Source: an uncultured Silvanigrella sp. | GTDB taxonomy: Bacteria > Bdellovibrionota_B > Oligoflexia > Silvanigrellales > Silvanigrellaceae | Assembly (NCBI GenBank): GCA_903933385.1 | Contig: CAIZJW010000233.1 | Span: forward strand, 1 to 35,647 | Length of the DNA stretch: 35,647 nucleotides | Direction of reading: 5' to 3' | In this document: in pieces, positions 1 through 35,647 of the stretch | Position numbering within the stretch: position 1 is the first letter of the stretch | How the letters are laid out: the number at the start of each line of letters is the position of its first letter | Program-made: the position numbers and the translations under genes | Notes under the pieces: generated by a model | Told to the model about the DNA's origin: nothing | Seen by the model: only the letters and a program-made list of their open reading frames with translations | The model's database searches: none

Positions 1-1227
1 CATGGAATTCGTCACGATTTCTCAGACGATGAAATCGTGGCAAATGTTCGCCAAAGTCTGATGGCGAAAGCTCTACCAATCAATTCTGATGTTTACGCAA
101 CCGCAATTGGCGGTCCAACTCCAATGGCGTCACTTTTCGAAGATGCAGTACCTGGCTCTCGGTGCGGGCAAAGCTTAAAACAACTTGCGAGTCTGGGGCA
201 CTTTCAAGCTTCCGCAATACCCTACAGTCTCTTGCCCAGGTTTATTGAATTGTATTTTCACCCAGAATTAGCTTGCTCGAACCGCTTCCTAACGCTCGAA
301 CAACACCTTTTCCAGGCTTACCACCAAATTGTCTCAAGGCTACACGAGCCAGGCTCAAAAACTTTTCTTGTTTGGGTATCAAATTCAATAAAATACACTA
401 AAGAATCAGATGGAATTAAAGAGCTGGAAAAGTGGACTAACTCGAGCCATCTTGCTCATAATCTACTCCTCAATCATCTTGCCTTTCTAGAATCAACAAA
501 ACTTGAAAAAAATCATCAAACATTTGTGGTGGGACTCGCTGACGGTCATGCTCCTACAACAGCGTTTGTCAGATTCGACGGACAAACGAAGTCGAGTCTC
601 ACCGACCTGACTTTGGAGTCGCCTGGACAACGCTCGCAGTCATCTGTCGCCGAACTACTCCGCGGTCAGCCTGCACAAAACGAAAAGGACTCTCCCTATT
701 TCTATTCAGAATTCAATTCACAAAATGAAGTAAATCCAATTTCCGAGCTTTCACCCTCAATTATAACATCCGCGAAAAATCAATCGCCAAATATCAAACT
801 TGCGGTGAGTCACACTGCACTCCGAAAAGCCATTGTGAGTGCAAAACGCCATGTCATTTGTCAAAATGTTTCATCGACATCAGGAAAACGTTTGTTTGTT
901 AAGGTGAGTTTGAACCTGCGAGCCACAGAGAATCGTCTGCCGCAACTGACTTATGAAGACATTGAAAAAACCAATCTACCCCCCAAAAACGACTCGATGA
1001 ACCTTGATGAATGCATTGAAAATGCACGCGAAAGGTTAATACAAAGTGTGTTTGAAGACGTTTCGCTTCGTGACAGCTCTGCATTCAAAACTCTCTTAAC
1101 CGGATTGCCCGTCAAATCAATTCGTGCACAAGGCGGAAGCGTCGAACAAAACACCGAGTCCGAAGAAGCACTCGATCAGTCAACATCGGCCCTGCCCGCA
1201 GTCCCGAGCGAGGAACAGGAACAATGA
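1..1227 (+). CDS. Unidentified protein, 5'-truncated by the window edge
   Basis: The reading frame is open from base 1 to the TGA at 1225-1227, so the start lies outside the window. A GTG at 37 is in frame, but coding sequence before it (reading HGIRHDFSDDEI) makes it an unlikely start. About 408 residues are visible. I recognise no family. There is no membrane segment in the visible part, and the C-terminal 40 residues are rich in Glu and Ser. The segment FVVGLADGHAP near residue 180 faintly resembles the Asp-His element late in alkaline-phosphatase-superfamily enzymes, but this is too weak to name a function. The stop overlaps the next start as ATGA, so the two genes are translationally coupled and probably act together. 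Confidence 0.75.
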   Translation, partial: HGIRHDFSDDEIVANVRQSLMAKALPINSDVYATAIGGPTPMASLFEDAVPGSRCGQSLKQLASLGHFQASAIPYSLLPRFIELYFHPELACSNRFLTLEQHLFQAYHQIVSRLHEPGSKTFLVWVSNSIKYTKESDGIKELEKWTNSSHLAHNLLLNHLAFLESTKLEKNHQTFVVGLADGHAPTTAFVRFDGQTKSSLTDLTLESPGQRSQSSVAELLRGQPAQNEKDSPYFYSEFNSQNEVNPISELSPSIITSAKNQSPNIKLAVSHTALRKAIVSAKRHVICQNVSSTSGKRLFVKVSLNLRATENRLPQLTYEDIEKTNLPPKNDSMNLDECIENARERLIQSVFEDVSLRDSSAFKTLLTGLPVKSIRAQGGSVEQNTESEEALDQSTSALPAVPSEEQEQ

Positions 1228-3710
1228 AAAGAAAAGCGAAAGCCCAAAAATTCTACCTATCGCGGACCAGTAAAAACGAAATACTTTTTGCAAAAATCGC
1301 AATAGCAACTATTTGCTTTGTTCTTCTATTGGTTGGTATATCTCTCGGAACTCGCTCGAACAGAGTTGCACGTTCCAATGCAAGGAAACAAATTGAGCAG
1401 GCCGCTCAATACGTAAGAGGCTGGCAGGCGTCTTCAGAACCCGATATGAATTCAGAAAAATCAGACCTTCGCTCACACGTAGGTTTTCACTTTGATTGGC
1501 CAACGCGTTTTAACACTCCCCAATTGAGCTTACCAAAGGCAACAGGCGCTGGCCGAACGCAGGAAATAGAGCAACTTTTAAAGCTAGGAAAAACAAAAAT
1601 CACCTTACACGCAACGAGCGTTGGTAAAAACAGATACTACCTAGAAGAGACTCTGAGTCGCAATTACAAAGTCCAGGTGAAGAAAAGCGTTGCCGTGATG
1701 CTGCCTGGAGAAAAAATTCAGATCTACTATAACTCGAGCACGGCAGCAGCTCGGAACTGGAAGCTAAGAGTGAGAGCTATCGCCGTCACTCAAGATCGTC
1801 TCGATTCGACAATCCCAGTCTTGACTGGTTTTTCTCGCGAGATCCTGACCCGAGGAGAAGTCGAGCCAAGAGGACAACAACTCGACATAGACATTCCTTC
1901 AGCCAGTGAGTTGCAGCGTCGTGACGAGAAATATTTTACTATAGAATGGCCTACAGAAGCATCTGGAATTCTCGTTCTTGAGGGTCTGCAACCTGCATTC
2001 ATAGATTCTGAAAACCGATCGCAGATGTCACGAAATCTCGTTGTGCACATCGATGGAATGCATGGTTCTCTCACGCAGCTTCAAAGGACTCTTGAATTAC
2101 TGAATCGATCGTTTGGCAACACGGCAAACAAAATACACATAACCTCAGCTATTCCCCCAGCGAAAAACTTTTCCCTCTCTCGAGAGACACTCTTGACTGG
2201 CAGAACACCCATTGAGCTCGGAGCTTCCCTACAAAACGATAAATTACGACAGCTTATAAAGCCTCAACAGGCACTTGTAAATAAAGCACTCAATCGAGGT
2301 GGATCGGCAAGAAAAATAACTCTAGTCAGCAAGAACTCGTGCTCCTCAGATTGTTTAACGCGTTCTGGTTTGGCTGCGGAAAATGAATTCTTTACAAGTG
2401 AAATGACAATACAGAGAAATGACGAGTTTGCTTCGACTTCACTTTTTATTCGCAACGATGAATTCATCACCGAGCCTGGCCTGCTGTTTGTTGAAATCAA
2501 TGCTCCGAGCGAGAATCTTCGTCTCAATTGGGAAAGCATAACTGCCTCGAAATTCTCGACATACCGCTGGATTACTTCTGGCCTTTTGGACATATTTGGG
2601 TACCATGACTCCGCTCTCCAAAATGAAGAGAAAATTCTTCAAATTGACATATGGTTGGCAAAGTTGATTGAGTCTTTCCTTGTAAATTCGCACTCCGCTA
2701 ATGTCGCGATTTTTTTACACGACAATAACTCCCCTGTGCTTCTCTCTGGTTCAAAGAAAGAGACAACCAGTCTGACTCGTGGTGAAATTCTTATGAATCT
2801 TCATGACCTCTCATTGACAACAAGCGAATCAAAACAGCCAACCGTCATTGAAACACCAGTTGGAATGCTTTCTGCGCTGCGCTTCTTCGAAAAGAATAGT
2901 ATTGAGAAAAAAACCACACTCACTCATGCTGAACTATTGCAGCAATTAAACAACGAACACATGCTAGTGTCCCAACTGCAGGAGAGCTCATACATCACCA
3001 CAACCCCAGATGGCTGGCTACTCGATCCAAAACATTCGAGTGGGCAGGATGAAAACAAACCTCTGTTTAAGGCTGAACCAGAGAAAATTCACCTCGTTCA
3101 AGAAAGCTCAAATACTGAGAGACGAAAGAGTAAACTTCTAGGGCTTCATGTTTCGATGCCTGCAAATAATTTAAAAGACGAAGTGATCGACACTGAAATA
3201 TCAACTACTCTTCGGGGTCTTGGGTGCGAGTCTCAATCTGAGAACGCGCAATTGAAATCATTTAATTATGATGATGCTGGAATACCCTCTTTGAGCGAAA
3301 TGCAAATCGTTGGCCGACGCGCTGCCCAAACACCCTGGCATATTTTCTGTCTCTTTGAGGGTCGAATTTCAAACTCCACTTCTCTTCGGATGCGCTTCGA
3401 GCTCAATGATCGGCCGGTGGTACGCGAGATGCTTGGATTGGGAGAATTCGCTCTTCCGATTCGAGGATTTCTCTGGCGTTCCCCTGACAGTATTGAACTT
3501 ATTGGTGCGCAGGTGCTCGATGCCACTGTCTCACTCCATGTTCCCGATTCGGATTTGGCAAAGCAGACCTCAGTCGTATTGTGGAGTGATCGAATTCCTG
3601 CCGGCTTGAAAGATCCACGCGCGACATTTCCTCTAGAATTGTCGCGGCCAGAGGAAAAACCTTTGCAGAACTCAACCCAAGAAGCTGAAGAACGGCTTAG
3701 TGAAAAGTAA
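1224..3710 (+). CDS. Membrane-anchored protein with weak alkaline-phosphatase/sulfatase-superfamily features
   Basis: This 828-aa protein has a basic N-terminus and one transmembrane helix at about residues 22-42, followed by a large domain predicted outside the membrane. Residues 272-280 (LVVHIDGMH) resemble the first metal-binding strand of the sulfatase/alkaline phosphatase fold. Residues 317-327 (SLSRETLLTGR) resemble the sulfatase signature (C/S)-x-P-S-R-x-x-L-L-T-G-R, with Leu in place of Pro. I could not find convincing later metal ligands, so it may be inactive or divergent. The start overlaps the upstream stop by 4 nt (ATGA), and xseA follows after 13 nt, so it sits in the xseA-xseB-pyk operon. 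The gene call is firm; the family assignment is only a suggestion. Confidence 0.7.
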   Translation: MKRKAKAQKFYLSRTSKNEILFAKIAIATICFVLLLVGISLGTRSNRVARSNARKQIEQAAQYVRGWQASSEPDMNSEKSDLRSHVGFHFDWPTRFNTPQLSLPKATGAGRTQEIEQLLKLGKTKITLHATSVGKNRYYLEETLSRNYKVQVKKSVAVMLPGEKIQIYYNSSTAAARNWKLRVRAIAVTQDRLDSTIPVLTGFSREILTRGEVEPRGQQLDIDIPSASELQRRDEKYFTIEWPTEASGILVLEGLQPAFIDSENRSQMSRNLVVHIDGMHGSLTQLQRTLELLNRSFGNTANKIHITSAIPPAKNFSLSRETLLTGRTPIELGASLQNDKLRQLIKPQQALVNKALNRGGSARKITLVSKNSCSSDCLTRSGLAAENEFFTSEMTIQRNDEFASTSLFIRNDEFITEPGLLFVEINAPSENLRLNWESITASKFSTYRWITSGLLDIFGYHDSALQNEEKILQIDIWLAKLIESFLVNSHSANVAIFLHDNNSPVLLSGSKKETTSLTRGEILMNLHDLSLTTSESKQPTVIETPVGMLSALRFFEKNSIEKKTTLTHAELLQQLNNEHMLVSQLQESSYITTTPDGWLLDPKHSSGQDENKPLFKAEPEKIHLVQESSNTERRKSKLLGLHVSMPANNLKDEVIDTEISTTLRGLGCESQSENAQLKSFNYDDAGIPSLSEMQIVGRRAAQTPWHIFCLFEGRISNSTSLRMRFELNDRPVVREMLGLGEFALPIRGFLWRSPDSIELIGAQVLDATVSLHVPDSDLAKQTSVVLWSDRIPAGLKDPRATFPLELSRPEEKPLQNSTQEAEERLSEK

Positions 3711-3723
3711 AGAGGCTTAAAGA

Positions 3724-5271
3724 ATGGCTCCGCGAAGGTCATTGACGCAGCAGGGTGAACTGCTCAAACTCACTGGCGACACTTTCACAATAAAAGAAGA
3801 ACTTAAACGCATTGGTGCGCGATACGACGGTGCTCAAAAATGTTGGTTCGTTTCGGCAGAAGAATCAAATCTAAAGAAGCTTGAATTCTTAGGATTTCTC
3901 GTTTTGCAACCACTGGCATCTGTACCGTTAGAGAAATTGTCAGACGAACTCTCTAAACCAGAGGTGCAAGGTAACGAGGACGTCACTGAAAAGAGTGGCG
4001 ATGTTTTTACTGTTTCCCAATTTACAAGCTTTGTCGAAAACGTTTTCCGTAGACACCTTGGATTTGATTTTTGGATTGTGGGAGAGGTTTCATCGCTCAA
4101 ATCTTCCAGTGGACATGTGTACTTTGATCTCATTGAACCTGAGCAAGAGAGGGCATTACAGACCGGGCGAGCCGCTTCCGTTTCCTGCTGCTTTTGGGCT
4201 GGAAAAATACGTCAACTTTCCGAAAAAATATCGAACTTTCCTCTTGGTGAAGGAATCAAGATCAAGCTGAAAGTTCACTGCGATTTTCGTAAAGAGGGAT
4301 CACGACTCAATTTGATTGTTGATGATATCGACCCTCAATACACTCTCGGCGATTTGGCGTTGCAACGACAGAATATAGTTCGCGAACTGAAGCGCAGAGG
4401 CCTTTACGACCGACAACGCCTTCATGCTAAATGGCCGGATTTTCCGTTGCGCATTGCACTTCTGACGGCAGCTGGTTCACGCGCTCAAACTGATTTTCTC
4501 GATGAACTCAAAATCTCAAAGCTCTCGTTCCAAGTGACGCTTTTTGATTGCCACATGCAGGGTGAAAAGGTTGAACGTGACATAACCAATGCCCTCGCTG
4601 AAATTTCCGCGGATGGTGAGTCTTCTTTCGATTGTGTGGTTATCACGCGTGGTGGCGGTTCACGGTTAGATTTGCGTTGGTTCGACAATCTCGAAATAGG
4701 TAAGTCGATTGCATATTGCACTCTACCGGTGCTCACAGCCATCGGACATTTAGAAGACGTTAGCATTGCCGACGAAGTTGCCTCCGTTGCGGAAAAGACG
4801 CCCACCGGTGCCGCGCGATTTCTTGCACAGAGCATCTCAAACGGATTTGAAAAGATTCTAGGCCGACTCGAGCGAGCTGCCCGAGTGTCGCAGGCCCGAA
4901 TTCAACGCGAGAGGCAATGGATTGAGCGATTCGAAATCACACTTCAGCAATCGACACGGCGCAGAGTCGAAAAAGAAAAGGATAAGCTCTCTGACAGCCA
5001 GAGAGCACTCCGCCTCGTCCAAAAGACAGCGGCGCAACCTTTGCGTCTAGGATACTCTATCCTCCGGGCTCAGGATGGGCGCACTCTCAAGGCAGATGAC
5101 TTTCTCACATCTGGTTTCCCTGAGTCCGTTCAGGTGGAACTTTTCAGCGCGGACAAAAACGCTCAAGTTTTAGTCGATTTACAAGTGACGGCGGTACAAC
5201 AGAAGAGCTCCAACACGCTTGTCACTGAGAGCATCTCGCTCTCAACTTCCCCCCAAAACCAAGGACTTTAG
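3724..5271 (+). CDS. xseA: Exodeoxyribonuclease VII large subunit with an extra N-terminal domain
   Basis: XseA is the catalytic subunit of ExoVII, which cuts single-stranded DNA from both ends to oligonucleotides and works with XseB. The usual protein begins near residue 94 (VFTVSQFTSFVENVF). The OB-fold follows at about 95-195 (WIVGEVSSLKSSSGHVYFDL), then the catalytic domain with R309-GGGS and I340-G-H-L-E-D345, and a basic coiled-coil region to about 440. The canonical G-H-E-x-D reads G-H-L-E-D here, with the Asp kept. Residues 13-44 form an added module with K-x-x-G-A-R-Y-D-x-x-x-K-x-W-F-V, resembling DUF5710-type domains. The start ATG has AGAGG about 9 nt upstream, and no later ATG with a good ribosome site was seen before the canonical part. 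xseB follows after 6 nt. Confidence 0.93.
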   Translation: MAPRRSLTQQGELLKLTGDTFTIKEELKRIGARYDGAQKCWFVSAEESNLKKLEFLGFLVLQPLASVPLEKLSDELSKPEVQGNEDVTEKSGDVFTVSQFTSFVENVFRRHLGFDFWIVGEVSSLKSSSGHVYFDLIEPEQERALQTGRAASVSCCFWAGKIRQLSEKISNFPLGEGIKIKLKVHCDFRKEGSRLNLIVDDIDPQYTLGDLALQRQNIVRELKRRGLYDRQRLHAKWPDFPLRIALLTAAGSRAQTDFLDELKISKLSFQVTLFDCHMQGEKVERDITNALAEISADGESSFDCVVITRGGGSRLDLRWFDNLEIGKSIAYCTLPVLTAIGHLEDVSIADEVASVAEKTPTGAARFLAQSISNGFEKILGRLERAARVSQARIQRERQWIERFEITLQQSTRRRVEKEKDKLSDSQRALRLVQKTAAQPLRLGYSILRAQDGRTLKADDFLTSGFPESVQVELFSADKNAQVLVDLQVTAVQQKSSNTLVTESISLSTSPQNQGL

Positions 5272-5277
5272 ACTGCC

Positions 5278-5529
5278 ATGAAAACCTCGAAATCGTTGAC
5301 ATACAAGGAATTGCAAAGCGAACTAACGCGCATTCTGGCCACACTCGAACAAGATGGAACTTCACTCGACGAGATTTCTGCCCTGCTGAAATCCGGATTC
5401 GAAACCGTAGACGCCCTCAGGGCCCGACTCACAGAATCTGAAGCTCAGATTGAAAACATTATCTCACTGCGGCACAACAACTCCCACAACGCTCAGCTCG
5501 ACAACGGCGAAGGAGAATCTCAGCAATGA
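5278..5529 (+). CDS. xseB: Exodeoxyribonuclease VII small subunit
   Basis: This 83-aa protein fits XseB in length and pattern. Two helices carry LTYKELQSELTRILATLE and GTSLDEISALLKSGFE, which is the family's L-x-x-I-L-x-x-L-E / s-L-e-e-a-l-x-l-y-x-x-G signature. The C-terminal tail is acidic and Asn/Gln-rich. It binds XseA to form the active ExoVII complex in the cytoplasm. It lies 6 nt after xseA, and its stop overlaps the pyk start as ATGA, so the subunits and pyruvate kinase should be co-transcribed and coupled. Confidence 0.93.
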   Translation: MKTSKSLTYKELQSELTRILATLEQDGTSLDEISALLKSGFETVDALRARLTESEAQIENIISLRHNNSHNAQLDNGEGESQQ

Positions 5530-6971
5530 CGAATACTTTGAACACGACACGGACAAAAATCGTCTGTACGCTCGGTCCTTCGAGTAGCGATCGCGAGACT
5601 ATCTCAGCTTTGATTGATGCAGGAATGAATGTAGCTCGCCTGAATTTTTCTCATGGCGAGCACAGCACGCACGCCCAAAACATCGCTACCATTCGCGAGC
5701 TTTCTCGAGAAAAAAACAAGCCTGTTGCAATTCTTCAGGATCTTCAGGGTCCTAAGATCCGTGTGGGAAAGCTGCGCGGAGGCTCAACGACAATCTCTAA
5801 AGGCCAACACCTGACTTTAGTATTCGGCCTCGAGCAAACGGACGATAACATCCCAATCGATTACCGCGAGCTTGCGGCAGATACCCACGTGGGCGCAAAA
5901 ATTCTCCTCGATGACGGACTCCTCGGAATGACAGTTGTCGGAATCAGAGATGGACTCGTGGATTGCGAGGTCGTTCACGGAGGCCTGCTAAAATCGCGCA
6001 AAGGCGTAAACTTTCCAGACAGCGATCTTTCCATCCCTTCCACAACAGAAAAAGACACTCGCGATTTGCTTTTCGGAGTCGCCCAGGGCGTTGACTACGT
6101 AGCACTCTCGTTTGTGCGTACCGCTGGTGATGTGCAAAAGCTAAAACAAATGCTTCGTGCACTTGGCTCTGACATTCCGGTGATCGCAAAAATCGAGATG
6201 CTCAGTGCTGTCGAGAATATTGATGAAATTTGCCAAGTCACAGACGCCATCATGGTTGCCCGCGGCGACCTGGGTGTTGAATGCGGTTTCGCAAACGTTT
6301 CTGCGTTCCAAAAGCAGATTGTTCGCTCCTCACGTGCTCACGGGAAGCCTGTTATTGTCGCAACCCAGATGCTCGACTCAATGATTGAAAACCACGTTCC
6401 CACGAAGGCCGAAATCTCGGACGTTGCCAATGCAGTGTTTGACCTCGCCGATGCAACTATGCTTTCCGGTGAAACTGCATCAGGAAGACATCCTAGTCAT
6501 GTTGTAAATACCATGCGCGACATTCTTTCACGGGTCGAAAATTCGGGCATGTTGATTCCAGGTGAAGAGAACGCTCGCCTTTTCAAATCAAATAGCACAC
6601 CAGAAGTCGTTGCCCGCACAGCTGCTGAGCTCGGTGACGCATGCAAAGCTGCTGCCATTGTGTGTCTCACCCTGACAGGAAATATCGCACGCACCGTTGC
6701 GAAATATCGCCCACAGGTGCCTGTGATTGCTTTGAGTCCACGCCCTGACGTCGTTCGTAAGCTAAGCTTAGTGCGAGGAGTGAGTGGTATGCAGAACACA
6801 ATGTTCTTTGATACTGATGGCGCGCTGCATGAAATCGCTAAATCAATTGTTCAGCGCGGAATGGCAAAAGAAGGTGATTTGCTCGTCATTACTGGTGGAA
6901 TTCCATTGGCATCGATGCAGCCGACAAACCTCATTAAGCTGCACAGAATTTCAAAAGAGGACGTACTGTAA
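5526..6971 (+). CDS. pyk: Pyruvate kinase
   Basis: The enzyme converts phosphoenolpyruvate and ADP to pyruvate and ATP at the end of glycolysis. The 481-aa length is normal. Visible signatures are TKIVCTLGPSS at the N-terminus, NVARLNFSHG, ILQDLQGPKIRVG, the active-site strand VIAKIEMLSAVENIDEI, MVARGDLGVE with metal-binding acidic residues, and ATQMLDSMI followed by LSGETASGRHP. The C-terminal regulatory domain is present, so the gene looks intact. The start ATG overlaps the xseB stop by 4 nt. The 3' end overlaps the convergent methyltransferase gene by 21 nt, leaving no room for an ordinary terminator between them. Confidence 0.97.
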   Translation: MTNTLNTTRTKIVCTLGPSSSDRETISALIDAGMNVARLNFSHGEHSTHAQNIATIRELSREKNKPVAILQDLQGPKIRVGKLRGGSTTISKGQHLTLVFGLEQTDDNIPIDYRELAADTHVGAKILLDDGLLGMTVVGIRDGLVDCEVVHGGLLKSRKGVNFPDSDLSIPSTTEKDTRDLLFGVAQGVDYVALSFVRTAGDVQKLKQMLRALGSDIPVIAKIEMLSAVENIDEICQVTDAIMVARGDLGVECGFANVSAFQKQIVRSSRAHGKPVIVATQMLDSMIENHVPTKAEISDVANAVFDLADATMLSGETASGRHPSHVVNTMRDILSRVENSGMLIPGEENARLFKSNSTPEVVARTAAELGDACKAAAIVCLTLTGNIARTVAKYRPQVPVIALSPRPDVVRKLSLVRGVSGMQNTMFFDTDGALHEIAKSIVQRGMAKEGDLLVITGGIPLASMQPTNLIKLHRISKEDVL

Positions 6972-8600
6972 CCACAGGCACTCGATGCCCCCGTTGAAAA
7001 CCTTCTTTCGACGGGTGGCGCGTAATCCTACCGAACCCGCATGCGCCTCACTCCCTGCAAGTATCCAGGCCTGCCAGCCTCGGCAATTTTTCTTCAACGT
7101 GTCGCCAATGTCTTTGTAAAATGCTTTGAGCTCTTCTTCCTCTCCAAGGCGCACGCCATAGGGAGGATTCATGACAACGATCCCTTCAGGGTCATCGACG
7201 TGCATCTGCATAATGTCACGCTTTTCAAAATGAATGAGCTTAGAGACACCTGCCGCTTCTGCATTTTTCTTCGCAGCGGCAATTGCTGTGAGATCTTTGT
7301 CGCGGCAGAGCAGTGGTGCCTTGACGGAATCAGGATCGACCACTCGCCCTAGTGCATGCTGCTTATAAAGTGAAATTTTTTGAAATACATCGAGCAGCGA
7401 GAGCTCTTGGGCGCGAATCGTCCGGCGAATATATTCAATTTGTTTCATTGCAGAAGCAGGAAGAATCTCGAGCCATTCATAGGCAAAGTGTTTGCGTTCA
7501 AGCTGAGGACGACGATTGAGCAATGCAAGCGCGGCTTCAATTGCAAATGTCCCAGTTCCACACATGGGATCGATAAAATCTGGTGACAAAAGTATCGCTC
7601 CAGGAATGCGACGATTTACTTTTTCTTCACCCGCTTCCGAAGCGATCTTTTTCTCTCTTTGAGACGATTTTTCTTCAACCCGAGAAAAATAAACTTTCTC
7701 TGGATTATCGCGTCGGAGCTCGCGACATAAACGATTCCATCCTGTCATTCGAACAAGTCCTGCAGCCAAAAGTTCGCTAAGAGGAGCATCGTGAGTTGCC
7801 GTTCGATAGCCTCGAGCTGAAAGAGGAATTCCCGTAGTATCAACACTCACAGAAAGCAGCCCACGGTGCAAACGCGCCATAACTCGCACCTGCGGAGCAT
7901 CTTTTTCAACACTCGGACGCTCTCGTGTTTGTCGTTTGAATGAGTCGACAATTCCATCTTTAATTTTGAGGTTGAGCGATGGAGCCTTGATATTGGGATC
8001 GGTTGATGTTGCATTGACCATGAATGTTTTGTCGAGCTTGAAAAATGCGGGCCAGTTCATTTTCTCAACCGATGCATAAACATCTTCAATTGTGCGAACT
8101 TCACCCTGATAGATTTCACAAAGAATTCGACTTGCGCAGCGCAAACCAAAATTCATTGCAAGACAAAGAGTCCATGGCCCACGAACGTATACCCCTGCAC
8201 TCGCGACCGTGGGCTCAGAACTCAATTGAATTCCACAATCAGCGGCAAGCTCGTTGATCTCAGCAACAAGTTCTTCCTCAAGACCATGGATGGTTGTTAT
8301 AAAAAACGTTGCTGATTGCTCATCGAACAACGGCAGGCGCCGCTGTGGGCGTTCCACCGGGCGCTGGCTCCTTTGATCCATCCTCGGGTTTTGTGGTCGG
8401 CTCGTTCGATTTGGCCGCGGGCGATCCAGCGACTGCGGCCGCTTGGTTTGCGTCCGCTCCTGAGCTTCCTGCATTGGCACTCGAGCCGTCGGCCTTGGCT
8501 GAAACTCCATTTTTGGAGTCGGTAGGAGCCGACCCGGGGAGTTGTCCTGGGCTTGGGATTTGCCCCGTGGTCCCGTTTTTGTCGCTGTTCGGCTTGTCAT
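6951..8600 (-). CDS. THUMP-domain SAM-dependent RNA methyltransferase, RlmL/YpsC-like
   Basis: The family makes N2-methylguanosine in 23S rRNA. The fold is an N-terminal ferredoxin-like/THUMP region (FFITTIHGLEEELVAEINEL; later GYRTATHDAPLSELLAAGL), then a Rossmann methyltransferase with the SAM loop D344-PMCGTGTF and catalytic N478-P-P-Y481. About 30 charged residues are inserted before the SAM loop. A basic tail of about 90 residues rich in Arg, Pro and Gln precedes the conserved part, as in many RNA-binding enzymes. I chose ATG 8600 because GAGGAGGGG lies just upstream (8605-8613). This start is inside the MotE-like gene in another frame. Alternatives are ATG 8381 or TTG 8330, both with poorer ribosome sites; upstream codons to 8660 are also open. 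There is no RlmK domain. Confidence 0.88.
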   Translation of the reverse strand: MTSRTATKTGPRGKSQAQDNSPGRLLPTPKMEFQPRPTARVPMQEAQERTQTKRPQSLDRPRPNRTSRPQNPRMDQRSQRPVERPQRRLPLFDEQSATFFITTIHGLEEELVAEINELAADCGIQLSSEPTVASAGVYVRGPWTLCLAMNFGLRCASRILCEIYQGEVRTIEDVYASVEKMNWPAFFKLDKTFMVNATSTDPNIKAPSLNLKIKDGIVDSFKRQTRERPSVEKDAPQVRVMARLHRGLLSVSVDTTGIPLSARGYRTATHDAPLSELLAAGLVRMTGWNRLCRELRRDNPEKVYFSRVEEKSSQREKKIASEAGEEKVNRRIPGAILLSPDFIDPMCGTGTFAIEAALALLNRRPQLERKHFAYEWLEILPASAMKQIEYIRRTIRAQELSLLDVFQKISLYKQHALGRVVDPDSVKAPLLCRDKDLTAIAAAKKNAEAAGVSKLIHFEKRDIMQMHVDDPEGIVVMNPPYGVRLGEEEELKAFYKDIGDTLKKNCRGWQAWILAGSEAHAGSVGLRATRRKKVFNGGIECLWLQYVLF

Positions 8601-9234
8601 TCGACCCCTCCTCATTTCCATTTGCACACAATCCCATTTCTCGAAGCAGTTCATACTCACGCCCCGAACGAATGCGCGTATAATATTCGAGGAGTTCTGT
8701 CGCCTTTTTCGGATTCACTGATTCTAAAAGTTTTGTCACTTGCCTCGGTGGTAGCTTGCGGAGCAATTGCATCACCAAATCGCGGTCCATTCCCTCAATG
8801 AGGGGAGCAGCCTTCTTTGGCTCCATTTTTGCGATGAATTCTAGTGTTTCGCTCAGCCGTTCGTCTTTTGCTTTACGTTCTTTTTGAAGAGTTTCCTCGA
8901 GAAGTTTTCGTTCCTCTTCAATGCGCTTAAGTTTTGCATCAACATCGCCCTTGGCGCGCTCGTAGCCCTGCTTTGCAATATTCATCTTTTCGATTTTCTG
9001 TTCAACATCTTTTCGCATCAGAAGAAGTTGATTGCGAAGCTCTGCTGCGCGAGAAAGCGAAAGACCCTTTTCTGGAATATCAGGAAGCTTGGCGGCACTG
9101 TCAGCATTTTTATCTGTATCAGATGCTTTTTCTGTTGCTTCCTCAGCATTCGCCTGGTGATTTGCGTACATGAAACCACCCAAACCGGCAATAGCCACAA
9201 GCTTCGCAGCAAAAAGCAAATGTAGACCTTTCAT
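8320..9234 (-). CDS. MotE-like flagellar protein (MgtE_N domain) with a disordered tail
   Basis: This 304-aa protein has an N-terminal signal or anchor segment (about residues 5-29), a charged coiled coil (about 55-125), a MgtE_N-type helical domain (about 125-190; IAKMEPKKAAPLIEGMD, LLRKLPPRQVTKLLESV) and a C-terminal tail of about 95 residues rich in Ser, Asn, Pro, Gly and Ala. This matches MotE-family proteins, which sit in flagellar operons and are reported to support motor-protein folding or stability in the periplasm. It is the fifth gene after fliG-fliH-fliI-fliJ, 12 nt behind fliJ, with GAGGT about 9 nt before its ATG. The whole tail overlaps the start of the methyltransferase gene out of phase. 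Confidence 0.85.
   Translation of the reverse strand: MKGLHLLFAAKLVAIAGLGGFMYANHQANAEEATEKASDTDKNADSAAKLPDIPEKGLSLSRAAELRNQLLLMRKDVEQKIEKMNIAKQGYERAKGDVDAKLKRIEEERKLLEETLQKERKAKDERLSETLEFIAKMEPKKAAPLIEGMDRDLVMQLLRKLPPRQVTKLLESVNPKKATELLEYYTRIRSGREYELLREMGLCANGNEEGSNDKPNSDKNGTTGQIPSPGQLPGSAPTDSKNGVSAKADGSSANAGSSGADANQAAAVAGSPAAKSNEPTTKPEDGSKEPAPGGTPTAAPAVVR
8605..8613 (-). promoter_or_regulatory. Strong Shine-Dalgarno site inside the MotE-like gene
   Basis: On the minus strand the sequence reads GAGGAGGGG TCGA ATG, with the core GGAGG 6 nt before the ATG at 8600. It decides the start of the methyltransferase and implies translation initiation within the MotE-like coding sequence. In the MotE-like frame the same bases encode Glu-Glu-Gly, so a chance match to a ribosome site is possible. 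Confidence 0.6.
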
Positions 9235-9246
9235 GAACCAATTACC

Positions 9247-9705
9247 TCATGATCTTGAACTATCGAAAACTGACCGCTGGTGACGTAGAGTCGCTTGTTC
9301 ATCCAGAAATTTGCGTTCTTTTCGCTCTTCGTTCTCGATAAATTCTGCAGACTTTTTGTCTCTAAAATTTTCCATGACTTTCAGGTTTCTTCTACAGGTC
9401 AGCAAATGCTGTTCTGCAATGTCAACATCTGACTCCGCGACTCGAATCGCCTCGAGCAACTCCATCATTCTAGACTTCCGCTTCTCAAGACTTTGCTCAT
9501 AAACAGGGTATTTGAAATGCTCGCCGTTGCGGATCGAATCGTTCAGTGAGTCGCGCTCCAACAAATAACCATCTCTTTGTTCAAGAAGGAGTCGTCGTAG
9601 TTCCGATACGACCTTCCTGCAGTTCTCAAGATATGCTTGCGCCTCGTCAACGGCCTGTTGACGCATATCCATGACGCGTTGCAGCTTAAAGACGAAGCGA
9701 CTCAT
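9247..9705 (-). CDS. fliJ: Flagellar export chaperone FliJ
   Basis: This 152-aa protein is nearly all charged coiled coil, starting FVFKLQRVMDMRQQAVDEAQ, which is the FliJ opening (F-x-F-x-L-x-x-v-l-x-x-R). FliJ is the soluble central stalk of the flagellar type III export ATPase; it contacts FliI and the FlhA gate. Length (about 147 in E. coli) and position are right. Its ATG overlaps the fliI stop as ATGA, implying coupling and fixed stoichiometry. A MotE-like gene follows 12 nt later, an order seen in several flagellar operons. Confidence 0.9.
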   Translation of the reverse strand: MSRFVFKLQRVMDMRQQAVDEAQAYLENCRKVVSELRRLLLEQRDGYLLERDSLNDSIRNGEHFKYPVYEQSLEKRKSRMMELLEAIRVAESDVDIAEQHLLTCRRNLKVMENFRDKKSAEFIENEERKERKFLDEQATLRHQRSVFDSSRS

Positions 9706-11042
9706 TCAAGCTCCGTCAGTTCGAACAGTTGTTCCGTCGATTCGCCAAAGTTAGACACTTCATTGCGCCCTTGGCGGAGAAACTTTTCAATCCGGGCCTG
9801 CATATGAATGGCTTGATCAATTTTCGGATTAGATCCCTGATTGTATGCACCAATCGATATGAGATCCTCATTCTTTTGATAGGTGGCCATCCACTCACGA
9901 ATTTGACCTGCAGAACGTTGGTGCCGATCGTCGGTGATGTCGACCATCACGCGACTCGCACTTGTCAGAATGTCTATGGCCGGGAAATGGTTTCGGGCTG
10001 CCAACTGACGAGAGAGATTGACGTGTCCGTCGAGAATACTCCGCGCGGCGTCGGTGACAGGATCGTTAAAGTCGTCTCCGTCCACAAGAACCGTATATAT
10101 TCCTGTGACAGAACCATCCGAATCTGAGTTTCCGGCTTGTTCAAGGAGTCGAGGGAGCATTGAAAAGACGGAAGGCGTGTAGCCTTTCGTTGTAGGTGGC
10201 TCACCTACTGCAAGGCCAATCTCTCGCTGTGCCATAGCGACGCGCGTGAGTGAATCCATCATTAACAAAACTTTTTTGCCACCCTGACGAAAGTAATCTG
10301 CAATGGCAGTTGCAACATGTGCAGCGCGGATTCGTGCGAGAGGGCTTTGGTCGCCCGTTGAAACGACTACAACACTCCGTGCCAGACCATCAGCTCCTAA
10401 GTTCTCTTCGAGAAATTCACGCACCTCTCGACCACGCTCGCCAATGAGTGCGATCACGTTGAGATCAGCCTGTGTATAACGAGCTATCATACCCAAAAGA
10501 ACACTCTTTCCGACGCCGGAACCAGCCATAATTCCAATTCGCTGTCCTTCTCCACAGGTGAGCAGCGTATTCATTGCTCTCACTCCCAAATCGAGTGGAG
10601 CGTCGATTCGTCTGCGCAGCAGTGGGTTGAGCGGTTCACGCACAATTGACCAAGGAACACCCGCCAATGCTGGAATAGGTTGCCCGGTCATGGGACGAAG
10701 ATATGGGTCGACAATACGACCGATCAAATGAGCCCCAACGCGAATTTTTGGCTCACGTTCTACGCACTGGACAAGTGCATTTGCACAGACACCAGTAGGA
10801 TCAGAAAATGGAATGATTAATGCTCTGTCACGACGAAATCCTACGACTTCACCATCAATTGAATACGTTTTCTTGTGATCAAAAATGCGCACCAACGCAC
10901 CGAGAGGTGCACCTGGAAGTGATGCTTCCACGACAGTTCCAACCACTTCCATGACTTTTCCGAGTTTGTCGAGAACAAGCGGTTCGCGAGCAAGTGCTGG
11001 TCGGGCTTGACGAAGTTTCTGCAAAGCGTTGGAAGCAAACAT
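9702..11042 (-). CDS. fliI: Flagellum-specific ATPase FliI
   Basis: FliI hydrolyses ATP at the base of the flagellar export apparatus, in the cytoplasm under the MS ring. The 446-aa protein has a beta-barrel N-domain, the Walker A loop GSGVGKS at 174-180 (Lys179), the downstream GERGREVREF, the Walker B strand VLLMMDSLTRVAMAQREIGLA, and the GYTPSVFSMLPRLLEQAG segment typical of FliI and F1-beta-like type III ATPases. No residue looks missing. It begins 3 nt after fliH stops, with AAGGCAGG as ribosome site, and its stop overlaps fliJ by 4 nt. Confidence 0.96.
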   Translation of the reverse strand: MFASNALQKLRQARPALAREPLVLDKLGKVMEVVGTVVEASLPGAPLGALVRIFDHKKTYSIDGEVVGFRRDRALIIPFSDPTGVCANALVQCVEREPKIRVGAHLIGRIVDPYLRPMTGQPIPALAGVPWSIVREPLNPLLRRRIDAPLDLGVRAMNTLLTCGEGQRIGIMAGSGVGKSVLLGMIARYTQADLNVIALIGERGREVREFLEENLGADGLARSVVVVSTGDQSPLARIRAAHVATAIADYFRQGGKKVLLMMDSLTRVAMAQREIGLAVGEPPTTKGYTPSVFSMLPRLLEQAGNSDSDGSVTGIYTVLVDGDDFNDPVTDAARSILDGHVNLSRQLAARNHFPAIDILTSASRVMVDITDDRHQRSAGQIREWMATYQKNEDLISIGAYNQGSNPKIDQAIHMQARIEKFLRQGRNEVSNFGESTEQLFELTELE

Positions 11043-11045
11043 TCA

Positions 11046-12272
11046 TCAACCTGCCTTTTCGGTGGTTTCGTCTTTTTTGATCGTTTCGAAGAGATCATCC
11101 TTCAGTGAATCGATGACTTGCTGCACGGTATTGTGCAACTCCAAAGAAACCACTTCGTTGTTTGCCTCAATCTTGAGATCGCCGCGTTCGAGTTTGTTGT
11201 TTGCGACAAGTCGGATGCGCTTGCGCTGCTCGCTTGGAATCTGTGCTTCAAGCCTAGAAATGTCCTCAGGATGCATTTCAATTTTGAGTTCATCTTGGGA
11301 TTGAAACTGACTTGTTGCCGCTTCAAAAACACTTCTCAAAGCTCCATCATTCAGGAGAACGCTCGTTCGAAGAACTCTCTCTGCGCAGATTTGTGCAATC
11401 TCCGCAAAAATTTCCCGCCCCGTGGAAAGAAGCTCACCTTTGAGATGCTGCAATTCAGAGAGAGCTTTAGTGAACAAAGCCATCGAGTGATTGTACTTTT
11501 CCTCAGCTTCACTCAAAGCCTGCTCTCTCCCTCGTGCAACTCCCTCCTCTACCCCCTCAGCAAAAGAACGTGCTGCCGCGTCTTCGTCGAGCACTGCCGG
11601 CGGTTCGATTTGTTTCATTTCATTTAAAGCAGCGTCATAACCAGATTTTTCTCCATCGGCCCTTCCTTGGAGCAAACCGCTTTCGAACGCAGCCTTTATT
11701 CGCGAGTCGATGTCTTCCTGAGAGATCTGCGGGCCTGTGAAATTGAGATCGCCGTCACCGAAGCCTCGACTATTCTGTGCGGAAAGTTTGCTGAGATCAC
11801 TGATATCATGACCCGCGCTGCGCACAGCAGACTTCCCGAAAGATGCCGCTGCGTCAGCCATTGCCTCCACTGCTGGAATATTGTTTCCAATGTTCATATT
11901 GTCTGGCCGAATCTCTTGCACATTGGTTTCGTCGAGATCCAAAAGCTCGAGGGCAACTGCTTCATCTTCGTCCAGTTGCATGCGTCTTTTGCGCTGACGA
12001 AGCTCTTCCTGACTGGCCAAATATTCCGAAGTCATGTCTTCGGGAAACAAAGGTTTTGAAGGGTTTCCAAAGGTCCGAGAGAACTCAGCTGGTTGCTGAA
12101 CTTTACGGTTGAGTTCCTGTTCTGGATGACTTTTTGCGAGAACCACTGACTTGCGGGGATTGTCGGGTAGGAGAATTGTTTCCATGGAAAAATCTTTCCA
12201 TGGATAGTTATCTACCTGAATTTTGCCAAGCTTCTCTTGCTCAGCTTTTTTCACCAGTCGTCCACGAGTCAT
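11046..12272 (-). CDS. fliH: Flagellar assembly protein FliH with a long N-terminal extension
   Basis: FliH binds and regulates FliI and docks it to the C ring. The C-terminal half (from about residue 185) shows the FliH pattern: Gly-x-x-x-Gly-type repeats (GLLQGRADGEKSG; AEGVEEGVARGREQAL), then a helix and the FliH/VirB5-like C-domain (ALSELQHLKGELLSTGREIF; EMHPEDISRLEA). At 408 aa it is much longer than the usual 220-300; the first 180 residues are charged, low in hydrophobics and probably disordered. I chose ATG 12272 rather than TTG 12278; GGAGAGGG lies 10 nt upstream of the ATG. fliG ends 40 nt upstream. Confidence 0.87.
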   Translation of the reverse strand: MTRGRLVKKAEQEKLGKIQVDNYPWKDFSMETILLPDNPRKSVVLAKSHPEQELNRKVQQPAEFSRTFGNPSKPLFPEDMTSEYLASQEELRQRKRRMQLDEDEAVALELLDLDETNVQEIRPDNMNIGNNIPAVEAMADAAASFGKSAVRSAGHDISDLSKLSAQNSRGFGDGDLNFTGPQISQEDIDSRIKAAFESGLLQGRADGEKSGYDAALNEMKQIEPPAVLDEDAAARSFAEGVEEGVARGREQALSEAEEKYNHSMALFTKALSELQHLKGELLSTGREIFAEIAQICAERVLRTSVLLNDGALRSVFEAATSQFQSQDELKIEMHPEDISRLEAQIPSEQRKRIRLVANNKLERGDLKIEANNEVVSLELHNTVQQVIDSLKDDLFETIKKDETTEKAG

Positions 12273-12312
12273 ATGCAATCATCCCTCTCCATAGGAGCGT
12301 TGCAGTAAAGCA

Positions 12313-13311
12313 TCAAACCAATGCATTTTCGCCACTTGTTGCGATCACAATCTTGCCTTCATCGGCAAGACGACGGGCGATTTGAACAATTCCCTGCTGC
12401 GCTGTTTCAACATCAGTGAGCTTAGCAGGACCTGCGTTGGCCATTTCTTCACGAAGGCTTTCCGCTGCGCGTTGCGACATGTTTTTAAATAGAAGCTCTT
12501 TGACGCCCTCAGAAGATGTTTTCATTGCGAGCTTCAACTGATCCATCTTCACTTCGCGCATGATACCCTGAATTCCACGATCGTCGATCTTGATGAGATC
12601 CTCGAACGTAAACATTTTCTTCCGAATTTCTTCGGTTAAGTCGGGATCACGTTCTTCAAGGCGATCAAGAATTGTTTCTTCCGTGGCTTTATCCATCATG
12701 TTGAGCATTTCAACGATTGGAGTGACACCACCAATTTGCTGCTGTGTGACGTTACCCATGCGTTGAACTTCCCCGCGTAGAACATCGTCAATCTCATCAA
12801 TGAGCTCAGGAGAAACTGCCTCCAAGCGAGATATTCTTAAAATCAATTCAGTATGCAAACTGTCGGGCAACAGCTTGAGAGTTTCACCAAACTTCTTCGG
12901 CTCAAGATGCGCAAGAACCAGAGCGATCGTTTGGGGATGCTCGTTGCGAAGAATGTTTGAAAGCATCTTAGCATCAATCAGCTCGAGTGATTCCAACGTT
13001 GCCGCGGTTTCAAGCGCAAGGTCTTCGATATAGCTGTTTGCCTGCCCGTCGCGGAAGGCACTCTCAAGAAGCTTCTTGGTGAATTCGTTGCCACCGAAAA
13101 AATACTTCTTGTTACTTTGAAGAACATGGTAAAATTCTTCCATGACTTCATCGATGGTTTCGCCGTCGACGCGCCCAAGGCGGCTCATGGCACTACCCAC
13201 GCGCTTTATCTCGAATTCATTCATCTGCTTAAAAATCTCTGCTGAGATTTCCTCTCCGAATGCGAGAAGCAGAATGGCTGCTTTCTGCGGACCTGAGTAT
13301 TTGGTCGCCAC
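12313..13311 (-). CDS. fliG: Flagellar motor switch protein FliG
   Basis: FliG sits between the MS ring (FliF) and FliM and takes torque from the stator. The 332-aa protein starts ATKYSGPQKAAILLLAFGEE and carries the middle-domain EHPQ motif (RNEHPQTIALVLAHLEP). Its C-terminal domain has the charged torque helix around FTFEDLIKIDDRGIQGIMRE. The start is GTG 13311, which has GGGAGGG 9 nt upstream and matches the family's N-terminus; a GTG at 13335 would add eight residues with no family match. fliF, normally just upstream, is absent: fliG is first in this operon and diverges from a small plus-strand gene. Confidence 0.95.
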   Translation of the reverse strand: MATKYSGPQKAAILLLAFGEEISAEIFKQMNEFEIKRVGSAMSRLGRVDGETIDEVMEEFYHVLQSNKKYFFGGNEFTKKLLESAFRDGQANSYIEDLALETAATLESLELIDAKMLSNILRNEHPQTIALVLAHLEPKKFGETLKLLPDSLHTELILRISRLEAVSPELIDEIDDVLRGEVQRMGNVTQQQIGGVTPIVEMLNMMDKATEETILDRLEERDPDLTEEIRKKMFTFEDLIKIDDRGIQGIMREVKMDQLKLAMKTSSEGVKELLFKNMSQRAAESLREEMANAGPAKLTDVETAQQGIVQIARRLADEGKIVIATSGENALV

Positions 13312-13319
13312 GCCCGAAA

Positions 13320-13326
13320 CCCTCCC
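13320..13326 (-). promoter_or_regulatory. Ribosome binding site fixing the fliG start
   Basis: GGGAGGG on the minus strand lies 8-9 nt before the GTG at 13311. It favours this start over the in-frame GTG at 13335, which is preceded only by AAGGG. Confidence 0.65.
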
Positions 13327-13335
13327 GAATCGCAC

Positions 13336-13563
13336 CGGCCCTTGTCAGGGGGTGCCTCTGCCATGCTCCCTCCAGAATACGCAGCCCAGAATCCTGGCAC
13401 CCGGCAACCCTGGCCACGGCCGTCACTTTTCCGAGGTGCAGCCAAGCACTCCATAGCAACCTTCTAAAATAACGTAAAAAATAGGAAAAATCCTTTCCCT
13501 TGCGGCACTTGACCCTCTGGAGTATGACCCCAGCGTTTAACCCTGTAGGCAAGGAGTGCAGCA
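13336..13563. other. Divergent intergenic region fliG / small plus-strand gene
   Basis: These 228 bp must hold promoters for both the flagellar operon (minus) and the small gene at 13564 (plus). I see an A/T-rich stretch at about 13466-13492. A TTGACC at 13509-13514 could be a -35 box for the plus gene, but no good -10 lies 16-18 nt downstream. No convincing sigma54 or sigma28 site was recognised for the fli operon. Confidence 0.4.
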
Positions 13564-13815
13564 ATGGCCTTCAATTCTCTGGCAGTCTCTCTCGAGTGGA
13601 AGCTCAACAATTTGATTTTGCGCCGTGGCGCGAGCGTTCTCATGATTGAAGCTGCGAACGTTCAGGTGCTTCGCACGCTCAAAGAAAAAAATGAATTCAA
13701 TGAATTTTTCCGCACAAAAGCTCTTGTCAACCGCGAGGCGCGTCGTGTGTTTGAAGCTTGGGAGCGTAAAGACACTGGGCTGCTTGAAAAGCTTTTCGGT
13801 GAAATGAACGCTTGA
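13564..13815 (+). CDS. Small unidentified protein, 83 aa
   Basis: I do not recognise a family. The protein is basic and mainly helical in character, with a hydrophobic patch SVLMIEAANVQVLRTL and a C-terminal FEAWERKDTGLLEKLFGEM. It has no signal peptide or membrane helix, so it is probably cytoplasmic. AAGGAG lies 7 nt before the ATG, an excellent ribosome site that supports a real gene. It diverges from fliG and lies 16 nt before trhO, with which it is likely co-transcribed. Confidence 0.75.
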   Translation: MAFNSLAVSLEWKLNNLILRRGASVLMIEAANVQVLRTLKEKNEFNEFFRTKALVNREARRVFEAWERKDTGLLEKLFGEMNA

Positions 13816-13831
13816 ATCTGCTGAGGACACC

Positions 13832-14806
13832 ATGACCACATATCATAACCTTGCCTTCTACAAATTCGTCAGAATTGAAAATGTGTCCGCAACAGCCGCC
13901 GCTTTTCGCGAGTTGACTGCTTTGTTGGACATTAAGGGAACTCTGATTTTTGCAGAGGAAGGTTTGAATGGTTATGTGGCGGCAAGTCCCGAATCCGCGG
14001 AAAAGTTCATCGCCTATTGTCGGGCCGATGAACGATTTTCGGACATTGAATTCAAGGTTTCATTTAGCGAATTCCATCCTTACACCCGCATGCTTGTCAA
14101 ACAGAAAACAGAAATCGTGACCATGGGTCGCACGGGCATTGATCCTGCCCATTTCACTGGCAAGCATGTGGATGGAAAAACGCTGAAGCAGTGGCTCGAT
14201 AACGGCGAAGAAGTTATTTTGCTCGACACAAGAAACGACTACGAAACGAAACTTGGAACATTCAAAAACGCCATAATCCCGGACATCAAAACATTCCGTA
14301 CCTTTCCAGGATGGGTGGAAGAAAACTTCCTACAGCACAAGAACAAGCGCGTTGTAACATTTTGTACCGGTGGAATAAGGTGCGAAAAGGCCACAGCTTA
14401 CATGCGGCAAACGGGTTTTGATGATGTGTATCAAATTCAGGGTGGAATTCTCAAATACTTCGAGCAAACGAAGCAAGCAGCCGGAGACAACCACTACGAA
14501 GGCGATTGCTTCGTATTTGATCACAGGGTCGCAGTGAACGCGAAGCTCAACAAAACAGAACACGACATGTGTTACGTGTGTTGGGAGACTCTGAGCCCTG
14601 AAGACAAAAAGAGCCCGCTCTACAAAGCAAACGAATACTGCCCTCATTGCATCGATGAAACACAGCGAAAATTAGAAGACCGAAAGCGTAAGGCAATTGA
14701 GACAAATCAACGCGCCCTTGAACGTCGCTTTGAACGTGCCAAAATTGCGCGTTCAAAGTGGGATTCTAAAGGCGAGCAATCAAAATTGATTGATTCCAAC
14801 GTTTGA
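13832..14806 (+). CDS. trhO: tRNA uridine(34) hydroxylase TrhO (rhodanese-domain, UPF0176/YceA)
   Basis: TrhO makes 5-hydroxyuridine at the wobble base of certain tRNAs using oxygen. The 324-aa length is usual. An N-terminal acylphosphatase-like domain (LAFYKFVRIENV; GTLIFAEEGLNGYVA) precedes a rhodanese domain with LLDTRNDYETKLGTFKNAI and the active-site loop C178-T-G-G-I-R-C184. The C-terminal part has two CxxC pairs (Cys247/250 and Cys270/273), as in family members, followed by a basic helical tail. GAGGA lies about 6 nt upstream of the ATG. It follows the small unknown gene by 16 nt and ends 42 nt from the convergent aldehyde dehydrogenase gene. Confidence 0.93.
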   Translation: MTTYHNLAFYKFVRIENVSATAAAFRELTALLDIKGTLIFAEEGLNGYVAASPESAEKFIAYCRADERFSDIEFKVSFSEFHPYTRMLVKQKTEIVTMGRTGIDPAHFTGKHVDGKTLKQWLDNGEEVILLDTRNDYETKLGTFKNAIIPDIKTFRTFPGWVEENFLQHKNKRVVTFCTGGIRCEKATAYMRQTGFDDVYQIQGGILKYFEQTKQAAGDNHYEGDCFVFDHRVAVNAKLNKTEHDMCYVCWETLSPEDKKSPLYKANEYCPHCIDETQRKLEDRKRKAIETNQRALERRFERAKIARSKWDSKGEQSKLIDSNV

Positions 14807-14848
14807 ATCTACGCGAGCGCTGAACTTACCCTACCCTAAAGCTTGAAC

Positions 14849-16213
14849 TCACGAGCGGATGTGCAGGGCCTTGGCGTGGCAAAAGGCAAAAATTCCAAGC
14901 TTCGATAGAGTTGAGCCCACTCCAGAATGTCCGCGCCCTGACCAGGGCAGCCATGCTGAAACACGATCACAACAATTCAAGTAACCCGTTCCAGTATTCA
15001 CCTCGGCAAGAAGTTTTTTACCACGCTCCAAATTGCGACAGTAAACCGATGAAGTGAGCCCGTAATCGGAATCATTCATGAGCTCAATTGCCTGAGTGTC
15101 GTTTTTCACCTTCATAACGCCAATAAGCGGCCCGAACGTTTCTTCACGCATTAAATCCATGCTGTGACTCGCATTCAATAGGAGCGTGGGGGGAAAGAAG
15201 TTACCTTTGCCCTCTTGAGGCTTGCCCCCCAAAACCAACTGAGCCCCCTTTGCGATAGCATCATCAACCTGTGCCTTCAGGAAAGACAAATGATTACCGC
15301 GAGTGATAGCACCACAAAGTGTTGCTGCATCAAGAGGATCACCCATTTTCCACGCTTGCATTTTAGCTTTTAATTGCTCAACGAATGCGTCGTGAATTTT
15401 TTCGTGCACATAAACTCTTTCAACTGCACAACAGCTTTGCCCGTTGTTGTAGAGCACGCCTTCGGCAACGGCATCAGCAACAGCTTCCAAGTCACCGCAT
15501 TCTTCAGTCACATAAAGCGGGTCTTTGCCTCCAAGCTCCATGATGAGACGTGTCATACGTCCAGCAAGAGTTTCGGAAATTTTCTTTCCCGTGGCGTAAG
15601 AGCCGGTAAAGCCAACGCAGTCGAAGGGAAGTTGCAACAGCTGCGCTCCGATATCGCCCTCTCCAACAACTGAAACAAAAGCATTTTGAGGCACACCAGC
15701 TTCATGAAGAAGCCGGGTGAGATGAAGGCCTGTGAGTGTTGAGAACTCCGATGGTTTATAAACAACAGTATTGCCGCAAAGCAACGCCGGTAGAAATACA
15801 TTGAAACCGACGAGAATAGGATAGTTCCAGGCCGAAATATTCAGCACAACTCCAAGCGGATCAAACGCCAGAATCTCTTCCGTATTGCCATCTTGGCGTA
15901 CTTTTTCAGGAGCCAGCGTTTTTTCAATTTCTTCGGCAAAAAAGCGAATTTTGTTGAGACTTCCATTCACCTCATTGCGAGCCTGCTGCAGGGGCTTACC
16001 CATTTCAAGCGACATATCACGCGCAACAATCTCAACGTCGCGCTTGAGTAAATCACTGAATTTTTTGATCATCGCAACGCGTTCAGAAAGAGAGCGAGCA
16101 GCCCAAGCTGGTTGTGCTTCACGAGCGACTGCAAACTTGTCTCGCACAGAGACACCATCATCGGTTTCGATCGTTCTGATGAGCTCGCCTGTGGCTGGAT
16201 TCATGATCTGCAT
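14849..16213 (-). CDS. NAD(P)-dependent aldehyde dehydrogenase
   Basis: This 454-aa ALDH-superfamily enzyme oxidises an aldehyde to the acid. It has the substrate and cofactor elements ISAWNYPILV and YKPSEFSTLTG, the nucleotide-binding GFTGSYATGKKI, the general base Glu in LIMELGGKDPLYV, and catalytic Cys261 in NNGQSCC. The start is ATG 16213 (MQIMNPATGELIRTI), with AGAGGAA 7 nt upstream; ATG 16231 has no good ribosome site. It is the last gene of the operon. In context it should oxidise a gamma-glutamyl-amino aldehyde or a semialdehyde; the exact substrate cannot be read from the sequence. Confidence 0.92.
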   Translation of the reverse strand: MQIMNPATGELIRTIETDDGVSVRDKFAVAREAQPAWAARSLSERVAMIKKFSDLLKRDVEIVARDMSLEMGKPLQQARNEVNGSLNKIRFFAEEIEKTLAPEKVRQDGNTEEILAFDPLGVVLNISAWNYPILVGFNVFLPALLCGNTVVYKPSEFSTLTGLHLTRLLHEAGVPQNAFVSVVGEGDIGAQLLQLPFDCVGFTGSYATGKKISETLAGRMTRLIMELGGKDPLYVTEECGDLEAVADAVAEGVLYNNGQSCCAVERVYVHEKIHDAFVEQLKAKMQAWKMGDPLDAATLCGAITRGNHLSFLKAQVDDAIAKGAQLVLGGKPQEGKGNFFPPTLLLNASHSMDLMREETFGPLIGVMKVKNDTQAIELMNDSDYGLTSSVYCRNLERGKKLLAEVNTGTGYLNCCDRVSAWLPWSGRGHSGVGSTLSKLGIFAFCHAKALHIRS

Positions 16214-16241
16214 AGATTGTTCCTCTTCCATTCTATAGGGC

Positions 16242-17006
16242 TCATATGCCGTTAAATTTCTTTTTCTTTACAGCGGTAATAAAGCTCTCAATAATTGGAT
16301 TCGGTTCATCAACGATACCCTTCAATGTTAGCGAAAACTCCGGATGCCATTGGACGGCAGCCAAGTAATTTCCTTGAAGTCCCTGATAGGTATAGGCCTC
16401 AATAATTCCATCGGTACTGCTGCATGCTTCAACCGATAGGCCTTGTCCAAGTGACTTGACACACTGATGGTGAACCGAATTCACCTCGAGATTTTCTTTT
16501 CCATAAAGAGACGCCAACCACCCCCCGCGAGTCAACGTGACGCCGTGATGGACGCGATCATAGGTTTGGGCATTACGATGCTCGGTTGGACTCTGCAGAA
16601 CAGTTGAAATATCTTGATGTAAGGTTCCGCCAAAATAAGCATTGAGAAGCTGAAACCCTCTACATATTCCGAGTATCGGCAACCCTTTTTTGAAAAAGAA
16701 ATCTGCGAGCGCAAGCTCATAGCAATCACGATGCTTGTCGCCTGGCCAGCGTTCCTTATCCAAATAGGGTTCCCCGTAGGTTTCCGGACAGAGGTCGGCT
16801 CCCCCTTGAAAAACAATTCCATCGAGTTGTTCAAGAATTGAATGAAGTTGTTTTTGTGGGAGATCGGGGATGAGAACTGGCAAAACCCCATCACGTGCCA
16901 CATAACGAGCCATGTCATTTTCCATGTAAGTCAGGCTCTTGTGCCCGAAAACCACACGCGTGGGATCGGGATACATGAAACATGCACTGAGGCCTATCTT
17001 CAACAT
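16242..17006 (-). CDS. PuuD-like gamma-glutamyl hydrolase (class I glutamine amidotransferase fold)
   Basis: The 254-aa protein has the peptidase C26/GATase fold of PuuD, which hydrolyses gamma-glutamyl-GABA to glutamate and GABA. The nucleophile is Cys115 in GICRGFQLLNAYFGG and the catalytic His/Glu are H221 and E223 in QWHPEFS. The early DGIVFQGGADLCPETYG matches the family oxyanion region. GGGAG lies about 8 nt before the ATG. It lies 31 nt behind the alcohol dehydrogenase gene and 28 nt before the aldehyde dehydrogenase. In this operon it should release glutamate from the oxidised gamma-glutamyl product. Confidence 0.9.
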   Translation of the reverse strand: MLKIGLSACFMYPDPTRVVFGHKSLTYMENDMARYVARDGVLPVLIPDLPQKQLHSILEQLDGIVFQGGADLCPETYGEPYLDKERWPGDKHRDCYELALADFFFKKGLPILGICRGFQLLNAYFGGTLHQDISTVLQSPTEHRNAQTYDRVHHGVTLTRGGWLASLYGKENLEVNSVHHQCVKSLGQGLSVEACSSTDGIIEAYTYQGLQGNYLAAVQWHPEFSLTLKGIVDEPNPIIESFITAVKKKKFNGI

Positions 17007-17037
17007 CTCGTATGCTCCCCGATTTTAAATGCTCTCA

Positions 17038-18180
17038 TTAAAGCTGAAATGCTTTCTTAAAAAGAGATTCGAAATCAGCACGTGTGACGGCTTTCGGATT
17101 ACATTGATGACATGCATCATCGATTGCCAAATCAGAGAGCTGGGATATTTTTCCAGCATCAAGATTCATTGCCTTCAACGATGATGGGATCCCAAGATTA
17201 CTATTTACAGTGCGCACCCAACCAATAAAGTCAGAGCTTCCTATAATTTTCTCAAGATACTTATACTTTTCAATGGAAACATCTTTATTAAATTCAAGTC
17301 CATAGGGCATCATCACAGCATTCGCCAAACCATGATGTGTATCGAAAACTGTGGAAAGGGGATGTGCCATAGAGTGAATGACACCCAGGCCTTTTTGGAA
17401 GGCCGTTGCACCCATGAGTGAAGCGATCATCATCTTTGCGCGCGCTTCCAGGTTGTTTGGGGATTTAGTTGCAGTCTCAATTGATTCTGAAATCAGACGA
17501 ATAGCTTCGACAGCAATGCCATCGCACAAAGGAGACACCCCCTTCGAAAGGAAGGCCTCAACATTGTGAGTGAGAGCATCCATGCCAGTGGCAGCCGTCA
17601 CATGTGCAGGCATATCAACTGACAGAGCCGGATCTGCAAAAACCTTATTGGCAATCAGACGCGGCGAAAATAGAATGCGTTTCTTGTGTGTTGAATTCTC
17701 GGCGATGACCGTGCTGCGACCTACTTCTGAGCCAGTTCCGCTGGTTGTAGGTACTGTGACAAAGGCGGGAATTTTCTCGGTCACGTACTTGTCGCCACCC
17801 AATGCGTCATCATAATCGAACAGAGGCCGTGAATGATAAGCCTTTAAAACAATCGCACGCGCCACATCGAGACTCGCTCCCCCGCCCAGGCCAATCACGC
17901 TGTCGCATTTTTCCTTATGAAAATGCTCAACTCCTGAAAGCACATCGGATTCGATGGGATTCTTTGAAATACCGGAATAAACCGTCGGTGACACACCAGA
18001 CTTTTCCAGCTCAGCAATGATCTTTTTAAAGAATCCCAACTGGGTGAGCGCATTGTCGGAAACAATAATCGGGCGCTTGAGATTCTGGCTCTGAAGGTAG
18101 GGAGCAAGCTCTTCAATGACACCCACTCCGAAGCGGATCGAAGTTGGAAAATTATAGCCGTAGCGATTTGTCCAGCTCAT
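17038..18180 (-). CDS. Iron-containing alcohol dehydrogenase
   Basis: This 380-aa group III alcohol dehydrogenase shows the nucleotide-binding GLGGGASLDVARAI, the TTSGTGSEVGRSTVI segment, and the metal-binding histidine pattern HSMAHPLSTVFDTHHG. Family members interconvert alcohols and aldehydes with NAD(H). GAGGAG lies close before the ATG and includes the stop of the upstream gene. It sits between a PuuA-like synthetase (10 nt) and a PuuD-like hydrolase (31 nt), where the E. coli puu pathway has an amine oxidase. This suggests oxidation of a gamma-glutamylated amino-alcohol, or disposal of a semialdehyde in the reducing direction. Confidence 0.92.
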   Translation of the reverse strand: MSWTNRYGYNFPTSIRFGVGVIEELAPYLQSQNLKRPIIVSDNALTQLGFFKKIIAELEKSGVSPTVYSGISKNPIESDVLSGVEHFHKEKCDSVIGLGGGASLDVARAIVLKAYHSRPLFDYDDALGGDKYVTEKIPAFVTVPTTSGTGSEVGRSTVIAENSTHKKRILFSPRLIANKVFADPALSVDMPAHVTAATGMDALTHNVEAFLSKGVSPLCDGIAVEAIRLISESIETATKSPNNLEARAKMMIASLMGATAFQKGLGVIHSMAHPLSTVFDTHHGLANAVMMPYGLEFNKDVSIEKYKYLEKIIGSSDFIGWVRTVNSNLGIPSSLKAMNLDAGKISQLSDLAIDDACHQCNPKAVTRADFESLFKKAFQL

Positions 18181-18190
18181 GATGTTCTCC

Positions 18191-19549
18191 TCAAATGATT
18201 TCGAAATAACGTTTCATTTCCCAATTGGTCACAGCTTTTGAATATTCACGCCACTCCCACAATCTTGTGTTTGTGAAGTGTTCAACAAACTCAGCGCCTA
18301 AAAGTTCTCTGGCGAGTTTGGATTCCTTCATAGCAGATGCTGCTTCAAATAAGTTGCGTGGCAATGTGCCATTGGATTTCTCGGCATAGCCATTGCCTTT
18401 GGTTTGTTTCACCTTGAGCGGCAATTTATTTTTAATTCCATACAAACCTGAGGCCAGCGCCGCTGCCATTGCCAAATATGGGTTTGCATCTGCACCGACC
18501 ACGCGCAACTCCATCCGTGTTGAAGTATCCGAACCAGGCAACGCACGTATGGCAGTCGTTCGATTGTCGACTCCCCAGGTGAGCGTTGTTGGCGCCCACG
18601 CGCCCTCGACAAGCCGCTTATAACTGTTCACAGTTGGAGCATACATTGGCGTGAGATATGGCATGCAGTGCAGGACTCCTGCCATATATTGCTTCATGGT
18701 CTCGCTCATGCGATCTGGCGATTTTCCGTCGAAGAAAATGTTCTTTCCATTCTTCCAAAGACTCTGATGAACATGCCCCGAACTTCCCGGCAAAGATGCA
18801 TTCCACTTTGCCATGAAAGTTGGTGTGATGCCGTGCAAACTTCCAATTTCTTTTACGGCTGCTTTGAAAAGGACCGCTCTGTCGGCTGCCTCAAGAATTT
18901 CACTGTATAGAATTGCCGCTTCATAAACTCCAGGGCCCGTTTCAGTGTGCAATCCCTCAAGAGGCACATTGTATTTGTTCAAAAGATCAAAAAGATCATT
19001 GAAAAATCCATTATTCTGAATTGGCCGAAGCAGAGAATAACCAAACATACCCTTCGAAAGGGTTTCAGGCTCATGAAAGCCTTTCTCATGAAGAGTTTCT
19101 GAACTTTCCATGAAATTGAACCATTCAAACTCTTGGCTGAAAAAAGGCTTGAATCCTAATTTCTCTGCTTGAGAACGAATTTTTTTGAGCAGATTTCTCG
19201 GGCAGAGGGGCAAGGGTTCACCTGCCGCACTCCAAAAATCGCCCAGAAAAAAGGGAACATCATGATCCCAGGGAACTGTGCGATAGGTGTCTAAATCAAG
19301 CTGCACCTGCGCGTCGGGATATCCAGAATGCCATCCAGTGTATGAAATATTATCATAGCAAACATCATTGGAATCCCAGCCCAAAACCACGTTGCAGAAT
19401 CCAAGGCCGCCATTCGCAACGGATTCAAACTTCTTCATGTGAATGACTTTGCCACGAAGAATGCCGTCGATGTCTGTGACGGCGAGCTTCACTTTTTGAC
19501 CTGGATATTTCTTAACCAATTGAACAACATCATTGCTTTTCGCTGCCAT
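18191..19549 (-). CDS. Glutamine-synthetase-family gamma-glutamyl-amine ligase (PuuA-like)
   Basis: The 452-aa protein belongs to the glutamine synthetase fold and resembles PuuA/GlnA-like ligases that join glutamate to an amine using ATP. Visible elements are KLAVTDIDGILRGK at the N-terminus, FSQEFEWFNF, TETGPGVYEAAI (metal/glutamate site), SSGHVHQSLWKNGKN (ATP/metal), and VDNRTTAIRA with ELRVVGADANPYLAMAAALA. The start is ATG 19549, with GGAGA about 7 nt upstream; the frame runs on to 19624 without a better start. It is first in the four-gene operon. Classical GlnA is unlikely, because of the operon and the GVYEAAI form of the glutamate motif. Confidence 0.9.
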   Translation of the reverse strand: MAAKSNDVVQLVKKYPGQKVKLAVTDIDGILRGKVIHMKKFESVANGGLGFCNVVLGWDSNDVCYDNISYTGWHSGYPDAQVQLDLDTYRTVPWDHDVPFFLGDFWSAAGEPLPLCPRNLLKKIRSQAEKLGFKPFFSQEFEWFNFMESSETLHEKGFHEPETLSKGMFGYSLLRPIQNNGFFNDLFDLLNKYNVPLEGLHTETGPGVYEAAILYSEILEAADRAVLFKAAVKEIGSLHGITPTFMAKWNASLPGSSGHVHQSLWKNGKNIFFDGKSPDRMSETMKQYMAGVLHCMPYLTPMYAPTVNSYKRLVEGAWAPTTLTWGVDNRTTAIRALPGSDTSTRMELRVVGADANPYLAMAAALASGLYGIKNKLPLKVKQTKGNGYAEKSNGTLPRNLFEAASAMKESKLARELLGAEFVEHFTNTRLWEWREYSKAVTNWEMKRYFEII

Positions 19550-19947
19550 TATCGAGTTCTCCACCACATCATCAGAACAGGGTGGATCTATCGTACGAGA
19601 GCCCGAGGCGCTGGTCAGGCACACTTGGGCGTCATAGCTTTGACTCTACGCTTTTCGATGCCGTTCATCTGAGATGGCTGAATGGAGTGCCATATAACGA
19701 ACGAGTATTTGAAGTTCTGTTCGGATAGCCAAAGGTTAATATTTCTTCAAAAAAAATGTTTGAGTCGGGGAGCTAGGCAGAATTAAGCCCATTTGCGGAT
19801 CGAGCCAAGCTTTGGTGTTTTGAGTTTTTTTGAATGTGCGTTTGAGCAGCTGTGCCCACAGGGCACCTAAAGTTTTACAACGCAAAATCAACGACAAAAG
19901 AATCAACAAAGCGGCGTGCGAGAGCTGTTTCTAAGCAACAAAAATCT
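19550..19947. other. Intergenic region upstream of the gamma-glutamylation operon
   Basis: No gene is supported here. The left part should contain the minus-strand promoter of the ligase operon, but I saw no clear sigma70 pair and no regulator gene. The right part carries the repeat described at 19773-19825. The sequence from about 19830 to 19940 shows nothing recognisable. Confidence 0.5.
19773..19825 (+). repeat. Composite dispersed repeat (left copy)
   Basis: Two repeated blocks abut here. Bases 19780-19794 (GAATTAAGCCCATTT) recur at 21016-21030, and 19773-19789 recur inverted at 30230-30246. Bases 19798-19825 recur perfectly, 28 of 28, at 22415-22442 in the same orientation. Both are followed by a T-rich run. 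This is the only copy where the two blocks are joined, so it may represent the intact form of an element end. Confidence 0.7.
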
Positions 19948-19976
19948 TTGACCCAAGGTCGAAACCACAGTACACT
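19948..19976 (+). promoter_or_regulatory. Sigma70-type promoter of the MNT-HEPN pair
   Basis: TTGACC at 19948-19953 and TACACT at 19971-19976 are separated by 17 nt and lie 24 nt before the ATG at 20001. The -35 box overlaps an inverted repeat GACC-CAA-GGTC (19950-19960), a plausible operator for self-regulation, as is common for toxin-antitoxin operons. The operator idea is inference. Confidence 0.6.
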
Positions 19977-20000
19977 CTAGGCTTGACAAGTGGAGACGTT

Positions 20001-20354
20001 ATGAGCCGTTTTTCTCCCAAGAAATTATCAGCGACAGATGCCAATGACCTTGTGAATTCTAAGCTTAAATGGATTTTGGCAGGCTGTTCTCCCACTCGTG
20101 TCATACTGTTTGGTTCAGCTGCCCGCGGCGAACTCACCGATTATTCCGATGTTGACTTTGCAGTGCTATTTGAATCAGCTACCGCTCTGACAGAAGGCCG
20201 CAAAACACTTTTTTCTAGGCCGCGTGACGATGACTGGCCTCAGGATATTCTCTTGTTTGTTGAAGCTGATTTTGCGCGTAAAGTGCAAACCGGCGGTGTG
20301 TGCGAGATTATTGCAGACGAGGGTAAAGTGATTTTTCAAAGGAGTTTAGAGTGA
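20001..20354 (+). CDS. MNT-type nucleotidyltransferase (antitoxin-like)
   Basis: The 117-aa protein has the minimal nucleotidyltransferase motif G38-S39 in LFGSAARGELTDYSDVDFAV, with metal-binding Asp50 and Asp52. Proteins of this size are usually paired with a HEPN protein and, in studied MntA/HepT pairs, AMPylate and inactivate the HEPN toxin. ATG 20001 is preferred, with GGAG 6 nt upstream, over TTG 19983, which falls at the expected transcription start. The stop overlaps the GTG of the HEPN gene (GTGA), so the two are coupled. A third catalytic carboxylate could not be assigned with certainty (DILLFVEADF is a candidate). Confidence 0.9.
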   Translation: MSRFSPKKLSATDANDLVNSKLKWILAGCSPTRVILFGSAARGELTDYSDVDFAVLFESATALTEGRKTLFSRPRDDDWPQDILLFVEADFARKVQTGGVCEIIADEGKVIFQRSLE

Positions 20355-20773
20355 GCCCATCCAAGCAAGAGCGGATTTTTAAGAAGGAATACGCACACGA
20401 GCTCCTTAAAATTGCGAACGGCGATTTGGGTAGCGCGCGAATTCTGTTGCAGCACTTTGCGGAAGAGACGGGCCGGGCCGAAAATATTTTCTTTTTGTCG
20501 CAGCAGGCCATTGAAAAGTCTCTCAAAGCCGTTTTATGTGCTTTGGAACTTCCGGTTCCAATGGTTCATGAACTTGGAGTGCTGGTTGGAAAAATTCCGG
20601 CGTCGACCAATATGGAGTTTGGCTATGAGCTGGCGGGACTTTCAGAATTTGCGTCAATTCGCAGATACGAGGAGGGACCGCTAACGCTCACTCATGAAGA
20701 AGCCGCCGACGTAGTGTCCAAGACTGAATCAATTTTGCAGTGGGCTCAGAAAATCGTTCAATGCCACTCATAG
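20351..20773 (+). CDS. HEPN-domain protein (toxin-like partner of MNT)
   Basis: The 140-aa, mostly helical protein fits the HEPN family PF05168: GDLGSARILLQHF, then FFLSQQAIEKSLKAVL (residues 47-62), VHELGVLVGKI, and SEFASIRRYEEG. HEPN toxins are commonly RNases. The ribonuclease motif R-x4-6-H usually lies late in the domain. Here the only R-x4-H is Arg30-His35 in the first helix, so catalytic activity is uncertain. It starts with GTG overlapping the MNT stop. With the preceding gene it forms a two-gene module bracketed by repeats. Confidence 0.87.
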   Translation: MSPSKQERIFKKEYAHELLKIANGDLGSARILLQHFAEETGRAENIFFLSQQAIEKSLKAVLCALELPVPMVHELGVLVGKIPASTNMEFGYELAGLSEFASIRRYEEGPLTLTHEEAADVVSKTESILQWAQKIVQCHS

Positions 20774-21397
20774 CTTGTGCTGAGGCAGTGCATCGAACCA
20801 AAACATTCATTATTTTGCCTGCCGAAATGTTCCGACGCGATGCACGACGGTTACCACAGGTTGGTGTTGTCGGTTTTCGTCAAAATTTCCAATCCTGAAT
20901 CTATTCTCGTTTCGCGTCGGCCGGGACGACCAACAATAACTCCTTTGGCGGAAATAAACTTCCGCAGATCTAAGAACCAAGTGCGATGCGTGTGAACGCC
21001 GCAAGCGCTTAGGGCGAATTAAGCCCATTTCACATTGTGTCCTCCCAAAAAACCGCCCCCTTCAGCGTGACAAATGCGGTGCCTATTTGAGTCTGAACGC
21101 CTCGGTTCAGTCGCTTCTTCAGTCTGACCACAATTGGATTGGGTGTGAGAATTGCAAAAAACACCCTGCAACGCGCAGCACGGGAGGAATCGGCCATTCA
21201 GACGACAGTGGCACAAGTTCCAGAGTAGGCCATGCCATCCCGATTCTTACCTACTGCGTATACAAATATACAAAAGTACAAGTCCCAGATACCCTCCAAA
21301 AAACTTCGATTTTCTGAATTTTCACTCAGGTAATTCGTATACAAATCCGATACGCCTTTTGAGCAGAGTGAAACACACTGCGAAAGGGAGTTAGAAT
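20774..21397. other. 624-bp gene-free stretch with a repeat and relic-like sequence
   Basis: No supported gene. Several short frames are open, but none has a ribosome site or a recognisable family. The repeat copy at 21003-21066 lies here. Two exact 11-bp copies of CGTATACAAAT occur at 21257-21267 and 21336-21346, each resembling an extended -10 region; one may belong to the promoter of the lipoprotein gene at 21398. The rest is unassigned and may be decayed mobile DNA. Confidence 0.5.
21003..21066 (+). repeat. Dispersed repeat, second copy
   Basis: GAATTAAGCCCATTT (21016-21030) is identical to 19780-19794. The surrounding 60 bp also match the inverted copy at 30183-30246, about 70% by eye, including the C-rich part at 21054-21062 and the following TCAG. 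In translation, one frame gives RGRFFGRTQCEMGLI here and RGGFFGRIRCGIGLI at the other copy. Confidence 0.6.
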
Positions 21398-22240
21398 ATG
21401 AAACTTCGATTTTCATTGTCAGCATGGGTCACTGTTTCTGTCATGGCTCTCGCTGCCACAGGTTGTGGCCTGGACGAAACAAAAGAACATTACGATCAAC
21501 TGCCACCTGATCCTTCGCCCCAGAAGCCCGTGAATTGCCCCAGTGTTGAACACGGATTTGCAAACAAAGACATGAAACCACAAACCGCAGCGCTGAACTT
21601 AGCTCGAACGCGTGTCCGGGACGAGGCGTTAATTTATGTGTCTGACGCCGATTGGCTTCGAGTTTACAATGCACGTAACCAGAGCTTTGTTGGAAAAATC
21701 AAACAGGAGAGTGCGAACGCTGGAATGATTCTGGCCGACGACAAATTGTTTGTCCTGAACCAGAACCTCATCAGTGTTTTCAAAACGAATGGTGCCGCGA
21801 TGCCCGAGAGACTGAGCTCCACACCCCTCTCAGGTGAATTCATGTCGGCCCGTGTGATTGCAGACAGAGTCGTTGTTGTTTCAGCGAAAAACGCTATCAC
21901 AACCCAAAAATTAGCCTATTCCAATATGCAACCCAATTCGTGCGATTATAGACAGACCTTTTTCATTGAAGAAAAGTTTTACGAAACACAGATTACAAGT
22001 CTTGCCATCGATGACCTGGAAGACTCCATGTCGGTCAAACTCATGGGTTTCGTCTCAGCCAAATTTCAAGACTCCGTGCTGTCTTTCGTTGAAGTTCTCG
22101 AGAATCAACAACAAGGAAGTGGCCGAATTATACGTATCATGGATGTTTTGCCAGATGGCCGACTCGGAGAGCTGCAGATAATCGATAAGGACGACCCTAA
22201 GCTAAAAGCGCCACAAGCTATTATGGTCGTGCCCGTGTAA
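21398..22240 (+). CDS. Predicted lipoprotein, possible beta-propeller
   Basis: The 280-aa protein has a signal peptide ending in the lipobox LAATGC (Cys23), so it should be lipid-anchored. Short strand-rich blocks such as LIYVSDADWLRVYNARNQS, ILADDKLFVLNQNLISVF and ARVIADRVVVVSAKNAITTQ look like propeller blades, perhaps related to secreted beta-propeller-domain proteins; this is a pattern judgement only. GGGAG lies about 8 nt before the ATG. It stands alone, downstream of the MNT-HEPN module and inside the segment bracketed by the 28-bp direct repeats. Confidence 0.78.
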   Translation: MKLRFSLSAWVTVSVMALAATGCGLDETKEHYDQLPPDPSPQKPVNCPSVEHGFANKDMKPQTAALNLARTRVRDEALIYVSDADWLRVYNARNQSFVGKIKQESANAGMILADDKLFVLNQNLISVFKTNGAAMPERLSSTPLSGEFMSARVIADRVVVVSAKNAITTQKLAYSNMQPNSCDYRQTFFIEEKFYETQITSLAIDDLEDSMSVKLMGFVSAKFQDSVLSFVEVLENQQQGSGRIIRIMDVLPDGRLGELQIIDKDDPKLKAPQAIMVVPV

Positions 22241-22246
22241 AATGAA

Positions 22247-22266
22247 TTTCTTCATTCTTGAAGAAA
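22247..22266 (+). terminator. Hairpin after the lipoprotein gene, weak terminator candidate
   Basis: TTTCTTCA (22247-22254) pairs with TGAAGAAA (22259-22266) around a 4-nt loop, 7 nt after the stop. It is not followed by a T run, so intrinsic termination is doubtful. Confidence 0.35.
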
Positions 22267-22414
22267 CGTGTGCGAGAGATCGTGCGAACGACTTACTTCG
22301 ACTTTAATTGTTTGCACATCCAAGAACGCCTCCTGGATGACCTTCAACTCAATATCAAGCTGGAAAACCAGATCAGATCAGGGCAAACACTCATCACCCT
22401 CGGTTAGATGAATT
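22267..22414 (+). other. Possible decayed coding fragment
   Basis: One plus-strand frame from 22258 (TTG) to a TAG just before the repeat reads like protein: KKRVREIVRTTYFDFNCL, then IQERLLDDLQLNIKLENQI, about 49 aa. It has no ribosome site and no family I know. It ends next to the direct repeat at 22415, so it may be a remnant of a mobile element. No gene is claimed between 22241 and 22512. Confidence 0.25.
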
Positions 22415-22442
22415 GATCGAGCCAAGCTTTGGTGTTTTGAGT
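22415..22442 (+). repeat. Perfect 28-bp direct repeat (right copy)
   Basis: All 28 bases are identical to 19798-19825, in the same orientation, starting GATCGAGCC and ending TTTTGAGT. The flanks differ. The pair encloses 2.6 kb carrying MNT, HEPN and a lipoprotein gene. Confidence 0.85.
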
Positions 22443-22512
22443 GTTTTTGCTTCAAAGGTTTCATGAACAAACTGACCGTAAAGTTCTCTTGGATTCCTGA
22501 AGACTCAAGCCA

Positions 22513-24657
22513 TCAGAAGTGAGGAAATCGATGATTTAGTTCCTGCAGGCTGTTCACGCCCTCGGCTTTGAGCAGGTAGTTAACGAACTCATCGCGGCTT
22601 ATTGTCCCAGCATTATTTCCTCTCGCTTTGGCGATTGCAGATCGAACAACCTCAAAAATAGTGGTTGCTGGAACCGGGGTGAATGTCGATGCTCTTTGTG
22701 AAGCAGTCCATTGGCCACCGATTTGCACGTTGTCCATCAACATGACCTCCATTCCCTGCTCAAGCATCGTGCTCACGAAAAGATTGAACGCATGGCGCGG
22801 GAGTGCTGTTTTGTAACTTGCGAGCGCAGCATAGCCGTTTTCAACCATGTTACCGCTTCGTTTGATCTGCATGTCCAGTGCATTGTTCAGCCAATCGCCG
22901 CGTACTGGTGCGTTTTCGAAAATGTCACCGGCATCAAAGTTTTTCTTCAGGGCCGATACGAGATTACACAATCCATTGAAATCTGGATTTGAGCAGAAAT
23001 TTGCACCTCGCGTACTCGCAACAATTTTTTCAGCCTGTCGCAAGGCAATGAAAAGTGACTGGCTCGAATCTTGTACACAACTTGCCCAAGGGGTCACGCT
23101 CGAAATTCCATCTCCAGAGCCGGTGCGGTATGCTTGCGTCATCAGCGACAATGAGTCGTTAAGAATATTATAGGGAGTGTAGGCGGCATTCTGTGCTCCA
23201 GCCGGACCATCGACAGCCTGATTGAGCCAGGGAGTGCGAACAAACACGTCGGAACTTGCAATTGAATTGCTCCAGCCGCGCCTGAAGTTACCCATGTATT
23301 CTGTGCGTGAAACTCGCGACGAAATAACCGCATCAGGGCCCTGTCCGTATACCTGCTGATACACAACCTCAAACTGCAATTCACCGGTCAGGGGTTCGCG
23401 TTCTACGTCGTAGAAACCATAAGAGTAGTGCCCGGTCACCAGCCCAAGCGGACCAACATCTTTCTTTCCAGCAGAATCGGAAATCCAATGAAAGAGATGA
23501 ACGATTAGTCCTTTTTCTCCTGCTTTGAACGGGGTGTTGGGCGCAGAGTAGTTCGTCTTCTTTATGGGTGCCTGCGACGAGAGCACTGCACTACCCGCTT
23601 GAGGGAGAATACGCACACGGCGAAAGTTATTCTCAAGGCTCTCGAATTTGGTGCGCGTGATTGCATTTTTGGCAAGGTATTCGTTCTTCTCAGCGAGATT
23701 TTCCTGATACTGAATGAACTGCTGGCCCGCATTTTTATTTTCAATAATTTCAAAGGCACCTGCAGTGTTCAAAAGCGCTCTCGGTTCAATAGCTTTTGCA
23801 ACGAAAACACGCTTTCCCTCGACAACTCCAGAATCCAGTTCACCATGTAGAAACCACCCCTGTGAGCCAGCGGGTGAGGAATTTATATTGTTGAAAGTGA
23901 AGTTCGGACGGCTACCGAATTTTTCTTCGACCAAAAATTCAATTTTGTCGTTGTCATTGTCATTGAATTTGCCAGCAGAGAATACGCTTGCGCGATACAC
24001 AGCAAAACGGCCGTTTGCTTCGCTGCGCCCGGTTCTTTGAATTTGTTTGATCAGTGTCAAGTGTGTGCCTGCCACGACAATTGGATCTTCGGACAGGACG
24101 AGTTGGTTATCGGAGAAGCGTGCATTGGAAAGGCGCACATAGATGCGATCGAGTGGCTGATAATCACACAGAGAGACAGCCTTTCCAGCATGCGCTGCCG
24201 CCTCAAAAAACACACCGGAGCATCTTGCCGCTGCGAGCGATTCAAGAGGTGAAACGCTACTCCATCCACTCAGCACTTCTGGAACAATGTTTCCAGCCTT
24301 TTTAGCCTCTGCGAGCTCCTTGGCATCAAAATTGACTGTTGGTCTGTATTTGTTCGCAGAGCCAGAATGCTTGGGCCACGTGATTTTCACTATTTGCCCG
24401 ATCAGTGCCTTATGAGCATCGGGTGACTGCGCGACTTTGAGATACACAGAGCCTTCCGAGCGGTGTTCAAGGGCTGGAAGCAGGAGTTGTCCACCCCATT
24501 CATTCGCCCCGGCAACCGTTCTGAAACCTATTGGCAAGAGAGCAGAAGATTGTGCCTCAGACTGATTGAAAGCACGTGGTTTACAACCCAGAATGGGTGT
24601 CAGAGAAAAAATGCCGGCCAAAGAGAGGACAATTTTTGCTGCGCTTGCGTGACTCAT
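22513..24657 (-). CDS. Large predicted lipoprotein, function unknown (714 aa)
   Basis: The start is ATG 24657 (GAGG about 9 nt upstream) rather than TTG 24699. A signal peptide ends in PILGC with Cys25, so the protein should be lipid-anchored. The N-terminal part has strand-rich segments; the middle has GLIVHLFHWISDSAG and LGLVTGHYSYGFYDVEREPLTGEL. The C-terminal part is more helical and ends in RDEFVNYLLKAEGV. Four cysteines beyond Cys25 could form disulfides. I recognise no family. The gene stands alone and diverges from the small lipoprotein gene at 24952. Confidence 0.8.
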   Translation of the reverse strand: MSHASAAKIVLSLAGIFSLTPILGCKPRAFNQSEAQSSALLPIGFRTVAGANEWGGQLLLPALEHRSEGSVYLKVAQSPDAHKALIGQIVKITWPKHSGSANKYRPTVNFDAKELAEAKKAGNIVPEVLSGWSSVSPLESLAAARCSGVFFEAAAHAGKAVSLCDYQPLDRIYVRLSNARFSDNQLVLSEDPIVVAGTHLTLIKQIQRTGRSEANGRFAVYRASVFSAGKFNDNDNDKIEFLVEEKFGSRPNFTFNNINSSPAGSQGWFLHGELDSGVVEGKRVFVAKAIEPRALLNTAGAFEIIENKNAGQQFIQYQENLAEKNEYLAKNAITRTKFESLENNFRRVRILPQAGSAVLSSQAPIKKTNYSAPNTPFKAGEKGLIVHLFHWISDSAGKKDVGPLGLVTGHYSYGFYDVEREPLTGELQFEVVYQQVYGQGPDAVISSRVSRTEYMGNFRRGWSNSIASSDVFVRTPWLNQAVDGPAGAQNAAYTPYNILNDSLSLMTQAYRTGSGDGISSVTPWASCVQDSSQSLFIALRQAEKIVASTRGANFCSNPDFNGLCNLVSALKKNFDAGDIFENAPVRGDWLNNALDMQIKRSGNMVENGYAALASYKTALPRHAFNLFVSTMLEQGMEVMLMDNVQIGGQWTASQRASTFTPVPATTIFEVVRSAIAKARGNNAGTISRDEFVNYLLKAEGVNSLQELNHRFPHF

Positions 24658-24751
24658 ACATCTTTTCCTCGTTATTGAACTCGATTTTGAGGGCGACAAT
24701 GAGGGAAAGCAATTGGTGAACTCGCGTAAAGTTGACGTTGTTGCTTTATCT

Positions 24752-24937
24752 TTAAGTGCTCAAAAGTTTCTCGATTGCCTCTTGGATGGCTTCGATATCT
24801 TTACGTTTGCGAAAAGATATCAAATAAACAATGGGACCTTTTCTCAAATCAAAGAGTATTGAGCTGCATAACTTAGTTAGACTCGGCGCCTCGTTGCTCC
24901 AGATGAAACTAGTTTCATGTAAGAAATATCTTTTTCT
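24752..24937 (-). pseudogene. Possible 3' fragment of a lost gene
   Basis: A minus-strand frame with no proper start, bounded upstream by a TGA at 24938-24940 and ending in TAA at 24752-24754, encodes about 61 residues. Its end is strikingly protein-like: RKGPIVYLISFRKRKD, then IEAIQEAIEKLLST. No family is recognised. It lies between divergent lipoprotein genes, so it may be the leftover end of a deleted gene, or a small gene with a TTG start at the DLRKGP segment. Confidence 0.3.
24794..24821. promoter_or_regulatory. 28-nt inverted repeat between divergent lipoprotein genes
   Basis: GATATCTTT (24794-24802) and AAAGATATC (24813-24821) are perfect 9-bp arms around a 10-nt centre that can add a CG/CG pairing. 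No T run follows on either strand, so an operator is at least as likely as a terminator. It also falls within the minus-strand coding fragment. Confidence 0.4.
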
Positions 24938-24951
24938 TCAGGGAGAGGTTG

Positions 24952-25512
24952 ATGCAAAAGATTACATTCATAAATCTATCTGCCATCTTTTTTTTGGCCG
25001 GATGCGTTCGAAAATACAATGAGGGCAGCCAGCCTTTAAATAGCAGCACCAATACAGTCACTGTGAAAACGCAGGGCGTGGTCCTCACCTGTGAGTCCTA
25101 CGGGGCAAAATTAGTGATCGACACAGTTCCCATGGGTCTCTCAACTGGGCTCGAGGCAAGGCTGTCTGGAAAAGCTTCGGAATACATTCGTGACGAACAA
25201 GGAAAAGAAGTAACTGCGCAGGGTGGTGGATACGACGCTGGCAAGACATGGAAAACAAAAAAGCAGCTACCAAAAACGTTTGCGCATAATTTTGAAAGCG
25301 GAAATGCACCAGTCGTTGTTATTCAATGGGTCAGAAAGCGGGAGTTGAACGGCGAGCTTTTGGGATACTTCAAGGGGCAATATGACCCTTCGATTGTTAA
25401 GGAGAGAACTGGATTTAAGGTCGTGATTCCTTATTTTGAAATGACGGGTTCCCACACAACCGCAAGTTACGAATATGCACATTGGTTTTTTGCAGACAAA
25501 GACTGCAAGTAA
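24952..25512 (+). CDS. Small predicted lipoprotein, function unknown
   Basis: This 186-aa protein starts at ATG 24952, with GGGAGAGG close upstream (an in-frame TTG sits directly before it). The lipobox is FLAGC with Cys18. The mature part is strand-rich, with GVVLTCESYGAKLVIDTVPMG, WVRKRELNGELLGYFKGQYD and a C-terminal Cys that could pair with Cys of TCESYG. No family is recognised. It is monocistronic and divergent from the 714-aa lipoprotein. Confidence 0.78.
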   Translation: MQKITFINLSAIFFLAGCVRKYNEGSQPLNSSTNTVTVKTQGVVLTCESYGAKLVIDTVPMGLSTGLEARLSGKASEYIRDEQGKEVTAQGGGYDAGKTWKTKKQLPKTFAHNFESGNAPVVVIQWVRKRELNGELLGYFKGQYDPSIVKERTGFKVVIPYFEMTGSHTTASYEYAHWFFADKDCK

Positions 25513-25795
25513 ATCCGCCATCAAAGCTCTTAAGCGGGAGCGCATTGAAAATACTCTTGCGACAAATGGCCCATGCTGCCAGCTCGAACGAACGGTTCAC
25601 CATCGAATGGACCCAGTTCATTTGTATCAAATAAGAGCCGTTCGCCGCACCGGAGATCTCCTCCAGCGCCAAGCAATTGCAGTGTTGCAGCAATAATTGG
25701 AATCTTTCCTTTAGGCTACTTGAATGAAAAAAGAAAATTAAAATCAATATTTCATCGCCAAACACAACAGGACAGAAAACAACATTCGGCCTTAG
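25513..25795. other. Intergenic sequence, nothing recognised
   Basis: Between the small lipoprotein and the convergent GDYXXLXY gene there are about 317 bp. Open frames exist on both strands but lack ribosome sites and family resemblance. A palindromic hairpin lies at its right end (25796-25814). Confidence 0.4.
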
Positions 25796-25814
25796 AGTTC
25801 ATTCTCAATGAACT
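25796..25814. terminator. Perfect hairpin between convergent genes
   Basis: AGTTCATT-CTC-AATGAACT is an 8-bp perfect stem with a 3-nt loop, 16 nt beyond the end of the minus-strand DUF2157/GDYXXLXY operon. No strong T run follows on either strand, so it is only a possible bidirectional terminator. Confidence 0.4.
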
Positions 25815-25829
25815 TACGACTTCATAACA

Positions 25830-26321
25830 TTAGTTATCTATATTCTGCCAACGTTTTCCGTTGATGAGAAGATCCTTCACCACGGCCTGGCCATCCCGAG
25901 AGACCGCTAAAACCACGCTTGCCTTCCCTGATTGCACAATCTTCTCAAGTCTCAATGCTTGTTCCTGTGGAACAAAATATTTCTCCACCCCAGCCACGAA
26001 ACGGCCGTGAGAACAGCTGCCTCGGATCGCGAGATCACAAGTGCTTGGTTTAAACAATTCAACTCTCTTTTCATTCGGACACACGAAAAATGTTTCAGAT
26101 GCGGCATCACTAAAAGAGCCCGATTCGCAGACATCGACTCCATAATCAATCCGATAAACAAGGTAGTGCCCTGAGAGCAGATCGCGCGGATCGTAACCAG
26201 AGATTGGCAGTGTGATAGATTGGCCAAGTGACTTCGTAGATTGTTTTTTTAGAGTCAAACCAGCCAGCAAAAAAATTGGAAACAGCAGGCTGAGAAGAAG
26301 CGCTCTTTTGGATTCCATCAT
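25830..26321 (-). CDS. GDYXXLXY-family membrane-anchored protein
   Basis: The 163-aa protein has one N-terminal transmembrane segment (about residues 7-24) and the family motif in D44-PRDLLSG-H-Y53-LVY56, where the usual Asp before Tyr is His. A Cys-containing periplasmic-type domain follows. Members of PF14345 are regularly paired with DUF2157 membrane proteins, as here; their role is unknown. ATG 26321 overlaps the stop of the DUF2157 gene (ATGATG context), so translation is coupled. Confidence 0.85.
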   Translation of the reverse strand: MMESKRALLLSLLFPIFLLAGLTLKKQSTKSLGQSITLPISGYDPRDLLSGHYLVYRIDYGVDVCESGSFSDAASETFFVCPNEKRVELFKPSTCDLAIRGSCSHGRFVAGVEKYFVPQEQALRLEKIVQSGKASVVLAVSRDGQAVVKDLLINGKRWQNIDN

Positions 26322-27445
26322 CCCACCCACCTTTCAATCTGCGTTCCAACCTTCTCTTTGTTTCGATTCCAAATCACAGCGGCAACGATCAGAAGAGCGC
26401 CCGAACAAACAAGTCCAAACCCGGTTGTAGCTAAGCCACCAAAGGCGCGAAGATAGAGGTAGATAATCTGAAAACCAATGATGAGGAGGATTTGATTGAA
26501 AGGCCTCCGATTCTTTGAGCTCGCAAGAAAGAGGGCAGTGATCCCGAGGATAAACAAGCAAAAAATTGAGTACATCAATTCATTCATTATCCCCAAGAGG
26601 GGAGCGTGAAAGGAAAAGATAAAAAGAGCAAGCCCTCCGCTCAAAAGACGCTTTTGAAGAGGTTTATAATCAGGATTCTCATAAATGAAATAAAGTGTCA
26701 TTAACGCAAAAAGATAACCAGGGATTAACGTTTTTGGCACAATTTCGAAATAGGCTAGACCATTGAGAACCTGAAGACCGATAAGGACACCTACCAGAGA
26801 AAGAACCGTACAGATCCGAAAGGCTCGAATCTGTGCCGTATTTCCAAAGAAAGCACGGCTCGCCACCGTGAATGAAAAAGCAAACAAAGGAATTGACATC
26901 ATAATGGCGGAGATAACTGCTTTGGGATTGTGACTGAAAAATCGCGAATCAACAACTGTCATCGAAATCGAAAGCATCAGGGAGATCATCCAGACGGCAG
27001 GAAGGACCACCGTTTTCGAAGCAAATGCTATTCCAGAGATCATCACAGCCCAGAGCAAGAGCGCGTGCTCAAGCTTACCTCCCGAGTGAAATATCTGAGA
27101 AATGAGGCCAATAGAGGCCAGACAAAAGATAGCAAAAAAGACAAGGAGGGCCTCAAACTGAGAATGATTTTTTTGCTCGCGACTGCGAATGATTGCAGGA
27201 ACGAGAGCGCCAAGAATGAGAAAATCTCCGACAAGCTTCACGAAATCGGGAATTTCACTCCAGTTGGATGCAATGAGTGATATGACACCAGTTCCAACGA
27301 TTACGGCACCTAAAATCAGTGCTCCGGTCAGAAATCCGTTTGAGTTGGATTGTTGAGATTCGTACTCACAGAGCCGAGCGGCCTGCTTTTCGTCAATAAT
27401 TCCCTGCTCAACCCAAGTCTTGAGCTGTTTTTCTAGCTTTGCCAT
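26318..27445 (-). CDS. DUF2157 multi-pass membrane protein
   Basis: This 375-aa protein has a short cytoplasmic N-terminus (LEKQLKTWVEQGIIDEKQAARL, the DUF2157 opening) followed by about ten to eleven hydrophobic helices and a basic C-terminal tail. The first helices read GALILGAVIVGTGVISLIA, then NWSEIPDFVKL, typical of the family. The function of DUF2157 is not known. GAGGAA lies about 10 nt before the ATG. It is first in a two-gene operon with the GDYXXLXY gene. Confidence 0.88.
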   Translation of the reverse strand: MAKLEKQLKTWVEQGIIDEKQAARLCEYESQQSNSNGFLTGALILGAVIVGTGVISLIASNWSEIPDFVKLVGDFLILGALVPAIIRSREQKNHSQFEALLVFFAIFCLASIGLISQIFHSGGKLEHALLLWAVMISGIAFASKTVVLPAVWMISLMLSISMTVVDSRFFSHNPKAVISAIMMSIPLFAFSFTVASRAFFGNTAQIRAFRICTVLSLVGVLIGLQVLNGLAYFEIVPKTLIPGYLFALMTLYFIYENPDYKPLQKRLLSGGLALFIFSFHAPLLGIMNELMYSIFCLFILGITALFLASSKNRRPFNQILLIIGFQIIYLYLRAFGGLATTGFGLVCSGALLIVAAVIWNRNKEKVGTQIERWVG

Positions 27446-27620
27446 CCGGATTATTCCTCATAAATTCACCGCAGAAAAGTATCATGAGAGTCGACGAAGG
27501 AAAGTTTGCAACATTGACAGCCATTGACCAACTTTACCTGCTGAGATGAGTTGCTCGTTTGACTGTCTTCATCCAAAGATTCGATAGTGCTGCAAAATAT
27601 ATCGAAAGACACAACACGCG
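27446..27620. other. Upstream region of the DUF2157 operon
   Basis: The minus-strand promoter of the DUF2157 operon should lie here, but no convincing pair of boxes was seen. The right part runs into the degraded TIGR02147-like sequence. Confidence 0.3.
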
Positions 27621-27960
27621 CACGATGTTATCAACTCCCTCCAACGCGAGGGATTTCTCTCGTACAAAGGGCATGGCAACGTGCACATTTCTTTTAATCG
27701 CATTGCCGCAATGATAACGTCACAGCAGTATATGAAGTCTGCATTCGCAGAATGCCATTCGACAACTCGAACGTCATTTTGAAAGTCCGCAACACTTTTT
27801 TGCTGTTCATTCGTTTTCTATTTCAGAAAGCGACATTAAAACTTTTATTGAAGACTACAAAACGCTGGTCAACAAATACCTGTCTTCAACGCCCACTGGC
27901 GCAGAGAAAGACAATCTCAAAATGGTGCAACTCACCACTCAACTATTGCCCGTTCTCTGA
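27621..27960 (+). pseudogene. Degraded TIGR02147-family gene, 3' part
   Basis: Two plus-strand frames carry consecutive protein-like pieces. The first (from 27621) reads DVINSLQREGFLSYKGHGN. After a stop at 27733 in the second frame, it reads AIRQLERHFESPQHFFAVHS, then SISESDIKTFIEDYKTLVNK, and ends QLTTQLLPVL at a TGA (27958-27960). The order of a helix, an S-I-S-x-x-D-I strand/helix and a final Q-L-x-x-Q-L-x-P-L matches the C-terminus of TIGR02147 proteins, which are common in Bdellovibrionota. The 5' half is missing or unrecognisable, and at least one frameshift is needed, so it is not functional. The family call is from memory of the pattern. Confidence 0.5.
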
Positions 27961-27983
27961 CAAAATTTCACTAGACTTCATAA

Positions 27984-28527
27984 TCGCGCCACAAGAGCCA
28001 AAAGTGGAGCGTCATCTTTGCGGTCTGGGTCCCGAAGGGCCTCGATATCCTTTGTGCGAAAATCCGACGGCGCACTATGGCTCGGCCTGCCATCTCGGAT
28101 GAACGGGTCATCATCGAAGGAGCGCAATGCATTCGTGTCGAATTAAAGAGCAACTGGAGTGATGGAACAGAGTCACTTCTCTTTACACCTAGCGAATTTT
28201 TGGAACGACTTGTCGCACTGATTACTCCGCACAAATTCTATACGACGCGCTATTGCGGAGTTCTGGCAAGCCGTCAGAGAATCCCCTGGATAAAGAACAA
28301 ATGGCCGCAAACGAAAACGCATCCCCTGGACACAGCTTCTCAAACGCACATTCAAAATCGACGTACTCAAGTTCGATAGGTGCGGCGGACGGATGAAACT
28401 CGTAGGCCTGGTCTTCGACCAACCGACAATCACAACCACTCTGCGCGTAATGGGACTCCCCGTGCGGGCGCCGCCCGTTGCGCCTCTGCAGCCACTGCTT
28501 GAAACGCTCAATGATGTAGGTGAGTGA
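27984..28527 (+). pseudogene. IS91-like (Y2) transposase, 3' remnant with frameshift
   Basis: Frame one reads MARPAISDERVIIEGAQ, then DGTESLLFTPSEFLERLVAL and FYTTRYCGVLASRQRIPW, the pattern of IS91/ISCR-type transposases (A-R-P-A-L-s-x-E-R; D-G-T; F-x-x-R-L-x-A-L-x-P; R-Y-x-G-V-L-A). Near 28293 it must shift frame to continue IPWTQLLKRTFKIDVL, the zinc-like FDRCGGRMKLVGLV, and GLPVRAPPVAP, the normal IS91 C-terminus, stopping at 28527. The N-terminal zinc-binding part and the catalytic tyrosines are absent. It begins 24 nt after the TIGR02147-like relic. No ori/ter ends of the element were identified. Confidence 0.8.
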
Positions 28528-28571
28528 AATCGAACTCATAGAATCATCCGCAATAGAGCGCGTCACAATAC

Positions 28572-28633
28572 AACCAAAACGACTTGCAAGTCATTTTGGT
28601 CGCGACTAGAATGACCTAGAGGTCAAAGTGGTC
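28572..28633 (+). promoter_or_regulatory. Promoter of the first AAA/DUF4143 ATPase with two phased palindromes
   Basis: TTGCAA (28584-28589) and TAGAAT (28607-28612) form a sigma70-type pair with 17-nt spacing. The -35 box lies within the palindrome GACTTGCAAGTC (28581-28592), inside a longer near-perfect inverted repeat at 28574-28599. A second palindrome, TGACC-TAGA-GGTCA (28612-28625), covers the expected start of transcription. Their centres are 32 bp apart, about three helical turns, and the two 23-bp units at 28579-28601 and 28611-28633 are alike (both end TGGTC). This looks like a repressor-controlled promoter; the regulator is unknown. Confidence 0.65.
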
Positions 28634-28642
28634 GGAGGTTCA

Positions 28643-29785
28643 ATGGAACGATATATTAAACAAAATATTATCGAAGACTTAACAAAAAAGATGGTCTTTC
28701 TTGCAGGGCCTCGTCAGTGCGGCAAGACGACCTTCGCTCGAGCGCTATTGGCAGAACAATCGTCGTCTCAGGCCCAGCGATACTTTAACTGGGACGATGA
28801 TTTCGATCGCAAAAGTCTCTTGGATCAGAGATTTCCGGCAGAGAAATCGATGTTGGTTTTTGACGAAATACATAAATTCAAGCGATGGAAAAACTGGGTC
28901 AAAGGAATTTTCGATAAGAACAAACACCTTTATTCCATTTTGGTGACGGGCAGCGCCCGGCTGGACATTTATCGTCGTGGTGGCGATTCTTTGTTGGGAA
29001 GGTATCACCTATGGCGGCTTCATCCCATTGGATTTGACGAGACTCCTTCTCACATAACGCCCGAGGAATGCCTGCATCGTCTCATGACACTGGGAGGATT
29101 TCCTGAACCGTTCCTGGGTGGAGACGAACGGGAAGCACGCCGCTGGAGACGCGAAAGATTGCAGCGCGTGCTGCGCGACGATGTTCGCGATTTGGAAAGC
29201 GTTCGGGACATCACAACACTTGAATTGTTTGTTGCAGCTCTTCGCACAAGGGTTGGTGGCCTAATAACTTTGGCAAATATTGCTCAAGATTTGCAGGTGG
29301 CGCCCAAAACTTTGAAGGCATGGCTGCAAGTTTTGGAACGCATGTATCTAGTTTTTTCGATTTATCCCTACACAGCAGGTTTGCCAAGATCTCTGCAAAA
29401 GCCTCCAAAAGTTTTCTTTTATGACACCGGAGATGTCGATGGAACAATGGGTGCGCGATTTGAAAACCTCGTAGCCACTCAACTTCTCAAGCGCTACCAG
29501 TTTCTAGAGGATAGGGATGGTTACGATTATCGAATCCATTACTTGCGAGATAAAGATAAGCGAGAAGTTGATTTCCTCGTTGTAAAAGATGGAAAGCCGC
29601 ATGTTCTTGTTGAAGCAAAATGGAACGACTCCCAGATTTCGTCAGCGTTGGGGTATTATGCCAAGCGCTTGAAGCCAAAACACGTTGTTCAAGTGCTAGG
29701 AGAGCTGAGCCAATCGTATCAAAAAGAGGGAATCAGGGTGGTGAGCGCCGCTAGCTATTTTTCAAAGCTAGACTGCGACGGATGA
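28643..29785 (+). CDS. AAA_14/DUF4143 ATPase
   Basis: The 380-aa protein has an N-terminal AAA_14 ATPase domain with Walker A GPRQCGKTT (Lys28), Walker B LVFDEIH (Asp74-Glu75) and the LVTGSARLD sensor-1 strand. A winged-helix-like middle follows (TTLELFVAAL...VAPKTLKAWL), then a DUF4143 C-terminal domain with the nuclease-like block REVDFLVVKDGKPHVLVEAK (D...E-x-K). The family is common, mobile and poorly understood. ATG 28643 is preferred, with GGAGG 4 nt upstream; the frame runs back to GTG 28628. It stands alone after an IS91-like relic. Confidence 0.9.
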   Translation: MERYIKQNIIEDLTKKMVFLAGPRQCGKTTFARALLAEQSSSQAQRYFNWDDDFDRKSLLDQRFPAEKSMLVFDEIHKFKRWKNWVKGIFDKNKHLYSILVTGSARLDIYRRGGDSLLGRYHLWRLHPIGFDETPSHITPEECLHRLMTLGGFPEPFLGGDEREARRWRRERLQRVLRDDVRDLESVRDITTLELFVAALRTRVGGLITLANIAQDLQVAPKTLKAWLQVLERMYLVFSIYPYTAGLPRSLQKPPKVFFYDTGDVDGTMGARFENLVATQLLKRYQFLEDRDGYDYRIHYLRDKDKREVDFLVVKDGKPHVLVEAKWNDSQISSALGYYAKRLKPKHVVQVLGELSQSYQKEGIRVVSAASYFSKLDCDG

Positions 29786-30182
29786 CCGTTCTGGGTATAG
29801 GCAGCGCGTTGCTCACAATCAATGCGATATCTGTAGTTAACCCCATTTCAACGGACACCTCAACTCGGAGTGCTTTGTTGGGTCTGTCCGTGCGAGCGTC
29901 TACAATTGCGCCTGTCACCTCCTGGCAATTGCAGGATTGCAACAACGATTGGACGGGAGCAGATGTCGACACCGGGTGGCCGGACTAACGAAGGCCCTTC
30001 CACATACGAAAAAACTCGAAACAGCCCCGCTTGGTGCAGTTATCGAAACTGGCCGAGGATGGCGGGTGTTTGCGCTTTCCGCAACCCGCCCTGCCGAAAG
30101 AGTGGGGATTTCGGCGGGTTGAACTGAGAAGAGTTAAAAGTAAGCAAAAGGTCAGACGACGGCTGACGCAAAGGTGGGGTTG
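29786..30182. other. Gene-free stretch between ATPase gene and transposase relic
   Basis: Nothing codes here that I can support: frames are open on both strands but have no ribosome site or family. The sequence from 30061 to 30120 can form alternative G/C-rich hairpins (listed separately). A further short stem GTCAG/CTGAC lies at about 30151-30167. Confidence 0.45.
30061..30120. repeat. Three-part complementary G/C-rich palindrome
   Basis: GGCGGGT (30061-30067), AACCCGCC (30083-30090) and GGCGGGTT (30113-30120) are mutually complementary, so the middle arm can pair with either side. CCGAAA (30094-30099) and TTTCGG (30109-30114) add an inner stem to the right-hand structure. It could be a REP-like palindrome, an element end, or an attenuator-like switch. 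No T run or downstream gene start supports a specific role. Confidence 0.5.
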
Positions 30183-30246
30183 TGAAGGCTGACAGGGGGG
30201 GATTTTTCGGAAGGATTCGATGCGGAATAGGCTTAATTCTGCCTAG
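30183..30246 (-). repeat. Dispersed repeat, inverted third copy
   Basis: Bases 30230-30246 are the reverse complement of 19773-19789, and the wider 64 bp resemble 21003-21066. The copy directly abuts the truncated integrase sequence, which suggests that the repeat is part of, or a target for, that element. Confidence 0.6.
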
Positions 30247-30249
30247 GCA

Positions 30250-30562
30250 CACCATTGCTCAAATTGACGTCGAATTCTCAAACTCAATGATTGAACGCTT
30301 CTTTCGCACCATCAAACACCGATGGTTCTATTTTCGATCACTGCCAAATATCGACAGCGTCCAACAGGCGACCGATAAATTCATGCATGAAGACAACAAC
30401 ATCATTCCACACTCTGCACTCGGCGGAGCCACGCCCTTCGCAGTCTTCACAGGCAAATGGACAAAAACAGAACAAATCGCATTCGAGCATTTATACGAAG
30501 TTGCGCGCGAAAATCGTCGACACGCAAATCTCAATTCCACATGTGGCTTTTGCCCAGTTTGA
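30250..30562 (+). pseudogene. DDE integrase-type transposase, C-terminal fragment
   Basis: About 104 residues read as the end of an IS3/IS481-like rve integrase: VEFSNSMIERFFRTIKHRWF, then IDSVQQATDKFMHEDNN and IIPHSALGGATPFAVF. The Glu of SMIERFF fits the last catalytic carboxylate of the D-D-E triad; both aspartates and the helix-turn-helix part are missing. The end HANLNSTCGFCPV is a natural-looking C-terminus. No start or ribosome site is present and the sequence before about 30250 is the dispersed repeat, so this is a truncated relic. Confidence 0.8.
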
Positions 30563-30766
30563 ACATTACGAACCCGAATATCGAGACCACAAAGAACTGA
30601 TGCCACCGGAAATCACTCATTCTGAGCCCTTCTACAGAATATCGAAATGTCCGAGAAAACTCCGAGCATGAAACGATTTGTCTGATCGAGTCGAACGGAT
30701 ATCCGTTTCACTAATTGCAGAAACTACTGGGAGCTACCACCGCATGCAGCACCCTAAAAAACTCAC

Positions 30767-30800
30767 TTGAAATTCCTCACACCACAGAGTAAAATTACTC
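30767..30800 (+). promoter_or_regulatory. Strong sigma70-type promoter of the second AAA/DUF4143 ATPase
   Basis: TTGAAA (30767-30772), 17 nt, then TAAAAT (30790-30795). A perfect palindrome GAGTAA-AA-TTACTC (30787-30800) covers the -10 box. Transcription should begin near 30802, giving a leader of about 13 nt. This argues against translation from the TTG at 30767, which is in the -35 box. The bases 30563-30766 before it show nothing recognisable. Confidence 0.7.
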
Positions 30801-30814
30801 AATGGAGTGAGAAG

Positions 30815-32023
30815 ATGAAAAATATCCATCGTAAACAGTATGATACACTACTAAAACGACTTGGCGAGACTCCTCGATACATACAGGTTATTGAAGGCCC
30901 GCGGCAAGTTGGCAAAACAACTCTTTTGCTTCAACTGAAAAAGAGCCTTCCCAGTAGAATCACAATAGTCAGCGCCGAAGACGCAGGTTCCATACACCCA
31001 CATTTATGGCTTGCCACGCAATGGAATCTCGTGCGCAAACACCTAGAAGAAAAGCCGGACACCATACCGGTTCTTTGCATTGACGAGATTCAAAAAATGC
31101 CAGACTGGTCGGCTCAAATTAAAACTCTTTGGGACGAAAATCGCCGGCTGAACAACCAATTTCACGTAGTAGTTTCGGGAAGCAGTGCACTCCATTTGCG
31201 AATGGGACTCTCAGAAAGTCTCGCAGGCAGATTTGAAAAGCATCTTATGCAACATTGGGAATGGCCAGAAATGCAAGCCGCATTTGGTTTCACACTCAAT
31301 CAGTATCTCTGCTTTGGAGGCTATCCCGGCGCCGGCGCACTCATTTCCGATGAAGAACGCTGGAAATCCTACGTGCGACAATCACTTGTCGAAGCAGCGC
31401 TTGAAAAAGATGTGCTATCTATGTCGCGAATAGAAAAACCTGCTCTCATGCGTTCTGTATTCTGGCATGCATGCGAAATGGGAGGACAGATTGTTAGCTT
31501 TAATAAGATGCTTGGCACCATGCAGGACGCTGGCAATACAACAACAATTGCTCACTATCTAAATCTTCTATCGATCGCCGGGCTCGCAGTTGGGCTTTCA
31601 AAATGGACTCAATCCGAGCTTCGCCAAAGAGGTTCGAGCCCCAAACTCATCGCACTCGACCCAAGCTTGTATTTCGTTGCAAAAAATCTCACCTCTAAAG
31701 AGTTTTTGTCGCACGATATTTTACGTGGAAGATATGTAGAAAACGCCGTTGGCGCTCTTCTTTGGCGTTTCGCCCAACAGACAGGAGCAACACTTTTCTA
31801 TTGGAACGAAGGCGCAAAGGAAGTGGATTTTGTGCTCGAATACGCTCGTACAATAATAGCCATCGAGGTAAAATCTGGCGAAAAAGCGCGAAAGGTAAGT
31901 GGCCTCACAGAATTCAAAAAGCGTTTTCCCAAATCCAAACTACTTCTTCTTGGAGCAGAAGGCGTTCCTTTGGAAACGGTATTCGGTTCACCACCCTCAG
32001 ATTGGCTGCGCATTGCACAATAA
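30815..32023 (+). CDS. AAA_14/DUF4143 ATPase (second)
   Basis: The 402-aa protein has Walker A EGPRQVGKTT (Lys34), Walker B VLCIDEIQK (Asp90-Glu91), and sensor-1 VVVSGSSALHL. A middle helical region follows, then a DUF4143 domain ending in the nuclease-like KEVDFVLEY...IIAIEVKSGEKA (D...E-x-K). ATG 30815 has GGAG 7 nt upstream and lies just after the promoter. It is clearly distinct in sequence from the ATPase 1 kb upstream, so the pair is not a recent duplication. It stands alone, with a transposase fragment upstream. Confidence 0.9.
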   Translation: MKNIHRKQYDTLLKRLGETPRYIQVIEGPRQVGKTTLLLQLKKSLPSRITIVSAEDAGSIHPHLWLATQWNLVRKHLEEKPDTIPVLCIDEIQKMPDWSAQIKTLWDENRRLNNQFHVVVSGSSALHLRMGLSESLAGRFEKHLMQHWEWPEMQAAFGFTLNQYLCFGGYPGAGALISDEERWKSYVRQSLVEAALEKDVLSMSRIEKPALMRSVFWHACEMGGQIVSFNKMLGTMQDAGNTTTIAHYLNLLSIAGLAVGLSKWTQSELRQRGSSPKLIALDPSLYFVAKNLTSKEFLSHDILRGRYVENAVGALLWRFAQQTGATLFYWNEGAKEVDFVLEYARTIIAIEVKSGEKARKVSGLTEFKKRFPKSKLLLLGAEGVPLETVFGSPPSDWLRIAQ

Positions 32024-32226
32024 ACCGGGACGCTAGCGGCAAAATTCGAGGATGTGACCCCAGCCCGACTGATTCGAATGTGCGACAGAACACGAGATAG
32101 CGCTTTTTTTTTTGCGTTTCTATTAAAGTCAGACGCCACTTATGACGATCCCCCGCGAATGATTCGGCAACGACTTGGTTCTGGCGGCAGCAGGCTATGC
32201 GCCGGGTTTAGCCGAAGGGAGAAAAG
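32024..32226. other. Intergenic, T-tract only
   Basis: A run of ten T (about 32105-32114) follows a weak potential stem, a poor candidate for a terminator of the ATPase gene. No gene is supported. The last 30 bases include the ribosome site GAAGGGAG of the following lipoprotein gene. Confidence 0.35.
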
Positions 32227-33705
32227 ATGAAGAACGTTTTAAAATGGGAGTTGCTTCTTCTTTCGCTCTGTTTCCTGAGCTGTAAGCCGAAATCAGATGC
32301 TCAGGAAAACTCGCTGACGGGAACGCACAAGCGGACTCCATGGTTTTTCGATTTACCTTGGGTTCGTGATCGGGAGTGGGCTCAGAATGTGGGCAAAGGA
32401 CGTGCGTACGTCTGGGCTGAAACTCGCGTCAGACTCGACGCTGATAAGTTTGCGAAGGAAACGCTGCAATGTTGGTTTTACGCAAGCGTCGGGGTGAATG
32501 AAAAGCTTGACGATGGCCAAATCGCAACTTTGTACGATAAGGCGCAGCCGATTTCTGCGCACGAGATTTCCTATGGAGGTTTGCAGCGGAGCTTGGCTTC
32601 AAAACCTTCTATTGCTGCTCTTGTTCACGGAACAGCATCTGCCGCGGTCAATGCAAAGGGAGTTTTGTCGCCATCTGCTTATGCTGCACTCGAAACGTGG
32701 GATGCACCATCACCTCAACACAAACCGCGCCAGGTTCCGGATGGAACAATTGACGAGATTTTTGCGGCTGTTCGGGAAACCTATAAAGCCGAGGCGCAGA
32801 AACTTGCCGGAAAACCTTTGAACTTCGAGTCGTTTGGCTCAGGTCTGAAGGCAAAAGATTTCACTCATCCAGACCGACAAATTTGCTCCGGAAGTAAGGG
32901 ATCTTCCGCCGAACAGATACAGAAACGGCTTCCAATTACAGATCTTCGTTTCCATGATTCCAGCGGACGATTTCGTGTGACAGTCACAGATGAAAAGGGG
33001 GTGGGTTGGATTTACTTTCCAGACCGACTGCGGCTGGCGACCTATCCGAGTTCTGTTGCCACGAGTGGACGAAAACCTGAATTTTCAATCTACAGCTTGG
33101 ACTATGTTGCGCATGTTCCGGAAAACTTCAAATTAAAGATTGTCCACTCCCAAGTCGACGAGTCTGCACTCAAACCGGGATATCCAATTGATGAGAAAAA
33201 GAAGGAAAACAGACTGGAACCTTTTCCATACTCGCAATCGTCTGTGCGAGATTGGTTTCCTTTCAAAGGAGCAGAAGAAGAATTTAAAGCATGGTCGTTC
33301 TTCAACCCTCTTTACATCATTCCACCCAAATGGGGGAGTAATAGCATTGTCCTTGGAATTGGTGGAATGTCGAGATTTTCACTTGAACAGGCTGCACAAG
33401 AATATGAAAGTAAGTACGGAGTGACAATGCGTTTCACCTATTTTGCAAAGCTCATCCGTAAGCCTGAACCCAAGGCCATTGCAACACCCTCGAACATTGC
33501 ATCACAAAATTCGCGAGGTGTGAGTTACGATGATGACGACCATCAAGACGACAGGTCATATCGAACGGGATACGTCATCGATAGTCGAACTGGAAGAATG
33601 TACAGCCACACGAACCTGGGAGGTGGTTTTGGAACGGCCTACGATCCGAGTTCGGGCCGTATGAGAACAACTCAACAAATTGGAAATATGACATTCGTTC
33701 ATTGA
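32227..33705 (+). CDS. Predicted lipoprotein, function unknown (492 aa)
   Basis: The signal peptide ends in the lipobox CFLSC (Cys19). The mature protein begins KPKSDAQEN and includes HGTASAAVNAKGVLSPSAYA, strand-rich central blocks (FRVTVTDEKGVGWIYFPDRL) and an Asp/His-rich stretch YDDDDHQDDRSY near residue 440. It ends in a Gly/Ser/Thr/Arg-rich tail. No family is recognised. GAAGGGAG lies about 7 nt before the ATG and a likely terminator follows at 33781. It is probably monocistronic. Confidence 0.82.
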   Translation: MKNVLKWELLLLSLCFLSCKPKSDAQENSLTGTHKRTPWFFDLPWVRDREWAQNVGKGRAYVWAETRVRLDADKFAKETLQCWFYASVGVNEKLDDGQIATLYDKAQPISAHEISYGGLQRSLASKPSIAALVHGTASAAVNAKGVLSPSAYAALETWDAPSPQHKPRQVPDGTIDEIFAAVRETYKAEAQKLAGKPLNFESFGSGLKAKDFTHPDRQICSGSKGSSAEQIQKRLPITDLRFHDSSGRFRVTVTDEKGVGWIYFPDRLRLATYPSSVATSGRKPEFSIYSLDYVAHVPENFKLKIVHSQVDESALKPGYPIDEKKKENRLEPFPYSQSSVRDWFPFKGAEEEFKAWSFFNPLYIIPPKWGSNSIVLGIGGMSRFSLEQAAQEYESKYGVTMRFTYFAKLIRKPEPKAIATPSNIASQNSRGVSYDDDDHQDDRSYRTGYVIDSRTGRMYSHTNLGGGFGTAYDPSSGRMRTTQQIGNMTFVH

Positions 33706-33780
33706 AAGTAGAAAAGATAAGGCGGGATGGCTTTTCGTTACAAATCAGAACAAAATTATGCCGTATGAGTCTTTTAAAAC

Positions 33781-33821
33781 TCACCCAAAATTTCGAGAAA
33801 GAATTATTGGGTGATTGTTTT
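33781..33821 (+). terminator. Intrinsic terminator after the 492-aa lipoprotein gene
   Basis: TCACCCAA (33781-33788) pairs with TTGGGTGA (33807-33814), with further partial pairing inside (AATTTC/GAATT), followed by TTGTTTT. It lies 76 nt after the stop codon. Confidence 0.6.
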
Positions 33822-33904
33822 AAATGAACAGTCTGCAGCCCGCAGAGTTGTGTTCAACGCAGCTGCAGAGTCACTCTCCATCAATTCACAATGCCCCAAA
33901 GGAA

Positions 33905-33940
33905 AATGAGTTCCCTGGGCACAGCTTCTCAAGCGTGAAC
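33905..33940 (+). repeat. Short echo of the IS91-like transposase
   Basis: Bases 33913-33935 match 28324-28346 at 21 of 23 positions and in the proper frame read PWAQLLKRE, the same motif as PWTQLLKRT in the IS91-like relic. A stop lies six codons downstream of the match start region, so only a scrap remains. Confidence 0.6.
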
Positions 33941-33958
33941 TCAGGTGACTCGCATTTT

Positions 33959-34438
33959 TTACGAAGCAGTTCTGCAATTTGAATGGGATAAAATCACTTT
34001 TGTATCGGGCCCAACGACCTTCAATTTACCTTCAGAATATTCAATAATGACATGCCGCAATGTAGTTTCTGTTCCACTTCCGTTCACCCTACTTGAGTGG
34101 GTTGCGGGAGTTAAAAGGAGTGTAGAGTGAGTTTTCTTCACAACCGTTCCGTCGAAAACGGTATTGAGAGACCCCGAAATGTTTTGTGTTTTACTCACGG
34201 TTTCCGACGGTAAAAAGTGCACCAAAATTCGGCTCAACTTAACACTCTTGTCTTGCACAGTGAGGGTGATCCGATCGCGAAAACTCTGATTGCGATATTC
34301 GGAAGTTTTGAGGCATTCAACCCGCAATGAAGAAACTGAAGTAGATGCGATCTCGGAGTCTTGCTCCAAGCCGGAATTAACTCCACCACAGCCATTCAAA
34401 ACCAATGCAGCAACGATAGCAAAAAATTGTGTTTTCAT
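33959..34438 (-). CDS. Small predicted lipoprotein, function unknown (159 aa)
   Basis: ATG 34438 has GGAGG about 6 nt upstream and is preferred over the in-frame codon at 34453. The signal peptide ends LVLNGC with Cys17. The mature part is rich in Ser, Thr and Val with alternating strands (RITLTVQDKSVKLSRILVHF) and two Cys beyond the lipobox. No family is recognised. It lies downstream of the outer-membrane barrel gene on the same strand, but a terminator separates them. Confidence 0.75.
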   Translation of the reverse strand: MKTQFFAIVAALVLNGCGGVNSGLEQDSEIASTSVSSLRVECLKTSEYRNQSFRDRITLTVQDKSVKLSRILVHFLPSETVSKTQNISGSLNTVFDGTVVKKTHSTLLLTPATHSSRVNGSGTETTLRHVIIEYSEGKLKVVGPDTKVILSHSNCRTAS

Positions 34439-34521
34439 GATGAGCCTCCGCACGATGGTTTCTAACCGTACAGCAAAAGCTCAGCCACACTTTAAGTCCC
34501 ATGAATTACGAGGATAAAGGC

Positions 34522-34550
34522 AAAAAAAAGGTGTCGAGAGATTCGACACC
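34522..34550 (-). terminator. Intrinsic terminator of the outer-membrane barrel gene
   Basis: On the minus strand GGTGTCGA and TCGACACC form a perfect 8-bp stem with a 5-nt loop (34530-34550), followed directly by eight T residues (34522-34529 read as A on the plus strand). It begins 14 nt after the stop codon at 34564. Confidence 0.85.
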
Positions 34551-34563
34551 CTGCTCTTATTCG

Positions 34564-35647
34564 TCAGAAACGAACCGAAGCGTAAACGCCCACACCATTG
34601 CTCTCTGTTTTCGACTGCTTTGTGTTGTTGCGTTCATTCACATTCAGAATTTCCAGCGAATAACGCCATCCGATTCCAAATGCCCCCAAAAGCCGCTTCA
34701 CCCCAAAAAAAGCGCTCGCATGAAAACTGTCTTCGGGAAGACCAACGCGTCGTGAATCGGCACCAAGATCCTCGAGTGGTGAGCGCCCGGCTGGGGTCAC
34801 AAATTCTCTCTCTGTTTCAGAAGTGAAAATATATTTCGCCTGCGCTTCCATTCCAATTTTGTCTGTGAATAAGTCGAAGCCCGAAACACCCAGTAAATAT
34901 GAACCTGATGAAGTTGCTTCTTCGGAAGCTGACCCAGTTGGAGTGATAAGTTTTGAAACAGAATATCCCGGGCCGGCATCAAGAAAAAAATTCAAAACAC
35001 TGGAAGACAACCGACCGTGCAACCAATGATCGTAAGAATCGAAACGAGGAGTGCTTGAATCTTTTCCTGAAGAGCGTTCAAAAGTCAGCGTGTAATGCGC
35101 AGACACATAGGGAATGATGGCCACTGCTGAGTCGCTTTGCAGCATGAGGCGCTTTGAAACCTCAAGGGGACCTCCCGAAACCAAACCATATCGACCCGCA
35201 AACACTTGCCTGAAAAATTTGTAATAAATGGGTGTTTGTAGGCCGCCCCAAATACGCTGGTAATTTCCGGTTTCGAGTTTCAATCCAACGGCTTTCTTTA
35301 TGGCCTTACCAACCGCATATCCAATTCCAGGTTCAATTTGCATCCCTGGATTACCAGGCACCAAGGCTATGCCCCTCAGGCCCAAATAGGCACCCAATTC
35401 AGCCTGCCCCACGCTGACATCCGTATTCGTGTCGGTGCTGTATTGGAAACCAAGAACTGGCTGAAAAACAATTCCAAAGGGGGAAGGCTTCCAGTCGGGC
35501 CACAGGAGCGAATTTTCTGCGGCAGCTTTCTTTTCCTTTTTAACTCCAGGTGGAACACTCTTTTTCTGCTTTGCCGGGAGCTCTTGCGTGGGCTTCAACT
35601 CTTCAACATCAGTGTTCTCTTCCTGAGCTAATGCTTGCAGGCTCGGG
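34564..35647 (-). CDS. Predicted outer-membrane beta-barrel protein, 5' end outside the window
   Basis: The frame is open to the right window edge, and its first visible residues, PSLQALAQEENTD, look like the end of a signal peptide cut after ALA. A TTG at 35598 is therefore not the start. After a Lys/Pro-rich linker (about 35 residues) come alternating aromatic strands (FGIVFQPVLGFQYSTDTNTD; GLQTPIYYKFFRQVFAGRYG; YVSAHYTLTFERSS) and a C-terminal strand ending VGVYASVRF. The final Phe is the usual BAM-recognition signal. No porin or transporter family is recognised. A strong terminator follows. Confidence 0.8.
   Translation of the reverse strand, partial: PSLQALAQEENTDVEELKPTQELPAKQKKSVPPGVKKEKKAAAENSLLWPDWKPSPFGIVFQPVLGFQYSTDTNTDVSVGQAELGAYLGLRGIALVPGNPGMQIEPGIGYAVGKAIKKAVGLKLETGNYQRIWGGLQTPIYYKFFRQVFAGRYGLVSGGPLEVSKRLMLQSDSAVAIIPYVSAHYTLTFERSSGKDSSTPRFDSYDHWLHGRLSSSVLNFFLDAGPGYSVSKLITPTGSASEEATSSGSYLLGVSGFDLFTDKIGMEAQAKYIFTSETEREFVTPAGRSPLEDLGADSRRVGLPEDSFHASAFFGVKRLLGAFGIGWRYSLEILNVNERNNTKQSKTESNGVGVYASVRF

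Follow-up and report, generated by a model that had tools for sequence, protein, structure and literature searches.

A widespread gamma-glutamylation operon in Silvanigrella that probably acts on ethanolamine

The window, that is, the whole stretch of 35,647 nucleotides analysed from an uncultured Silvanigrella sp., harbors a tight operon of four genes on the minus strand (19549-14849), coding in this order for a glutamine synthetase-like ligase, an iron-type alcohol dehydrogenase (Fe-ADH), a class-I amidotransferase-fold hydrolase of the C26/PuuD type and an aldehyde dehydrogenase (ALDH), with intergenic gaps of 10, 31 and 10 nt (Table 1). An earlier reading made from the letters alone (hereafter the sequence-only reading) had placed the operon at coordinates that match the ORF calls exactly, and its gene set of PuuA-like ligase, Fe-ADH, PuuD-like hydrolase and ALDH was confirmed by Pfam, with catalytic residues intact. 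All four proteins have Pfam matches well above the cut-offs. Against the NCBIfam models shown, each of them stays below the curated cut-off. The ATG at position 19549 is the better start for the ligase because a GGAG motif lies 9 nt upstream of it; an alternative, longer GTG start is present at position 19624. No clear promoter was found for the operon, the promoter and terminator scans giving results close to the shuffled background.

Table 1. Genes of the operon and of its flanks in the window
Feature	Position	Strand or orientation	Pfam match or remark
GS-like gamma-glutamyl-amine ligase (PF00120), putative gamma-glutamylethanolamide synthetase	18191..19549	-	PF00120 321.7 bits
Iron-type alcohol dehydrogenase, putative gamma-glutamylethanolamide dehydrogenase	17038..18180	-	PF00465 140.6 bits, PF25137 152.3
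PuuD-like class-I amidotransferase-fold hydrolase, putative gamma-glutamylglycine hydrolase	16242..17006	-	PF07722 188.8 bits
Aldehyde dehydrogenase, putative gamma-glutamyl-aminoacetaldehyde dehydrogenase	14849..16231	-	PF00171 433.7 bits
Rhodanese-like gene	13832-14806	convergent to operon	flank
Nucleotidyltransferase/HEPN gene pair	19983-20773	divergent from operon	flank

The ligase does not reach the NCBIfam cut-off of GlnA, of type III glutamine synthetase or of PuuA; its best match is GlnA with 241 bits (cut-off 429), and the PuuA model gives 202.9 bits (cut-off 650). It retains the equivalents of the E. coli GlnA residues that bind glutamate, ATP and metal (E129, E131, E212, E220, G265, H269, H271, R321, R339, R344, R355, E357 and R359). 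At the position of Glu327, a flap residue of the ammonium site in GlnA, a Trp is found in 57/57 Fe-ADH-linked ligases, and the Tyr179 position is mostly occupied by Phe; the Asp50 position falls in a gappy stretch of the alignment, from which no inference was drawn. Loss of Glu327 and Tyr179 has been described as a mark of ligases for amines larger than ammonia, Glu327 being replaced by Phe in GlnA4 and by Trp in PauA7 (PMC6529630). In the ligase tree, the Fe-ADH-linked ligases occupy a single region, separate from PuuA, from GlnA and from the ligases of Actinobacteria that are linked to a short-chain dehydrogenase (SDR); the deep order of this quick tree is not firm because of its long branches. 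A literature search found no biochemically tested member of the ligase and Fe-ADH clades to which the window's proteins belong.

The catalytic residues of the other three enzymes are equally well conserved. The metal ligands D201, H205 and H273 of the Fe-ADH, together with the H282/H283 pair, are invariant in 58/58 operon homologues, as are C115, H221 and E223 of the hydrolase (34/34) and N136, E232 and C267 of the ALDH (51/51). Identity to the E. coli counterparts is 29% for the ligase, 31% for the hydrolase (PuuD) and 32% for the ALDH (PuuC), and the hydrolase reaches 85 bits against the NCBIfam PuuD model (cut-off 266). The best NCBIfam matches of the Fe-ADH and the ALDH are 4-hydroxybutyrate dehydrogenase (333.6 bits, cut-off 500) and succinic semialdehyde dehydrogenase (348.4 bits, cut-off 521), respectively; both are under the cut-off, and an assignment of substrate from them was set aside. 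In a coarse test with only three outgroups (FucO, EutG and YiaY), the Fe-ADHs of Halomonas and of the window group together with 100/100 support.

The gene set is conserved well beyond the genus. A search of genome contigs yielded 80 related loci, in 45 of which an Fe-ADH gene adjoins the ligase gene; where enough downstream sequence was available (35 Fe-ADH loci), recognisable homologues of PuuD and ALDH are also present in 25. Such frequencies indicate an adjacency beyond chance. Six of the ten remaining Fe-ADH loci belong to Halomonas; their genes run ligase-ALDH-ADH, and a different amidotransferase comes next. An identically ordered gene set occurs in Bdellovibrionota, Bacteroidota, Planctomycetota and Fangia. 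The actinobacterial (Micrococcaceae) loci keep an ethanolamine permease, the ligase, PuuD and ALDH and carry an SDR in place of the Fe-ADH, indicating that the alcohol step has been swapped between enzyme families.

The transporters linked to the operon in related genomes are the main guide to its substrate. Among the loci with Fe-ADH and PuuD genes and sufficient sequence on the upstream side, 21 of 26 encode an APC permease immediately before the ligase. Each of the 31 near-full-length permeases in the APC cluster matches TIGR00908 ("ethanolamine permease") with E<=1e-100, and individual scoring of six of them placed every one above the curated cut-off of that model. The permeases of the Micrococcaceae SDR loci are of the same family, so that these loci point to ethanolamine as well. 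The permease is also present in the closest relatives outside the genus (loci L022 and L023). In the Halomonas operon, a TRAP transporter precedes the ligase, ALDH, Fe-ADH and amidotransferase genes, and its solute-binding protein matches PDB 4UAB with 530 bits (E=2.3e-158). This entry is the structure of the Chromohalobacter salexigens protein Csal_0678, determined with ethanolamine (PMC12410723). The Halomonas ligase belongs to the same clade as that of the window, at 46-47% identity. As for Csal_0678, its role as the ethanolamine importer of C. salexigens reportedly goes back to Vetting 2015.

Taken with the intact catalytic residues, gene content and gene order, these features make a gamma-glutamylation route for ethanolamine, with four steps, the probable function of the operon. 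The ligase would use ATP to couple ethanolamine to the gamma-carboxyl group of glutamate, giving gamma-glutamylethanolamide, in which the amine is masked. The Fe-ADH would then use NAD(P)+ to oxidise the terminal alcohol group, giving an aldehyde, the ALDH would oxidise the aldehyde to gamma-glutamylglycine, and the PuuD-like hydrolase would split the latter into glycine and glutamate, which would be recycled. The general scheme of the sequence-only reading, in which an amino alcohol is glutamylated, oxidised twice and hydrolysed to glutamate and an amino acid, agrees with all of the evidence, and an amino alcohol as substrate appears well supported. Ethanolamine, which it had named as a candidate, gains from the ethanolamine transporters that relatives keep beside the gene set and, on this linkage and on homology, is the most likely substrate.

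The closest known counterpart is the pathway of C. salexigens. With reference to Gerlt 2016 and San Francisco 2015, it is tabulated as consisting of PF00120 (gamma-glutamyl ethanolamine synthetase), PF00465 (iron-dependent dehydrogenase), PF00171 (aldehyde dehydrogenase) and PF05013 (gamma-glutamylglycine amidohydrolase) (PMC9397018 Table 2). Since PF00465 is already listed there, an Fe-ADH in a glutamylation operon is not novel. The two systems have PF00120, PF00465 and PF00171 in common, and the hydrolase of the window is a plausible candidate for the gamma-glutamylglycine step. However, the hydrolase is of the PF05013 family in C. salexigens and of the C26 type (PF07722), with an intact triad, in the window, and the TRAP importer of C. 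salexigens has no recognised equivalent in the window's genome. Gene order also differs, being ligase-ALDH-ADH in Halomonas and ligase-ADH-PuuD-ALDH in the window. A report on the alphaproteobacterial Phaeobacter sp. MED193 describes an ethanolamine operon coding for EtoVWX, ETAGA, GAADDH, GETADH and GGAH, whose proteins are induced by growth on phosphoethanolamine and whose EtoX binds ethanolamine with a Kd of 7.9 uM (PMC10132767). The Phaeobacter operon is assigned the same four reactions as we propose for the operon of the window and, unlike the latter, includes its TRAP importer.

The precedent invoked by the sequence-only reading, GlnA4 of Streptomyces, does exist, as GlnA4 of Streptomyces coelicolor (SCO1613) has ethanolamine ligase activity in vitro (PMC6529630), but it is less close than the Chromohalobacter/Phaeobacter route. 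The GlnA4 locus resembles that of the window in having ALDH and amidotransferase genes nearby, and both ligases have an aromatic residue at the Glu327 position, which is Phe in GlnA4 and Trp in the window. However, the alcohol step in the GlnA4 pathway is assigned to the short-chain dehydrogenase SCO1611 and not to an Fe-ADH (PMC6529630), and it is the Micrococcaceae SDR loci whose arrangement comes near that of the GlnA4 locus. An isopropylamine pathway of the IpuC kind would involve isopropylamine hydroxylation on the way to gamma-glutamylalaninol; the operon of the window has no oxygenase gene.

The operon is retained in the window's genome and in both genus-mates (3/3). In the window's genome, however, no match to the ethanolamine permease TIGR00908, to another PF13520 permease, to a TRAP DctP protein or to EutH was found, and TIGR00908 was not matched in either genus-mate. 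With a completeness of 98% over 326 contigs, the genome makes such absences good, though imperfect, evidence. Very tentatively, import may have been lost in the genus and the amino alcohol may be of internal origin (for example ethanolamine from the turnover of phosphatidylethanolamine), or an as yet unrecognised carrier may be used, or the substrate may have shifted to another amino alcohol. The sequence-only reading had also allowed for another amino alcohol; the transporters of the relatives make this less likely, and the lack of known importers in the window's genome leaves it some room. The same chemistry on another primary amino alcohol, such as 3-aminopropanol, alaninol or 4-aminobutanol, would yield beta-alanine, alanine or GABA. 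Chain length is not set by the enzyme types, the sub-cut-off best matches of the Fe-ADH and ALDH are to enzymes acting on 4-hydroxybutyrate and succinic semialdehyde, and the permease of the relatives is missing in the genus. However, the transporters linked to the operon in relatives are of the ethanolamine type in two unrelated families, and we consider a substrate other than ethanolamine improbable.

Readings other than the gamma-glutamylation of an amino alcohol fare worse. The operon shares the families of its ligase, C26 hydrolase and ALDH, as well as the logic of masking with glutamate, with the puu operon of E. coli, at about 30% identity, so that a Puu-type route for putrescine or cadaverine could be imagined, in which the oxidase would be encoded elsewhere and the Fe-ADH would have as its substrate an aldehyde further down the route. 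However, E. coli puu has PuuB and PuuE where the window has an Fe-ADH, the ligase falls far short of the PuuA cut-off and the permeases of the relatives are ethanolamine-type. The sequence-only reading had noted that PuuB and PuuE were missing and had named in advance their discovery elsewhere in the genome as grounds for refutation; the genome-wide search found no PuuB and no clear PuuE. The PuuB query gave only short fragments, with E-values of at least 3.3e-4, and the two best DAO matches in the genome are a GlpD-like protein and a DAO protein without further assignment. Four class-III aminotransferases were identified, namely an ornithine aminotransferase, an ArgD-type fusion, one that is GSA-aminotransferase-like at its start and an unassigned member that lies below every NCBIfam cut-off shown; none of the three scored with NCBIfam, which are all but the GSA-aminotransferase-like one, exceeds the GABA-transaminase cut-off, and no clear PuuE/GabT was found. 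On these genome-wide tests the diamine route was rejected as highly unlikely. Even less probably, the ligase would be a normal glutamine synthetase surrounded by unrelated oxidoreductases. The fold is identical and GlnA is its best NCBIfam match, but the Glu327 position is Trp throughout the Fe-ADH-linked ligases, the operon is kept across phyla, and the sole other PF00120 protein of the genome, at C87, is a type III glutamine synthetase (GSIII), so that glutamine supply is independent of the operon ligase. This identity was rejected on the active site and on the presence of GSIII. The B12-dependent eut route via ethanolamine ammonia-lyase was likewise rejected, PF06751 (EutB) giving no match in the genome.

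The operon is thus a conserved and widespread relative of a known route, from which it differs in its C26 hydrolase, its host lineages and the missing recognised importer. It would extend a B12-independent route for ethanolamine, described only recently, to Bdellovibrionota, Bacteroidota, Planctomycetota and others, lineages in which the ligase is easily mistaken for glutamine synthetase. The pattern shows the alcohol-oxidising step and the importer to be exchangeable modules. A usable annotation rule follows from the combination of a Trp at the GlnA-327 position with adjoining Fe-ADH, PuuD and ALDH genes.

The PDB ligase 5dm3, from C. salexigens, was considered as the possible equivalent of the ligase in Halomonas. 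Its identity to the window's clade is only 33-36%, and in the tree it falls among the SDR-linked ligases; it was therefore not used as evidence on the substrate. Finally, 12 ligases of the window's clade, all with the same Trp (12/12), precede genes coding for a 348-aa protein and a HAD-IIA protein, and ADH, PuuD and ALDH are absent from these 12 loci. Because this branch has kinase-like and HAD neighbours, the ligase sequence alone leaves the pathway unfixed. The 348-aa protein has no Pfam match; its predicted structure (pLDDT 83) resembles kinases of the APH/choline-kinase-like type, among them N-acetylhexosamine kinase and an aminopropanol kinase of a microcompartment.

The operon is retained in all three genomes of the genus, that of the window and those of its two genus-mates (G001 and G002), despite the absence of any match to the ethanolamine permease model TIGR00908 in the three. 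A genome-wide search of the window's genome also found no PF13520 permease, no TRAP binding protein DctP and no EutH. Three other genomes of the same family (G006, G008 and G011) have ethanolamine permease matches above 600 bits, for example at loci L121 and L122. These harbor the permease but lack the operon's ligase, and may use another ethanolamine route.

In 12 loci of the ligase clade (L035, L044, L047, L048, L050, L052, L053, L058, L059, L060, L070 and L078), the ADH, PuuD and ALDH genes that follow the ligase are replaced by those of a kinase-fold protein and a HAD-IIA phosphatase-like protein. The former has no Pfam match, and the nearest folds to its AlphaFold model (pLDDT 83) are NahK, amicoumacin kinase and aminopropanol kinase. 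These loci possibly represent a different glutamylation pathway, including a phosphorylation and a dephosphorylation step.

Immediately upstream of the window's operon, on the opposite strand, lies a PF01909/PF05168 gene pair that likely represents an MNT/HEPN toxin-antitoxin.

Coordinates of the upstream gene pair and of an example of the variant neighbors
Feature	Location	Strand or position	Remark
Nucleotidyltransferase (PF01909) and HEPN (PF05168) genes	window 19983-20773	+	overlapping
Variant genes (example)	L035 9407-11304	3' of ligase	kinase-fold protein and HAD-IIA phosphatase-like protein

Finally, two ligase loci belong to public MAGs titled Betaproteobacteria (L021, VGHE01000015.1) and Proteobacteria (L088, RFOM01000002.1). 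Both titles are probably incorrect or obsolete, since the two loci encode ligases identical to the G001 and G002 enzymes, with Bacteriovoracaceae as next-nearest named relative.
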